Shown in pieces: positions 1-64,000 of a DNA stretch of 64,000 nt. The notes under the pieces were generated by a model that saw only the letters and a list, made by a program, of their open reading frames with translations, ran no database searches and was not told the DNA's origin. Each line of letters starts with the position of its first letter. Position 1 is the stretch's first letter. The stretch comes from Alphaproteobacteria bacterium bin52 (GTDB taxonomy: Bacteria; Pseudomonadota; Alphaproteobacteria; Thalassobaculales; Thalassobaculaceae). The stretch covers positions 1-64,000 of the forward strand of contig MPMT01000017.1 of NCBI GenBank assembly GCA_002238645.1, read 5' to 3'. A program made the translations under genes and the position numbers.

Positions 1-339
1 CAGAATGGAGGCCCTTGGCATTCTCGTCCGTCCCACAAATCAGCTTCATGTGGGGGTGTCATTTCGGGGCTTCATCCAATCGTTCGCTTTCGCTACGGCC
101 CTCCGGTTCGCTCGCCACCCTGGCTGATCGGACCAGCAGGGCTCTGTGTCTCTGCCGGCCCACGGTGGCTTTCTGCGTCCCAGCTCGCTGGCCGCGGGTT
201 GCCCCGGGACCAGTGGGATATGCTACGGCACCAAACTGAGAACTGTGCCGGCGGGACTTTCACCCGCAAGTTCAGCAGCTAGACTCGCTGCACCCATTCC
301 GTAACCCCGTGTCCCGTTGACCCGGAACCAGGGTTGCAC
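1..339 (-). mobile_element. Group II intron, 5' part (domain I), cut by window edge
   Basis: Read on the minus strand, this stretch has the marks of a bacterial group II intron ribozyme: a GTGCAACCC 5' end at 339 (consensus GTGYG), a first small hairpin (ACCC...GGGT), then the typical domain I element GGGTGAAAGTCCC (around 255-270) closing a GC-rich stem, and further on a GTAGCGAAAGCGAAC block near 87-101. No protein-coding gene is credible here; the short open frame at 15-239 is an intron shadow. The intron body and any reverse transcriptase would lie left of the window. It sits about 120 bases downstream of parB in the same orientation. The class is not determined. The identification rests on remembered sequence and structure features, without covariance-model support. 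Confidence 0.75.
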
Positions 340-398
340 GGGCCTTTTTTGAGGCAACAGTATTACGGCCCGGGGCACATTCCTGACGCTGCGGGAAA

Positions 399-415
399 GG
401 TCAGTGATTCTGACC
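399..415 (-). terminator. Hairpin after parB, possible weak terminator
   Basis: GGTCAG and CTGACC form a perfect 6 bp stem with a 5-base loop, 43 bases past the parB stop on the minus strand and followed there by TTTCCC. The T-run is short, so intrinsic termination would be weak. It abuts the parS site at 418-433. Confidence 0.4.
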
Positions 416-417
416 CG

Positions 418-433
418 TGTTTCACGTGAAACA
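418..433. other. parS: parS centromere site 1
   Basis: TGTTTCACGTGAAACA, a perfect 16 bp palindrome identical to the bacterial chromosomal parS consensus bound by ParB. It lies between the parB stop and the group II intron, in non-coding DNA. Confidence 0.95.
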
Positions 434-457
434 GTCGCGGCTGTTCACCTCGTGACG

Positions 458-1381
458 CTAGTCCGGGTCCTGGTTGTTCGGACGGGCATCGTCTTCCCGC
501 GGTTCCGGCCGGGCAAAGCCCGCGCCGACCGACAGGCATTCGAGCAGACGGTCCAGCTGGCGCAGCGAGGTGTACTGGATGATCATTGTGCCGCGCTCCG
601 GTGTCTTCTGGGTGATCTTCACACGAGTGCCAAGGGATTCGCCGAGACTTTTCTCGACCGCCTGCAGGTTCGGGTCGGGACGCCGGCGGGGCCTGCGGGG
701 CCGGACGGGGCCGGTCTTCTGTTCGCGGCGCACCAGTTCCTCGGTTTCGCGCACCGAGAGACCCTCGGCCAGGACCCGTTGTGCCAAGACCTCGGGCTCC
801 GAAGCAGCGAGCAGCGCGCGGCCATGACCGGCGGACAGCTGTCCCGATTGCAGATGTTGCCGAATCGCGGCCGAAAGCGACAACAGCCGGGTCGTATTGG
901 CAATGTGACTCCGGCTCTTGCCGACCAGTCTTGCAAGGGTTTGCTGCGTATACCGGTGATCGGACAACAGCCTGCGGTACCCCTCCGCTTCCTCGACCGG
1001 CGTCAGGTCGGCGCGCTGAACGTTCTCAATCAGCGCCACTGCAAGCGCTCGAGGCTCTTCCATCTCCTCGATCAGTGCCGGCAGTTCGTGCAGGCCTGCA
1101 AGCTGCGCGGCACGCCAGCGCCGTTCCCCTGCGACGATTTCGTACGCGGAGTCTCCGGTTCCGGCAGGTCTCAGCAACAGTGGTTGCAGTACGCCGTGAT
1201 GGCTGATGCTCTCGGCCAGTTGTTCGAGTTCGGTCTGCTCGAACAGGCTTCGCGGCTGGTTCCGGCCCGGCACGATCTGTTCGATCGGCACCGAACGCAG
1301 CCGCGACGTTTCCTCGCCTCCCAGCAGCGAGCCCAGACCACGGCCCAGACCACGGCGTTCACGTCCAGTTTTCTGCGTCAT
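458..1381 (-). CDS. parB: Chromosome-partitioning protein ParB
   Basis: The 307-residue product is the CTP-dependent DNA clamp that loads at parS and drives origin segregation with ParA. The basic N-terminus with GLGRGLGSLLGG is the typical ParA-interacting leader. The ParB/Srx domain follows, with motifs matching NPYQPR (here GRNQPRS, about residue 39) and GERRWRAAQ (about 85) and the ENVQRADL box (about 118). A helix-turn-helix lies around 145-190 (LVGKSRSHIANTTRLL) and a dimerisation domain at the C-terminus. The ATG overlaps the parA stop (ATGA), so the two are translationally coupled. Four parS sites lie within 4.6 kb, which supports the chromosomal rather than plasmid type. Confidence 0.96.
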   Translation of the reverse strand: MTQKTGRERRGLGRGLGSLLGGEETSRLRSVPIEQIVPGRNQPRSLFEQTELEQLAESISHHGVLQPLLLRPAGTGDSAYEIVAGERRWRAAQLAGLHELPALIEEMEEPRALAVALIENVQRADLTPVEEAEGYRRLLSDHRYTQQTLARLVGKSRSHIANTTRLLSLSAAIRQHLQSGQLSAGHGRALLAASEPEVLAQRVLAEGLSVRETEELVRREQKTGPVRPRRPRRRPDPNLQAVEKSLGESLGTRVKITQKTPERGTMIIQYTSLRQLDRLLECLSVGAGFARPEPREDDARPNNQDPD

Positions 1382-2196
1382 GATGCTGTCAGCCTGCCTT
1401 CCCGCTCAAGGACCTCGCGCGCGAGCTTGACGTAGGCCTGCGATCCCGCGCATCGCAGGTCGTACACCAGGGCCGGGATTCCGTGTGACGGAGCCTCGGA
1501 AATCCGCACGTTTCGCGGAATGACGGTCTGGTAGACCAGATCCCCCATATGGTGACGCACGTCGTCTTCAACCTGCCTTGACAGGTTGTTGCGGCCATCG
1601 AACATCGTCAAGACCACTCCCTGGACCGCGAGCTGCGGGTTGAACGACCGCCGGATCCGCTCGACTGTTTGGAGCAGCATGCTCAGTCCTTCCAGGGCAT
1701 AGAACTCGCATTGCAACGGTACCAGTACCCCGCCCGAGGCGACCAGCGCGTTCAGTGTCAGCAGTCCGAGCGATGGCGGACAGTCGATGAACACGACATC
1801 CGGGCTGTCGGACGTCTCTGCGAGATACTGTTCGAGCACGGCCCGTACCCGGTACTCCCGTTCGGCCAGTTCCACCAGCTCCAGCTCTGCGCCGGAAAGG
1901 TCAGGCGTGCTCGGCACCAGCGACAGGCCCGGAACCACGGTTGGCAGCACCGCCGACTGAAGGTCTGTCGATCCTGCAAGAACCGCATAGATGTCCCGAC
2001 GCCGGTCCTGGCGGGAAACACCAAGCCCGGTGCTTGCATTGCCCTGAGGGTCGAGATCGATCACAAGCACGCGAAGTCTGTACGCCGCCATCGCGGTCGC
2101 CAGGTTGACCGCGGTCGTGGTCTTGCCCACCCCGCCCTTCTGGTTTGCCAGCGCCAGTACCCTTGGCCGGCCTGCGGCCGGCTGTTCACGTGCCAT
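1378..2196 (-). CDS. parA: Chromosome-partitioning ATPase ParA
   Basis: The 272-residue deviant Walker ATPase moves ParB-parS complexes over the nucleoid. The Walker A motif KGGVGKTTT starts at residue 20 and carries the signature lysine. The DLDPQGNAST Walker A' segment and the FIDCPPSLG Walker B follow. The start chosen is the ATG at 2196, just before AREQPAAGRPRVLALANQKGG; the open frame continues upstream inside rsmG but that part is not ParA-like. The gene overlaps the rsmG 3' end by 11 bases and the parB start by 4, giving a tightly coupled mnmG-rsmG-parA-parB order. Confidence 0.95.
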   Translation of the reverse strand: MAREQPAAGRPRVLALANQKGGVGKTTTAVNLATAMAAYRLRVLVIDLDPQGNASTGLGVSRQDRRRDIYAVLAGSTDLQSAVLPTVVPGLSLVPSTPDLSGAELELVELAEREYRVRAVLEQYLAETSDSPDVVFIDCPPSLGLLTLNALVASGGVLVPLQCEFYALEGLSMLLQTVERIRRSFNPQLAVQGVVLTMFDGRNNLSRQVEDDVRHHMGDLVYQTVIPRNVRISEAPSHGIPALVYDLRCAGSQAYVKLAREVLEREGRLTAS

Positions 2197-2816
2197 CGCC
2201 AAGCCCTTCCATTCGAACCACGGTACTGCCCGGGCTGGACAGGCTCGGAATGGCACTGACCCGCAGCCGGATGCCGGCGGCAATGGTGTCGAGCTCCCGT
2301 GCCACGGATCGCCCCTTGGGAAACAGGCACACCGTGTCGGCGTGCACATGCGGCTGCGCCAGCGTGATCAGCCGGTCAAGCGGCGCGCACGCACGTGCAG
2401 TCACAACGTCAAATTGCCCTGCCTGCAGTGCCTCGATCCGGACCGGGTGCACGCTGACCCTGGTTCCGGTTTCCCGGGCCACCTGTGAAACGAAACCACA
2501 CTTGCGGGTGTCGGAGTCGACGAGATGCACGTCACGAGCCCCGAGCATGGCCAGGACCAGGCCCGGAAACCCGGCTCCGGTTCCGATATCGAGCACGGAA
2601 CAAGCCGGATCCGGAAGCAGGCCGAACAGCTGGGCGCTGTCGAGAAAGTGCCGGCTCCAGACCTGATCGAGCGTCGATGCGGAAACCAGATTGATGGCCC
2701 GTTGCCACCGCCGAAGCATCGCTTCGTAGTGGTCCAGCTTCTCCATGGCCGCCGATGATGCGCCGAGTGCCGCGCGAAAGGCATCGCGCTGACTGAGGTG
2801 ACCGACGGCGCTCACG

Positions 2817-4685
<1,869 letters not shown>

Positions 4686-4735
4686 CTTCCTGCCTCCACA
4701 TGATGCGGAACCGGTGCATACCAGAGTCAGCGACA

Positions 4736-4751
4736 TGTTTCACGTGAAACA
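4736..4751. other. parS: parS site 3, upstream of mnmG
   Basis: A third perfect TGTTTCACGTGAAACA, about 50 bases upstream of the chosen mnmG start. ParB loading here could interfere with or regulate mnmG-rsmG-parAB transcription. Confidence 0.95.
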
Positions 4752-5304
4752 TGGAGCCTGTATGGAATATCGCCGACATCGCGCCGCCGTCCTCCGATCG
4801 TTTCGCGGCTCCCGGGCCGGACGCTCATTGCGAGGGTGTGTTGACAGCACCGGCTCCGCGCTGTTGTTCGTCATTGTATCCTGTACCGTATCCACATCGT
4901 TCATGCGTACCCCATGCCCGGTCCCGTCACATGCCGGCTGCTGCCGCGGAAGTCCCCGAAACTTGGGCTCCCGACCCGATGACAACTGTTTCACGTGGAA
5001 CATTCCGGTCCATCGCTTGGGCGTCACATCATCGTGCGGCGCATCCAGGATCGCTCGCATGGTGCCGGGACATTCGTGCGGATCCAGTCCTGTTTCAAAC
5101 GTACTATAGTAAATATTATCAATCGGTTATGCTGGATTTCGAGCGGCGGAGAAGGCCGGCGGACACTCCATTCACTCGGCCGACACCCCCGGGGTTCGGT
5201 CCTTTCCGCCACACCGGGTTTCCACTCCGATCCCGGGTCGGTGCCTTGTCTGTCGGACCGATGCTCCGCCACGGCACCGTGTCCGGCAGACACGTCCCGC
5301 GAGC
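4752..5304. other. Non-coding interval mnmE-mnmG with parS and AT-rich patch
   Basis: About 550 bases between the mnmE stop and mnmG hold no convincing gene. Small open frames such as 4740-5060 on the minus strand owe part of their sequence to parS (MFHVKQ). The notable content is parS site 4 and an AT-rich patch at 5100-5132 containing the 10 bp palindrome TACTATAGTA (5102-5111), unusual in this GC-rich DNA. It may carry the promoter for mnmG-rsmG-parAB, but no clean -35/-10 pair is seen. Confidence 0.6.
4987..5002. other. parS: parS site 4, one mismatch
   Basis: TGTTTCACGTGGAACA differs from the perfect palindrome at one position. Its reverse complement, TGTTCCACGTGAAACA, is a known functional natural variant in other bacteria. 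It lies in the non-coding stretch between mnmE and mnmG. Confidence 0.85.
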
Positions 5305-6621
5305 CTACTTGCCGATGCAAAAGTCCCGGAAGATCACATCGAGCAGCTGTTCAACATCGACCCTGCCGGTCACGCGTCCGAGTGCGTCCGCGCCGGCCCG
5401 GGCGTGTTCGGCAACGATCTCGAGCCCGGCGCCACGTTCCAGATCCGCCTGCGCGGCTGCGAGATGGCCGATGGTCGCAAGCAGCGCCGCCCGGTGTCGC
5501 GCCCTGGTGAGCACCGGCCGACCCGCAACGTCCATCCTCTCGCGCGCCAGCGTCGTGAGCGACCGGAGAAAGGGCTGAAGCCCGGCGCCGGACCTGACCG
5601 AAGTCGCGTGGGCCGGCCGTGGAGCCTCGAAGGCCGGATCGAGGTCTATCTTGTTGAACACGACGAGATCGCTCTCCGGGAACACGACGGTCTCCCGGTG
5701 ATGATCCCCCGTGGCATCGAATACCAGCACGCGAAGGTCGGCGTGATCCGCCCAGTCCTGCGCCCGTCTGACGCCTTCGGCCTCGATGCTGTCGCGCGCG
5801 GTTCGCAACCCGGCGGTATCGGCGACGATGACCGGGAACCCCGCAAGATCGAGGTGAACCTCGATCACGTCACGGGTAGTTCCGGCATGTTCCGACACGA
5901 TGGCGGCATCACGGCCCGCGAGCCAGTTGACCAGCGACGACTTCCCCGCGTTCGGTGGCCCGACCACCGCGACCCTCAGACCATCCCTCAGCCTTTCCCC
6001 TCGCCTCCCGTCATCAGCGAAGGTCTCCATCTCGAGGCGCATGCGGCAAAGCCCGTCGAGCGCTGCATTGACTGCGGTTTCAGGGATTTCCTCGTCCGGA
6101 AAGTCGATCCACGCCTCGATGTGCGCCCGCAGGTACTGGATCTGTTCCGCCCATTCGTCGAGCCGTCGCGCCAGCCCGCCCTCGAGCTGCACCAGGGCAG
6201 CCTGCCGCTGGGCCTCGGTCTGCGCGACCACGAGATCGTTGACGGCCTCGGCAGCGGTCAGGTCCAGCCGGCCGGCGAGAAACGCCCGGCGGGTGAACTC
6301 GCCCGGCTCGGCATGTCGCCAGCCCGGGCAGCGAGCGAGCACGCCCATCGTGCGCTCGAGGACGGCACGGCCCCCATGCACGTGCAACTCGACGACATCC
6401 TCGCCGGTGTAGCTTCCCGGCGCCGGAAACCACACTACGAGACCGCGATCCACCAGTTCGCCGTCGTCGCGGAACGCGCGCAGGGCAGCACGGCGCGGAG
6501 CAGGCAGCACGAACCCGAACAACCGCGCGGCCGATGCCGCGTCACTGCCCGATATGCGCACCACCGCGACGCCGGAACGGCCGGCTGCGCTTGCGAGCGC
6601 GAAAATGGTGTCCCCGCTCAT
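5305..6621 (-). CDS. mnmE: tRNA-modification GTPase MnmE (TrmE)
   Basis: The product is the GTPase partner of MnmG in wobble-uridine modification. The 438-residue protein has an N-terminal formyl-THF-binding domain (IFALASAAGRSGVAVVRISG, residues 6-25; PGSYTGEDVVELHVHGG, 68-84). The GTPase domain inserted in the helical domain has G1 GPPNAGKSS (221-229), GTTRD (247-251), DTAG (268-271) and NKID (about 326). It ends in the invariant FCIGK with the catalytic cysteine. It is usually followed or preceded by rho in this group; here it faces an unrelated accessory block instead. Confidence 0.96.
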   Translation of the reverse strand: MSGDTIFALASAAGRSGVAVVRISGSDAASAARLFGFVLPAPRRAALRAFRDDGELVDRGLVVWFPAPGSYTGEDVVELHVHGGRAVLERTMGVLARCPGWRHAEPGEFTRRAFLAGRLDLTAAEAVNDLVVAQTEAQRQAALVQLEGGLARRLDEWAEQIQYLRAHIEAWIDFPDEEIPETAVNAALDGLCRMRLEMETFADDGRRGERLRDGLRVAVVGPPNAGKSSLVNWLAGRDAAIVSEHAGTTRDVIEVHLDLAGFPVIVADTAGLRTARDSIEAEGVRRAQDWADHADLRVLVFDATGDHHRETVVFPESDLVVFNKIDLDPAFEAPRPAHATSVRSGAGLQPFLRSLTTLARERMDVAGRPVLTRARHRAALLATIGHLAAAQADLERGAGLEIVAEHARAGADALGRVTGRVDVEQLLDVIFRDFCIGK

Positions 6622-7089
6622 GACGGTCGTGCCTCACCTTCCATAGATCAACCGCCTGCAGTGCCCAACCGGCCACAATGGCAGGAAATCCCGTGTTTCC
6701 GGGAATTGTAGTCGAAACAACGCGGGAAATTCTCCGGCCCCGACCCCTTGCCTGCGAACGCCGCGCCGAACGATTCTCGGGAACATGTGCAGAAAATACT
6801 TTTTTTACAACACCTTGTACGTGAATTGGACAGCCAGTTTGCGTGTACGCAAGCACCAGTCCGGCCCCTCGTCAGGCCATCAGCTTCATGTGCCTGGCAA
6901 CTGGAAGGCGGGAGGGCGGCGTGGTAAGGTTTGTCACGGCAGGCATGACGTATTCGTTGCCTCGACGAGAAGACGGCCGGCGCCGTTTACTCCGCAATGC
7001 CGGCGACCCGCATCATGCCTGTGGTCATGAGGAACGCGCCCCGCTGAAGATGCGGAGCAGGATTTGGGCAGCGATAGAGGGGTCCTGAG
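6622..7089. other. Intergenic region upstream of mnmE and the ABM gene
   Basis: A 468-base divergent spacer with no credible coding sequence. It contains an AT-rich run at 6772-6815 with a seven-T tract, and a short inverted repeat TCCCG/CGGGA near 6689-6704. The AT-rich run may hold divergent promoters. It is also a candidate site for a rearrangement junction (see findings). Confidence 0.5.
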
Positions 7090-7383
7090 ATGGCAGTTCG
7101 CGTTATTGTCGATGTCAAGGCGAAACCCGGCACCGGGGGAGAGGTGGTTGCATTCTTCAGGTCGATTCTGCCGGAAACGCGCGCCTACAAAGGCTGTTCC
7201 AGCGTCCATACCCTGCAGAACCACGACGATCCCGACAACGTGATGCTGGTCGAAGACTGGGATTCCCACGAGCAACACAGGGAGTATCTCGCCTGGCAGC
7301 GGGAGAGGGGGACGAGCAGCCGGCTCATCGATGCCCTCGCCGAGCAGCCAAGCGTCCGCTATTTCGACGTGACCGACGCCTGA
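7090..7383 (+). CDS. Putative antibiotic biosynthesis monooxygenase (ABM) domain protein
   Basis: A small 97-residue ferredoxin-like fold protein of the ABM/YgiN type: an N-terminal beta strand (VRVIVDVKAKPG), a helix, GCSSVHTLQNHDDPDNVMLVEDWDSHEQHREYLA with the family's typical W-D-S/H-xx-H pattern, and a C-terminal strand (YFDV). Family members include quinol monooxygenases, heme-degrading enzymes and many of unknown substrate. No heme-specific residues can be assigned. It stands alone, with a GAGGGG stretch a few bases before the ATG. The substrate is unknown. Confidence 0.8.
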   Translation: MAVRVIVDVKAKPGTGGEVVAFFRSILPETRAYKGCSSVHTLQNHDDPDNVMLVEDWDSHEQHREYLAWQRERGTSSRLIDALAEQPSVRYFDVTDA

Positions 7384-7868
7384 GCCCCGACTACGGCGAA
7401 GGGCGCTCGCGCTGCCTCTGTCCGGTATCCGGCCGGAACGGGTCGTTCAGCGTTCCGTGACCGGGATTGCGGGGAGGGGTCGGGTTTTCCCGGACCGCCG
7501 GTGACGACGTGTCGTTGCTGAATGCGTCCACCGGAGGTTTCCCTGACCGGGGTCGTGCGGGCCGGCGGCGCTCCTGAAACGACCACCAGAAAACCTCCCT
7601 GCGCTAGCCGGTTTCCCCGCTGGTTGCGGGGACCACCCTGTCCGCCGTGCTCCCGTCCGGGTGCCCGGGATCGATGAACCTGCACCGGTTGTGCTGGCCG
7701 TTGACGGCTTCTGACGCGCTGTCGGGGTGCGGGGCGGCCCGGACAGGGGCCGTTGCCACTTCATGAGTTCCGTGGACATTGCCCGCCCGGCTTGGCCGAA
7801 AAAACACTGATGCTCTACCATTCCTGGTGCATTGGTCGCAGGACGCTGTTCTCGGGGGAGTGCCGAAC
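7384..7868. other. Structured non-coding region upstream of SulP gene
   Basis: This 485-base spacer has no credible gene. It carries two nested inverted repeats: GGAGGTTT (7533-7540) with AAACCTCC (7591-7598), and inside it GGTCGT (7551-7556) with ACGACC (7579-7584). A separate perfect hairpin CCCCGC-TGGTT-GCGGGG follows at 7615-7631. A weak promoter-like pair, TTGGCC (about 7794) and TACCAT (about 7816), precedes the SulP start. A structured leader RNA is possible; no known riboswitch was recognised. Confidence 0.4.
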
Positions 7869-9425
7869 ATGCTGGATAGTCTGCGAAACCAGGATCGACC
7901 ACCGTACGAGCGCGAAACCCTGTGGGCCGACCTGAGGGCCGGCGTCACCCTGGTTGCATCATACCTGCCAACCGCCATGGCGCTCGGCGTCATTTCCGGC
8001 ATGGGGCCCCTCGCGGGACTCTGGTGTGGTGTCTTCGTCGGGATCATCTCGGCGGTGTGCGGCGGAACGCGCGCGCTGGTGAGCGGGCCCAGCGCCGTGC
8101 TCGCGGTGATCACCGCGACGCTGCTGATGGGCGACAAGATGAGCCTGCCGGAACTCGCGGTCGTCATCGTCATGGCCGGCGCAATCCAGGTCATTCTCGG
8201 AATCGCCGGCGTCGGCCGCTTCGTTTCATACATGCCGCACATCGTGCTCACGGGGTTCATGTCGGGAATCGGCGTGCTGCTGCTGGCAACGCAGACCGAG
8301 AAGCTGTTTCACCTCGGCGTGAACGACTTCGCCCTCGCGGCTTTCTGCCTGGCCGTGTTCTTCGTGTGGCCGGCCCGTATCGGCAAGTACGTCCCGGCAC
8401 CGCTCGCGGCGGTGGGAATCGGGTGGATCGTCGCGCTCTTCATCCCCGGCATCCACCAGCTAGGTCCTGTCCCGGTTGGACTGCCGGTGCCGGTGCTCGA
8501 GCTTCCGTCGCTTGAATTCCTGCCGAAAGCCGTCGGGCCCGCGGTTCTGATCGCCCTCATCAGTTCCGTGTACACACTGATGTGGTCACTGATCGCCGAT
8601 ACGTTCACGGGCTCGCAGCACAATCCGAACCGCGAGCTGGTCGGTCTCGGACTGGGAAACCTCGCGGCGGGGATCGTGGGCGTTCTGCCCGGGAGCGGGA
8701 CCATCGCCACCATGACCGCCCGCCGTTTCGGCGGGAAGACCGTGGTGACCGCCATCGTCTGCCTGATCATCGTCGCAGCCCTCATCCTGGGTCTCGGCCC
8801 CTACGCGGCACCGTTGCCGCTGGCGGCTCTGTCCGCGATCGTCATGCTCGTCGGCTGGCGGATGATCGAGTTCTCCTTCCTGCGGAAGGTTCCCCGGATG
8901 GACCCGAAGTACTCCGCAGTCATGCTGCTGGTCATGGCTGTCACAATCTTTGTGGATCCGGTCTTCGCAATCATGTTCGGCGTAATCGCCGCAAATATCG
9001 TCAACGCCGTGCAGCTTGAGTCTCTGGAACTTGACAGCGTGGTCTCGACGCCGCTTCTCGACAGTACCTTCACCACGGAGGTTGACGACGAATTCACGGC
9101 TCGAATCGGGCTCGTGGCCTTTCGCGGTTCTTTTACGGTGTCGTCCTCGCGAAAACTGATCGCCTTGATCGGCGTGGACATCCGTGACCACGAAGTCGTG
9201 ATTTTCGATCTTTCGAGGGCCACCCATATTGACGACAGCGCCGCCAATCTTCTGGCCCAGATCATTGACCGCGCCAAGCAGACCCACACCGAGATCGTCG
9301 TCTGCGGCATCAACGACCGCATCCGCGCCACCCTGTTCGCATTCAATGTCCTCGACCGCATTCCCGAGGATCGAACCGTCGCGACCGAGAAGGAAGCCAG
9401 GGACCTCGCCTGGTCGCTGCTGTAA
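7869..9425 (+). CDS. SulP-family anion transporter with STAS domain
   Basis: An inner-membrane transporter of the SulP/SLC26 family, likely moving sulfate, bicarbonate or a dicarboxylate. The 518-residue protein has about 10-12 hydrophobic segments starting with DLRAGVTLVASYLPTAMALG, the SGPSAVLAVITATLL motif typical of SulP helix 3, and GLGNLAAGIVGVLPGSGTIA in the second repeat. A cytoplasmic STAS domain covers about residues 400-515, with the DLSRATHIDDSAANLL loop corresponding to the conserved D-S/T site. The start at 7869 has GGGGGAG about 10 bases upstream; the longer frame from 7779 adds residues unlike the family. The substrate cannot be told from sequence, and no carbonic anhydrase or sulfate gene lies next to it. 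Confidence 0.9.
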   Translation: MLDSLRNQDRPPYERETLWADLRAGVTLVASYLPTAMALGVISGMGPLAGLWCGVFVGIISAVCGGTRALVSGPSAVLAVITATLLMGDKMSLPELAVVIVMAGAIQVILGIAGVGRFVSYMPHIVLTGFMSGIGVLLLATQTEKLFHLGVNDFALAAFCLAVFFVWPARIGKYVPAPLAAVGIGWIVALFIPGIHQLGPVPVGLPVPVLELPSLEFLPKAVGPAVLIALISSVYTLMWSLIADTFTGSQHNPNRELVGLGLGNLAAGIVGVLPGSGTIATMTARRFGGKTVVTAIVCLIIVAALILGLGPYAAPLPLAALSAIVMLVGWRMIEFSFLRKVPRMDPKYSAVMLLVMAVTIFVDPVFAIMFGVIAANIVNAVQLESLELDSVVSTPLLDSTFTTEVDDEFTARIGLVAFRGSFTVSSSRKLIALIGVDIRDHEVVIFDLSRATHIDDSAANLLAQIIDRAKQTHTEIVVCGINDRIRATLFAFNVLDRIPEDRTVATEKEARDLAWSLL

Positions 9426-9579
9426 CGGCACTCCATTCCCGCCGCCACAGGACGGGGGACTGCCGGGCGGAGAGACGGCACAGTCCGCAACAGCCGCGGA
9501 CGTGCTTCCGGGGGTCAAGAAGACGAAACGCGTCAGTTCGCTTGCCGCCTGCCCGAGGGCAGCGGCGCAGGGCGCCCGA

Positions 9580-9990
9580 TCATCCGGTCGACACGCCTTC
9601 GTGGCGCACGAGCCCGTCTGCCAGCTCGAGCCACGGAACCTGTTCGGCAACGAAGACATGAAACCGGGGCCGGTAGGCGGCCGGGTCGTCGAGGCTCGCC
9701 GCGTACAGGTGCACCTCGCCCGGAAACCGGTCCGCTTCGTAGGACATCGGTGTTCCACAGGTGGCGCAGAACCGGCGGGTGACACCCGGCGAGGACGCGA
9801 ACGCCGCCGGCTCCACACCGGTCCAGGCGAAGCTGTCGGCATGGACGCCGACGAAACTCGCAAGCGCCGACGAGGTCTGGCGCCGGCAGCTTTCGCAGTG
9901 ACAGTGTCCCTGCCATTTCGGCGGACCGGTGAACCTGTAGGTCACGGCGCCGCACAGGCAGTGGCCGGTTGTCGCGTCATCCCCTGTCAC
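9580..9990 (-). CDS. GFA family zinc protein (glutathione-dependent formaldehyde-activating-like)
   Basis: A 136-residue member of the GFA/CENP-V fold. Zinc ligands are visible as C11-x-C13, C30-H-C32-x-x-C35 and C75-x-x-C78 followed by GTPMSYE. Family members include Gfa, which speeds S-hydroxymethylglutathione formation, but most are of unknown function, so formaldehyde should not be assumed. It is transcribed away from the Rieske gene, sharing a 117-base divergent spacer; a role linked to demethylation by that oxygenase is possible but only inferred. Confidence 0.87.
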   Translation of the reverse strand: MTGDDATTGHCLCGAVTYRFTGPPKWQGHCHCESCRRQTSSALASFVGVHADSFAWTGVEPAAFASSPGVTRRFCATCGTPMSYEADRFPGEVHLYAASLDDPAAYRPRFHVFVAEQVPWLELADGLVRHEGVSTG

Positions 9991-10107
9991 CGTTCGCCTC
10001 CCTCACCCTGTGCCCCGGTCGCGCCCCAGCGTATACCATGGGCTCCATCAGGGGGACCGCTGTTATTCGGGACCGGTTCCTGCTAGTGATCTTCCGGGAG
10101 CACGCCG

Positions 10108-11418
10108 TTGATCAGCCAGGAACAGAACGACCTGATCACCCGGACCGGGCCGGGGCGACCCGCAGGCGAGGTCCTGCGCCGCTACTGGATGCCGGCCGCC
10201 CTGTCAGATGAACTCCACGGCGACCGCCCGGTGGTCCCGGTCACCCTGCTCGGCGAGCGGCTGGTGCTGTTCCGCGACGCCTCGGGCCAGCCGGGACTGA
10301 TTGCCCGGCACTGTCCGCACCGCGGCGCCGACCTTGCCTTTGGCCGCTGCGAGGACGGTGGACTGCGCTGTCCGTTCCACGGCTGGCTGCTTGATCGCAC
10401 CGGCCGCTGCCTGGAGCAGCCGGGGGAGCCCGCCGGGTCCGGACCGGCCAGGCAGATACGCACCACGTCGTACCCGGTCGTCGAGAAGAACGGCATCCTG
10501 TTTGCCTACCTCGGGCCCGGTGACCCGCCCGGGTTTCCCGCCCTTGACTGCTTCCGCGCTCCGGCGACCCATGTCTTCGCGTTCAAGGGCCTGTGGGAGT
10601 GCAACTGGCTGCAGGCACTCGAGGTCGGCATCGATCCGGCCCACGCCTCCTTCCTCCACCGTTTCCTGGTCGACGAGGACCCCGGGGACAGCTACGGCCG
10701 GCAGTTCCGCGACACCTCCGCGGGCAGTACCCTTCCCATGACCCGAGTGCTGCGCGAGTATCCGTGCCCGGAGATCAGGGTCGAGGAAACCGACTACGGC
10801 CTGCGGCTGACCACTCTCAGGCACATGGAGGACGGTCTGACCCATGTGCGGGTCACCAACCAGATCTTTCCGTGCGCGATCTGCATCCCGATGAGCCGGG
10901 AAATGACCATCACCCAGTGGCACGTGCCGGTCGATGACGAGACATGCTACTGGTATTCGCTGTTCACCAGTTTCGACAAGCCGGTCAACCGGGAACTGAT
11001 GCGCGAACAGCGGCTGAAGGAACACCGCCTTCCCGACTACGCGCCGGTCAGGAACCGGAGCAATGACTACGGGTTCGATCCGCACGAACAGGCGACGCTG
11101 ACCTGGACCGGGATGGGGCTCGACATCAATGTCCACGACCAGTGGGCCGTCGAGGGGATGGGTCCGATCCAGGACCGTACCCGAGAGCATCTCGGCCGCA
11201 CCGATGTCGGTATCATCCGATATCGCCGGTTGTTGCGCACGGCCATCCGTTTCCTCGCCGGCGAGAGCGACGCCAGCCTGCCGATGGTCGGCGGCCTTGA
11301 CGACATCGTCGGCCCCGCCTGCACCGACGTCATCGCCCCGACCGGGACCTGGCAGGATGCCGCGCTGACGGCTGACCGGGAACGGCGTGCGGGCTGTCCG
11401 TGGGACGCCCCGGTCTGA
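10108..11418 (+). CDS. Rieske non-heme iron oxygenase, alpha subunit (phthalate-type)
   Basis: A 436-residue oxygenase that would hydroxylate or O/N-demethylate a ring or amine substrate with electrons from a separate reductase. The Rieske [2Fe-2S] ligands are C69-P-H71 and C88-P-F-H91. The mononuclear iron site has D176-P-A-H179 and H184 (D-x2-H-x4-H). The length and single-subunit type resemble phthalate, vanillate or similar oxygenases; no small beta subunit or reductase is nearby. The TTG start at 10108 has GGGAG 7 bases upstream. A TATACC -10-like element lies at 10032-10037. The next gene begins only 6 bases after the stop, so the two are surely co-translated. Confidence 0.93.
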   Translation: MISQEQNDLITRTGPGRPAGEVLRRYWMPAALSDELHGDRPVVPVTLLGERLVLFRDASGQPGLIARHCPHRGADLAFGRCEDGGLRCPFHGWLLDRTGRCLEQPGEPAGSGPARQIRTTSYPVVEKNGILFAYLGPGDPPGFPALDCFRAPATHVFAFKGLWECNWLQALEVGIDPAHASFLHRFLVDEDPGDSYGRQFRDTSAGSTLPMTRVLREYPCPEIRVEETDYGLRLTTLRHMEDGLTHVRVTNQIFPCAICIPMSREMTITQWHVPVDDETCYWYSLFTSFDKPVNRELMREQRLKEHRLPDYAPVRNRSNDYGFDPHEQATLTWTGMGLDINVHDQWAVEGMGPIQDRTREHLGRTDVGIIRYRRLLRTAIRFLAGESDASLPMVGGLDDIVGPACTDVIAPTGTWQDAALTADRERRAGCPWDAPV

Positions 11419-11424
11419 CCCGGC

Positions 11425-12873
11425 ATGACTGGGACCGCGGAACGGATCACCGGTGGTTTCCTGGCGAGTTCCGGGCTGCTGTCGGACCAGGCGGCCAGAC
11501 AGGCGGTTGAACTGGTGGCGAAGGCCGAGGCCGAGAAGCTCGAGACCATTCGCGTGGTGTTCGCCGATCCGCACGGTGTGCTTCGCGGCAAGACCGTGAC
11601 CGTTTCGGCGCTTGCCGATGCCTTCGCCTCCGGAGTGCGCGTGCCGTCGACCCTTTTGCTCAAGGATCTCTCGCACCGCACGGTGTTTCCCGTCTGGTCC
11701 GCAGCAGGGGATGCGCCACTGCTCTGGGCCGGCGATGTCGTGCTGGTCCCGGTTCCCGCGAGCTTCCGGATTTTGGAATGGTCACCACATTCCGCGCTGC
11801 TTCACTGCGACGTGGCGACAACGCGCGGGGAGCCGGTCGCGCTTGCACCCAGGCAGGTACTGCGCGCCGCCTGCGAACAGCTTGACAGTCACGGTCTTCA
11901 CGCAGTCATGGGTCTCGAGGTCGAGTTCCAGGTCTTCGATGTCGTCGACCCGGCGCGTGAGCATGCCGACACCACGATGCCGGCCCGTCCTCCCCGGACC
12001 CGTGCCTACAACCAAGGCTACCGCTACCTGACGGAAACCCGGTACGACGAGGCCGAACCGCTGCTCGACCGGCTGCGTCGCGCGGCACTTGCCATGGGAA
12101 TGCCCGTGCGCAGCGTCGAGATCGAAATGGGCCCCGGACAGTTCGAATTCACCTTTGCCCCTGCAGATCCGATTTCCATCGCCGACATGGCGGTCACCTT
12201 TCGCACCCTGGTCCGCGAAGTCTGCCACCGTGAAGGGGTGCTGGCTTCGTTCATGGCCCGGCCGGGGCTGGCCAACGCCGCAGCCAACGGCTGGCACATC
12301 CACCAGTCGCTCACTGACGGCGAGGGCCGGAACCTGTTCATGCCGGGGCCCGAAGGCGGGCTGACCGAGTGCGCTGGCAACTGGGCCGCCGGCCTGCTGC
12401 GGCACGCAGCCGCATCGTGCATTGCCACCACGCCGACGGTCAACGGCTACAAGCGCTATACCCGCCACCAGCTGGCGCCGGATCGCATCGGCTGGGGCGA
12501 GGACAACCGGGGGGCAATGCTCCGGGCCCTTGTCCAGCCCGGTGACACCGCCAGCAGGATAGAAAACCGCGCGCCCGACAGCACTGCCAACCCCTACTTC
12601 GCGCTTGCCTTCCAGATCCAAGCCGGTCTCGACGGGCTGGTGCACGGGCTCGAACCGCCGCCGCCGCTCGCTAATCCCTATGACGATCGGGTCGAGCGGC
12701 TGCCCGCGAGCCTGATCGACGCCATTTCGCGGTTCGAGGCGTCGGTACTGTTCCGGTCAGCACTGGGCGAGAGTTTCGTTGCCTACCTCTCGCGCCTGAA
12801 GCGCGCCGAGTGGGACCTGTTCGCGGCCACGGTGACCGACTGGGAACACCGGGAGTACTTCACGGCGTTCTGA
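11425..12873 (+). CDS. Glutamine-synthetase-family gamma-glutamyl ligase
   Basis: A 482-residue GS-fold ATP-dependent ligase, probably joining glutamate to an amine other than ammonia. Visible motifs are the beta-grasp start (RVVFADPHGVLRGKTV, 43-58), metal-binding GLEVEF (163-168), EMGPGQFEFT (234-243), ANGWHIHQSL (287-296) with the catalytic histidine, the EDNRGAMLR loop (359-367) and SRIENRAPDSTANPYFALA (378-396). It lacks the adenylylation-site tyrosine region typical of housekeeping GlnA. Close neighbours in kind are PuuA, IpuC, GmaS and the aniline gamma-glutamylanilide synthetases. Pairing with a Rieske oxygenase favours an amine-activation role, though the substrate is unknown. Confidence 0.88.
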   Translation: MTGTAERITGGFLASSGLLSDQAARQAVELVAKAEAEKLETIRVVFADPHGVLRGKTVTVSALADAFASGVRVPSTLLLKDLSHRTVFPVWSAAGDAPLLWAGDVVLVPVPASFRILEWSPHSALLHCDVATTRGEPVALAPRQVLRAACEQLDSHGLHAVMGLEVEFQVFDVVDPAREHADTTMPARPPRTRAYNQGYRYLTETRYDEAEPLLDRLRRAALAMGMPVRSVEIEMGPGQFEFTFAPADPISIADMAVTFRTLVREVCHREGVLASFMARPGLANAAANGWHIHQSLTDGEGRNLFMPGPEGGLTECAGNWAAGLLRHAAASCIATTPTVNGYKRYTRHQLAPDRIGWGEDNRGAMLRALVQPGDTASRIENRAPDSTANPYFALAFQIQAGLDGLVHGLEPPPPLANPYDDRVERLPASLIDAISRFEASVLFRSALGESFVAYLSRLKRAEWDLFAATVTDWEHREYFTAF

Positions 12874-12942
12874 CGCCCCGGCAGGGTGTGGACGCCCGGC
12901 GGCGCAGCGAATAGTGTTCGGCACCAGCACGGGGAGGCATGC

Positions 12943-13641
12943 ATGAGCTACATCACCATCAGCGCCGCGGACAGGGGACAGTTCAACGCCTGGTACGCCG
13001 CGCCGGCAGGCAGCGGCGACAGGCCGGGCCTGGTGCTGATCCAGGAGATTTTCGGGGTCAACGCGGTCATGCGCGACCTCGCCGACGGGTTCGCGGCCCA
13101 AGGGTATCACGTGCTGTGCCCGGACATCTTCTGGCGCATCGAGCCCGGGGTCGACATCACTGACCAGAGCCAGGCCGAGTGGGACAAGGCGTTCGAGCTG
13201 TTCGGCAAGTTCGACACCGACCTCGGGGTGCGCGACCTCGATGCCACCCTGGCCGCGGTACGCGGACTCGAGGGCTGCACCGGCAAGGCCGGAACCGTCG
13301 GGTACTGCCTCGGTGGCAAGCTTGCCTACCTGATGGCGGCCCGCACCGACGTGGACTGCGCGGTCAGCTACTACGGCGTCGGCATCGAGGGCCTGCTTTC
13401 GGAAGCAGGCGAGACGCTCTCGCCGTGGCTGTCCCACATCGCATCGGGCGACAGCTTCGTGCCTCCAGAGGCGCAGCAGGCGGTCATTGCCGCACTTGGT
13501 GATGCGCCCGGGGTTTCGCTGCATGTCTACGATGGCCAGGAACACGCATTTGCCCGAGTTGGCGGCGCCCATTACGACGAGGCGTCCGCAACCCTGGCCA
13601 ATCGTCGCACGGACGAGTTTCTTTCCTCCACACTGCGCTGA
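12943..13641 (+). CDS. Dienelactone hydrolase family protein
   Basis: A 232-residue alpha/beta hydrolase of the dienelactone hydrolase class, which opens lactone intermediates in (halo)catechol breakdown, though many relatives have other esters as substrates. The triad is visible as C122 (GYCLGG), D170 (SGDSFV) and H201 (GQEHAFAR), plus E35 (QEIFG), which activates the cysteine in DLH. The ATG at 12943 has a strong GGGGAGG site; the longer frame starting at 12886 is not family-like. It lies 69 bases after the GS-like gene and 15 before the quinone oxidoreductase, on the same strand. Confidence 0.92.
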   Translation: MSYITISAADRGQFNAWYAAPAGSGDRPGLVLIQEIFGVNAVMRDLADGFAAQGYHVLCPDIFWRIEPGVDITDQSQAEWDKAFELFGKFDTDLGVRDLDATLAAVRGLEGCTGKAGTVGYCLGGKLAYLMAARTDVDCAVSYYGVGIEGLLSEAGETLSPWLSHIASGDSFVPPEAQQAVIAALGDAPGVSLHVYDGQEHAFARVGGAHYDEASATLANRRTDEFLSSTLR

Positions 13642-13656
13642 ACAGGAGCAGCATCC

Positions 13657-14631
13657 ATGGTCAAGGCCATTCGCTTTCACGAAACAGGGGGTCCGGAGGT
13701 TCTCCGGATGGACGAGGTCGGGCTCGCCTCACCAGGTCCGGGCGAGATCCGGGTCCGACATACCGCGATCGGGCTCAACTATATCGACACTTATCACCGC
13801 AGTGGCCTGTACCCGCTTCCACTGCCGTCCGGCATCGGCATGGAAGCCGCCGGCGTGGTCGAGGAGGCGGGCAGCGAAGTGTCCGGACTGGCTGTGGGTG
13901 ACAGGGTTGCCTACGCATCTCCGCCCCCAGGTTCCTACTCCGAGGCCCGGATGATTGCGGCCGCAAACGTAGTGCGCATCCCCGACGCCGTCTCCGATCG
14001 CGACGCGGCCGCGATGATGCTGAAAGGACTGACCACCCAGTACCTGATCCGGCAGATCTACCGGGTCGGTCCGGACGATGTCATCCTGGTCCACGCGGCA
14101 GCAGGTGGCGTCGGACTCATTCTCTGCCAGTGGGCGAGCAGCCTCGGCGCCACCGTCATCGGCACCGTCGGCAGTCCCGAAAAGGCGGAACTCGCGCGGG
14201 CCAATGGCTGTGACCATCCGATCCTTTACCGTGACCAGGACTTCGTTGCGCGGGTCAGGGAGATTACCGGTGGCGAAGGTCTGCCGGTTGTCTACGACTC
14301 GATCGGTCGCGATACCTTCCCGGCATCGCTGGACTGCCTGCGCCAGCGCGGCACCTTTGTCAGCTTCGGACAGGCTTCTGGGCCGATTCCGCCGGTGGAT
14401 CTTGGCATCTTTGCCCAGAAGGGCTCGCTGTTCTTCACCCGCCCGACACTGTTCAACTACGCGGGAACCCCGGAGTCGCTGCGGGCAATGTCGGAAGACC
14501 TGTTCGCCGCCGTCGCCTCCGGCGCAGTGAAGATCAGCATCGACCAGACCTTTCCGCTCGCAGATGCGCGTGCGGCGCACGAGGCGCTCGAAGGGCGCAG
14601 GACCACGGGGTCGACCGTTCTCCTGCCCTGA
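13657..14631 (+). CDS. Zeta-crystallin-like NADPH:quinone oxidoreductase
   Basis: A 324-residue medium-chain dehydrogenase/reductase without zinc ligands, of the QOR group that reduces quinones with one electron at a time using NADPH. The N-terminal GroES-like domain holds GLNYIDTYHRSGLYP; the Rossmann domain has VHAAAGGVGLILCQWA (about 149-164), and the motif YDSIGRDTFPASLDCLRQRG follows. It lies 15 bases behind the dienelactone hydrolase and may belong to the same operon. A role in handling quinoid products of the upstream oxygenase is an inference. It is convergent with murJ. Confidence 0.93.
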   Translation: MVKAIRFHETGGPEVLRMDEVGLASPGPGEIRVRHTAIGLNYIDTYHRSGLYPLPLPSGIGMEAAGVVEEAGSEVSGLAVGDRVAYASPPPGSYSEARMIAAANVVRIPDAVSDRDAAAMMLKGLTTQYLIRQIYRVGPDDVILVHAAAGGVGLILCQWASSLGATVIGTVGSPEKAELARANGCDHPILYRDQDFVARVREITGGEGLPVVYDSIGRDTFPASLDCLRQRGTFVSFGQASGPIPPVDLGIFAQKGSLFFTRPTLFNYAGTPESLRAMSEDLFAAVASGAVKISIDQTFPLADARAAHEALEGRRTTGSTVLLP

Positions 14632-14643
14632 CCGGGCTTTCGG

Positions 14644-16179
14644 TCAGCGGGCGAGGTAGCCACGCAGCTCGCCGAGACGGACACCTCCGAACAGCAGAAC
14701 GGCGGCGGCGTAGACAAGTGCGCCGCCGCCGATCAGCGCGGCAAGCTGTGCCGCCTCAAGCCACGGTCCCGGGCTGGGCGGCAGGGACCGATCGGCAAGG
14801 ACCAGGACGACCCCCATCACGAGGGTCGCGGCGAGAAGCCGCGCAATCCGGCCCCAGGTCCGCGGAGAAACCCCGTAAATTCCCTCACGCTGCAGCAGCC
14901 AGGTCAGAACCCCGGCGTTGAACCAGGCCGCAATGCTTGTCGCCATCGCGAGACCCACATGGGCGAAAAACTGCATGAGGATCAGGTTCAGCACCAGGTT
15001 GAGCCCGACCGCAATTGCGGCCACCGTCACCGGCGTGCGCGTGTCTTCGCGGGCAAAGAACACCGGCTGCAGGACCTTGACTGCCACGAAGGCCGGCAGC
15101 CCGACAGCATATGCAGCCATCGCAGCCGCTGTCTGCGCCGTCTCGGTGGCGGCGAAGGCGCCGCGCTCGAACAGGACACCGATGACAGGCGCGGCGAGAA
15201 TTGCGAGCCCGCCGGCCGCCGGCAGGGTCAGCAGCATTCCCAGCAACAGCAGGTCGTTGCGGGACCGGTTCGCCGCATCGACCTCGCCCTGGCGCATCTG
15301 TGCGCTCAGGGTCGGCAGCAGCACCGTGCCGATTGCCACCCCGACCACCCCGAGAGGCAGTTGTGTCACACGATCCGCGTAGTACAGGAACGAGATCGAA
15401 CCCTCCGCGAGCAGCGAGGCCAGGACCACGTCGATCACGAGATTGATCTGGATCACCGCTGCCCCGAGCATTGCCGGCACCATCAGCCTGAACAACCGCG
15501 CCAGGCCAGGGGTCCACGACGGGCGGCGCAGACGCGGGATCATGCCGTGGCGCCCCGCCGCAACCGCAACCCAGGTCAGCTGTGCCACGCCCGAGATCAT
15601 CACGGCCCAGGACAGCACGTGCGCCGGGGTTTCCAGCCGGTCGGCGAACAGCGCCATGGCCCCGATCAGGATCAGGTTGAGCAGGATCGGGGCGCACGCC
15701 ACGGCAGCGAACCGCTGCATGCCGTTCAGGGCTCCCGCCAGCAGCGCCATGGCCGAGATCAGCGGCAGGTAGACGAATGTGATCCGGCACAGCTCCACCG
15801 CAAGCTCGAAACGCGACGGAGTTGCGACAAACCCTGGGGCAAGTACGGTCAGCACCTGCGGCATGGCGATGATGGCTGCGGCCGAAGCTGCGATCAGGAC
15901 GGCGAGGACCACTGCTGTCACGTCCTCGAGGAACCGGCGTGCCGCCGCGGGGCCTTCGCCCGCAAGCAGGCCGGTAAAGACCGGAATGAAGGCGACCGAC
16001 AGCGATCCCTCAGCCGTGATGCGGCGGAAGAAGTTCGGTAGCTTGAAGGCAACGAAGAATGCGTCGGATACCGGCCCGGCACCGAGCACCGTCGCGATCA
16101 GCATGTCGCGGACAAACCCGGTCACCCGGCTGATCATGGTCAGGCCGCCGACCGTCGCCGTTGAACGCAGGAGGTGCAT
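14644..16179 (-). CDS. murJ: Lipid II flippase MurJ
   Basis: The product is an essential inner-membrane MOP-superfamily flippase that moves lipid II across the membrane for peptidoglycan synthesis. The 511-residue protein has about 14 hydrophobic segments and the MurJ N-terminus (TATVGGLTMISRVTGFVRD, with the conserved R-x-x-G-x-x-R-D). ALNGMQRFA and YADRVTQLPLGVVGVAIGTVLLP are further family signatures. It lies 44 bases downstream of glnD on the same strand. In most relatives trpS follows next; here an unrelated convergent gene does. Confidence 0.95.
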   Translation of the reverse strand: MHLLRSTATVGGLTMISRVTGFVRDMLIATVLGAGPVSDAFFVAFKLPNFFRRITAEGSLSVAFIPVFTGLLAGEGPAAARRFLEDVTAVVLAVLIAASAAAIIAMPQVLTVLAPGFVATPSRFELAVELCRITFVYLPLISAMALLAGALNGMQRFAAVACAPILLNLILIGAMALFADRLETPAHVLSWAVMISGVAQLTWVAVAAGRHGMIPRLRRPSWTPGLARLFRLMVPAMLGAAVIQINLVIDVVLASLLAEGSISFLYYADRVTQLPLGVVGVAIGTVLLPTLSAQMRQGEVDAANRSRNDLLLLGMLLTLPAAGGLAILAAPVIGVLFERGAFAATETAQTAAAMAAYAVGLPAFVAVKVLQPVFFAREDTRTPVTVAAIAVGLNLVLNLILMQFFAHVGLAMATSIAAWFNAGVLTWLLQREGIYGVSPRTWGRIARLLAATLVMGVVLVLADRSLPPSPGPWLEAAQLAALIGGGALVYAAAVLLFGGVRLGELRGYLAR

Positions 16180-16223
16180 CTCAGCCGCCTGGCCGGTGCC
16201 CGAAGGAGTGCCTTGCCGAGGAA

Positions 16224-19058
16224 TCAGCCCGTCCGGCGCGCATTGCCTCCCGGCTCCAGGGAATTGAGCTCGGCCTGGATGTTGCGCCGAATGGCCTCAA
16301 GCTGCCGGTCCGACTCGACCTTCAGGCCGAACAGGTCCTTTACGTAGAACACGTCAACGATGCTTATGCCGAAGGTCGAGATCTTGGCAGACGAGATCTG
16401 CAGGTTGAGCCGGGCGAGCGAACGGGTCAGCCGGTAGAGCAGGCCCGGACGGTCCGCGCCGTTGACCTCGATCACGGTGTGGGTATTGCTGGCCTTGTTG
16501 TCGATCAGCACCCGTTGCGCGACCGCCATGGTCCGTACCCGCCCGGGCAGCGACGCCCGGTGCCCGGCAAGCGCCTTGTCGATGTCGAGTTTGCCGCGCA
16601 CGGCATTGGAGACCGTGACCCTGAGGCGCCGCAGGCTGTCGGGATCGTCGAGGGCCTTGCCGCCGACGTCCTGGACCCAGAAACTGTCGAGAACGGTCCC
16701 GTCCCGCAGGGTGCTGATCCGCGCGTCGACGATGTTGGCACCGGCAGCCGCCAGGCCGCCGGTCAGGTGCGCGAACAGCCCTGGATGGTCGGCAGTCAGC
16801 ACCGTGACCTCGGTGACCTCGCGGAAACTGTCGACGCGGAACTCGATCGTCAGATCCCCTCCGTCCTTCTCCGCCGCATCAATCAGCCGGGCGTGGCGTT
16901 CCAGCGTGTCGACGTCGCGGCCGAGCCAGTACGAGGTGTTGGCGCGCTCCGCATGGGCGGCGAACGCGGCATCATCCCAGTCGGCAAGCCGGGCTCGAAG
17001 CTCGTCGTGCACCATGCGCACGCGCGCGTCGGGGCCAGCGACGCCGGCCTCTCCGGAGAGCATCTCCTCGGCGCGCCAGTACAGTTCGCGCAACAACGCC
17101 GCCTTCCAGCCGTTCCATACGTTCGGTCCCACCGCCCGGATGTCGGCGACCGTGAGCACCAGCAACAGGCGAAGCCGCTCCGGCGACTGAACGATATTGG
17201 CAAAGTCGGAGATGGTCTGCGGATCGTTGACATCGCGTTTGAAGGCGGCATGGCTCATCAGCAGGTGCCAGCGCACCAGCCACGCCACGGTTTCGGTCTC
17301 GTCCGGGCCGAGTCCGAAACGCGGACACAGACGCCGTGCCACCTTCTCGCCCAGGACGGAGTGGTCACCGTTGCGTCCCTTCGCGATGTCGTGCAGCAGG
17401 ACCGCCACATACAGTTCGCGACGCGAGATCACCTTGTGGATCACCTCGGTTGCGACCGGGGCAATCTCCGCCAGTTCTCCGCGTTCGATCCGGTGCAGGA
17501 TACCGAGCATGATGATGGTGTGCTCGTCGACCGTGTAGACATGGTACATGTCGTACTGCATCTGCGCGACGACCCGGCCGAAATCCGGAACGAAACGGCC
17601 GAACACCTGCGCCTCGTTCATGCGGCGCAGGGTTCGCTCCGGGTTGTTCCTGGAAGTCACGATCTCGAGAAACAGGCGGTTTGCCTCCGGATCGTCCCGC
17701 AGGGACCGGTCGATCAGCCGCAGGTGGGCGGTCGCGAGCCGCAGGCAGTGCGGGTGGAACTCGAGGTCGTTTTCCTGCGCGACGTGGAACATGCGGACCA
17801 GATTGACAGGATCGCGTGCGAGCGCGTCGTCGTCGACCACGTTCAGCCTGTCCCCGTCGAGCCGGAAGTCGCCCCAGCTGCGGCGGCGGTTCCACAGCCG
17901 GCGCAGTCTGAACCGCGGACGGCGCCGGTGCTCGGCCTCGACCGCGGCACAGAAAATCCGCGTAAGATCACCGACATCCTTCGCCGTGAGGTAGTAGTGT
18001 TTCATGAACCGTTCCACCGCTCGGGCGCCGCTCCTGTCGGTGTAGCCGAGCAGGTCGGCGATCTCGCGTTGCAGGTCGACGGTCAGCCGCTCCTCGGCCC
18101 GACCGGTCAGGTAGTGAAGGTGACAGCGGATGGTCCACAGCTGTTTTTGCGCCTTGGAAAACCGACGCGCCTCCGCATGCGAAAGCATGCCGGTCCCGAC
18201 CAGTGCACGCGGTTCGTCGACCTGGTAGACGTACTTGCCGATCCAGAACAGGGTGTGCAGGTCGCGAAGCCCGCCCTTGCCGTCCTTTACGTTGGGCTCG
18301 ATGACGTATCGTGAATCTCCGAGCCTCTGGTGCCTGCGATCGGATTCCTGCAGCTTGGCCTCGACGAACTCGACCGCGGAGCCCGAAACGACCTCGGCGT
18401 GGAATCGTCCCGACAGTGCTTCCATAAGCTCGCGTTCGCCGCACAGGTAGCGCGCTTCGAGCACGGAGGTCCGGATCGTCATGTCGGCACGGGCCTGACG
18501 CAGGCATTCCTCAATCGAGCGGGTCGCGTGACCGACCTTCAGGCGCAGGTCCCACAGCAGGTACAGGATCGCCTCGACGACCTGCTCGCTGTAGGGCGTT
18601 GCCTTGTAGGGCAACAGGAACAGCAGGTCGATGTCGGAGAACGGAGCGATCTCGCCGCGGCCGTATCCGCCGATCGCGATCACGCAGATCTGTTCGCCGC
18701 TGGTCGGGTTGGGGGCCCGGTACATCCGGGTGGTGATCGCCTCGTGCAGGGCCCGGATGATGGCGTCCATGAGAAAGGCGCCGGCGCGAACGGCATTGGC
18801 CCCGTTGTGATCCTGCATGAACCGCCCGCGGATCTCCGCCCGCCCGGCATCGAGAGTCTCGCGCAGTACCGGGAGCAGCCCGGCCCGGAACGCCGTCGGC
18901 TCGCCGGTTTCCGTCCACAGGGTATCAATGCGCTCCTCGAGCGCTTCGGGATCGATGATCTGGTGGCGATGGCGCAGCCTGCGGTCGCCGGGCGCAAGTC
19001 CGTCGAGCGCCAGCAGTTCGCCTGCCGCCGACCGGGCGGCAAGTGCCTCTTCAGGCAA
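16224..19058 (-). CDS. glnD: Bifunctional uridylyltransferase/uridylyl-removing enzyme GlnD
   Basis: The product is the glutamine sensor that uridylylates and deuridylylates PII proteins. About 944 residues long, it has a nucleotidyltransferase site GGYGRGE (about 130-136) with SDIDL (141-145), an HD hydrolase domain (LLHDIAKGRNGDHS, near residue 500-550) and two C-terminal ACT domains (starting TVLTADHPGLFAHLTGG and IEVNGADRPGLLYRL). The open frame runs further upstream, antisense-free but unlike GlnD. The likely start is the TTG at 19058, overlapping the glyoxalase stop by 8 bases. The start is the uncertain part; the identity is not. Confidence 0.94.
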   Translation of the reverse strand: MPEEALAARSAAGELLALDGLAPGDRRLRHRHQIIDPEALEERIDTLWTETGEPTAFRAGLLPVLRETLDAGRAEIRGRFMQDHNGANAVRAGAFLMDAIIRALHEAITTRMYRAPNPTSGEQICVIAIGGYGRGEIAPFSDIDLLFLLPYKATPYSEQVVEAILYLLWDLRLKVGHATRSIEECLRQARADMTIRTSVLEARYLCGERELMEALSGRFHAEVVSGSAVEFVEAKLQESDRRHQRLGDSRYVIEPNVKDGKGGLRDLHTLFWIGKYVYQVDEPRALVGTGMLSHAEARRFSKAQKQLWTIRCHLHYLTGRAEERLTVDLQREIADLLGYTDRSGARAVERFMKHYYLTAKDVGDLTRIFCAAVEAEHRRRPRFRLRRLWNRRRSWGDFRLDGDRLNVVDDDALARDPVNLVRMFHVAQENDLEFHPHCLRLATAHLRLIDRSLRDDPEANRLFLEIVTSRNNPERTLRRMNEAQVFGRFVPDFGRVVAQMQYDMYHVYTVDEHTIIMLGILHRIERGELAEIAPVATEVIHKVISRRELYVAVLLHDIAKGRNGDHSVLGEKVARRLCPRFGLGPDETETVAWLVRWHLLMSHAAFKRDVNDPQTISDFANIVQSPERLRLLLVLTVADIRAVGPNVWNGWKAALLRELYWRAEEMLSGEAGVAGPDARVRMVHDELRARLADWDDAAFAAHAERANTSYWLGRDVDTLERHARLIDAAEKDGGDLTIEFRVDSFREVTEVTVLTADHPGLFAHLTGGLAAAGANIVDARISTLRDGTVLDSFWVQDVGGKALDDPDSLRRLRVTVSNAVRGKLDIDKALAGHRASLPGRVRTMAVAQRVLIDNKASNTHTVIEVNGADRPGLLYRLTRSLARLNLQISSAKISTFGISIVDVFYVKDLFGLKVESDRQLEAIRRNIQAELNSLEPGGNARRTG

Positions 19059-19503
19059 GACCCTTGTCCTCCAGCTCCCGGCGTGCCGCCTCGGTCTTTT
19101 CCAGTTCCGCCAGTCCCATGCCGGCCAGGATCGGGCCGGTCTTGGAGAACTGGATGCCGGCATAGCCGACGATCTCGATACGATTGCCCCACGGGTCGCG
19201 AAAGTTGTTGCCGCGAGAACCGATGAGTTCGACGCCGAGCGCTCGGACCGCCGCCTTGGCTGCGTCGGGATCGTCGACGACAAAACCGAAATGCCTGGCG
19301 TCGTCCGCCGGCTGGATCCGCGGCGCCGACAGGTTGATGAACTGATCGCCCATGTCGATGAAGGCGTGCCGTTCCGACCGGCTGCGCAACGTGAATTCGA
19401 ACAGGGCGCCGTAGAACTTCAGGGCTTCGTCGATGTCCCCGACTTCCAGTCCGACATGGTTGATGCCCACGGCCCGCGCGCGCCTGGTGCTGGTTTCACT
19501 CAT
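19051..19503 (-). CDS. Glyoxalase/bleomycin-resistance (VOC) superfamily protein
   Basis: A 150-residue vicinal-oxygen-chelate protein with one repeat pair: INHVGLEVGDIDEALKFYGALFEF at the N-terminus and DARHFGFVVDDPDAAKAAV followed by FRDPWGNRIEIVGY. Likely metal ligands are H16 of the INHVGL motif, H71 (ARHFGF) and E110 (NRIEIV). Many family members are metal-dependent lyases or dioxygenases; the substrate is not predictable. It directly precedes and overlaps glnD, an unusual neighbour that may set GlnD translation by coupling. Confidence 0.87.
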   Translation of the reverse strand: MSETSTRRARAVGINHVGLEVGDIDEALKFYGALFEFTLRSRSERHAFIDMGDQFINLSAPRIQPADDARHFGFVVDDPDAAKAAVRALGVELIGSRGNNFRDPWGNRIEIVGYAGIQFSKTGPILAGMGLAELEKTEAARRELEDKGLA

Positions 19504-19579
19504 GCCCTGTCTCCGCTGCCTCCCGGAGCCCAGACTACCGTACGGGCGAGCCGGAAGCCATTGGCCGCAGGCTGCCCGG

Positions 19580-20077
19580 TCAGTCTCCCTCGAGCTCGTC
19601 TCCCCAGACCTGTGCCCGGTTGACCCATCCCTCGTAGTCCTTTGCCTCGATCCGGCACCACTCCCCCTCGCAGTCGTGCAGCTTGGCGATGACCCCGCGC
19701 TCCATCCTGGCCACAAGCCGCGACCCGGTCGCCGGTTCGGCGTGCATGGTGCCAATCTCCGCGATGACCTGCACGTTTGCGATGCCTGACAGCATGTTCG
19801 ACCGGATCCACCCGCTCTCTCCCGAGAATTCCCGGACCTGTCGCCAGTGCCCGAACTCGCGAACCACCTCCATCGGGAGGCCCCGGCGCAGGTACACCCA
19901 CATGATCTTGTATTCGCGGCCTGGTCCGGCCCGCATGTTGACCTCCGCGGCACGCAGCGAGACAAATCGCGGGATCGGCAACCCGGTCTCTCCGTTCTTG
20001 CCCGCCCTGTCGCCGGCCGCAAGCGCCCCGGGCGTGAACAGGAGACCGAGACAGATGATGACGCGCACGATCTTCAT
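19580..20077 (-). CDS. Secreted SH3-domain protein
   Basis: A 165-residue exported protein. Residues 1-20 are a signal peptide (MKIVRVIICLGLLFTPGALA, cleavage after ALA). Two bacterial SH3-like domains follow: about 43-103 (NMRAGPGREYKIMWVYLRRG... GWIRSNML) and about 105-160 (MHAEPATGSRLVARMERG... GWVNRAQVWG). Such proteins probably bind cell-wall peptides in the periplasm; related proteins are widespread in alphaproteobacteria, often beside a 2-hydroxyacid dehydrogenase gene. Here that gene diverges with an 87-base spacer. The start at 20077 is set by the signal peptide. Confidence 0.85.
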   Translation of the reverse strand: MKIVRVIICLGLLFTPGALAAGDRAGKNGETGLPIPRFVSLRAAEVNMRAGPGREYKIMWVYLRRGLPMEVVREFGHWRQVREFSGESGWIRSNMLSGIANVQVIAEIGTMHAEPATGSRLVARMERGVIAKLHDCEGEWCRIEAKDYEGWVNRAQVWGDELEGD

Positions 20078-20164
20078 GACCCGGGATCCCGGCTGGTTTC
20101 TGGACAAGTTCCCGGCCTGCTGATAATGCCGATATCGGGGACCACCGGGAGAAAGGGCGTTCTC

Positions 20165-21166
20165 ATGGCGACACGAAAACCTGTTGTCATCGTGACGCGT
20201 AAGCTGCCGGACCCCATCGAGACCCGGATGATGGAGCTTTTCGACGTCCGTCTCAACCTGTCGGACGCGCCGTTCGGGGCCGAAGATCTGGCCGGAGCGC
20301 TGCGCGAGGCCGATGTCCTGGTCCCCACCGTGACCGACCGGATCGACGCAGGGCTGCTCGAGGCGGCCGGACCCGGGCTGAAACTGATCGCCTCTTTCGG
20401 TACCGGGGTCGATCACATCGACGTTTCCGCAGCCCGCGCACGCGGCATCACCGTGACCAACACGCCCGGTGTTCTCACCGAGGACACCGCCGACATGACC
20501 ATGGCGCTCATCCTTGCGGTTCCGCGCCGCCTGGTCGAGGGAGAACGGCTGCTGCGTTCGGGAGACTGGGCCGGCTGGGGGCCGACCCTCATGCTCGGGC
20601 ACCGGATCCACGGCAAGCGGCTGGGGATCCTCGGGATGGGCCGGATCGGCCAGGCCGTAGCCCGGCGCGCGCGCGGGTTCGGCCTGTCGGTTCACTACCA
20701 CAACCGCAGGCGGCTTCACCCGGAAATAGAGGAGGAGCTCGAGGCAACCTACTGGGATACCCTCGATCAGATGCTCTCGCGAATGGACATCATCTCGGTG
20801 AACTGCCCGCACACCCCGGCAACCTTCCACCTGATCTCGGCGCGCCGGCTGGCGCTGATGCAACCCCATGCCTATATCGTCAACACCTCGCGCGGCGAAG
20901 TGATCGACGAGAGCGCCCTTGCTGCAGCGCTCGCGGCCCGCGACATCGCCGGTGCCGGGCTCGACGTGTTCGAACACGAGCCACTGGTCAGCCCGGAACT
21001 GCTCGAATGCGACAATGTCGTGCTCATGCCGCACATGGGATCGGCAACCTACGAGGGGCGGATCGACATGGGCGAGAAGGTGATCGTCAACATCCGCGCC
21101 TTCACCGACGGACACACTCCTCCCGACCGGGTGATCGAGACCTGGGGACTCGGGCTCACGGCCTGA
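20165..21166 (+). CDS. D-2-hydroxyacid dehydrogenase (glyoxylate/hydroxypyruvate reductase type)
   Basis: A 333-residue NAD(P)-dependent dehydrogenase, probably reducing glyoxylate or hydroxypyruvate. It has [20 protein letters not shown], the nucleotide-binding LGILGMGRIGQAVARRARGF (about 154-172) and the catalytic set R (NTSRGEVIDE, about 240), E (DVFEHEP) and H (LMPHMGSAT, about 290). The M at 20165 has GGGAGAAAG upstream. The 3' end overlaps the convergent moeB end by 11 bases. Confidence 0.93.
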   Translation: MATRKPVVIVTRKLPDPIETRMMELFDVRLNLSDAPFGAEDLAGALREADVLVPTVTDRIDAGLLEAAGPGLKLIASFGTGVDHIDVSAARARGITVTNTPGVLTEDTADMTMALILAVPRRLVEGERLLRSGDWAGWGPTLMLGHRIHGKRLGILGMGRIGQAVARRARGFGLSVHYHNRRRLHPEIEEELEATYWDTLDQMLSRMDIISVNCPHTPATFHLISARRLALMQPHAYIVNTSRGEVIDESALAAALAARDIAGAGLDVFEHEPLVSPELLECDNVVLMPHMGSATYEGRIDMGEKVIVNIRAFTDGHTPPDRVIETWGLGLTA

Positions 21167-21938
21167 TCGTCGGGGCGTCTCCGCACAACGGGCAGCCCGG
21201 GTTGCGGCGGTAGCGCACGGTCCTGAAGGTCATGCCGAGGGCATCGAACATCAACAGCCGGCCCGACATCGACTCGCCTATTCCGAGCAGTTCCTTGATC
21301 ACTTCCGTTGCCTGCAGGGTGCCGATGACACCGGCCACGGCCCCGAGAATTCCCGCCTCTTCGCACCGCGGCACCGTGTCGGGCGGCGGTGGCTCGCGGA
21401 ACAGGCAACGGTAGCAGGGTTCCCCGGCGTGACCGGCAACACCGCTGCGGTAGGTGGTGAGCTGGCCCTCGAATCGCAGCAGCGCGCCGGAGACCACCGG
21501 AATCCCGCAATGGTGCGCGGTATCGTTGACGAGGTATCGCGTCGCGAAGTTGTCCGAGCCGTCGACAACCAGGTCGTAGCCCGACAGCAGTCCGGCGGCG
21601 TTTTCCGGGCCGAGCCGCATCTCGTGCAACCGGACCTCGACGGTCGGGTTGATCCGCTCGAGTGTGTTGCGGGCCGACCGGGTCTTCGCCTCGCCCACCG
21701 ATCCGGTCGCATGCACCACCTGGCGCTGCAGGTTGGTCATGTCGACGGTGTCGTCATCGATGATCCCGAGCGTGCCGATCCCCGCGGCGGCCAGGTAGAG
21801 CAGTACCGGCGAGCCGAGCCCCCCGGCGCCAACGCACAGCACCCGCGATGCAAGCAGCCGTTCCTGTCCCTCGTCCCCGACCTCCTCGAGGATCAGGTGG
21901 CGGGCATAGCGCAGGAACTGGTCATCGGTGAGCTCCAT
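21156..21938 (-). CDS. moeB: HesA/MoeB/ThiF family adenylyltransferase
   Basis: A 260-residue E1-like enzyme that adenylates the C-terminal glycine of a ubiquitin-fold sulfur carrier (MoaD or ThiS). It starts with RYARHLILEEVGDEGQERL and has the ATP-binding VGAGGLGSPVLLYLAAAG (about 36-53), DDDTVDMTNLQRQ (61-73) and SDNFATRYLVND. Structural zinc cysteines are CYRC (about 173) and CPLC (about 247). There is no rhodanese domain, which fits MoeB/ThiF rather than MOCS3-type fusions. It is the last gene of the zinc-finger-coaBC-dut-moeB run. Confidence 0.92.
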   Translation of the reverse strand: MELTDDQFLRYARHLILEEVGDEGQERLLASRVLCVGAGGLGSPVLLYLAAAGIGTLGIIDDDTVDMTNLQRQVVHATGSVGEAKTRSARNTLERINPTVEVRLHEMRLGPENAAGLLSGYDLVVDGSDNFATRYLVNDTAHHCGIPVVSGALLRFEGQLTTYRSGVAGHAGEPCYRCLFREPPPPDTVPRCEEAGILGAVAGVIGTLQATEVIKELLGIGESMSGRLLMFDALGMTFRTVRYRRNPGCPLCGDAPTIRP

Positions 21939-21941
21939 TTC

Positions 21942-22379
21942 CTATGTCCCCGTCGATCCGAAACCCCCGGCGCCGCGTCCGGTCGGGGGAAGCTCATCCC
22001 CGGTTTCCGTCTCGGCCCTGGCTACCGGAACGATCACCATCTGGGCAATTCTCTGGCCCGGCAGGATATCGACACGATCCTGCCCCAGGTTGACCAGCAG
22101 CACCATCACCTCGCCACGGTAGTCGCTGTCGATCGTGCCGGGTGCATTGAGCACAGTAACCCCGGAACGGGCCGCAAGCCCGGACCTCGGCCGGATCTGC
22201 GCCTCGTAGCCCGCCGGAATGGCGACGGCAAACCCGGTTGGAACCAGCGCCCGGTCCCCCGGCTCGATCGAGACCCCGCCTGCCGCATGAAGATCCATGC
22301 CGGAGCTCCCGGCCGTCCGGTAGGCGGGAATCGGCTGGGGCTCACGGTGTGCGAAACGCCGGAAGGTGATGCGAACCAT
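21942..22379 (-). CDS. dut: Deoxyuridine 5'-triphosphate nucleotidohydrolase
   Basis: A trimeric dUTPase that keeps uracil out of DNA and makes dUMP for thymidylate synthesis. The 145-residue protein has all five motifs: [11 protein letters not shown] (motif 1), [12 protein letters not shown] (2), [11 protein letters not shown] (3), [10 protein letters not shown] (4) and the C-terminal arm [10 protein letters not shown] (5). It is spaced 3 bases from both coaBC and moeB, and the dut-coaBC pairing is common in bacteria. Confidence 0.96.
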
Positions 22380-22382
22380 GGC

Positions 22383-23585
22383 TCAGCCAGTACGGTGGTC
22401 CGCGATCCGCCGCACGAGCCTCTCCGCCACCTCTGCCTTGGCCATCCTGGGCCAGCTTTCAGCCTGGTCCGCGGTGACGAGGTGCACGGTGTTGTCGGCA
22501 CCGCCGAACACGCCCTGCGATGCGGAGACGTCGTTCGCAAGGATCCAGTCACACCCCTTGCGCCGGAGCTTGTCCGCCGCGTGATCGATCACCTGCTCGG
22601 TCTCGGCGGCAAACCCGATCACCAGCCCCGGGCGGCGGGGTCCGGGCTGTGACAGGGTCGCCAGAATGTCCGGGTTCTCGACGAGTTCGAGGCCGGGCAG
22701 GCTGCCCGCGCCGTCCTTCTTGAGCTTGTTGCCGGCAGGTTGCGCCACGCGCCAGTCGGCCACCGCCGCGGCACAGACCGCAACATCAACCGGGAGCGCC
22801 GTCCGGCACGCCTCCAGCATCTCGCACGCCGTCTCGACGTGCACAACCCGCACGGCCGGCGGATCGGCAAGCCGGGTCGGCCCGCTCACCAGCGTCGTCT
22901 CCGCGCCCGCGGCGGCGAGAGCATGTGCGATCGCATGTCCCTGTCGCCCGGACGACCGGTTGGCGATATAGCGGACCGGGTCGATCGCCTCCCAGGTCGG
23001 GCCCGAGGTCACCAGCGCCCGGCAGCCCGCGAGCTGCCCCGCCGCACCGAGCATCGCCGCGGCCCCGGCGGCAATCGCCGCCGGCTCCGCCATGCGGCCG
23101 GGCCCGTATTCGCCACACGCCATCTCGCCGCTGTCGGGTCCGACCACGTGGATGCCGCGCCGGCGCAGTGTTGCAAGGTTGTCCACTGTTGCCGGATGTT
23201 CCCACATGCGCACGTTCATTGCCGGAGCCACCAGCACCGGCTTGTCGGTGGCAAGAAGAACCGTGGTTGCGAGGTCATCGGCAATCCCGGCACGCATCCG
23301 CGCCAGCAGATCGGCCGTCGCCGGGGCCACGATCAGCAGATCGGCCTCGCGCGACAGCCTGATATGGCCCATTTCGGACTCGTCATCGAGCGAAAACAGG
23401 TCGCTGTAGACCTTCTCGCCGGTCAGCGCCTGGAGGCTGAGAGGAGTAACGAACCGCGCCCCGGCCCCGGTCAGGATACTGCGGACCGCATCGCCCTGTT
23501 GCTGTAGCTCCCGGACCAGCAACAGACTCTTGTAGGCGGCAATGCCGCCACCGATGATCAGCAGGATGCGCCAGTTGCCGCTCAC
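22383..23585 (-). CDS. coaBC: Bifunctional CoaBC (PPC synthetase/decarboxylase)
   Basis: The product makes 4'-phosphopantetheine for coenzyme A: CoaB joins cysteine to phosphopantothenate and CoaC decarboxylates. The 400-residue protein starts ILLIIGGGIAAYKSL (flavin binding). The CoaC motif PAMNVRMWEHPA is near residue 115, and the CoaB part has NRSSGRQGHAIA (about 209) and NKLKKD (about 285). I place the start at GTG 23585, because it overlaps the stop of the upstream zinc-finger gene as GTGA; the frame continues upstream but without CoaC-like residues. Confidence 0.94.
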   Translation of the reverse strand: MSGNWRILLIIGGGIAAYKSLLLVRELQQQGDAVRSILTGAGARFVTPLSLQALTGEKVYSDLFSLDDESEMGHIRLSREADLLIVAPATADLLARMRAGIADDLATTVLLATDKPVLVAPAMNVRMWEHPATVDNLATLRRRGIHVVGPDSGEMACGEYGPGRMAEPAAIAAGAAAMLGAAGQLAGCRALVTSGPTWEAIDPVRYIANRSSGRQGHAIAHALAAAGAETTLVSGPTRLADPPAVRVVHVETACEMLEACRTALPVDVAVCAAAVADWRVAQPAGNKLKKDGAGSLPGLELVENPDILATLSQPGPRRPGLVIGFAAETEQVIDHAADKLRRKGCDWILANDVSASQGVFGGADNTVHLVTADQAESWPRMAKAEVAERLVRRIADHRTG

Positions 23586-23761
23586 GCGTCGAGGTCGGCC
23601 GTCGTCTCGCGATACCGGTACACCCGCGAGCAGTATGGACACACCACCACGTTGTCCGGACCAATGGTGAGAAACACCCTGGGATGGCCGAGCGGACCGC
23701 CGCCGCCGTCACAGGCGATGCGGCGCGACCGGGTGTCGATTTCTTCCAGCACTCCCGCCAT
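23582..23761 (-). CDS. Small CHCC zinc-finger domain protein
   Basis: A 59-residue protein of the zf-CHCC type, related to the NDUFS6 subunit of complex I. Ligands are C17 (IACDGG), H26 (GHPRVFL), C41 and C44 (CPYC), followed by SRVYRY. Bacterial members are small, of unknown function and typical of alphaproteobacteria; a link to respiratory complex I is possible. It overlaps coaBC by 4 bases (GTGA), so it is the first gene of the coaBC-dut-moeB operon. Confidence 0.85.
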   Translation of the reverse strand: MAGVLEEIDTRSRRIACDGGGGPLGHPRVFLTIGPDNVVVCPYCSRVYRYRETTADLDA

Positions 23762-23799
23762 TGCCGTCCTCGCGCGTCTGCGTCTGCTGTATGTCCATC

Positions 23800-23828
23800 T
23801 TGCCAGTCCGTGCACCCGACGGTAAACA
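23800..23828 (+). promoter_or_regulatory. Candidate sigma70 promoter of tRNA-Arg
   Basis: TTGCCA (23800-23805) and TAAACA (23823-23828) are separated by 17 bases and end 13 bases before the first tRNA base. Spacing and position fit a housekeeping promoter. Confidence 0.5.
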
Positions 23829-23841
23829 CTCAAGCATCCGG

Positions 23842-23918
<77 letters not shown>

Positions 23919-23922
23919 CACT

Positions 23923-24345
23923 TCAGTCCAGTCTTCCCCAGTCGGTGACCCGTGTTGGAGTAATGCAGATCAGCAGGCTCTCCTCGAGCCGCATGTCGTG
24001 GTACTGGCGGTAGCGCCGGCGCAGGGCTGCAATCGCGCCCGTGTGGGCGGTTCCTGTCGAAACCAGGGTGGCCTCTCCGCGTACCATGACCCAGCCGAGT
24101 TGCGACCAGTCGGAATGGTCGTAGTGATCGACCACGAGCGCGGCGTACGGGTTGGCCATGACGTTCCGCACCCGGGCGAGGCGGCGGGGCGCGACCGTCT
24201 TCGGCTTCTCGTCGAGCGCGATCCAGATGGCCGGGCCGTCCAGTGCGTAACACACCGGTACCACATGCGGCCGGCCGGCCGGCGAGGTGGTCGCGAGCCG
24301 GCCGACGCGGCCCTTCTCCAGGAACCGTCGCTGTCGGGGCGTCAT
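23923..24345 (-). CDS. Pyridoxamine-phosphate-oxidase-fold flavoprotein (Rv0121-like)
   Basis: A 140-residue split-barrel flavin-binding protein. The pattern GRVGRLATTSPAGRPHVVPVCYAL, then KPKTVAPRRLARVRNVMANPYAALVVDHYD, matches the PPOX-class group around Rv0121, often named F420-dependent. F420 use cannot be claimed here since no F420 genes are in view, so FMN or heme are alternatives. The start overlaps the ABC permease stop by 4 bases, placing it as third gene of the ABC operon on the minus strand. Confidence 0.8.
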   Translation of the reverse strand: MTPRQRRFLEKGRVGRLATTSPAGRPHVVPVCYALDGPAIWIALDEKPKTVAPRRLARVRNVMANPYAALVVDHYDHSDWSQLGWVMVRGEATLVSTGTAHTGAIAALRRRYRQYHDMRLEESLLICITPTRVTDWGRLD

Positions 24346-25142
24346 TCACCCACCTGCAGCAGCTTGCCGTTTGACCGCGCGCTGGCAAAGGCGGCAGCGA
24401 ACACCGTGGCGCCGATGACGAGGTAGATCACGTTGACCACCACCGCCCCGGCCAGCAGGTCGGCGCGGAAGACACCGTCGACCATGACGGCGCGCATTCC
24501 CTCGAACACGTAGGCGGACGGCGTCGCCCAGGCGACCGGCTGGAGCCAGCCTGGCAATGTGGCCACCGGGTAGTACACCGCGCTGATCGGCGCAAAGGCG
24601 AAGATCGCAACCCAGGCGAGACTCTCCGCTCCCAGCCCGAACCGGATCACCATCGCGGTGACGGTCATTCCGATGCCCCAGCCCATGACGGTCAGACATG
24701 TGAAGAAAGCAACGACGCCCGGACCGTAGGAAAGGACCGAGAACTCGAACAGGACCCATGCCAGTACCCAGGACGGCGCGAGACCGATGCAGGTACGCAA
24801 GAGGCTCATGATCATTGCCGCCCCGATCAATTCCCAGGGCCGGAGCGGGCTGACGAACAGGTGGCCGAGGTTGCGGGACCACATCTCCTCGAGGAAACAG
24901 AGCGAGAAGCCCATCTGGCCCCGAAACAGCACGTCCCACAGCAGCACTGCCCCGATGAGTACGCCGGCTGCGTTGGCAACCCAGGTCGAATGCCCGACGA
25001 AGAACTGGGTCACGAACCCCCAGACCACCATCTGGACCGTCGGCCAGTACGCCAGCTCGAGAATGCGCGGCCACGACCCGCGCAACAGGTACATGTAGCG
25101 TCGCACCAGCGCCAGCATGCGCCGCGCCGCGCCGGCTTTCAC
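24342..25142 (-). CDS. ABC-2 type transporter permease
   Basis: A 266-residue inner-membrane subunit with six hydrophobic segments and the ABC-2 end region (PISAVYYPVATLPGWLQPVAWATPSAYVFEGMRA), which is typical of exporters of drugs or polysaccharide-like molecules. It overlaps the ATPase gene by 4 bases (ATGA) and is therefore its partner. No periplasmic or substrate gene is linked, so the exported compound is unknown. Confidence 0.9.
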   Translation of the reverse strand: MKAGAARRMLALVRRYMYLLRGSWPRILELAYWPTVQMVVWGFVTQFFVGHSTWVANAAGVLIGAVLLWDVLFRGQMGFSLCFLEEMWSRNLGHLFVSPLRPWELIGAAMIMSLLRTCIGLAPSWVLAWVLFEFSVLSYGPGVVAFFTCLTVMGWGIGMTVTAMVIRFGLGAESLAWVAIFAFAPISAVYYPVATLPGWLQPVAWATPSAYVFEGMRAVMVDGVFRADLLAGAVVVNVIYLVIGATVFAAAFASARSNGKLLQVGE

Positions 25143-25891
25143 GCCGCCTCTCCCTCGGAACTGGCCCGATCACGGGCGATGTCGAGGAATACGTCCTCGA
25201 GCGTGCTGCGGCCATACCGGGCAAGCAGGCTGTTCGGGCTTCCCCGGTCCACGATCGCGCCCGCCCGCATCATCAGCACCCGGTCGCACAGCCGCTCGAC
25301 CTCGGCCATGTTGTGCGAGGCGAGCAGGATCGTCGCGCTTTCCGCCCGTGCGTAGTCCTCGAGGTAGGTGCGGACCCAGTCCGCGCTGTCGGGATCGAGC
25401 GACGCCGTCGGCTCGTCGAGCAGCAGAACGCGGGGCCGGTTTATCAGGGCCTTGGCCAGTGCCACCCGGGTTTTCTGTCCCGCCGAGAGCTGTCCGGTCC
25501 GCCGGCCCAGCAGCTCCACGAGATCCAGCGCCCCGGCAAGCTCGTCGATGCGCCGGCGCGGCTGCGGCACCCCGTAGAGATCGGCATAGACGCGAAGGTT
25601 CTCGCGCACCGACAGCCGGTGCGGCAGGTCGACGTAGGGTGAGGAGAAGTTCATTGTCGGCAGCGCCCGGTACCGGTCGGCCACCATGTCGACGCCATGG
25701 ATGCGGACCTCGCCCGAGCTTGGCGTAAGCAGGCCCAGCAACATCGAGATCGTGGTGGTCTTGCCGGCACCGTTCCCGCCCAGAAGCGCGCTGACGCGCC
25801 CTTCCTCGACGGAAAAGCTGATCCCGCGAACCGCCGTGATGTCACCGAACCGCTTGGTGAGTGCGCGCACGCTGATCGCGGGCGTGGTCAT
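25139..25891 (-). CDS. ABC transporter ATP-binding protein (ABC-2 exporter)
   Basis: A 250-residue cytoplasmic ATPase. Walker A is GGNGAGKTTT (38-47), the signature is LSAGQK (135-140), Walker B is VLLLDEPTASLDPDS (155-169), and the switch histidine lies in ASHNM (191-195). The start at 25891 (TTPAISVRALTKRFGD) gives a normal length; the open frame reads on for 350 codons upstream without similarity. It is coupled to the permease gene downstream and faces secB across a 138-base divergent spacer. Confidence 0.94.
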   Translation of the reverse strand: MTTPAISVRALTKRFGDITAVRGISFSVEEGRVSALLGGNGAGKTTTISMLLGLLTPSSGEVRIHGVDMVADRYRALPTMNFSSPYVDLPHRLSVRENLRVYADLYGVPQPRRRIDELAGALDLVELLGRRTGQLSAGQKTRVALAKALINRPRVLLLDEPTASLDPDSADWVRTYLEDYARAESATILLASHNMAEVERLCDRVLMMRAGAIVDRGSPNSLLARYGRSTLEDVFLDIARDRASSEGEAA

Positions 25892-26029
25892 GAACCGGTC
25901 ACCGGGCAAGAGGGTTTGCGGCGCAACCATAGGCGGGGTGGTCGGGGCGGGCAAGCCGGCGCGGCGGTTGTGAACAGCCCGGATCCGTGTTACCCCGCCG
26001 CCGCCTGTTCTCCAGCCGGCGAGGCCACC

Positions 26030-26509
26030 ATGAGCGACACCCAACCCGTCCAGGAGACCGGCGACGACATCCGGTTCCTGGTTGCGGTGCAGTACATCAA
26101 GGACCTGTCGTTCGAGAGCCCCGGCGCTCCGCACAGCCTGCAGCCGAACGAAGTAGCGCCGCAGATCAACGTTCAGGTCGACATGGCCGCGACCGCCGTT
26201 GGCGAGCACGGACACGAGGTGGCGCTCTCGCTCACGGTCGATGCCAGAAGGGCGGAGGAACAGCTGTTCCTGGTCGAGTTGACCTATGCCGGGGTGTTCG
26301 TGATCACCGGGGTTCCCGAATCTGGGCTGCGGCCGCTGCTCCTGATCGAGGGTCCAAAGCTCCTGTTCCCGTTCGCGCGCAGCGTCATCTCGGCAGCGGT
26401 GCGCGATGGCGGCTTTCCGCCGTTGCTGCTGCAGCCGGTCGACTTTGCCGCTCTCTACCGCCAGTCGCTCGACGACAGCGTCAGTCCCGAAGCCACACCG
26501 GATCCCTGA
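26030..26509 (+). CDS. secB: Protein-export chaperone SecB
   Basis: The product is a tetrameric cytoplasmic chaperone that keeps precursors unfolded for SecA. The 159-residue acidic protein has FLVAVQYIKDLSFESPGAP (about 16-34), NVQVDMAA, FLVELTYAGVF and PGPKL-like IEGPKLLFPFARSVIS, ending with FPPLLLQPVDFAALYRQ. The ATG at 26030 is preceded by GGCGAGG. It is convergent with dnaQ and the two coding regions overlap by 29 bases. Confidence 0.95.
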   Translation: MSDTQPVQETGDDIRFLVAVQYIKDLSFESPGAPHSLQPNEVAPQINVQVDMAATAVGEHGHEVALSLTVDARRAEEQLFLVELTYAGVFVITGVPESGLRPLLLIEGPKLLFPFARSVISAAVRDGGFPPLLLQPVDFAALYRQSLDDSVSPEATPDP

Positions 26510-27158
26510 TCTGCCGCAACAACTCCCGGTGCGCGGCCCGCTCGGCGTCGCTCGCGCTCCAGCTGCGCGACGCCCGGGGCCCGGCCGCCTCGCCGCCCGC
26601 TTCCGCCGGACCCGGAGCTGCCGGCCCGCCCAGGTCAAGTGACTGCTGCCGGCCACCGCACAGGTGCAGATAGACCTCCGCCAGCAGGCGCGAATCCACC
26701 CGGGCCCCGTGCTTCTCGCGCTCCGCGGTATCGATCGCGAACCGCCGGCACAGGGCGTCAAGGCTTGCCGGCGCGCCCGGGAACCGCGCCCGGGCAAGCT
26801 GCAGGGTGTCGACGGCGCGGCCGGCATCGAGCGGCGGGCGGCCGGCATCGGTGAGTTCCATGTTGAGGAAGGCAAGGTCGAATGCGGCGTTGTGAATGAC
26901 CAGGTGGTCATCGCCGATAAAGGCCAGGAACTCGTCCACCCGCTCGGCAAAGGTCGGGTGGTCGGCCAGGAATTCGTTCGTCAACCCGTGGGTCTCGTAG
27001 GCTCCCGCCTCGATCTCCTGCCCGGGGTTGAAGTAGCAGTGATACTCCCGCCCTGTCGGCACAAGGTTGACCAGCTCGACCGCCCCGATCTCCACGATCC
27101 GGTGTCCCAGGGATATCTCGAGACCGGTGGTCTCGGTGTCGAGCACGATCATCCGCAT
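26481..27158 (-). CDS. dnaQ: DNA polymerase III epsilon subunit (3'-5' exonuclease)
   Basis: The product is the proofreading exonuclease of the replicative polymerase. The 225-residue DEDDh protein has Exo I VLDTETTGLE (5-14), Exo II HNAAFDLAFLNMEL (89-102) and Exo III with H150 and D155 (EKHGARVDSRLLAEVY). The C-terminal tail, rich in G and A, would carry the polymerase-binding part. The start codon shares one base with the coaE stop, so coaE and dnaQ are one transcript. Confidence 0.95.
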   Translation of the reverse strand: MRMIVLDTETTGLEISLGHRIVEIGAVELVNLVPTGREYHCYFNPGQEIEAGAYETHGLTNEFLADHPTFAERVDEFLAFIGDDHLVIHNAAFDLAFLNMELTDAGRPPLDAGRAVDTLQLARARFPGAPASLDALCRRFAIDTAEREKHGARVDSRLLAEVYLHLCGGRQQSLDLGGPAAPGPAEAGGEAAGPRASRSWSASDAERAAHRELLRQIRDPVWLRD

Positions 27159-27751
27159 CACGGTCTCCTCCTCCTGCCTGCCAGCCATCTCGCGAGTTCT
27201 CGGCTGGTTGCTGCCAGGCCCAGGCCCGAGTGGATGACAACGTCCGCGCGCCGGCGTTTCGCCCGGTCCGGCATCTGCCGGCGCAGGATGTCCGCTAACC
27301 GCTGCGCTGTCATTCCTGGTCTTGCCAACACCCGCTGGCGCTGCAGGTATGCAGGCGCCGTGACCACGAGCACCGTGTCGCACACCGCGTCGCCCCCGCT
27401 TTCGAATAACAACGGGACGTCAAGCACCACCAGCCGCGAGCGCCGCCGCCTGTGCCGCGCCAGAAACCGGTCGCGGTCGGCGCGGACCAGCGGATGGACG
27501 ATCGCTTCAAGCTGGCGCAGGCGCCCGGCATCCCCGATCACCAGCGAGCCAAGGCGGTTCCTGTCAACGCTGCCGTCCCTGATCACGCCCGGAAAGGCGC
27601 GCCCGACAGGCGCCACCGCCGCGCCGCCGCGCGCAAACAGGCGATGGACGCAGGCGTCGGCGTCATGCACCGGGATCCGCGCGCGCCCGATCAGCCGCGC
27701 AACAGTGCTCTTGCCCATTGCAATGGAGCCCGTCAGCCCGACAATTTCCAT
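27158..27751 (-). CDS. coaE: Dephospho-CoA kinase
   Basis: The product performs the last step of coenzyme A synthesis, phosphorylating the ribose 3'-OH. The 197-residue P-loop kinase has GLTGSIAMGKST (5-16), the DADACVHRLF motif (about 32-41) and the LVVLDVPLLFESG region (about 106-118). It ends one base into dnaQ. In many relatives aroE stands just upstream; here a 202-base non-coding spacer separates it from maf. Confidence 0.95.
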   Translation of the reverse strand: MEIVGLTGSIAMGKSTVARLIGRARIPVHDADACVHRLFARGGAAVAPVGRAFPGVIRDGSVDRNRLGSLVIGDAGRLRQLEAIVHPLVRADRDRFLARHRRRRSRLVVLDVPLLFESGGDAVCDTVLVVTAPAYLQRQRVLARPGMTAQRLADILRRQMPDRAKRRRADVVIHSGLGLAATSRELARWLAGRRRRP

Positions 27752-27953
27752 GTCCGGTACCGGGGCCTATGCCGTGTGCCGAAACGCAATGCGTTTCAGC
27801 GCGCACAGGAGGTCTTCGCGGGCAGCCGGCGCTCCGTTTTCCCGGGCGCTCCCGGCTCCATGCGTCATTCGCCCCACGATCGCGTCCCGAAGACCGGCGG
27901 AGGGCATCTCTTTCCGGCCTGAACGGGAGCGATCGTTCAACGACGCCACGGCA
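27752..27953. other. Spacer between maf and coaE where aroE is usual
   Basis: These 202 bases hold only a 60-codon frame on the minus strand with no recognisable domain. No remnant of shikimate dehydrogenase (its NTTP or GxGGxxxA motifs) is visible. Confidence 0.5.
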
Positions 27954-28571
27954 CTAGTCCTCGATCATCCGCTGCTGGCGCAGCCAGGCAAGCAACGGCA
28001 ACAGTGGCAGGCCCATGATGGTAAACCAGTCCCCCTCGACCGCGCTGAACAGGTGACTCCCCGTGCCCTCGAGCCGATATCCTCCGACCGAACCGGCAAG
28101 GTCGTGTGCGTCCGCAGCAAGGTACCGCTCGAGGAACCGTTCACCAAGCGGTCGCATGGCAAGCCGGGCGGTATCCACCGCCTGCCAGAGCACCGCGCCG
28201 CCACGGCACGCCGCGACCGCACTCGTGAGCGTGTGACTTGTACCGGCGAGTGTCTCGATCTGGCCGCGCAGTGCCGCGGGGGTTTCCGGTTTGCCCAGCC
28301 AGCGGCCCCGGTGTTCGAGAAGCTGGTCGGCTCCCAGCACCACCGCGTCGGGATGCCCACGACTGACCTGGACGGCCTTGGCCGCAGCAAGGGCACAGGC
28401 GGCAGCCGGGGTGGCGGCGCCATCGTGCTCAAGGCCCGCGCGCAGTGCCGGTTCGTCGACCCGCGCCGGAACGATGCGGAAGACAAGCCCGGCATCACGC
28501 AGCAGGCGGGCCCGGGTCGGGCTTGCCGACGCGAGCACCAGGTCGGCCGTCCCGCGTGTCAGTGTCGCCAC
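27954..28571 (-). CDS. maf: Maf family nucleotide pyrophosphatase
   Basis: A house-cleaning pyrophosphatase acting on non-canonical or modified nucleoside triphosphates. The 205-residue protein has LASASPTRARLLRDAGL (about 13-29; the more common S-P-R-R is S-P-T-R here), the GADQLLEHRG motif (about 82) with the catalytic aspartate, and SVGGYRLEGTGSHLFSAVEGDWFTIMGLPL near the end. It starts 2 bases after the PPSR stop. YceF- and YhdE-type substrates cannot be told apart by eye. Confidence 0.92.
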   Translation of the reverse strand: MATLTRGTADLVLASASPTRARLLRDAGLVFRIVPARVDEPALRAGLEHDGAATPAAACALAAAKAVQVSRGHPDAVVLGADQLLEHRGRWLGKPETPAALRGQIETLAGTSHTLTSAVAACRGGAVLWQAVDTARLAMRPLGERFLERYLAADAHDLAGSVGGYRLEGTGSHLFSAVEGDWFTIMGLPLLPLLAWLRQQRMIED

Positions 28572-28573
28572 CC

Positions 28574-29395
28574 CTATCCCTCGCGGCCGTGAAACCGGGC
28601 ATAGTGCTGCAGGATTCCGGCGGCCGTCTCCTCAATCGACCGGCGCGTGACATCGATGACCGGCCATCCCTCCGAGTGGAACAGCCGGCGCGCCGCCGTC
28701 ACCTCCCGGCGCACGGTCTCGAGATCGACATAGTCGCTTCCCTGTTCCTGTCTGAGCATGAGCATGCGGTTTCGCCGCAGCTGCGTCAGTCTGACCGGAT
28801 CATTGGTCAGCCCCACGATCAGGCGTCCGCGCACTGTCTGGATCTGCGGCGGCAGCGGCATCCCCGAGACCAGGGGCACGTTTGCGACCTTGTAACCCCG
28901 GTTGGCAAGATAGAGCGCGGTCGGCGTCTTTGAGGTCCGGGACACGCCAAGCAGGATGATGTCTGCTGCATCCAGGCTGTCGAGCAACTGCCCGTCATCA
29001 TGGGTGAGGGTGTAGTCCATCGCCTCGATCCGCTCGAAATAGGCGGCATCCAGGCGGTGTTGCCGGCCCGGGCGGCCCTCGCTCTCCACCCCCAGATACT
29101 TGCCCAGGGTATCCAGGACCTGATCGAGGACCGGGACGCACGGCACCTGCAGGCGCTGGCATCCGTCCTCGAGACGGCGGCACAGGGTCTTGTCGATGAT
29201 GGTGTAGAGAACCGGTCCGGGGTAGGACTCGATCGCGGTGAGGATCCGGTCCACGTGTTCGCCTGAACGAACCAGCGACCAGACGTGCTCGGTGGCCCGC
29301 ACCCCCTGGAACTGGACCATGCACGCGCGCACGACCTGGTGGTTTGTCTCCCCTGTCGCATCCGATACAAGGTGAATGTGAATTCGCGTCGACAT
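28574..29395 (-). CDS. ppsR: Pyruvate-phosphate dikinase/PEP synthase regulatory kinase-phosphorylase (DUF299)
   Basis: A 273-residue bifunctional ADP-dependent kinase and Pi-dependent phosphorylase that switches pyruvate phosphate dikinase or PEP synthase off and on. It has HLVSDATGET at the N-terminus, the P-loop-like LLGVSRTSKTPTALYLANRG (about 146-165) and GLTNDPVRLTQLRRNR (about 200). This is the gene known as RP001 or duf299 that flanks the origin in Rickettsia and Caulobacter, and it diverges from hemE here as there. Confidence 0.94.
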   Translation of the reverse strand: MSTRIHIHLVSDATGETNHQVVRACMVQFQGVRATEHVWSLVRSGEHVDRILTAIESYPGPVLYTIIDKTLCRRLEDGCQRLQVPCVPVLDQVLDTLGKYLGVESEGRPGRQHRLDAAYFERIEAMDYTLTHDDGQLLDSLDAADIILLGVSRTSKTPTALYLANRGYKVANVPLVSGMPLPPQIQTVRGRLIVGLTNDPVRLTQLRRNRMLMLRQEQGSDYVDLETVRREVTAARRLFHSEGWPVIDVTRRSIEETAAGILQHYARFHGREG

Positions 29396-29721
29396 CGACT
29401 CCGCACCAGGCCCGCGGGGGCAGAACGGTTTGTGGAAGAAATGACAGTCTTGTTACAGCCGGCCGGGATACTCACGGTTTTCCCAGCACCTCTCATCTGC
29501 GGCAATGGCCAAATACCGTGAATCCACGACCTGTGGAAAAACGCCCGGTATTGCGGCTGAACCGGTTCCGATGCCCGGCTCCGACAGCCGTCCATGCCCG
29601 CCGGCGTGGGTGAACATCTTCTGAAGAACCTGTTCGTTCATGCAGAATTCCACTACTCACCACTCCCCAACTCAACAGTCATACTAAAGTATATGTCATA
29701 CATGGGTTGAAAGGGACGTGT
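29396..29721. other. oriC: Candidate chromosomal replication origin (oriC)
   Basis: This 326-base divergent spacer lies between duf299/PPSR and hemE, which is exactly where oriC sits in Caulobacter and Rickettsia. Visible elements are DnaA-box-like TGTGGAAAA (29532-29540, one mismatch from TGTGGATAA) and TGTGGAAGA (29431-29439, two mismatches) in the same orientation. Two GANTC methylation sites (29397-29401 and 29520-29524) are present. An AT-rich end at 29670-29702 has a repeated GTCATAC (29678-29684 and 29695-29701) flanking ATACTAAAGTAT. No CtrA-type TTAA-N7-TTAA is seen. Position is the strongest argument. Confidence 0.65.
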
Positions 29722-30756
29722 GTGAATGAACCTCTGATCCTGCAGGCCCTGGCCGGCGCCCGGACGTCCCGGCCACCGTTCTGGCTCATGCGCCAGGCTG
29801 GGCGGTACCTGCCTGAATACCGTGCGGTGCGCGCGAAGCGGGACACCTTTCTCGAACTGTGCCTTGATCCGCCACTGGCGGCCGAGGTCACGCTGCAGCC
29901 GGTCCGCCGGTTCGGTCCGGACGCCGCCATCGTGTTCTCCGATATCCTGGTCATCCCGTTCCTGCTTGGCCGCGACGTCCGGTTCGTGGAGGGGACCGGA
30001 CCCGTGCTGGATGCGATCGACAGCGTGCACGAACTGGGCCCGCTACCCGCACGGATGACCGCATCGAGGATCGCGCCGGTCTACGAGACCATCGCGCGGG
30101 TGCGCGCGGCGCTTCCCGGCGAGGTGGCGCTGATCGGGTTTGCCGGGGCTCCATGGACCGTCGCGACCTACATGGTGGAGGGCGGAAGCAGCCGGGATTA
30201 CCTGCGCACGAGGCGGTGGCTCTATGCCGACCCGGAAGGGTTCTCCGCGCTGATCGAGGCGCTGATCGAGGCGACCATCGCCCATCTCGACGCTCAGGTC
30301 GAGGCGGGCGCCCAGGTCGTGAAGCTGTTCGACAGCTGGGCCGGGGTTCTGGCTCCGCCCGCCTTCGAGCGATGGTGCATCACGCCGACCAGGCGCATCG
30401 TTGCCGCGCTGCACCGGCGTCATCCTGGTGTGCCCGTTATCGGTTTCCCGCGTGGTGCGGGAGCCGGCTACGCTGAGTTTGTCCGTGGTTCCGGTGTCGA
30501 TGCGGTGGCGATCGATACCTCGGTCCCGCCCGAGTGGGCCGCGCGGGTCCTGCAGCCGCTGGTTCCGGTGCAGGGCAATCTCGACCCGGCGGCTCTGGTT
30601 GCGGGAGGCACGGGCATGGCCGGTGAGGTGCGCAGGATTACCCGCGCGCTGTCGCGCGGCGCGCATGTCTTCAATCTTGGCCACGGGGTATTGCCCTCCA
30701 CGCCACCGGATCACGTCGGGGAGCTGGCGGAGCTGCTCAGGTCGGGAACGGTCTAG
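29722..30756 (+). CDS. hemE: Uroporphyrinogen decarboxylase
   Basis: The product converts uroporphyrinogen III to coproporphyrinogen III in heme synthesis. The 344-residue protein has PPFWLMRQAGRYLPEYR (active-site entry), FSDILVIPFLLGRDV with the catalytic aspartate, GFAGAPWTVATYMVEG, and the C-terminal FNLGHGVLPSTPPDHV. The GTG at 29722 is chosen because AAGGGA lies 5 bases upstream; the alternative TTG at 29707 would overlap that site. hemJ follows after 9 bases. Confidence 0.95.
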   Translation: MNEPLILQALAGARTSRPPFWLMRQAGRYLPEYRAVRAKRDTFLELCLDPPLAAEVTLQPVRRFGPDAAIVFSDILVIPFLLGRDVRFVEGTGPVLDAIDSVHELGPLPARMTASRIAPVYETIARVRAALPGEVALIGFAGAPWTVATYMVEGGSSRDYLRTRRWLYADPEGFSALIEALIEATIAHLDAQVEAGAQVVKLFDSWAGVLAPPAFERWCITPTRRIVAALHRRHPGVPVIGFPRGAGAGYAEFVRGSGVDAVAIDTSVPPEWAARVLQPLVPVQGNLDPAALVAGGTGMAGEVRRITRALSRGAHVFNLGHGVLPSTPPDHVGELAELLRSGTV

Positions 30757-30765
30757 GAGCCACGG

Positions 30766-31200
30766 ATGACCGAGTTCTACCCATGGATCAAGGCGGCGCA
30801 CGTGATCAGCGTGATGTCCTGGATGGCGGGCATGCTCTACCTGCCGCGCCTGTTCGTCTACCACGCCGACGCCGCGCCCGGTTCGGAGCTGTCGGAGACG
30901 CTGAAGCTGATGGAGCGCCGCCTGCTGCGATTCATCATCAACCCGGCGATGATCGCGAGCTTCCTGTTCGGCTTGTGGATGCTGCTCCTCGACCCGGTCC
31001 TGCTCGAACAGTCGTGGATGTGGGTCAAGCTGCTGGCTCTGGTGGGCCTGACGGGGGTACACGGCGCGCTGGCGCGCTGGCGCCGGTTCTTCGAACGCGA
31101 CGCCAACATGCTGCCGGCCCGCACCTACAGGATCGTCAACGAGCTGCCGACGCTGCTGATGGCGATCATCGTTGTCCTGGTGATTGTCCGGCCATTCTGA
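30766..31200 (+). CDS. hemJ: Protoporphyrinogen IX oxidase HemJ
   Basis: The product is a membrane heme-b enzyme that oxidises protoporphyrinogen IX, the form found in most alphaproteobacteria and cyanobacteria. The 144-residue protein has four hydrophobic helices. The conserved histidine (KAAHVISVMSWMAGMLYLPRLFVYH) and ERRLLRFIINPAM are visible. The hemE-hemJ-rho order is normal for this group. Confidence 0.94.
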   Translation: MTEFYPWIKAAHVISVMSWMAGMLYLPRLFVYHADAAPGSELSETLKLMERRLLRFIINPAMIASFLFGLWMLLLDPVLLEQSWMWVKLLALVGLTGVHGALARWRRFFERDANMLPARTYRIVNELPTLLMAIIVVLVIVRPF

Positions 31201-31366
31201 AGCCGGCGCGGGAGTAGCGACGGCAGAATAGGATTTGACACCCGTGCCGGAGATTGGGTAGACAACAAACAGTCAGGCGCCCTACGGGACTGCCGCACCT
31301 GCGTGCACCCGCCTCTCTGCCTGCCCTTCCCTGCCTTGCCCCGCAGCTTCCACAAAGCTGGTTGCC

Positions 31367-32626
<1,260 letters not shown>

Positions 32627-32656
32627 CGCCGAACATCCAACCTGCAGGGCCGGCAC

Positions 32657-33655
32657 ATGAACCGGATATTCTCGGGCATCCAGCCGTCGGGAAACCTCCA
32701 GCTCGGCAACTACCTGGGCGCGATCCGCAACTGGGCCAGGATGCAGGACAGCCACGAGTGCATCTACTGCGTGGTCGACCTGCACGCGATCACGGTGCCC
32801 CAGGACCCGGCGGAGCTGAGAAGGGCGACGCGGGAAGTCGCCGCCGGCGTCATCGCCGGCGGCGTCGATCCGGACCGCTCGGTGATCTTCGTCCAGAGCC
32901 AGGCTCCCGAACATGCCGAGCTGGCGTGGATCCTCAACTGCGTTGCCAGACTCGGCTGGCTCAACCGCATGACCCAGTTCAAGGACAAGGCGGGCGCCGA
33001 CCGCGACGGCGCCACGGTCGGGCTGTATACCTACCCGGTCCTGCAGGCTGCGGATGTCCTTGCCTACAAGGCGACCGATGTTCCGGTCGGTGAAGACCAG
33101 AAACAGCACATCGAGCTTGCCCGGGACATCGCCCAGGCCTTCAATTCCATGTTCGACACCGACTTCTTCCCGCTGCCCGAGCCGCGCATCCAGCCCGAAG
33201 CCGCCCGGATCATGAGCCTGCGCGACGGCACCCGGAAAATGAGCAAGTCGGATCCGTCCGACTACTCGCGCATCAACATGACTGACGGCGCGGACCTGAT
33301 CGCCCGCAAGATCCGGCGCGCGAAGACCGACCCGGCCCCGCTTCCCGATCACGCTGAAGCGCTCGAGGGCCGCCCGGAAGCCCGGAACCTGGTCACGATC
33401 TACGCAGCGCTCGCCGAGGTGTCGCAGGAGACCGTTGTCGAGCGATTTGCCGGCAAGGGGTTCGGAATCTTCAAGTCGGAACTCGCTGATCTCGCCGTCG
33501 CCGTACTCGGACCGATCGGCGAGGAGATGCAGCGCCTGATGGCAGCGCCCGACGAGGTCGATGCGATCCTGGGCCGCGGCAACGCCCGGGCCCGCGAAAT
33601 TTCCGGGCCGATCATTCGTGCAGCACAGGACATCGTCGGGTTCCACCGGGCGTGA
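32657..33655 (+). CDS. trpS: Tryptophanyl-tRNA synthetase
   Basis: A 332-residue class Ic synthetase that charges tRNA-Trp. The HIGH-type motif is within [16 protein letters not shown] (6-21) and the KMSKS loop is KMSKSD (about 196-201). [10 protein letters not shown] and [15 protein letters not shown] are further signatures. In most relatives trpS follows murJ; here it follows rho. Confidence 0.97.
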
Positions 33656-33729
33656 CGGCTTGAACTCGACGGAGGCTCCTGTCACACTGGCCACAGGTTT
33701 TGCCGCGTATTGCGGAGAACAGGACAATC

Positions 33730-34299
33730 ATGTTCATCCAGACGGAAGAGACCCCGAATCCGGCCACGCTGAAGTTCCTGCCGGGCCGCACGGTCCTGGG
33801 AAATGGCAGCGTCGACTACCGGTCGATCGAGGAAACAGCGCATTCTCCCCTCGCCCAGACGCTGTTCGCCATCGACGGCGTGACCAGCGTGTTCCTTGCC
33901 GACGACTTTCTGACCGTCGGCAAGCGCGAGGACAAGGACTGGCGGGTGATGAAGCCCGTGGTTCTCGGGGCCATCATGGAGCATTTCACCCGCGGCCTGC
34001 CGGTGGTGACCGACGCGGTGGAGCCACCCGGCGACACGGACGCGGAAGACAGCGAGGTCGTCGCGAAGATCAAGGAACTGCTCTACACGCGCGTCCGCCC
34101 TGCGGTGGCCCAGGACGGCGGCGACATCGTGTTCGAGGCGTTCGAGGACGGGGTCGTCACCCTGCAGATGCGCGGTGCCTGTGCCGGCTGTCCAAGTTCC
34201 ACGGCCACGCTCAAGATGGGCATCGAGAACATGCTCCGGCACTACATTCCCGAGGTCAGGGAGGTACGCGCCGCCGGGCTCGAATACGCGCCCTGGTAA
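33730..34299 (+). CDS. Iron-sulfur cluster scaffold protein, NfuA/NifU type
   Basis: A 189-residue protein with an N-terminal Nfu_N domain (MFIQTEETPNPATLKFLPG) and a C-terminal NifU domain ending with the cluster-binding CAGCPSSTATLKMGIENMLR, where the C-x-x-C carries a [4Fe-4S] cluster in the dimer. It delivers clusters to apoproteins. The ATG at 33730 fits the conserved N-terminus; ten extra residues from 33700 do not. Confidence 0.94.
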   Translation: MFIQTEETPNPATLKFLPGRTVLGNGSVDYRSIEETAHSPLAQTLFAIDGVTSVFLADDFLTVGKREDKDWRVMKPVVLGAIMEHFTRGLPVVTDAVEPPGDTDAEDSEVVAKIKELLYTRVRPAVAQDGGDIVFEAFEDGVVTLQMRGACAGCPSSTATLKMGIENMLRHYIPEVREVRAAGLEYAPW

Positions 34300-34310
34300 G
34301 CCGGTAGCGA

Positions 34311-35255
34311 ATGGACACTGCCGGTCGGGTCGTCTTGCCCGCACTGCTGTGTGCCACGGCACTTGCGACATTTCTCGTTCTCGCGGCCGGCGTGCGGATC
34401 ATGGCGCCGCCACGTGGACTGCAGGCGCCCGCTGCCGGTCCGGAGGAAATCCGGATCCGCCTGTTCCGGGTGGCCGGCAGCGCCGAGCTTGAGCAGCTGT
34501 TCGAACGGCACGACTACGAGCTCGATGCGGTTCGTTCCGGAGAAACGCCGGTCCCTGTCCTGCTTGCGGAAACCCTGCCGCGGGACCTCGGCACCGTGCC
34601 GTTGCGCGGCGGGCGCAAGTCCCTGTTCCTCGCTGCGGTACTGCCGAGCGTGCTCTACTGCAATGAACTGGTACTGGTGCGCCGCCGCAGGTTTGAGCAG
34701 CTCTGGAACGAGGAGGCAACACCGGCCGCAACCGGTGCGTGGGTCGAGGTACTGGCACACCGCTACGGTCTCGAGGAGCTGGCGCCCGAAGAGTTGCTGC
34801 GCCGGGTCGACACGGTTCCCGTGTCGCTGGCTCTTGCCCAGGCCGCTGTCGAGAGCGGGTGGGGAACATCGAGATTTGCGCGTCAGGGCAATGCGCTGTT
34901 CGGGGTGCGGACCTGGGTGATGGACGAGGGGCTGGTTCCCGATGACAGCGGTCCCGGCACGACCTTCGGGGTAAGGCGCTACCGGACTGTCACACACTCG
35001 GTCTGTTCATACATCCACAATCTGAACGTGAGCGATCACTACGCCTCGTTCCGCGAGGCCAGGCAACGGCTGCGCCGGGACGGTGTTGCGCGACAGCGCT
35101 GGGGACACGAGCTTGCAGACCACCTGCAGCGCTACTCCGAGCAGGGAGCGCGCTATACCGAAGTGGTGAGGTCGGTGATCTCGGGAAACGCGCTCGATGA
35201 CTTCGAAACCGTCAACCTTAGCGGTGATCCGGAGCAGGTGGCCGCAGGCAGCTGA
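34311..35255 (+). CDS. Bax-like glucosaminidase-domain protein
   Basis: A 314-residue membrane-anchored or secreted protein with an N-terminal hydrophobic helix (about 7-30). The C-terminal part resembles E. coli Bax and the GH73 glucosaminidase fold: VSLALAQAAVESGWGTSRFARQGNALFGVRTW (about 168-199) with the catalytic glutamate in AVESGWG, followed by RRYRTVTHSVCSYIHNLN. It would cleave peptidoglycan glycan strands. It begins 11 bases after nfuA and converges with a deacetylase gene. Confidence 0.86.
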   Translation: MDTAGRVVLPALLCATALATFLVLAAGVRIMAPPRGLQAPAAGPEEIRIRLFRVAGSAELEQLFERHDYELDAVRSGETPVPVLLAETLPRDLGTVPLRGGRKSLFLAAVLPSVLYCNELVLVRRRRFEQLWNEEATPAATGAWVEVLAHRYGLEELAPEELLRRVDTVPVSLALAQAAVESGWGTSRFARQGNALFGVRTWVMDEGLVPDDSGPGTTFGVRRYRTVTHSVCSYIHNLNVSDHYASFREARQRLRRDGVARQRWGHELADHLQRYSEQGARYTEVVRSVISGNALDDFETVNLSGDPEQVAAGS

Positions 35256-35262
35256 TCCGGGA

Positions 35263-36297
35263 TCAGGACACGGGAGAGAGGAACTGCACGCCGAACCACC
35301 GCCAGCGGGCATCCGGCCCGGGCATGGTGCAATTCACCCGCGAGCGTCCCGGGGGCAGCAGGGTGTGGAACCGGGCCTCGACCCGGCGCCCGAGCACCTC
35401 GAGGTCAAGTCCGCCGCCGGAACTCGCGAAACAGGCCAGCCGGTCAAGGTGACCAAGCCTGTCGGGCACGGTAAAGCCGAACGGCGGCGGGTTCTGTGCG
35501 ATGACCGGATTTGCAGGAAGGACATCGGTTACCGGCAGCGGAAGCGCATTGATGACCAGACGGAAACGATCGAGTCCGCCGTAGCGCTCGTTCAGCGGAA
35601 ACCGTGGAAGAGAAAGCCGGTCGGCGCCCGCATGGACCACGCCCGAGTGCTGGCCGAAGGCGATCTCGAACCCGTGCCGGCGCACCAGGCCGCGGACCTC
35701 GGGATCATATTCGCCGAACGGGTAGGCAAACAGCCGTGGCTGCTCGCCAAGCTCGGCGAGGAACCGGGCATTCGACTCTTCGAGTTCGCGGTCCGCATCC
35801 TCGCGGGAGATGCGTGTCATGTGCGGATGGGTTCGAGTCTGGCTGCCGATTGTGACCCCGGCGCGATGCAGCTCGCGCAACTGGTCCCAGCTCATGGAGC
35901 TGGCGCGGTTGTAATCGACCGGATCGGTCGCCACGAACAGGGTAAACGGGAACCCGGCGTCCCGGAGCCGCGGCCAGGCTTCCCGGTAGACCGAGAGAAA
36001 CGCGTCGTCGATGGTCAGCCCGACGGTCCGGTCGGGCAGCGCCTCCGCGTTCCGGACCCGCGCGACAATTTCGGGCACTGGCAGGACCGCGTAGTCCCCG
36101 CTGGCGAGTTCGCGCAGGTGTGCCTCGAACTGGTCCAGCCGGATGCTGGTGCTTGGATGCTCCGACTCGCCGAAGCGGTGGTAGACGAGAATGACGGCGG
36201 AAGGCTCGGCAGCCCGCGGCACCTGCGCCAGGACGCATGCGGCAAGCAGCGAAAAGACCGTCCAGTTAATGCGGGAGCGATGCCAGGCACGTGCCAT
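35263..36297 (-). CDS. Secreted polysaccharide deacetylase (NodB domain)
   Basis: A 344-residue protein with an N-terminal signal segment (INWTVFSLLAACVLAQVPRA). A NodB-homology domain follows: ILVYHRFGESEHPSTSI, then motif 1 LTIDDAFLSVYREAW with the catalytic D-D pair, and motif 2 IGSQTRTHPHM. Motif 3 is RLFAYPFGEYD. The first metal histidine of motif 2 (usually S-H-T-x-x-H) is glutamine here. The C-terminal 100 residues form an extra domain of unknown fold. It would deacetylate N-acetylated glycans in the periplasm. The start at 36297 is chosen for the signal peptide. Confidence 0.87.
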   Translation of the reverse strand: MARAWHRSRINWTVFSLLAACVLAQVPRAAEPSAVILVYHRFGESEHPSTSIRLDQFEAHLRELASGDYAVLPVPEIVARVRNAEALPDRTVGLTIDDAFLSVYREAWPRLRDAGFPFTLFVATDPVDYNRASSMSWDQLRELHRAGVTIGSQTRTHPHMTRISREDADRELEESNARFLAELGEQPRLFAYPFGEYDPEVRGLVRRHGFEIAFGQHSGVVHAGADRLSLPRFPLNERYGGLDRFRLVINALPLPVTDVLPANPVIAQNPPPFGFTVPDRLGHLDRLACFASSGGGLDLEVLGRRVEARFHTLLPPGRSRVNCTMPGPDARWRWFGVQFLSPVS

Positions 36298-36671
36298 CCG
36301 GAGACTCTCGCTGTCCAGACCGGTGTCGCGCGCATTATACTCCGCAGCCCGATCACGACGCCAGAATGCCGGCCGGCGGAAGAGACCGGAACCGCGGGCA
36401 AGGGACGGCGGTGCAGGCAGGATGCTCATGTTCTTGCCTGGTTCCGGAAATATTCGCGTCACGGACCGTGCGCCGTCACAGGCGCCGGGTCACGACAGAG
36501 ACGCGACAGGATCCGTCACGTGGCCCTCGGTTGCGCCGACCTTGCTGCGGCGCCGGTCGTTCCGGCCCCGGAATCCGGGACTCCGGCGCGGTGTGGCTGG
36601 TGCGTGAACCGAGAAACCGGCCGCAGGACGGCAGTGCCAGGCTGTCAGGTTCCCGGCACGGATCCCGTGTG
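36298..36671. other. Divergent spacer between deacetylase gene and tsaB
   Basis: About 374 bases without a recognisable gene. Both strands read open for long stretches because of high GC, but the translations show no domain. It must hold the promoters for the deacetylase gene and tsaB; none is clear. Confidence 0.4.
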
Positions 36672-37340
36672 GTGCAGCCCGTGATCCTGGCGCTGGATTC
36701 CTCGGGAGCGAGCTGTTCGGTCGCGCTGCGGCACAACGGAGCCATCGTGGACTGCCTGCGCCGCGAGCTTGCACATGGTCACGCCGCCGTTCTCCCACCG
36801 ATGATCCGCAGCGTTCTCGACGGTATCGCCTGCGAACAGCTCCGGGCGATCGCCGTGGTGGTCGGGCCCGGCTCCTTCACCGGTATCCGCATCGCAATTG
36901 CTGCGGCCCGCGGACTGGCCCTGGCGCTGGAGTTGCCGCTCGTGGGAACGAGCGGGTTCGATGCAATCGGGTTGCGCGCAGGCCGGCTCCCGGCCAGGGC
37001 GGGAACCCGGGATGTGATCGCGATCGACAGCCGCAGGGCCGAGCCCTTCGTCGAGGTGCGCGACGAGACGGGAACGGTTGTGGAGGCCGGGCAGGCTGTC
37101 GAGGTCGACGCATTCTGGCGCGGCTTTGCGACCCGCCATGGCTCCGGTGCCACGGTTCGTCTCTGGGGCGACGGGTCCGGGAGGATGTCCGCGGCGAGCG
37201 CCGGCACGCGAATCCTGGCTGTCGATGCCAACGGGCCGTCGGCAGCGGAAGCGTCGGCCGTTGCCGAGGAGAAACTGCAAACCGGGGCCCTGCCCGATCC
37301 GCGCTCGGTTCGTCCGCTCTATCTTCGGGCGCCGCTGTGA
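36672..37340 (+). CDS. tsaB: tRNA N6-threonylcarbamoyladenosine synthesis protein TsaB
   Basis: The product is the TsaD partner needed for t6A37 in tRNAs reading ANN codons. The 222-residue ASKHA-fold protein starts ILALDSSGASCSVAL, then GHAAVLPPMIRSVLD and VVVGPGSFTGIRIAIAAARGLA (the family's GPGSFTGLR motif). Adjacent GTG codons at 36669, 36672 and 36681 are all possible starts; no ATG fits. The stop overlaps the rimI GTG. Confidence 0.93.
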   Translation: MQPVILALDSSGASCSVALRHNGAIVDCLRRELAHGHAAVLPPMIRSVLDGIACEQLRAIAVVVGPGSFTGIRIAIAAARGLALALELPLVGTSGFDAIGLRAGRLPARAGTRDVIAIDSRRAEPFVEVRDETGTVVEAGQAVEVDAFWRGFATRHGSGATVRLWGDGSGRMSAASAGTRILAVDANGPSAAEASAVAEEKLQTGALPDPRSVRPLYLRAPL

Positions 37341-37921
37341 GCCGGACAGGGCTGTACCGGTGCCGGGGGGATGCCGCAAGGGTCGGGCCGCTCGCACGGG
37401 GCGTGGCGATTGGCGCCATCGAGACGCTCCTGCCTGTCGGCTCGGGCTGGACCAGATGCGCGATCGAGCGCGCCGTCGGGTCGGGCGAGGCCGATCTGCT
37501 GGCGCTGGTCCGCCAGGGCGCCGGCATGCCGGCGACGGTGTGCGGCTGCGTGTTGTGGCGCGCCATCGTCCCGGAGGCCGAGATCCTCCAGGTCGTGGTC
37601 CGTCATGCGTGGCGCGGACGTGGCTATGGATCGAGGATGCTCGCTGCGTGTTCCGACATCATGCTGGCTTCGGGCGTGCGGGATGTGTTTCTCGAGGTTG
37701 CGTCGGGAAACAGGCCGGCGCTGGCGCTCTACCGGTCCGCCGGTTTCCGCGCGATGGGTCGACGGACCGGATATTTCGGCAGTCAGGACGCAGTGCTGAT
37801 GCGATCTGCAGTGTTGCTGCGGTCAGGTTACGTCAACAGGTTCAACCTGATGAGAACGGAAAGACAGAACAACTGTGATGAAAACCTGTTGCGCAAGGCT
37901 GATACCTGCTCTATTCAATAG
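37337..37921 (+). CDS. rimI: Ribosomal-protein-alanine N-acetyltransferase, RimI-like
   Basis: A GNAT acetyltransferase, next to tsaB as usual. The acetyl-CoA site is VVRHAWRGRGYGSRML (about 90-105, R-G-x-G-x-G), followed by VFLEVASGNRPALALYRSAGFRAMGRRTGYF. The start is GTG 37337, overlapping the tsaB stop. The 194 residues are about 40 longer than typical: after about residue 155 the tail (LLRSGYVNRFNLMRTE...) looks unlike the family and is encoded by AT-richer DNA, as if the original stop had been lost. The acetylation target is not proven. Confidence 0.86.
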   Translation: MSRTGLYRCRGDAARVGPLARGVAIGAIETLLPVGSGWTRCAIERAVGSGEADLLALVRQGAGMPATVCGCVLWRAIVPEAEILQVVVRHAWRGRGYGSRMLAACSDIMLASGVRDVFLEVASGNRPALALYRSAGFRAMGRRTGYFGSQDAVLMRSAVLLRSGYVNRFNLMRTERQNNCDENLLRKADTCSIQ

Positions 37922-37960
37922 CGACATATCCAATAACCCATGAACTGGAAGACCCGAGGC

Positions 37961-38371
37961 ATGGATAAACCGGCTACCGAAGTTAATCGCGAGCAAACGG
38001 TCAACGTCGTTGCGGCATATGTTTCCCATAACAGCATTCCGGCAGAAGACGTGACCCAGTTCATCCAGAAGGTCTATGAAACGATCAGCCAGCTTGGTGT
38101 CGAACCCGTCAAGCCGGAAATGCCGAAGCCGGCGGTTCCGGTCAAGCAGTCAGTGACAGACGACTACATCATCTGTCTCGAGGATGGCCGCAAGCTGAAG
38201 ATGCTGAAACGGCACCTGAAGATCGCCTTCGGGCTAACGCCCGAAGAATACCGGCAGCGCTGGGGTCTGAAACCGGACTACCCCATGGTTGCTCCTTCCT
38301 ATGCGCGCCAGCGCAGTGACCTTGCCAAGCAGTTCGGCCTCGGCAACTCGAGGCGGGGCACCCGCAAGTAG
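37961..38371 (+). CDS. mucR: MucR/Ros family transcriptional regulator
   Basis: A 136-residue zinc-finger-like DNA-binding regulator typical of alphaproteobacteria, where it controls exopolysaccharide, motility and cell-cycle genes. The family core is clear: VNVVAAYVSHNSIPAEDVTQFIQKVYETI at the N-terminus, then DDYIICLEDGRKLKMLKRHLKIAFGLTPEEYRQRWGL and PSYARQRSDLAKQFGLG. GGAAG lies 9 bases before the ATG at 37961; an in-frame ATG at 37940 lacks a ribosome site. A promoter-like TTGCGC-N17-TATTCA (37889-37917) lies in the rimI tail. It occupies the position where fur is common in relatives. Confidence 0.94.
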   Translation: MDKPATEVNREQTVNVVAAYVSHNSIPAEDVTQFIQKVYETISQLGVEPVKPEMPKPAVPVKQSVTDDYIICLEDGRKLKMLKRHLKIAFGLTPEEYRQRWGLKPDYPMVAPSYARQRSDLAKQFGLGNSRRGTRK

Positions 38372-38498
38372 CGGACGAACGGGGCACGACGCTCCGGAAA
38401 GTGCTATCCTTCACTTGACAAGCTGACGTAGGATGCGGTGCGGTGCGGAATGGACCACAACCGCCCGGAGGAGCGGCAACGGACGTGCCGATGGTGCC

Positions 38499-39338
38499 AT
38501 GACAGGGTCCGGGGCAATCCGTCGATCCGGTCCGGAGCCGACGGTGGACCGGGAACCGATCTCGGTGAGATCCGGGTCCTCCGAAATCCGTCTTGCCAGG
38601 AACGCTGCCGAGATCGAGGCCGCGCAACAACTGCGCTACAGAGTGTTCTACGAGGAAATGGGCGCGGTCCCCAGTCCCGAGGCGCGGCGCGCGCGGCTTG
38701 ACTGGGACAGGTACGATGCGGTGGCCGACCATCTCCTGGTCATCGATCACGAGGACGACGCGTCCATTGTCGCGACCTACCGGCTGACCCGTCGCGAAGT
38801 CGCCGAGTCGACGGGCGGGTACTACACCGCCGGCGAGTACGACATCGGGCAACTGGTCGCAACACCCGGAACCATCATGGAGCTCGGCCGATCCTGCGTC
38901 GAGGCCCGCTATCGCACACGCACGACCATGAAGCTGCTGTGGACGGGAATTGCGGCCTACGTGTTCAGGCACGACATCCGCCTCATGTTCGGCTGCGCCA
39001 GCTTTCACGGTGTCGACCCCGACAGGCATGCCGTGGGGTTGTCCTACCTTCACCACCACCACCGGGCTCCGGTCGATCTGAGGCCGCGCGCGCTCGATGC
39101 GCTCTACGTCAACATGGACCGGGTCCCGCCCGACGCGATCGATACCCGTCGCGCCTTTGCCAACCTGCCGCCCCTGATCAAGGGCTACCTGAGGCTTGGC
39201 GGGTGGGTTGGCGAGGGCGCGGTGATCGACCGGCAGTTCAACACCACCGACGTCTGCGTCGTGGTCCGCACCGAGTCCGTGACCAGGAAGTACTACCGCC
39301 ACTACGCCCGTGCCGCCGGAGACGCGACGGCCCGATGA
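38499..39338 (+). CDS. olsB: L-ornithine N-alpha-acyltransferase OlsB
   Basis: The product transfers a 3-hydroxyacyl group from ACP to ornithine, the first step of ornithine-lipid synthesis. The 279-residue GNAT-fold protein (autoinducer-synthase-like) has QQLRYRVFYEEMGA, RLDWDRYDAVADHLLVIDH, MELGRSCVEARYRTRTTMKLLWTGIAAYV and GCASFHGVDP, all characteristic of OlsB. The ATG at 38499 is the best in-frame choice, though it is weakly supported. A perfect TTGACA lies at 38415-38420 upstream without a good -10. The stop overlaps the next gene's ATG. Confidence 0.92.
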   Translation: MTGSGAIRRSGPEPTVDREPISVRSGSSEIRLARNAAEIEAAQQLRYRVFYEEMGAVPSPEARRARLDWDRYDAVADHLLVIDHEDDASIVATYRLTRREVAESTGGYYTAGEYDIGQLVATPGTIMELGRSCVEARYRTRTTMKLLWTGIAAYVFRHDIRLMFGCASFHGVDPDRHAVGLSYLHHHHRAPVDLRPRALDALYVNMDRVPPDAIDTRRAFANLPPLIKGYLRLGGWVGEGAVIDRQFNTTDVCVVVRTESVTRKYYRHYARAAGDATAR

Positions 39339-40258
39339 CGAAGGCGGTGACATCGATGACCGTCCTTGAATCCGGTGCCGCCCTGTCGCCGCGCGCTGTC
39401 AGTCTTGCCGTTTCCCGGCTCGGCGCCTATGTCGCGCTGACCCTGGTCCTGTTGCCGTTCCAGCTGGCCGGCATGCTGGCGTGTCCGCCGCTCGCGCGCG
39501 CGGTACCGCTGCTGCACCATCGGGTCGGTGCCCGCATCCTGGGCCTCGACATCCGGACCGAGGGCAGGCGTGAAGACCACGGTGCGACACTCTATGTCGC
39601 CAATCACGTTTCGTACTACGACATCGTCGTGCTGGGGGCGTTGCTGCCGGGCCGCTTCGTTGCCAAGCGCGAGGTCTCGGGCTGGCCGGGATTTGCCCAG
39701 CTCGCCTGGCTCACGCGCACCGTCTACATCGACCGGCGAACCCGGGGCGCGCGGAGCGAGATCGACCATCTCCGCACCGTGCTTGCCCGCGGCGACCGGC
39801 TGATCGTGTTCCCGGAGGGGACCAGTTCCGACGGCGTGCGGGTGCTGCCTTTCAAGAGCACGCTGTTCGCGTCGGTCGCCGGCGCGAATGTGTGCGTACA
39901 GCCGGTGTCGGTGCGTTACACCAGGCTGGGGGACTGTCCGATTTCCCATGTGGACCGACCGCTGTGCGCCTGGTACGGCGACATGGACCTCATGCCGCAC
40001 CTGTGGCGGTCGCTGATGCAGGACAGGATCGGTGTCACGATCCGGTTCCACCCGGCCATCGCGGCGGACCGGGTTGCCGACCGCAAGGAGCTGGCACGGC
40101 TGGCGCGCGCGCCGATTGCCAGCGATCTCGGAGCGCGCGCACCCGACTTGACCCCGGACCGTGTGGTGCTAGTCTGGCAGGGAGGCAGGGTATCGGGAGA
40201 CCGCAGGCACACCATGCCAGCACAACCGGCTGATCGCACCACGATCGGTGAGCGATGA
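39335..40258 (+). CDS. olsA: Lyso-ornithine-lipid/1-acylglycerol-3-phosphate acyltransferase (OlsA/PlsC)
   Basis: A 307-residue membrane acyltransferase. An N-terminal hydrophobic segment ([19 protein letters not shown]) is followed by the catalytic NHVSYYD (H-x4-D) and the FPEGTSSDG block. It overlaps olsB by 4 bases, so the second ornithine-lipid step (adding the ester-linked acyl chain) is the likely role. Phosphatidic acid synthesis as PlsC cannot be ruled out, since a plsC-like gene often precedes miaB in this group. Confidence 0.88.
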
Positions 40259-41664
40259 CTGTAGCGCATCGCTGTCCCGGCGCGAACCGTGCCAAGGGGC
40301 TCTTCATCAAGACCTATGGCTGCCAGATGAACCAGTACGATTCCGGCCGGATGGCCCGGGTCCTGGCGGACAGCGGCTATCGCGAAGTTTCCCGGGCGGA
40401 CGAAGCCGAGCTGGTCATCCTCAACACCTGCCACATCCGAGAGAAGGCCACCGAAAAGGTGTTCTCCGAACTCGGCCGGCTGAGACGGCTGAAGGCCGAG
40501 GCGGCGGCGCGCGGCGGACGGGTCATGCTGGCGGTTGCCGGCTGTGTCGCCCAGGCCGAGGGCGAGGAAATCACCGCGCGCGCACCTTGGGTCGACATGG
40601 TGTTCGGGCCGCAGAGCTATCACCGGCTGCCCGAACTGGTCGTGAAGGCCGGCGCGATGCGGGCGGACGGGATCACTGGCGCGCGCCTGGTCGATACCGA
40701 GTTTTCGGTGGAGAGCAAGTTCGATCACCTGCCCGCACAGCCGGCGACGAGAGCGAGCGCGTTCCTGACCGTACAGGAGGGCTGTGACAAGTTCTGCTCC
40801 TTCTGCGTCGTGCCCTACACCCGGGGTGCCGAGGTTTCGCGCTCCGCCGCGGAGGTCCTCGAGGAGGCGCGCAGGCTTGTGACAAGCGGGGCGCGGGAGA
40901 TCACCCTGCTCGGCCAGAACGTCAATGCCTGGCACGGCCAGGGCACTGCGGGAGGCGAATGGACGCTCGGAGAGCTCATCGCGGCGCTTGCAGGGGTCGG
41001 CGGGCTGGACCGCATCCGCTACACGACTTCTCATCCTCGGGACATGGACGAGACCCTGATCGCGGCTCATCGCGACGTGCCCAAGCTGATGCCATACCTG
41101 CACCTGCCGGTGCAGAGCGGGTCGGACCGGGTGCTGCGGGCGATGAACCGCAGGCACGGAACCGGCCTGTACCTGAAAACCGTCGAGCGGCTGCGCGCGG
41201 CCCGGCCGGATCTGGCGCTGTCGTCGGATTTCATCGTGGGTCACCCCGGCGAGACGGAGCAGGACTTCGAGGCGACGCTCGACCTGGTACGCGAGGTCGG
41301 CTACGCCCAGGCCTACTCCTTCAGGTACAGCCCGCGGCCCGGCACGCCCGCGGCCGCGCGCGCGCAGGTGCCGGACGCGGTGAAGGCCGAGCGGCTGGCC
41401 CGGCTGCAGGCATTGCTCAACGAACAGCAGCACGCGTTCAACCGCCGCGCCGAGGGAACGGTTCAACCGGTGCTGGTCGAACGGGGCACCGACCGGTCCG
41501 GCCAGCTCGTCGGCCGCGGCCCCTATATGCAGGCGGTGCACTTTGACGGACCGGACCGGCTGATCGGCAGCCTGGTCCGGGTGCGCATCGTCCGCGGGCT
41601 GGCCAAGAGCCTGTCAGGCAGGCTGGTCCCCGGCCCGAGCCAGGAGGAGAATTGCCGACCGTGA
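40255..41664 (+). CDS. miaB: tRNA-2-methylthio-N6-dimethylallyladenosine synthase MiaB
   Basis: A radical-SAM methylthiotransferase acting on i6A37 of tRNAs. The 469-residue protein has the auxiliary cluster cysteines in [10 protein letters not shown] (about 22), [13 protein letters not shown] (about 59) and AGCVAQ (about 98), the radical-SAM [15 protein letters not shown] (about 180-194), and a C-terminal TRAM domain. It overlaps the upstream acyltransferase by 4 bases and phoH by 13. Confidence 0.96.
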
Positions 41665-42671
41665 ACGTTGCACCAGGTGATGGCAACCGGCTGACAGTGG
41701 AACTTCCCGATTACCAGTTGCTCCCGCCGCTGCTGGGACAGCACGACCGGAACCTCGCACGCATCGAGCAGAAGCTGAAAGTCTCGCTGGCGTGTTTCGG
41801 AAGCACCATCGAGATCATCGGCGACGGCCAGCAGGCCCCGATCGCGCAGGCGACGCTGGAGGCACTGTACCGCCACCTGGAGAACATGAACGGGTGCAAG
41901 TCGATGGATCTTGCGACGGTCGATGCGGCGATCAACTGGGCGTCGCAGTCGGCGGGCCCCGACGGCGTGCCGGACCCCTCGTCATTCGATGACCCGCAGG
42001 CGACACTCGAAACCTGGGCGCGCCCGATCTCGCCGCGAACGGTCAACCAGCGCGACTACGTAGCCCGGCTGCTCGAGACGGATCTCGTGATCGGGCTGGG
42101 GCCGGCGGGAACCGGCAAGACCTACCTTGCCGTCGCCGTCGCCATTGCCCTGCTCAAGCAGAACATGGTGGACCGCGTGGTGCTGTCGAGGCCGGCGGTC
42201 GAGGCCGGCGAACGCCTCGGATTCCTGCCCGGGGACATGCGCGAGAAGGTCGATCCCTACCTGCGCCCGCTCTATGATGCGCTGCATGACATGATGCCCG
42301 CGGCCCAGGTCGAACGCCGCCTGGCGACGGGGGAAATCGAGATTGCACCGCTCGCCTTCATGCGCGGGCGTACTCTCTCGAATGCCTTCGTGATCCTCGA
42401 CGAGGCCCAGAACACGACCCCGGTGCAGATGAAGATGTTCCTGACCCGCATGGGCGAGAACTCGCGCATGTGCCTCACCGGCGACCTGTCGCAGATCGAC
42501 CTGCCGCGGGGCACCCGGTCGGGACTCGAGGATGCGCTCGGAATCCTGCGGGGAATGTCCGGCGTCGGCATCACCGAGTTCTCGTCGGCCGACGTGGTGC
42601 GCCACTCCCTGGTGGCGCGGATCGTCGATGCCTACAACCGGCGCGATGCGGCCCGGGACGAAGCGACGTGA
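41652..42671 (+). CDS. phoH: PhoH-like protein (YbeZ)
   Basis: A 339-residue cytoplasmic ATPase with an N-terminal KH-like segment. Walker A is [13 protein letters not shown] (about 151-163) and Walker B is [23 protein letters not shown] (about 244-266). It works with YbeY in rRNA handling, though the biochemical activity is poorly defined. It overlaps miaB upstream and ybeY downstream (GTGA). Confidence 0.95.
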
Positions 42672-43171
42672 CGGACGGGTGCGCGGCCAGCGGAGAGCCA
42701 GAACAACCGGTCGAGGTCGTGGTCGCCTGCGAGCAGTGGCGCTCCGCGTGTCCGGACATCGAGGAGGTGTGCCTTCGGGCCGTCCGGGCCGTCCTGGCGC
42801 AACACCGGTACGGCGAGGTCTCGGTCCTGCTCGACGGCAACCTGCGGGTCCGGGACCTGAACAGCGCCTGGCGCAACCGGGACATGCCCACCAACGTCCT
42901 CGCGTTTCCTGCCGGCCCGCCGCCATCGCAGGGAGTGCCGCACCCGCTGGGCAGCATCGTGCTTGCATTCGAGACCGTGTGCGAGGAGAGCAGGGAACAG
43001 GGCCGGTTGTTCCGCGATCACGCGGCACACCTGGTGGTACACGGTACCCTGCACCTGCTGGGATATGACCATGCGGCCGATGAGGACGCCGCCGTCATGG
43101 AACGCCAGGAAAGCCGGATCCTGGGCAGTCTCGGGCTCGGCGACCCACACTGCGGGCGGGTGAACCGCTGA
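42668..43171 (+). CDS. ybeY: Endoribonuclease/rRNA maturation factor YbeY
   Basis: A 167-residue zinc enzyme needed for 16S rRNA 3' end maturation and ribosome quality control. The zinc motif is HLVVHGTLHLLGYDH (H-x3-H-x5-H, about 119-133), preceded by RNRDMPTNVLAFP. The GTG start shares GTGA with the phoH stop. The next gene starts at the last base of its stop codon. Confidence 0.94.
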   Translation: MTDGCAASGEPEQPVEVVVACEQWRSACPDIEEVCLRAVRAVLAQHRYGEVSVLLDGNLRVRDLNSAWRNRDMPTNVLAFPAGPPPSQGVPHPLGSIVLAFETVCEESREQGRLFRDHAAHLVVHGTLHLLGYDHAADEDAAVMERQESRILGSLGLGDPHCGRVNR

Positions 43172-44040
43172 TGGGAACGACCGGTTACGCGACAGATCAC
43201 TCCGGGCTTGCGGGCCGGGCGCGGCGAATGCTGCGTTCCCTCGGGCTCGGGTCGAACGGCACGACGGTGCGCGACACGCTCGAGGAACTGATCGAGGAAG
43301 GCGCCGGTGCGGCCGAAGTGGAGATCGACGCCCATGAACGCGCGTTGATCCGCAATGTCCTGGGCCTTCGGGACATTGTCGCCTGGGACGTGATGGTCCC
43401 GCGCGCCGACATTGTTGCCGTCGACATCGCCACCGACCTGCCGCAACTCTCGGCGCGCATGGTGGAGGTCGCCCATTCCCGCCTTCCCGTGTACCGGGAA
43501 ACCCTGGACGACGTCGTCGGCATGGTGCACATCAAGGACGTGCTGGCACGGCTGAATACGGACCAGCCTGCAGCGCTCGTCGAGCTGGTGCGCGAGGTCC
43601 TGTTCGTGTCCCCGACGATCCGGGCGCTGGACCTTCTGCAGGAAATGCGCATGTCGCGGCTGCACCTGGCGCTGGTGGTCGACGAATACGGCGGCATCGA
43701 CGGTCTGATCACGATCGAGGACCTGGTCGAGGAGATCGTGGGCGAGATCATCGACGAACACGATGTCGAGGAGGCCGACCGCATCGTCATGCAGCCAGAC
43801 GGCTCCGCCATCGCGGACGCGCGGACCACGATCGAGGAGCTCGAAGTGCTGTTCGGCACCGTCGTCGCCGATGAGCAGCGCGACGAGGTTGACACTCTGG
43901 CCGGACTGATCTTCGGCGTTGCCGGAAGGATCGCGAGAACGGGCGAGATCATCCGTCATGCCAGCGGTCTCGAGTTCGAGATCCTCGATGCCGACCCGCG
44001 GCGGTTGAAGTCGGTCCGGATCAGGCCTCCGGCCGCGTGA
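43171..44040 (+). CDS. corC: CorC/HlyC family CBS-domain protein
   Basis: A 289-residue cytoplasmic protein with two CBS domains (VPRADIVAVDIATDLPQLSARMVEVAHSRLPVY at about 74; LALVVDEYGGIDGLITIEDLVEEIVGEI at about 167) and a C-terminal CorC/HlyC FAD-like domain (DGSAIADARTTIEELEVLFG). It has no membrane domain, so it matches CorC/YbeX, linked to Mg/Co efflux and to ribosome homeostasis by its conserved place next to ybeY. lnt starts 4 bases after its stop. Confidence 0.94.
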   Translation: MGTTGYATDHSGLAGRARRMLRSLGLGSNGTTVRDTLEELIEEGAGAAEVEIDAHERALIRNVLGLRDIVAWDVMVPRADIVAVDIATDLPQLSARMVEVAHSRLPVYRETLDDVVGMVHIKDVLARLNTDQPAALVELVREVLFVSPTIRALDLLQEMRMSRLHLALVVDEYGGIDGLITIEDLVEEIVGEIIDEHDVEEADRIVMQPDGSAIADARTTIEELEVLFGTVVADEQRDEVDTLAGLIFGVAGRIARTGEIIRHASGLEFEILDADPRRLKSVRIRPPAA

Positions 44041-44044
44041 TGCG

Positions 44045-45616
44045 GTGTCCGAACTGATCATCATCAGGCTGTGTGCGCTGGCCCGCCTCGTCGGTGATGC
44101 CCGCGGTGTCCGCGGCGTTCTGCTCACCCTGTTCCTTGGCGCCCTGGCCTCCACCGCACTGCCCCCGCTGCATGTCCTGCCGGCACTGGCCGCATTCTCC
44201 GGGCTGGTCTGGCGGCTCGAACGGGCCGGCACGCCGGCCGCCGCCGCCGTGACCGGCTGGCTGTTTGCGCTGGGGTATCACGTCGCCGGGCTCTACTGGG
44301 TCTCCAACGCCCTGCTGGTGGAGAGCGACCGGTTTGCCTGGGCAGTGCCGTTTGCCGCCATCGGGCTGCCGATGGTGCTCGCGGTGTTCCCGGCGGCAAC
44401 CATGGCAACAGCGGCGATGCTGTCCCGGCCGCAGGAGCGGGCGCTCGCGGTCCTTGTGCTGTGGAGCCTGGCCGAATACCTGCGCAGCACCCTGCTGACA
44501 GGGTTTCCTTGGAACCTTGCGGGCTACGCGTTCGCAGGCTCCGATGCGCTTTCCCAGGCAGCCGCCTGGATCGGCATTCACGGCCTCGGGCTGGCCGTGC
44601 TCGCACCGGCGATGGCGCCGGCCCTGCTCACCGCCGCACGCAATCACCGTCCGTGGACCGCGCTCGCCGCCCTTGCGATCCCGTTCCTGCTGTGGGCCGG
44701 TGGCGCGGCGCGGCTCGATACCGCTCGGCCGGACGAAAGGGCGGGCCCGGTCATCCGCCTGGTCCAGGGCAACGTTCCCCAGCACGAGAAGTGGGATCCG
44801 GAACTGCGCGATGCGCACCTCGCCCGCTATCGGCAACTCACCCTCGACCCCGGGCCCGCGGTCCGGCAGCCGGGACTTTCTCCCGGTACTGCACCGCTCG
44901 CAATCATCTGGCCCGAAACCGCGGTGCCCGCCTTTCTGAACACGCATACGGCCCTTCAGCACTGGCTCGACTCCATGGTGCCGGAAGGCGGAAGTCTGGT
45001 CGTGGGGGCGCCGGCGCGCGTCGGATCGAGGCTGTTCAACTCGGCATTCGTCTTCGACGGACGCGGCACGTCGGTGGCCCGCTATGACAAGGCCCATCTT
45101 GTTCCCTTTGGCGAGTATCTGCCGCTGCGCGGGCGGCTCCCGTTGCCGGTGCTCTTCGAGTCCTTCATCGACTTCTCCCCGGGTCCGGGCCCGGTTTCCA
45201 TGTCGATGCCGGGCCTGGGGCTGGCCAGCCCGCTGATCTGCTACGAGGCGATCTTCCCGGGCGAGGTGGTGGCGGCCGGGGCGCCGCGGCCCGGGCTGCT
45301 GCTCAACCTGACAAACGACGCCTGGTACGGGCACAGCGCCGGTCCCTACCAGCACCGGACCAGCGCGCGCATGCGCGCCGTCGAGGAGGGCATTCCCATG
45401 GTCAGGGTGGCCAATACGGGGATTTCCGGTGTGTACGACGCCCTGGGCCGGACCGTCGCGGAGATCGGGTTCGGTGTCACCGGGGCGCTCGACGCCCGTC
45501 TGCCGCCGCCCCTGTCCGCCCCGACCGTCTATGCCCGTCACGGCGAGAGCGCCTGGGCCGGAATTGTTGCTCTCCTGCTGGGTCTCGTGCTGGTGCTGCG
45601 CGTGGCGCGCCCGTGA
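44045..45616 (+). CDS. lnt: Apolipoprotein N-acyltransferase
   Basis: The product adds the third acyl chain to the N-terminal cysteine of lipoproteins in the inner membrane. The 523-residue protein has about 6 N-terminal membrane helices and a periplasmic nitrilase domain. The triad is visible: E in IIWPETAVPAF (about 303), K in YDKAHLVPFGEYLP (about 347) and C in PLICYEAIFPGE (about 400). A last membrane helix closes it. The start is GTG 44045. Confidence 0.95.
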   Translation: MSELIIIRLCALARLVGDARGVRGVLLTLFLGALASTALPPLHVLPALAAFSGLVWRLERAGTPAAAAVTGWLFALGYHVAGLYWVSNALLVESDRFAWAVPFAAIGLPMVLAVFPAATMATAAMLSRPQERALAVLVLWSLAEYLRSTLLTGFPWNLAGYAFAGSDALSQAAAWIGIHGLGLAVLAPAMAPALLTAARNHRPWTALAALAIPFLLWAGGAARLDTARPDERAGPVIRLVQGNVPQHEKWDPELRDAHLARYRQLTLDPGPAVRQPGLSPGTAPLAIIWPETAVPAFLNTHTALQHWLDSMVPEGGSLVVGAPARVGSRLFNSAFVFDGRGTSVARYDKAHLVPFGEYLPLRGRLPLPVLFESFIDFSPGPGPVSMSMPGLGLASPLICYEAIFPGEVVAAGAPRPGLLLNLTNDAWYGHSAGPYQHRTSARMRAVEEGIPMVRVANTGISGVYDALGRTVAEIGFGVTGALDARLPPPLSAPTVYARHGESAWAGIVALLLGLVLVLRVARP

Positions 45617-45708
45617 AAGACCGGCACGGAAATTCGCTTGACCGTGCTCGGGGGATTCAGCAATGAAGGCCGCGGATTGCCTGCAGGATGTGGCAACGGA
45701 GGAGTGCG

Positions 45709-46878
45709 GTGACCCAGGGCAGCTACGTGTTTACCAGTGAATCGGTATCGGAAGGTCACCCGGACAAGATCTGCGACCTCATTTCCGATACCGTGGTCGA
45801 TCTCTACCTCGCGGCCGACTCCCACAGCCGGGTTGCCTGCGAGACACTCGCCACCACCAACCGGGTCGTGCTCGCCGGCGAGGTGCGCGGGCCGGGGGAG
45901 GTTGCGGACGGCATCATCGACGCGGTGCGGGCGGCCATCCGGCAGGTGGGCTACGAGCAGGACGGGTTTCACTGGCGCACCTGCGCGATCGAGACCTACC
46001 TGCACCCGCAGTCGCAGGACATTGCCCAGGGAGTGGATGCGCAGGCAGGCAATGATTCCGGAAACGTGGGCGCGGGTGACCAGGGGCTCATGTTCGGCCA
46101 TGCCTGCCGCGAGACCGACGTGCTGATGCCCGCGGCAATCCACTACGCGCATGCGATCCTGCGCGATCTCGCCCGGGCGCGGCATGCCGGCGAGGTGCCG
46201 GGTCTCGGACCCGATTCCAAGAGCCAGATCAGCCTGCGCTATGAAAACAGCCGGCCGATCGGCGCCGCCTCGGTGGTAGTCTCGACCCAGCACGATCCGG
46301 GGCTCGGGCAGAAACAGGTGCGCGAACTGGTGCGCCCCTACGTGGAACGCTGCCTGCCACCGGGCTGGATGTGCCCGGAGGACGAATTTCACGTCAATCC
46401 GACCGGCGTGTTTGTCACCGGCGGACCAGACGGGGACACCGGGCTGACAGGGCGCAAGATCATCGTCGACACCTACGGCGGCGCCGCACCGCACGGCGGC
46501 GGCGCGTTCTCCGGCAAGGATCCGAGCAAGGTCGACCGGTCAGCGGCCTATGCGGCGCGCTGGGTGGCAAAAAACCTGGTGGCGGCCGGGCTGGCGGACA
46601 AGTGCACGATCCAGGTCGCATATGCCATTGGTCACCGCAGGCCGCTGTCGGTTCTGGTGGAGACCTACGGCACCGGCGCGCTGGATGACACGGAGCTCGA
46701 ACGGCGCGTCCGGTCGGTGGTCGACCTGTCGCCGGGCGGCATTCGCTCGCGCCTGGACCTCGGCCGGCCGATCTACGCCCGCACGTCGTCCTACGGACAC
46801 TTCGGGCGCGAACCCGAGGCTGACGGCGGGTTCTCCTGGGAACGGCTCGACCTGGTCGACGCCCTCAGACAGGGGTAG
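45709..46878 (+). CDS. metK: S-adenosylmethionine synthetase
   Basis: The product makes SAM from methionine and ATP. The 389-residue protein begins [22 protein letters not shown]. It has [13 protein letters not shown] (the GAGDQG signature), DPDSKSQI-like [13 protein letters not shown] and the [29 protein letters not shown] signature. I place the start at GTG 45709, 8 bases after GGAGG; an ATG at 45688 would put that ribosome site inside the gene. The 92-base leader shows no known SAM riboswitch fold. Confidence 0.95.
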
Positions 46879-47675
46879 GCCGGTCCGGTCCGGGGACGCG
46901 CACCGTCCTGCCGGTGCGGGCCGCCTCGTAGGCCGAGAGGATCATCTGCAGCGAGCGGCGCCCGTCCTCAATCGTCACGGGCGGCGGCGTGCCGCGGACA
47001 AGGGCGTCGATGAAGCGCAGCGGGCTCTGCTGGTGAAACACCGGGGTCACCGGCACCACCTGCCATCACCGCGTCGGGTTCGCCGAACAGCCAGCGGATC
47101 AGGTCCGCGCCGTGACATCCTTCGTCCAGCAGCGCCCCGCCGCCCGCCTGGCGGGGATCATGCATCCACCCGGGCAGGACCGTCCGGGCGGCGCAGGCCG
47201 TAGAGGTGGCCGTGCCGGACCCGCACCAGGGTGACGGTGCCGAGATCGCCGCTGTCCACCAGGCGTTTCAGTTCGTGACTGGCCGGGTCGAACCGCTTGG
47301 GGTAGCCCTGCATGAAGGTGATGCCGGCGGCATCCACCGCACGCCTGATCCGGTCGCAGTCGGCCATGGTCGTAGCCAGCGGTTTCTCGCACAGCACGTG
47401 GCACCCGGCGGCCGCGGCGCGTTCGACCAGGTCGGCGTGGCGCGCCGTTTCCGAAGTGATGCAGATCGCGTCGCAGGCGTCGAGCAACCGCGCGAGTTCC
47501 GGCACGTACCGTGTGCCGACGGCTCTTGCGCCCTCGTGTCCGCGCCCGGCGTCGTCGTCCCAGATCCCCACGAGTTCGGCCTGGTTCGACGCGGCGAGCG
47601 CCCGGGCCCAGAAGGTTCCATGGTACATGGCAAGGCTTGCGATCCCCACCCGGCGGGAGGCTTGACGGTCATCAT
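46865..47675 (-). pseudogene. Decayed Gfo/Idh/MocA family oxidoreductase
   Basis: Pieces of one NAD-dependent oxidoreductase lie in three frames. An AGGAGG and ATGATG (47675) start a frame that shifts at once into GIASLAMYHGTFWARALAAS. The Rossmann part and EKPLATTM active-site motif follow to about 47200. A second shift leads to MHDPRQAGGGALLDEGCHGADLIRWLFGEPDAV, and a third frame holds the C-terminus (FHQQSPLRFIDALVRGTPPP to 46865). Roughly 130 residues between the last two parts are missing. It overlaps the metK 3' end by 14 bases. With shifts plus a deletion, this is not explained by one sequencing error. Confidence 0.85.
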
Positions 47676-47798
47676 CGGGTCCTCCTGCTGCGGTCAGGGC
47701 GCCACGTTATCGGTGTCATCCCCCAAGTCTACGCGAGCACGGCCTGACGAGGAGGGTTCTGGTAGAGTGAGCCGCCCTTGCCCTGCACGGAAGCCGCC

Positions 47799-49265
47799 AT
47801 GCCCACGAGCCGTCCGAACATCCTGTTCCTGTTCTCCGACGAGCATGACCCCCGGCACATGGGCGTGAGCGGCTCGCCGCTCGCCCACACCCCGCACATG
47901 GATGCCCTCGCCGCACGCGGCACCCGGTTCGTCAACGCGTATACGCCGAGCCCGATCTGCGTGCCGGCCCGGGCCTCGCTCGCGACCGGGCTGGACGTGC
48001 ATGACATCCGCTGCTGGGACAATGCGCTTGCCTACGACGGACGGGTGCGCGGCTGGGGTCACGTGATGCAGGCGCACGGCCATCGCGTCGAGTCGATCGG
48101 CAAGCTGCACTATACCAATGAAACCGACGATACCGGGTTTGGCGCCCAGCACCTCGCCATGCACATCTGGGAGGGAATTGGCCAGGTCTGGGGCTCGGTA
48201 CGCGACCCGTTGCCATCCCGGCCCCGCGGCCGGGTCATGCTGAAGAACATCGGCCCGGGCTGGAGCAACTACAACCAGTTCGACACCGACGTCGCCGCCG
48301 CGTCCGCGTCCTGGCTGCGCGAGCGGGCCGCGTCGCCGGACGGGAAGCCCTGGTGCCTGTTCGTCGGCCTGGTGGCGCCGCATTTCCCGCTGGTGGCGCC
48401 GCAGTCCTACTTCGACCGCTACCCGCTCGATGCCATCGAGCCGTCCAAGCTGCTGCCGGCCGACGGCCATGCCCATCATCCGTGGATCGCGCGGCGCGAG
48501 GACTACGTCTGCGAGGAAGTCCAGTTCCACGGCCAGCCGGAGCGCCGCCGGCTGGCGATCGCCGGCTACCTGGCGCTCACGACATTCGTCGACGAGAAGA
48601 TCGGCGAGATAGTGACCGCGCTCGGGGAGACCGGCCTGGAGGATGACACGCTGGTGATCTACACCTCGGACCACGGCGACAATCTCGGCGCCAGGGGCCT
48701 ATGGGGCAAGTCCAACCTGTACCGGGAATCGGTCTGCGTGCCGCTGATCATGGCCGGGCCCGGAATTCCCGCCGGCCGCGTGGCCTGGACGCCGGCGAGC
48801 CTCGTCGACCTGCACGCGACCTTCCTCGACGCCCTGGGCCTGCCCGATGTCGACGACGGACATCACCGCGCCTCGCGATCGCTGCTCGAGCTGGCGGGCG
48901 GTGGCGATCACGGGCGCACCGTGATGAGCCAGTATCACGCGGTCGGCGCACCGACCGGCGCGTTCATGGTTGCCGATGCTCGTTACAAGTACCACTGGTA
49001 CGTCGACTACCCGCCGGAACTGTTCGACCTGCGGTTCGATCCCGAGGAGACCCGCAACCGTGCCGGGGAAGCGGAGTACCGGGTTGTTCGCGAGCGCCTG
49101 CACGCGGCGCTGCTCGCACACCTGGGAGGGCGCACGCCCGAACAGGTCGACCGGATGGCCAAGGATGACCAGAACGAGCTGGTGCAGCGATACGGCGGCC
49201 CGGTTGCCGCACTCGAAGCCGGAACACCGGCCGCAACGCCGGTGCCCGGAAAGGGGCACGAGTAA
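47799..49265 (+). CDS. Sulfatase (type I, formylglycine-dependent)
   Basis: A 488-residue sulfatase of the alkaline-phosphatase fold. The C-x-P-x-R maturation motif is C54-VPAR58 with the downstream ASLATG, metal ligands lie in FSDEHDP (about 12-18) and SDHGDNLG (about 288), and the GKLHY lysine-histidine motif is at about 105-109. The overall pattern resembles choline-sulfatase and related aryl- or carbohydrate-sulfatases; the substrate is not known. No signal peptide is visible, so it is probably cytoplasmic, and no formylglycine-generating enzyme is in the window. It interrupts the usual metK-trmB neighbourhood together with the broken oxidoreductase. Confidence 0.9.
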   Translation: MPTSRPNILFLFSDEHDPRHMGVSGSPLAHTPHMDALAARGTRFVNAYTPSPICVPARASLATGLDVHDIRCWDNALAYDGRVRGWGHVMQAHGHRVESIGKLHYTNETDDTGFGAQHLAMHIWEGIGQVWGSVRDPLPSRPRGRVMLKNIGPGWSNYNQFDTDVAAASASWLRERAASPDGKPWCLFVGLVAPHFPLVAPQSYFDRYPLDAIEPSKLLPADGHAHHPWIARREDYVCEEVQFHGQPERRRLAIAGYLALTTFVDEKIGEIVTALGETGLEDDTLVIYTSDHGDNLGARGLWGKSNLYRESVCVPLIMAGPGIPAGRVAWTPASLVDLHATFLDALGLPDVDDGHHRASRSLLELAGGGDHGRTVMSQYHAVGAPTGAFMVADARYKYHWYVDYPPELFDLRFDPEETRNRAGEAEYRVVRERLHAALLAHLGGRTPEQVDRMAKDDQNELVQRYGGPVAALEAGTPAATPVPGKGHE

Positions 49266-49268
49266 CCG

Positions 49269-50006
49269 GTGCCCCGGGACCGGGAGCCCCGATCGGTGAC
49301 GGCAGACGCCGGGCCCGGCGGCACGCCCTGGCCAGTCTTTCGCGGCCGTCGCCGCGGCCGCCGGCTGCGCGCGGGCCGCGCGCGGCTGCTCGCGGAACGG
49401 CTTCCCGCCTGCGAGATCCGGCTCGACGACCTGACGGAAAGCATCGATCCCGCAGGGCTGTTTGCTGCACCGCAGCGCGAGATCTGGCTCGAGATCGGTT
49501 TCGGGGCGGGCGAGCATCTCGCATGGCAGGCCGCCAGCGCCCCGGACGTCGGATTCATCGGCTGCGAACCATGGATGAACGGAGTTGCATCCCTGCTGCC
49601 CCGGCTCGAACAGGGCGAACTTGCCCGGGTCCGGATCCTTGTCGATGACGCGCGACCGCTGCTGCCCCGGCTTCGCGGCGGGAGCATCGCAAGGATATTC
49701 GTGCTGTTTCCGGATCCGTGGCCGAAGCGGCGCCACGCCGCCCGGCGCGTCGTCCAGCACCACTCGGTCGCACAGTTCGCCCGGCTGCTGCGCCCGGGCG
49801 GCGAACTGCGGCTTGCCACCGATGATCCCGGCTACCTGCGGTGGATGCTGGAACACATGGGCGCGAGCCCGCAGTTCGACTGGCTGGCGCGGCGGGCATG
49901 CGACTGGCGCGAACGACCCGCAGACTGGCCGGAGACCCGCTACGAGGCCAAGGCCCGTGCCGCCGGCCGTGCGCCGGTGTTCCTGCGCTACCGGCGCCAC
50001 CACTGA
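49269..50006 (+). CDS. trmB: tRNA (guanine-N7)-methyltransferase
   Basis: The product makes m7G46 in tRNA variable loops. The 245-residue protein has the SAM site WLEIGFGAGEHLAWQA (about 72-87), the conserved IFVLFPDPWPKRRHAARRVV (about 141-160) with P-D-P-W-P-K-x-R-H, and LRLATDDPGYLRWMLE. The C-terminal TRYEAKARAAGRAPVFLRYRR is typical. The GTG at 49269 is 3 bases after the sulfatase stop. Confidence 0.93.
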   Translation: MPRDREPRSVTADAGPGGTPWPVFRGRRRGRRLRAGRARLLAERLPACEIRLDDLTESIDPAGLFAAPQREIWLEIGFGAGEHLAWQAASAPDVGFIGCEPWMNGVASLLPRLEQGELARVRILVDDARPLLPRLRGGSIARIFVLFPDPWPKRRHAARRVVQHHSVAQFARLLRPGGELRLATDDPGYLRWMLEHMGASPQFDWLARRACDWRERPADWPETRYEAKARAAGRAPVFLRYRRHH

Positions 50007-50082
50007 ACAAACGCGCGCGGACGCGACAGGGCCGTGGCGGCATGCGCACCGCCCGCGCGACCGGCGGAACGCGAGATCGCGC

Positions 50083-50110
50083 TTGAAGCAATGGGCGAAT
50101 GGCGTATAGT
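50083..50110 (+). promoter_or_regulatory. Candidate promoter for rimP-nusA-infB operon
   Basis: TTGAAG (50083-50088) and TATAGT (50105-50110) are separated by 16 bases, the best sigma70-like pair in this part of the window, 69 bases before rimP. Confidence 0.55.
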
Positions 50111-50121
50111 TTGCAGCGTCT

Positions 50122-50152
50122 CCCGGTCAGTTTGATGAAAGGGGTGACCGGG
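50122..50152 (+). other. Hairpin in rimP leader
   Basis: CCCGGTCA (50122-50129) pairs perfectly with TGACCGGG (50145-50152) across a 15-base loop, just downstream of the candidate promoter and 26 bases before the rimP start. It could be a leader control element of the nusA operon; no known family was recognised. Confidence 0.45.
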
Positions 50153-50178
50153 TATCCTGCCCGGCCGCACATTTCTCC

Positions 50179-50697
50179 ATGGCGTCACCGGCCACCAGGC
50201 ATGTCGAGCAGATCATCGAGGCTCCGGTCGCCGGCATCGGCTACGAGATCGTTCGGGTCTCCCTGTCCGGCGGCGCGCGGCGCATACTCCAGGTCATGGT
50301 CGAGAGGGCGGACCGCGGGGAGATGACAGTCGATGACTGTGCCGCGGTCAGCCGGCTGGTCTCGGCGCTGCTCGATGTCGAGGACCCGATCAGCGGCGCC
50401 TACAGCCTGGAGGTAAGTTCGCCCGGGATCGACCGGCCGTTGACGCGCCCAGTCGATTTCGAGCGCTTTGCCGGTTTCGAGGCGCGGATCGAACTGGCCG
50501 AGCCACTGGATGGCCGCCGCCGCCTGCGTGCCAGGCTGCAAGGGATCGACGAGACCGGAACCCTCAGGCTGGACGTCGACGGCACATGCCACCTGGTGCA
50601 TCACGCCGCAATCAGGACGGCGCGCCTGGTGCTGACCGACGAACTGATTGCCGCCGGGCGGCGGCGTGGCGCCGAACCACCGAACCGGATGGAGTAA
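50179..50697 (+). CDS. rimP: Ribosome maturation factor RimP
   Basis: A 172-residue protein for 30S subunit maturation. It has APVAGIGYEIVRVSLSGGARRILQVMVER (N-terminal domain), DDCAAVSRLVSALLDVEDPISGAYSLEVSSPGIDRPLTRPVDFERF (family signature) and a C-terminal SH3-like domain. It heads the rimP-nusA-ylxR-infB-rbfA-truB series, with nusA 3 bases behind. Confidence 0.94.
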   Translation: MASPATRHVEQIIEAPVAGIGYEIVRVSLSGGARRILQVMVERADRGEMTVDDCAAVSRLVSALLDVEDPISGAYSLEVSSPGIDRPLTRPVDFERFAGFEARIELAEPLDGRRRLRARLQGIDETGTLRLDVDGTCHLVHHAAIRTARLVLTDELIAAGRRRGAEPPNRME

Positions 50698-50700
50698 ACC

Positions 50701-52245
50701 ATGGCCATGGAAGCCACCTATCTTCCCAGGACGGAACTGCTGCAGGTTGCCGACGTGCTGGCGCGGGAGAAGGGCATCGACCGGGAAGAAGTCCTGGTCG
50801 CCATCGAACAGGCGGTCCAGAACGCCGGGCGGGCAAAGTACGGCCAGGATTTCGACATCAGGGCCAGCATCCATCGCCAGACCGGCGAGGTCTCGCTGTT
50901 CCGCTACATCACGGTCGTCGACGAGGTCGAGGACGAGAATGTCCACGTCACCGTGGAAGAGGCGAACCGCAGGGAACCCGGACAGTCCTGGCAGGCGGGC
51001 GACTTCATCATCGAGGAACTGCCGCCGGTCGAGTTCGGGCGCATCGCGGCGCGGGCGGCCAAGCAGGTGATCAGTCACCGGGTTCACCAGGCTGAGCGCG
51101 AACGCGAGTACCGGGAATACAAGGACAAGGTCGGCGAGATCGTCAACGGCATGGTCAAGTCGTCGGAGTACAGCGGCGTCAAGGTCGACCTGACGCGGGC
51201 CGAGGCGATCATCCGCCGCGAGGACCTGCTGCCGCGGGAATCGTTTCGCAACAACGACCGGATCAGGGCCTATATCGCTGATGTCCGCGAAGAGGTGAAA
51301 GGGCCGCAGATCTTCCTGTCCCGGACCCATCCCGAGTTCATGCGCCGGTTGTTCCGCCAGGAGGTTCCCGAGATCTACGAGGGGATCATCGAGATCAAGG
51401 CGGTGGCGCGCGACCCGGGCAGCCGGGCCAAGATCGGGGTGCTGTCGCACGACAGCAGCATCGACCCGGTGGGAGCCTGCGTCGGCATGCGGGGCAGCCG
51501 GGTGCAGGCCGTGGTCGGCGAACTCCAGGGCGAGAAGATCGACATCGTTCCCTGGTCGGACGACCCGGCGACCTTCGTGGTCAATGCGCTGGCGCCGGCG
51601 GAGGTGAGCAAGGTGGTGCTCGACGAGGAGGAGAAGCGGATCGAGGTGGTCACGCCCGACGACCAGCTCAGCCTCGCCATCGGTCGCAAGGGCCAGAACG
51701 TGCGGCTGGCCTCGATCCTGACCGGGTGGAGCATCGACATCCTCACCGAGGCCGAGGAATCCGAACGCCGCCAGGAGGAATTCAGGACCCATTCCCGGAT
51801 CTTCATGGAAGCGCTGGACATCGATGACGTGATCGCGCACCTGCTGGTCGCGGAGGGTTTCAACGATGTCGTCGAGATTGCCGAGGCCGACCTGGAGGAG
51901 CTGATCGACATCGAGGGGTTCGACGAGGACATCGCCGCCGAGCTGCAGGACCGGGCCCGTGTCCACACCGAGATGGTCAGGGCCGAGCTGGACGAGCGCC
52001 GGATCGGCCTGGGAGTGACCGACGAGCTCGCGTCGGTTGAGGGGCTGACCCTGGAAATGGTGGTGGCACTCGGCGAACAGGAGGTTCGCACGATCGACGA
52101 CCTCGGCGATCTCGCGAGCGACGAGCTGATCGAGATGCTCCCGGACATGCCGCTCGACCGCGAGACCGCGGACAACATCATCATGCGGGCCCGGGCCCAC
52201 TGGTTCCCGTCTGATCCGCCGGAGGATCCCGCCGGGACCGAATGA
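50701..52245 (+). CDS. nusA: Transcription termination/antitermination protein NusA
   Basis: The product binds RNA polymerase and nascent RNA to control pausing and termination. The 514-residue protein has an N-terminal domain, S1 domain (about 135-200), two KH domains (DPGSRAKIGVLSHDSSIDPVGACVGMRGSRVQAV; SLAIGRKGQNVRLASILTGW) and two C-terminal acidic helix-hairpin-helix repeats, as in other proteobacteria. The 3' end overlaps ylxR by 4 bases. Confidence 0.96.
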   Translation: MAMEATYLPRTELLQVADVLAREKGIDREEVLVAIEQAVQNAGRAKYGQDFDIRASIHRQTGEVSLFRYITVVDEVEDENVHVTVEEANRREPGQSWQAGDFIIEELPPVEFGRIAARAAKQVISHRVHQAEREREYREYKDKVGEIVNGMVKSSEYSGVKVDLTRAEAIIRREDLLPRESFRNNDRIRAYIADVREEVKGPQIFLSRTHPEFMRRLFRQEVPEIYEGIIEIKAVARDPGSRAKIGVLSHDSSIDPVGACVGMRGSRVQAVVGELQGEKIDIVPWSDDPATFVVNALAPAEVSKVVLDEEEKRIEVVTPDDQLSLAIGRKGQNVRLASILTGWSIDILTEAEESERRQEEFRTHSRIFMEALDIDDVIAHLLVAEGFNDVVEIAEADLEELIDIEGFDEDIAAELQDRARVHTEMVRAELDERRIGLGVTDELASVEGLTLEMVVALGEQEVRTIDDLGDLASDELIEMLPDMPLDRETADNIIMRARAHWFPSDPPEDPAGTE

Positions 52246-52847
52246 ACCACCGTCGTTGCATCGTCACCCGCCGCTCCCTTCCCCGCGACCGGCTGGTCCG
52301 TTTTGTTGTGGCGCCGGACGGTACCGTGGTCCCCGATCTCGCGGAACGGCTGCCCGGACGGGGGGTCTGGGTCACGGCCGGCCGGCCGGAGGTTACCCGG
52401 GCAGCGGCAACCGGCAGCTTCGCCCGCGCGGTTCGTGCCCAGGCGACGGCGCCGTCCGACCTCGCCGACAGGGTGGAGGCCGGCCTGCGCGAACGGCTGA
52501 TCATGACAATGGGCCTCTGCCGCCGGGCCGGGCTTGCCATGGCCGGGCACGCGAAGGTGGCGGGGGCGATCACGGCCGGGAGGGTGGCGTTGCGTCTCGA
52601 GGCCCACGACGGGTCCGCGGGTCCGCGACGCGCGCTCGACAGGCTGGACCCGGCCATCCCGGTCATCGCCGTGTTCTCGGGCAGCGAGCTTGCGCTGGCG
52701 TTCGAACGCGACCGGCTCGTGCACGTGGCAGTCACGCGCGGTTCGGCCGGTTCCGGCGGCCTTGTGGCGCGGCTGCGCCGCGATGCCGGACGACTGGCCG
52801 CCTTTCGGGGAATTCCAGACGAGGCCGGGCCGGATACCACACGGTAA
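52242..52847 (+). CDS. ylxR: YlxR/L7Ae-like RNA-binding fusion protein
   Basis: A 201-residue protein. The N-terminal YlxR (DUF448) domain is seen as RRCIVTRRSLPRDRLVRFVVAPDGTVVPDLAERLPGRGVWV (4-44). An L7Ae-like domain follows from about 86 (GLCRRAGLAMAGHAKVAGAI). This two-domain form is standard in alphaproteobacteria. It presumably binds RNA or RNase P; its role is not settled. A 280-base gap to infB follows, with a perfect hairpin at 52859-52875. Confidence 0.9.
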   Translation: MNHRRCIVTRRSLPRDRLVRFVVAPDGTVVPDLAERLPGRGVWVTAGRPEVTRAAATGSFARAVRAQATAPSDLADRVEAGLRERLIMTMGLCRRAGLAMAGHAKVAGAITAGRVALRLEAHDGSAGPRRALDRLDPAIPVIAVFSGSELALAFERDRLVHVAVTRGSAGSGGLVARLRRDAGRLAAFRGIPDEAGPDTTR

Positions 52848-52858
52848 GCGGATCGAAA

Positions 52859-52875
52859 GGTCACGGCGCGTGACC
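52859..52875 (+). other. Hairpin between ylxR and infB
   Basis: GGTCACG and CGTGACC form a perfect 7 bp stem with a GCG loop, 12 bases past the ylxR stop. No T-run follows, so it is not a classical terminator. The remaining 250 bases up to infB hold no gene. Confidence 0.4.
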
Positions 52876-53127
52876 CCGGCGCGAGAAAACGGGAACGGAC
52901 CCGGGCCCGTCTGCCCGGGCGAATTCACCGGTGGGCGTCGAAAGCCGGTGCGGTTGCTGGGGGAGAACGGTGCTGCCGGCCACCCGGTAAACCGTGAAAC
53001 GGGTCGAAACGAAGAAGCCCGCCGGGCCGCGAAACCGTGGAGATGGGTCCCTTCACTTGGAAAATGGTGCCGGGACGTGTATTGAACCCGGGTGTCATCC
53101 ACAACCTGGAAGCCGTGCGATCAGCGA

Positions 53128-55695
53128 ATGAAGACCACCGACGAGACAGAACGCAAGAAACTGAGCCTCGGCGGCGGCCGCAACCGCCTGTCGCTCGGAA
53201 AGTCGGTTGAAACCACCAGGGTTCAACAGAGCTTTCCGCACGGCAGGTCCAAGGTTGTGCAGGTCGAACGGCGTCGCAAGCGCAGCCCCGGATCCCAGGC
53301 TCCGAGCCGCGAGGCGGGGACGCGCGAAGGCACCGGCCGGACCCTGACACCCGAAGAGCGCGCCGCACGCGAACGGGCGCTCCAGGGCGCGATGCAGCAT
53401 GACGTCCCGCGCGAGTCCATGACCGAAGCGGCGGAAACGCCGGCCGAGATCGCGATGGAAGGCGTTCAGCCGGTGGTGGAAGAGGTTGATCGCCGGCAGG
53501 CCGAACAGGAGGAAGCCCGCCAGATCGCCCAGGCCGAGGAACAGCGCCAGACCGAGGAGGCGCGGCGCCTGGCCGAGGAACAGGCGGCCCGCAACGAGCA
53601 GGCGCAGCGGCAGAGAGAGAGCCAGAAGAAGACAGCCGCAACTGTCCGCCCGGCGGTGACGCCGGAGGACGCGGAAACCCAGTCGCGCACGCCTGGCGGC
53701 AGGCGGCGCGAGGCCGCACGCAAGACCCCTGCGCCCTCGGGCCGCCGTGGCGAGCCGCGGCGCCGGCACACCGGAAAGTTGACGATCAACCAGGCGCTCG
53801 ATGACGGTGCCGGTGAGCGGGCCCGCTCGCTCGCCTCGGTTCGTCGCGCCCGTGAGCGGGAACGCCGGCGGTTGCGCGCCGATGCTCCCGAAGCGCCGAG
53901 GCGCTCGCGCGAGGTCATCGTTCCCGACGCCATTACGGTTCAGGAGCTGGCCAACCGGATGGCGGAGAAGGCGGCAGACGTGGTCATGAAGCTCATGACG
54001 CTCGGCGTCATGGCCACGATCAACCAGACCATCGATGCCGATACCGCCGAACTCGTTACCACGGAGTTCGGGCACCGGGTGCGAAGGGTTTCGGAATCCG
54101 ATGTCGAGACCGGGCTCGGGGCCGAGGCCGAGGACGAGACCGCGCAGCAGCCGCGGGCCCCTGTGGTCACGGTCATGGGCCACGTCGATCACGGCAAGAC
54201 CTCGTTGCTCGACGCGATGCGCAAGACCAGTGTCGCGTCCGTCGAAGCCGGGGGGATCACCCAGCACATCGGCGCCTACCAGGTACAGCTCGAAGGCGGA
54301 GAGAAGATCACCTTTCTCGATACGCCGGGTCACGAGGCCTTCACCGAGATGCGGGCCCGGGGCGCGAACGTCACCGACATCGTGGTCCTGGTCGTGGCCG
54401 TCGATGACGGTGTCGTGGCCCAGACCGAGGAGGCGATCCGTCACGCAAGGGCTGCGAAGACCCCGATCATCGTCGCGATCAACAAGATGGACCTGCCGGA
54501 CAGCGACCCCGAGCGTGTGCGCAACCAGTTGCTGAACCACGACCTCGTGGCGGAAGAGCTCGGTGGCGACGTGATTCTGGTCCCGGTATCCGCGAAGACC
54601 GGGCTGGGCCTGGACCGGCTGCAGGAAGCGATCCTGCTGCAGGCCGAACTGCTTGAACTGAAGGCCAATCCCGACCGTCCGGCGGCAGGCGCGGTGATCG
54701 AATCAAAGATGGAGCGGGGACGCGGCAGCGTCGCCACGATCCTGGTCCAGCACGGAACGCTCAGGGTCGGCAACATTTTCGTCGCCGGCGCCGAGTGGGG
54801 ACGGGTCCGGGCGCTGATCGACGATCGCGGCCGCCGCATCAAGGAATGCGGACCGAGTTTCCCGGTCGAGGTCCTGGGGCTGAACGGATCACCGTTGGCC
54901 GGTGACAAGTTCGACGTGGTCGAGAACGAGTCCCGCGCCCGCGAGATCGTCGATTACCGGCAGCGCCAGATCAGGAGCAAGCGGGCGGCCGCGGGTGCGC
55001 GTGGCACCGTGGAACAGATGCTCACCGCGATTGCCGCCGGCCAGGCCGAGGAACTGCCGCTGGTGATCAAGACCGACGTGCACGGATCGCTTGAGGCAAT
55101 CCGCGGCAGTCTGGAGAACATCTCGAACAACGCCGTCGCCGTGCGGATTCTGCACGGCGCCGTGGGCGGCATCAACGAGTCCGATGTCACGCTGGCGGCG
55201 GCATCGGGAGCGATGGTCATCGGGTTCAACGTCCGGCCCAACCCGCAGGCGCGTGAACTCGCCCGCAGGGACGATGTCGAGATCCGCCTGTACTCGATCA
55301 TCTACAACGTGATCGACGATGTGAGATCCGCCCTGACCGGACTGCTGGCGCCGGACCTCAAGGAGGACTTCCTCGGCTACGCGGAGATCCGCGAGGTGTT
55401 CAACATCTCCAAGATCGGCAAGGTGGCCGGGTGCATGGTCACCGAGGGCATGGTTCGCCGCGGAGCCAGGGTCCGGCTGCTGCGCGACAACGTGGTCATC
55501 CACGAAGGCGCGCTCAAGACCCTGCGCCGGTTCAAGGAGGAAGTCCGCGAAGTCCGCGAGGGCTACGAGTGCGGCGCTGGCTTCGAGAGCTACCACGACA
55601 TCCAGGTCGGGGATCTCATCGAGAGCTTCGAGGTCCGGCAGGTCGAACGGACGCTGGAGTCAGTCGAACGGTCACAGGTCGCTACCCAGGCGTGA
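53128..55695 (+). CDS. infB: Translation initiation factor IF-2
   Basis: The product is the GTPase that places fMet-tRNA on the 30S subunit. The 855-residue protein has a long charged N-terminal region (about 1-270; rich in E, A, Q and R, coiled-coil-like around 110-180) and a G domain with [12 protein letters not shown] (about 350-361), DTPGHEAF and NKMDLP. The C-terminal domains II-IV follow. The chosen ATG 53128 starts [24 protein letters not shown], matching the alphaproteobacterial IF-2 N-terminus. Confidence 0.96.
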
Positions 55696-55703
55696 CCGGG
55701 CCG

Positions 55704-56108
55704 ATGGTGCGCCATGAACTCGAGCGCGGTGTGCCGAGTCAGCGTCAACTGCGGGTGGGCGAGCTCGTTCGCAAGACCCTGGTCGACGTTTTCCAGCGCG
55801 GGAACTTCAGGGACCCGGACCTGGTATCGGTCTCGATCACGGTTTCCGAGGTGACGGTCAGCCGCGACCTGAAGGCGGCGACGGTCTGGGTCATGCCACT
55901 GGCCGGCAGGGACCGGGAACCCGTGCTGGCCGGCCTGTCGCGGGCGGCGCCGTACCTGCGCCGGGAAGTGGCGCGCCGGGTGCGGCTGCGCTCGGTACCG
56001 GCACTGACCTTCCGGATCGATTCCGCCTTCGATGCCTCGTCCAGGATAAACCGGTTGCTGTCGGATCTTGAAATCACGACGGACAGCGAGGCAATCGATG
56101 GCACGTAA
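55704..56108 (+). CDS. rbfA: Ribosome-binding factor A
   Basis: A 134-residue KH-fold protein for 30S maturation in the cold and during growth. SQRQLRVGELVRKTLVDVFQRG and VSITVSEVTVSRDLKAATVWVMPL are the family signatures, and VPALTFRIDSAFDASSRINRLL ends the domain. ATG 55704 gives a usual length; GTG 55692, overlapping the infB stop as GTGA, is an equally possible coupled start. The 3' end overlaps truB by 11 bases. Confidence 0.93.
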   Translation: MVRHELERGVPSQRQLRVGELVRKTLVDVFQRGNFRDPDLVSVSITVSEVTVSRDLKAATVWVMPLAGRDREPVLAGLSRAAPYLRREVARRVRLRSVPALTFRIDSAFDASSRINRLLSDLEITTDSEAIDGT

Positions 56109-57024
56109 CCGGCGCGGCAGGCCGGTCAACGGATGGGTGGTGATCGACAAGCCGGCGGGTATCACGTCGACCCGGGCCGTCAACGTGGTCCGCAGGGTCT
56201 TCGACGCGGCCAAGGCCGGTCATGCCGGAACCCTCGATCCCTTTGCCACCGGCATACTGCCGATCGCGCTCGGCGAAGCGACCAAGACGGTTCCCTACGT
56301 CATGGGCAGGCGAAAATCCTACCTGTTCGAGATCCTCTGGGGCGAGGAACGCGACACCGACGATTGCGAGGGCACGGTGACCGGGACCAGCGCGGTCCGG
56401 CCGGACCGGGAAACCATCGAGCGGGCGCTCGATGCGTTCCGTGGCCACATCGAACAGGTCCCGCCGCGCTATTCCGCGGTGAGGATCGGCGGGCGACGGG
56501 CCTACGATCTCGCGCGCAACGACGAGGATGTGGCGCTTCCGCCCCGGCCGGTCAGGATCGACGAATTCTTGCTCGAGGCGATCCCGGACCCCGATCGGGC
56601 CATCTTCCGGGTGACCAGCGGCAAGGGCGCCTACATGCGCGCGCTGGCGCGCGACCTTGCCCGGAACGTCGGGACCGTGGGGCACCTCGCACGCCTCGCA
56701 CGCCTGTCGGTCGGGAACTTCGACGCGGAAACGGCGGTTCCGCTGGATTTTCTTGAAACGCGGGTGCATAGTCCCGCCGCCTTCGACCACCTGTTGCCGG
56801 TAGACGCGGCGCTGGACGACATCCCGGCGCTGGATGTGACGGGTGACGAGGCGGACAGGTTGCGGCGAGGCCAGAGGGTCCCGCTGTTCCGTGCTTCCGA
56901 CCGGGCTCGCCGCGGCGAGCTGCGGGAGGGCGACCTGCTGTACGCCCGGTGTTCCGGGTTGCCGGTTGCCGTCTCGCGCATCAGGGAAGGATGCATCAGC
57001 CCTGTCCGTGTCCTCAATCTGTGA
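56098..57024 (+). CDS. truB: tRNA pseudouridine(55) synthase TruB
   Basis: The product makes the universal pseudouridine 55 in tRNA T-arms. The 308-residue protein has [14 protein letters not shown] (about 11-24), [24 protein letters not shown] (about 41-64) with the catalytic aspartate in GTLDP, and [32 protein letters not shown] lies near residue 184. rpsO follows after 16 bases. Confidence 0.96.
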
Positions 57025-57040
57025 TGAAACGGAGTATTCG

Positions 57041-57310
57041 ATGTCGATTACCCAGGACAAGAAGTCCGAAGTCATTCGTGAGTACGGCCGGGCCGATGGA
57101 GATACCGGCTCGCCGGAAGTCCAGGTCGCGATCCTGACCACGCGGATCGCCAACCTGACCGAACACCTCAAGACCCACAGGAAGGACTTCCACTCGCGGC
57201 GCGGCCTGCTGATCATGGTCGGAAAGCGCCGCCGCTTGCTCGACTACGTGCGATCACGCAGCGAAGACCGGTACCGGACCCTGATCGGTCAGCTCGGTCT
57301 GCGGCGCTGA
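57041..57310 (+). CDS. rpsO: 30S ribosomal protein S15
   Basis: An 89-residue primary binder of the central domain of 16S rRNA. It has [50 protein letters not shown], essentially the invariant S15 core, ending QLGLRR. The A of the ATG is 41 bases downstream of 57000, directly behind GGAGTATTCG. It precedes pnp, the usual arrangement. Confidence 0.97.
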
Positions 57311-57555
57311 ACCCGCGGAGTCGTGGATTGAATCGAATGGCACCCGCTGCCAGGAACGGCGCGGGTCCCGGATTGAGAGTGAAACGAAGGGCTGCACACG
57401 ATCCGGTGTGCGCGCGCATGGTGCAACACGCTTCTCGTGACCGAACATCGTCCGAGTGTCGGTGGCCTCCTCCCGCGAGGCTGCCGCGGCTGCCCGTCCG
57501 TGCCGTCCGTACCGCGTGAGCGGCGGATTGGCCCACATGCAAGGAAATGATGAGA
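57311..57555 (+). promoter_or_regulatory. rpsO-pnp intergenic leader with hairpins
   Basis: The 245 bases before pnp contain an imperfect hairpin (ACCCGC at about 57342 with GCGGGT about 57361) and a perfect one, GCACAC (57394-57399) with GTGTGC (57406-57411). In E. coli this region carries the RNase III stem that lets PNPase repress its own mRNA; the same use here is an inference. No gene is present. Confidence 0.45.
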
Positions 57556-59679
57556 ATGTTCAAGATTTATCGCAAGGAACTTGACTGGGGCGGGCGGCGG
57601 CTTGTCCTGGAAACCGGCAAGATTGCCCGACAGGCCGATGGTGCGGTCGTCGTCTCCCTCGGCGAGACCACGGTCCTGTGTACCGCGGTTGGCGCCCGGA
57701 ACTCCCGGCCCGGCCAGGACTTCTTCCCGCTCACGGTCAACTACCAGGAAAAGACCTTTGCCGCCGGCAAGATCCCCGGCGGGTTCTTCAAGCGAGAAGG
57801 CCGGCCGACCGAGAAGGAAACCCTGGTCTCCCGGCTGATCGACCGGCCGATCCGTCCGCTGTTCGTCAAGGGATACAAGTGCGAGACCCAGGTGGTGTGC
57901 ACGGTCCTGTCGCACGACCTCGATAACGACCCCGACATTGTCGCCTTGGTCGGTGCATCGGCGGCCCTCACCCTGTCGGGGCTGCCGTTCCTCGGCCCCA
58001 TCGGCGCCTGCCGTGTCGGCTACGAAAACGGGCAGTACCTGCTGAACCCCAAGCGCAGGGACAACGAAGGTCATGCGCTCGATCTGGTGGTGGCCGGAAC
58101 CCGCGAAGGGGTCCTGATGGTGGAGTCGGAAGCGGCCCAGCTGTCGGAGGAGATCATGCTCGGTGCCGTGACCTTCGGTCACACCGCGTTCCAGCCGGTC
58201 ATCGACGCCATCATCGAACTGGCCGAGGCCTGCGCGCGCGAGCCGCGCGAGATTGCGCCGGAACCGCCGGAGGTGGCGACGGTGTCCGAGGCGTTGCGCA
58301 GCAATGTCGCGGATGATCTGGCGAGCGCCTATCGGGTCGCCGACAAGGCGGAACGCCACGACCTGGTCATGGCGGCCAGGCAGAAGGCGTACGACGGGTT
58401 CGAAACCGACGGAGAGCGCGAGATCGCCGGCGAGGCCTTCAAGGCACTCGAGGCCGATATCGTGCGTAACGCCATCCTCGAGACGGGAATGCGCATCGAC
58501 GGCCGCGATACCCGGACGGTGCGCCCGATCATCTCCGAGGTCGGAATCCTGCCCCGGGCCCACGGGTCAGCGCTGTTTACCCGCGGCGAAACCCAGGCGC
58601 TGGTGGTGACCACGCTCGGGACCGGGCAGGACGAGCAGATCGTCGATGCGCTCGAGGGCGAGTACCGATCGAACTTCATGCTGCACTACAATTTCCCGCC
58701 CTATTCCGTCGGCGAGGCCCGCCGCATGATGGGCCCCGGTCGACGCGAGATCGGTCACGGGAAACTGGCCTGGCGGGCGATCCGGCCGCTGCTGCCGGCA
58801 AAGGAGGACTTCCCCTACACGCTGCGCATCGTGTCGGAAATCACCGAGTCGAACGGCTCCTCGTCGATGGCGACCGTGTGCGGGGCCTCTATGTCGCTCA
58901 TGGATGCCGGGGTTCCGGTCTCGCAGCCGTGCGCCGGCATTGCCATGGGGTTGATCAAGGAAGGCGAGAAATTCGCGGTCCTGAGCGACATTCTCGGTGA
59001 CGAGGACCATCTCGGCGACATGGACTTCAAGGTTGCCGGAACCGGCGAGGGCATCACCGCGCTGCAGATGGACATCAAGATCACCTCGATCACCGAGGAG
59101 ATCATGCGCATCGCGCTGGACCAGGCGAGGGAAGGCCGGTTGCACATCCTGGCCGAGATGGACAAGGCGATCTCGGGCAACCGCGAGGGAGTATCCGATC
59201 ACGCGCCGCGCATCAGCACCATCTCGATCAACAAGGACAAGATCCGCGACGTGATCGGCCCGGGCGGCAAGGTGATCCGGGAGATCTGCGAGGAAACGGG
59301 GGCGAAGATCGACATCGACGACGATGGCACCGTAATGGTCGCCGCGGTCAATGCCGATGCCGGACAGGCGGCGGTCGACCGGATCCGCGCGATCGTGGCC
59401 GAACCGGAACTCGGCGTGATCTACAACGGCAAGGTGGTCAAGACGGTCGAGTACGGGGCCTTCGTGAACTTCCTCGGCCCGCGCGACGGCCTCGTGCACA
59501 TCAGCGAGGTGATGCAGGACCGGGTCAACCGCATAACCGACGTCGTCAATGTCGGCGATGCGGTCAAGGTGAAGGTGATCGGGTTCGACGACCGCGGGAA
59601 GGTCAAGCTCAGCATGCGCGCCGTCGACCAGCAGACCGGCGCCGACCTGGGAGACGAGCGCAGGCGCGCGGCCGGCTGA
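57556..59679 (+). CDS. pnp: Polyribonucleotide nucleotidyltransferase (PNPase)
   Basis: A 3'-5' phosphorolytic exoribonuclease of the degradosome. The 707-residue protein has two RNase PH domains ([53 protein letters not shown]), the helical linker, a KH domain ([22 protein letters not shown]) and an S1 domain ([29 protein letters not shown]). Three ATGs are in frame (57547, 57550 and 57556); the last has the best-spaced AAGGA. Confidence 0.96.
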
Positions 59680-60079
59680 CGCGGAGCCCGCACCGCCGCT
59701 GGCGCATCCCGGATCGGGTTCGGTGCCGGCATGCCGTCCCCGCCGCGTGATGCGGCGCGTGATGCAGGTACCGATGCGGGCGGACACCGGGGCCGGGAGA
59801 CATCCCTCGATGCCGGGAACGCGACCGGCCCCCGCGCCGGTCCGGTGAAAGGGTGGTCGTGCCCGACCGGGCAATCCGGACCTCCCCCTCGTCCGGCTGC
59901 GGCATGACCGTTGGGGTCCGGCCTGCGGCGGTTTGTTGCCGGTCGGGTCCGTAAACGGGCTCGGGATACCCGGCGTCATCGACCGGCTGTGCAGGTCGGC
60001 GGGGCCGTTCGCGGCCGGGAACGACAAGGGGGTCACCGGTGATGGCGGGCGGCTTTCGCTCCGTGCCTGACGGTGGCGG
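59680..60079. other. Intergenic region between pnp and fabI, no gene seen
   Basis: These 400 bases separate convergent pnp and fabI. No reading frame shows a domain. A perfect hairpin GACCGGC (59823-59829) with GCCGGTC (59836-59842) and a doubled CGCGTGATGC (about 59744-59766) are the visible structure. The hairpin may end transcription, though no T-run follows. Confidence 0.45.
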
Positions 60080-60892
60080 TCAGTCCTGGACCTCCGGGCG
60101 GGGGATGCCGACCGCGCGCAGTCCCGCATCGACGTAGTGGACCTCGCCGGTCATGCCCGACGAGAGCGGTCCCAGCAGGAACAGGGCGGAGCGTCCGACT
60201 TCCTCGAGCGCGATGTTGCGTGACAGCGGGGCATTGTCGCGCGAGTAGCGGTAGACGTAGCGCGCATTGGCAATTGCCGAGCCCGCAAGGGTGCGCATCG
60301 GGCCGGGCGAGAGGGCATTGACCCTGATGCCGCGCGGACCGAGATCCACGGCCAGGTAGCGCACGCTGGCCTCGAGCGCCGCCTTTGCTACCCCCATGAC
60401 GTTGTAGTTCGGGATGGTCCGGACCGAACCGACGTAGCTCAGAGTGATCAGGCTTCCGCCCTCGTCCATCAGCTCGGCCGCCCGGCGAGCGATGTCGGTG
60501 AAGGAATAGCACGAGACGTCAAGCGTGTGCCGGAAGTTCTCGCGGCTGGTCTCCAGATACGCTCCCCTGAGTTCGGTCTTGTCTGAATAGGCAATCGCGT
60601 GCACCACGAAATCGAGCCGGCCCCACGCCGTGCGGATGTTGGAAAACAGCCCGTCTAGGCTGTCATCGTCGGAGACGTCGCACAGCCAGGCCAGCTTCGA
60701 CCCCACCGACGCCGCCAGCGGGCCCACCCGCCGGCCGATCGCCGGATTCTGGTAGGTAAACGCGAGTTCGGCGCCCTCCGCAGCCAGGACAGCGGCAATG
60801 CCCCAGGCAAGCGAGCGCTCGTTGGCCACGCCCATGATCAGGCCCTTTCGGCCTGCCATCAACCCGGAGTGCACTGGTTCGGTTCCGGTCAT
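60080..60892 (-). CDS. fabI: Enoyl-[ACP] reductase FabI
   Basis: The product does the last reduction in fatty acid elongation and is the triclosan target. The 270-residue short-chain dehydrogenase starts GLIMGVANERSLAWGIA. The catalytic Y-x6-K is within LSYVGSVRTIPNYNVMGVAKAALEAS (Y of PNYN and K of VAK). RGIRVNALSPGPMRTLA and the C-terminal GEVHYVDAG are present. ATG 60892 is chosen. It is third in the fabA-fabB-fabI order, 53 bases behind fabB. Confidence 0.94.
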   Translation of the reverse strand: MTGTEPVHSGLMAGRKGLIMGVANERSLAWGIAAVLAAEGAELAFTYQNPAIGRRVGPLAASVGSKLAWLCDVSDDDSLDGLFSNIRTAWGRLDFVVHAIAYSDKTELRGAYLETSRENFRHTLDVSCYSFTDIARRAAELMDEGGSLITLSYVGSVRTIPNYNVMGVAKAALEASVRYLAVDLGPRGIRVNALSPGPMRTLAGSAIANARYVYRYSRDNAPLSRNIALEEVGRSALFLLGPLSSGMTGEVHYVDAGLRAVGIPRPEVQD

Positions 60893-60945
60893 GTCCCGGT
60901 GACCTTCCGATTGAACATGGGTGACGGATCCGCCCGAACCGTTTC

Positions 60946-62163
60946 TCAAGCGTCCGGAGCACGAACCGCGAGGACGGCGTTGGTTCCGCCGAAACCGAAA
61001 CTGTTGGAAAGCGCGACCGAGAAATCGATGTCGTCGCGTCGTTTCCTGACGATCGGCATGCCGTCGGCTTCCGGGTCGATGGCGGTGATGTTCGCCGAGG
61101 CGGCGATGAACCCGTACTTCATCATCAGCAGGGTGTAGATCAGCTCCTGCACACCGGCGGCGCCCTGGGAATGTCCGGTGAGCGACTTGGTCGAGCTGAT
61201 GGCCGGAACCTTGTCACCGAATACCTCAGAGATCGCGGCGAGCTCGCGGGTATCGCCGATCGGGGTGCTGGTGCCGTGGGTGTTGATGTAGGTGACCGGT
61301 TCCCCGACACCCTCGAGCGCCATGCGCATGCACCGGACCGCGCCCTCTCCCGACGGCTGGACCATGTCGACACCGTCCGAGGTCGCTCCGTAGCCGACGA
61401 TCTCCGCGTAGACCGGCGCTCCGCGCGCCAGTGCCCGTTCGCGTTCCTCCAGTACCACCACGCCGCCGCCGCCGGAGATCACGAAACCGTCGCGGTCGAC
61501 ATCGTAGGCCCGCGATGCAACCTCGGGTGTGTCGTTGAACCGGGACGACAGTGCGCCCATGGCGTCGAACAGCACTGTCAGCGTCCAGTGCAGTTCCTCG
61601 CCGCCGCCGGCAAACACCACGTCCTGTCTGCCGTGCTGGATCAGTTCCCGGGCGTTGCCGATGCAGTGGGCGCTGGTGGAACAGGCCGAGCTGATCGAGT
61701 AACTCAGTCCCTTGATGCCGAAGGCGGTGGCCAGGGTGGCGGAATTGGTGCTCGACATGACCCGGGGCACCATGTAGGGGCCGACCCGTTTCGGGCCGCG
61801 GGAGCGGGCCAGGTCGATGGCGTTGACCATGTTGGAGGTGGACGGGCCGCCCGAGCCCATCACCAGACCGGTGCGGGGATTGCTGATCTCGTGGGGTTCC
61901 AGCCCGGCATCGGCGATCGCCTGCTGCATGGCCAGAAAGTTGTAGGCCGCCCCGTTGCCCATGAACCGCATCTGCTTGCGGTCGATGTGGTCGGCCGGGT
62001 CGAGCTTGATCGACCCGTGGACGTGGCACCTGAACCCGAGCTCGCTGTACTCGTCGCACCGGACCACGCCGGAACGCCCCGCGCGCAGCGAGTCGACCAC
62101 CTCTCCGGCGTTGTTCCCGATGCTGCTGACGATGCCCAGGCCGGTAACGACCACCCGGCGCAT
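60946..62163 (-). CDS. fabB: 3-oxoacyl-[ACP] synthase I FabB
   Basis: The product elongates acyl-ACPs and is required with FabA for unsaturated fatty acids. The 405-residue thiolase-fold enzyme has the nucleophile in [15 protein letters not shown] (about 158-172), H in [11 protein letters not shown] (about 294-304) and H in [15 protein letters not shown] (about 329-343). The N-terminal [15 protein letters not shown] is typical. The ATG shares one base with the fabA stop (TAATG). Confidence 0.94.
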
Positions 62164-62693
62164 TATCCGCCGCCCCGCAACGACGGGTTGTTGAACAGGC
62201 CGACGCGGATATCCTTGGCCTCGAACACGCAGGTCCCGTCGCACAGTACCTTGCCGTCGGCGATGCCGACGAACAGCTTGCGGGTGACGATGCGCTTGAT
62301 GTCGAGCTGGAAGCGCAGCAGCCGGGCCGTGGGAAGGACCTGGCCGGAAAAACGCACCTGGCCCACGGAGATGGCGCGGCCCGAGCCGAGCCCGCCCAGC
62401 CAGCCGAGGGTGAAACCGAGCAGTTGCCACAGCGCGTCAATGCCGAGGCAGCCGGGCATGACAGGGTCGCCCTGGAAGTGGCACTTGAAGAACCAGAGGT
62501 CCGGCTTCACGTCGAGTTCCGCCTCGACCTGGCCCTTGCCGTTGGGGCCCCCACTGTCACTGATCCTGGTGATGCGGTCAAACATGAGCATCGGAGGCAG
62601 CGGCAACTGGGCATTGCCCGGCCCGAACAGCCGTCCGTTGGCACATTCGATGAGGTCCCGGTAGGTGAAACTCGTCGCGCGTTCTGAGGCCAC
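62163..62693 (-). CDS. fabA: 3-hydroxydecanoyl-[ACP] dehydratase/isomerase FabA
   Basis: The product introduces the double bond for anaerobic unsaturated fatty acid synthesis. The 176-residue hot-dog protein has [19 protein letters not shown], the active-site histidine in [27 protein letters not shown], and [11 protein letters not shown]. The GTG at 62693 ([13 protein letters not shown]) is preferred for family length and an AGGAT 8 bases upstream; an ATG at 62741 would add 16 residues. In relatives irr lies next to fabA; here it does not. Confidence 0.94.
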
Positions 62694-63020
62694 GGGCGAA
62701 CATCCTGCAAGATCGGTCAGAGCGCCCGCAGGAGCGAGCATGCACGGCCTTCTATCATAACAGGAGCATGATGGCCTGCAAGAATCGCACCCGGAGGCAC
62801 GGGCCGACCGGGGGGCACGGCCCGACGCAGCAAGGAACGGGGACATGCGGCCATGTCCGCGGGATGCCGGCTCGTCTCCGGCCAGGTGGGACCGGGTTCG
62901 TTCCGGCACCCGGATCCTCTCCCCCCTCGCCCGGGGTGGTGCAAGTCCGGCAGTGCTGGTCTTGTGCCCCCCGGTGCAGCACACTCGTGCCGGTGGAATA
63001 CAACCAGCAGAGATGTCGAC
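62694..63020. other. Divergent spacer between fabA and ggt
   Basis: About 327 bases with no convincing gene. Frames on both strands stay open only because of GC bias. Irr, the usual neighbour, is not found even as a fragment. The region should hold the fabA and ggt promoters. Confidence 0.45.
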
Positions 63021-64000
63021 ATGACCGCACAACCGCAGCAACCGATGGTAATGGCACGCCGGCACATGGTGGTTGCAGGGCACTACCTCGCGACCGAGGC
63101 CGGCCATGCGGTCCTGGAGGCGGGAGGCAACGCGGTTGACGCCGGTGTCGCGGCGGGAATTGCACTCGGCGTCGTGCACAGCGACCAGGTGCAGTTTTCA
63201 GGCGTGGCACCGATGCTGGTCTGCATGGCCGACAGTGGCGAGGTGACAAGCCTCGCCGGGCTGGGCGGCTGGCCGGCGGCGGTGCGCCCCGGGATGTTCG
63301 CCGACGGCCGCATCCCGCTCGGACTGCTCCGGACCGTGGTTCCTGCCGCGCCCGATGCCTGGATCACCGCGCTGCGCCGGTTCGGGACCATGTCGTTCGG
63401 CGAGGTCGCGGCCCCGGCGATTCGACTTGCACGCGAGGGCTTTACCGTCCATCCGGCGATGCACCGGTTCCTCGAACGCCACCGCGACGGGTACCGGAGC
63501 TGGCCGGAGAATGCCCGGATCTGGCTGAGGGACGGGGAAGTCCCGGAACTCGGCGACCTGCTGGTCCAGGAGGACCTGGCGGCCACCATCCAGTACATGG
63601 CCGACGAGGAGACCGCCGCTGCTTCCACCGGCCGGGACGCCGGGCTCGCGGCGGCGCGCGACGCCTTCTATGTCGGCGATATCGCCCGGCGCATCGTCGA
63701 CTACCATGCGGAGAACGGCGGCCTGCTGTCGGCCGATGACCTTGCCGGACACCGCACCCCCGTCGAGGCGCCGGTGACGATCGGTTTCCGCGGCATCGAC
63801 GTCTACAGCTGCCGGCCCTGGTGCCAGGGACCGACGTTGTTGCAGATGCTGCGCATGCTCGATGGTCACGATCTCGTGTCCGCGGGACAAAACTCGGCCG
63901 ACTACATCCACCTTGTTGCCGAGACCATCAAGCTGGTCCTTGCCGACCGGGAGCGGTTCTACGGCGACCCCGACCATGTCCCGGTCCCGATCGACCGGTT
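63021..64000 (+). CDS. ggt: Gamma-glutamyltransferase, N-terminal part (cut by window end)
   Basis: The frame is open to the window end, about 326 residues. The N-terminus [53 protein letters not shown] is that of gamma-glutamyltranspeptidase-like Ntn hydrolases. [31 protein letters not shown] and [23 protein letters not shown] follow, with [17 protein letters not shown]. The autoprocessing threonine would lie right of the window. There is no signal peptide, so it may be cytoplasmic and act on a special gamma-glutamyl compound, or be an acylase. Confidence 0.88.

Follow-up and report, generated by a model that had tools for sequence, protein, structure and literature searches.

The intergenic stretch at positions 29396–29721 is, with high confidence, the chromosomal replication origin (oriC) of this alphaproteobacterium, of the alphaproteobacterial hemE/COG1806 type. 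Independent computed signals place it there, and taken simply as an origin it conforms to its type. As an initiator–origin pair it is an unusual variant. Judged by sequence comparison, the DnaA protein of the genus is hyper-diverged, although purifying selection still acts on it, and the core of related origins, a box plus ACTAC, appears to be missing. Our inference is that the initiator and its origin changed jointly, without leaving the ancestral site. The window, that is, the whole stretch analysed, covers bases 1–64,000 of the 68,420-base contig C99 of genome G000 (4.20 Mb in 120 contigs). Just one further genome of the genus was returned, G001, called the sibling below; its homologous interval lies on contig G001:C83 (274,964 bp), and conclusions about the genus rest on these two genomes. 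The closest named record to the PPSR protein of the window is from the metagenome-assembled genome 'Alphaproteobacteria bacterium jk18x7bins.67' (JAJEAR010000012.1; 96% identity).

Two divergent genes bound the interval. PPSR (DUF299/COG1806; 28574–29395, minus strand) reads leftward from its start at 29395, and hemE (29722–30756, plus strand) reads rightward from its most likely start, a GTG at 29722 preceded by AAAGGGA. The limits that an earlier note had proposed for a candidate origin, 29396 and 29721, thus follow from both gene starts, and the intergenic stretch between hemE and COG1806 exceeds 300 bp. Among 111 loci with PPSR or hemE, 103 hold both genes, divergent in every case (103/103; window and sibling are each counted twice). 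Eighty loci were picked via PPSR, so that its presence there is not independent; the presence of hemE alongside is independent and was seen in 79 of the 80. According to PMC1914354, the origins of Caulobacter and Rickettsia lie between hemE and COG1806, in agreement with the earlier placement of this locus at the oriC position of those organisms. An Rfam search returned no matches.

The locus passed the GC-skew check named in the earlier note, to the extent that it could be applied, with the switch located at this region. In the window contig, cumulative skew drops to about 28–34 kb and then climbs; the change is from negative to positive, and the observed range was reached by none of 2000 permutations of 1-kb blocks. 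The raw minimum falls at 33,415, 3.7 kb to the right of the origin. The sibling shows a weaker change (range reached by 21 of 2000 permutations), and its minima (raw, 260,920; detrended, 255,698) flank its interval near 257.0 kb, the raw minimum being the place that corresponds to 33,415 in the window. In a single-contig relative (G021), the sign flips between 2,350–2,370 kb and 2,373–2,393 kb, with hemE at 2,372.5 kb. Twenty stretches were sampled in that genome: between 235 kb and 2.37 Mb all 11 were negative, and between 2.373 and 4.5 Mb all eight were positive, as was one at the start of the record.

Partition functions lie near the origin. A motif scan found four exact parS sites 24–29 kb away (419, 3281, 4737 and 4988; together spanning 419–5001), and the 4.2-Mb assembly is otherwise without exact parS. 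Six other sites have one mismatch, and a backwards control pattern gave seven matches vs ten. The origin-proximal operon parB-parA-rsmG-mnmG-mnmE occupies 458–6621 on the minus strand.

Two DnaA-box-like 9-mers had been reported in the interval, and both are present on the minus strand and conserved in the sibling. The first, TCTTCCACA (29431–29439), has one mismatch to TTWTNCACA and lies within a 34-nt block identical in both genus members (29416–29449); the second, TTTTCCACA (29532–29540), is the sole perfect box of the 68-kb contig. With up to one mismatch allowed, the 68,420-bp contig contains a single perfect site and 12 further sites that have one mismatch; the origin interval, with the perfect site and one other, is its top 330-bp stretch for boxes. 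The homologous interval of the sibling is likewise the top box cluster of its 275-kb contig. TTCCAC occurs three times in the interval vs 0.18 expected. That the origin has only two clear boxes counts against the origin call. Both boxes differ from the family-wide conserved elements, whose core sits nearer hemE.

When the whole genome is considered, denser box arrays exist in an IS110-type element. Other tandem perfect DnaA boxes in G000, considered as extra origins, were traced to this element and rejected. Its domains (PF01548 and PF02371) were identified in the C94 copy, and near one end of the element are two to four DnaA-box-like 9-mers of the type TTATCCACAgTTTTTCCACAaggTTATCCACA, 11–12 bp apart. 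Seven copies were aligned, on G000 contigs C11, C17, C37, C60, C83, C94 and C100; five of them lie close to contig ends, and such clusters are not listed for the sibling.

The AT-rich end described earlier stands out in both measures applied: no other 100 bp of the contig are as AT-rich as 29613–29712, and the 80-mer of lowest stability in the 64-kb window is 29624–29703 (101.3 kcal/mol vs a mean of 127.7, sd 5.6; 4.7 sd below the mean), a candidate unwinding element. The AT content of the whole origin is above the averages of the contig and the window, the two references compared. Alignment of window and sibling revealed a further identical block of 31 nt at 29615–29645, which is genus-specific (best match in other intergenic regions, 19/31); a second-longest identical run of at least 31 nt arose in 3 of 5000 column shuffles. 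Taken together, skew switch, proximity of parS and parAB, box cluster, unstable 80 bp and synteny support the candidate oriC reading.

The shorter motifs contributed less. GTCATAC is present twice, at 29678 and 29695, but its sibling counterparts are GCCATAT and GCCATGC, so that the repeat is unconserved and lends no support. Both GANTC sites exist (29397 and 29520), but about 0.5 is expected and the sibling has just one; the count is therefore not clearly above chance, and the sites do not serve as origin evidence. Two consensus forms of the IHF site gave no match in the origin, where a weak site could escape detection. We also found no TGNTCCACA there, which we take to be the Caulobacter-type form of the G-box.

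No TTAA-N7-TTAA CtrA site occurs in the interval, as had been stated before, and the suggestion that firing may be controlled differently from Caulobacter is borne out by the gene content of the genus. CtrA was found in neither genus genome and in 5 of 13 family relatives (E 1e-40), ChpT in neither and in 10 of 21 relatives, and the CcrM RAMA domain in neither and in 11 of the 13 family relatives searched, a search that would miss a methylase without RAMA. Because the two assemblies are about 97% and 95% complete, the shared absence is probably real. The features of CtrA-type control (origin CtrA sites, CtrA or ChpT in the genome) were thus not found, nor were those of CcrM-type control (clear GANTC enrichment, the RAMA domain of CcrM in the genome). 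GcrA is retained in both genus genomes (G000:C16:17907-18248 and G001:C30:22652-22990), though the other three were not found, and occurs in 16 of 21 relatives. Loss of HdaA was considered and rejected, since an Hda-like protein is present.

We compared the initiator itself across the family. The DnaA of the window genome (G000:C115) has domains I, III and IV (Pfam DnaA_N, Bac_DnaA and Bac_DnaA_C). Against TIGR00362, 15 full-length family relatives scored 530–563 bits and the genus pair 399 and 404; six further family relatives gave just fragments or poor matches. The two proteins of the genus are 91% identical to each other and 39–42% identical to those of family relatives, which in turn are 62–79% identical to that of G016, a member of the sister genus g7. 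Identity to G021 was 41% for the window vs 72% for G016. DnaN, whose gene adjoins dnaA on G000:C115 (locus L113, 233–1354), was 54% vs 71% identical in the same comparison; it too is fast in this genus, and DnaA is therefore not the sole replication protein affected. For other proteins, the window and G016 values were near equal (PPSR 65/70, HemE 55/60, Rho 83/89, MnmE 51/47, HemJ 67/65 and Maf 45/46) or intermediate (DnaQ 54/66 and partial MnmG 64/72; compared through G023, ParA 65/76, ParB 49/59 and RsmG 49/62). In a set without PPSR, dN/dS between the genus pair was 0.216 for DnaA, like that of hemE (0.223), from which we conclude that dnaA has been kept functional. In the 1.5-Mb single-contig relative G020, the DnaA matches (G020:C1:722975-723928) are pieces with several internal stops, and dnaA looks decayed in this almost complete reduced genome.

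The divergence extends to residues that hardly vary elsewhere. At 114 near-invariant positions, defined on 56 alphaproteobacterial DnaAs, the window protein breaks 32 and that of the sibling 33, the next highest number being 8. PMC10721633 describes Lys222 and Glu223 of B. subtilis DnaA as backbone contacts at the fork. The window protein has alanine at the Lys222 equivalent, a position that is K or R in 60 of 61 reference sequences. Four positions of the DNA-binding domain that are the same in all 61, the equivalents of E. coli Q408, M411, L422 and T436, read H, I, Q and S here. Kept are the equivalents of R399, D433, H434 and T435, residues of the helix-turn-helix that contact bases, which fits the retention of TTCCACA boxes.

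The origin sequence has changed as well. The intergenic alignment of relatives contains one strong block adjoining the AT-rich end, consisting of TAATCC(A/C)C, TC-CA and then ACTAC. A profile of this core was made from 20 relatives (17 of the family and three of other families), each scored with its own genus or family left out, and all 20 scored 8.5–34.6 bits at the expected position. The window scored −0.9 bits and the sibling 0.7, both on short fragments at the core position, and a scan of the full window with this profile of the family (f1) gave no match at the origin. The fragment in the window, TTCCACTAC (29648–29656, plus strand), is a leftover of the family core with one CTA trio at 29653–29655. 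Two further family loci scored 7.9 (G009, PPSR adjoining hemE) and 16.1 (G003, truncated flank), so that the core is kept in all 18 other family loci scored that have PPSR beside hemE (the 17 and G009). The sister genus g7, whose PPSR is 71–74% identical, also keeps it. Five family hemE loci without adjacent PPSR (G017, G025, G028, G029 and G032) scored 0.7–6.3; these loci are rearranged and were counted neither for nor against core loss. By these alignments the window genus is judged to lack the core and to carry, in its place, the conserved 31-nt block at 29615–29645. The published rule for the layout of the basal unwinding system, BUS (box with up to two mismatches, spacer of 0–16, at least three trios), had no match in the window, the sibling or 11 of the 20 profile relatives, and most matches elsewhere were off the core; for these reasons it was not used as evidence. 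The family core is only BUS-like, as a three-trio run is found at the site in few relatives.

We propose that DnaA would load on the two minus-strand TTCCACA boxes at 29431 and 29532 and that the least stable AT-rich stretch adjoining hemE, at about 29624–29703, would melt for helicase loading. The 31-nt block at 29615–29645 may take part, and ParB–parS, about 25 kb to the left, would then segregate the new origins. DnaA and the core may have changed because each depends on the other, a causal link to which we give an even chance. This coupling is the weakest step of the proposal, since other families lack the core with an ordinary DnaA. There the profile scores are near zero (in G049, for example, core −0.1 and DnaA 562 bits), so the core can be lost while DnaA stays ordinary, and for the same reason a class-wide link between the two, considered over 17 further hemE loci, was dropped.

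The same observation is what makes ordinary drift of non-coding DNA, unrelated to DnaA, a serious competitor as the cause of core loss. Intergenic DNA turns over fast, and two genomes are few. Drift has to be set, however, against the retention of the core in every comparable family locus and in the sister genus, and against the 34- and 31-nt blocks that stayed identical in the window pair. We regard it as quite possible, if short of probable. The second alternative, which we consider unlikely, is that a donor outside the family supplied the divergent DnaA, which would then not have diverged in place. Its identity to every other alphaproteobacterial DnaA compared is about equal (36–42%), and the best value among 384 other genomes of the class is 45%, which speaks for acquisition. 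In a DnaA tree, however, the genus pair groups with its own family (91/97), on a branch longer than that of E. coli or the Bacillota; the tree has long branches and is not fully settled, and the long-branch placement is unsure (an Aeromonas row was left out of the tree and the counts). In addition, dnaA sits beside dnaN, and E. coli DnaA is less alike (38%), though a donor could be unsampled. A plasmid donor was considered and rejected, as no close match was found. Diverged DnaAs were also seen in two other families (G039:C7:290683-292041 and G047:C1:167-1489; 34–44% identity to the DnaAs compared, long branches) and are possibly independent cases.

The location of the origin leaves much less room for doubt than does the coupling of its changes to those of DnaA. 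The region could be merely a divergent ppsR/hemE promoter region, its conserved blocks being promoters and the true origin lying elsewhere nearby; the blocks do stand at promoter-like distances from PPSR and hemE, and the skew has its raw minimum at 33,415. But this minimum falls within the trpS ORF (32657–33655), where there is no sizeable gap, and scans for sigma-70-type promoters (29380–29740) and terminators found none. Moreover, the interval contains both the unique box cluster and the least stable 80 bp, and PMC1914354 gives hemE/COG1806 as the established origin site in Caulobacter and Rickettsia. We therefore consider a promoter-only region very improbable. For a move of the origin beside dnaA in this genus one could cite that, in each of the two dnaA contigs, the region upstream of dnaA is the 300 bp richest in AT and that it carries a perfect TTATTCACA box conserved in both genus members (0/4 relatives examined have a perfect box there, one having a one-mismatch box). 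Such a move was rejected on GC skew and is scarcely credible, because to the left and right of dnaA (on the separate contig C115, and likewise in the sibling) the skew is negative, without a switch, and it switches at hemE, parS is on the hemE contig, and the box is explicable by an autoregulatory dnaA promoter. These AT-rich regions lie at about G000:C115 13040-13600 and G001:C18 79300-79900, and autoregulation is probably the role of the box in both.

With the origin at hemE, the genus offers a natural experiment. Bacterial replication cannot do without DnaA and oriC, which rank with its most constrained parts; here 32 of 114 near-invariant residues are lost, the start site is ancestral and close relatives have the standard pair. 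Such a system may reveal which DnaA residues and origin elements are truly required and how initiator and origin change together, and it would be a candidate initiator–origin pair without cross-reaction with standard ones. More speculatively, it might be a natural, essentially orthogonal pair, in which DnaA and core co-diverged at the ancestral site in a lineage without CtrA, ChpT and CcrM, and which would open without the canonical box–trio geometry or the fork lysine, perhaps via 29615–29645; we hold this to be rather doubtful. Our literature search, which mostly did not reach subscription journals, found no report on the origin or DnaA of this genus.

The BUS layout consists of tandem DnaA boxes, a spacer and DnaA-trios, as given in PMC8287927 and PMC10721633. 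The window resembles it in having a CTA trio beside the AT-rich end and a DnaA with AAA+ and helix-turn-helix domains; unlike BUS, it has no set of three trios with a box at most 16 bp away, and the Lys222 equivalent is alanine. With Caulobacter crescentus Cori and the Rickettsia prowazekii ori it shares flanking genes, AT enrichment relative to the genome (for this origin, relative to contig and window) and size class (326 bp vs 384–404 bp; PMC1914354). Few and non-consensus DnaA boxes are used in Caulobacter too, according to PMC4468827. Unlike those origins, that of the window is without a CtrA site, the IHF consensus and the TGNTCCACA G-box, and CtrA, ChpT and the CcrM RAMA domain went undetected in its genus. 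Its interval is about 80–140 bp shorter than those of family relatives, which keep TAATCC(A/C)C, TC-CA and ACTAC, whereas window and sibling do not. With the family origins (G002, G004, G016, G021 and others) it has in common the location, the divergent flanks and the AT-rich end beside hemE.
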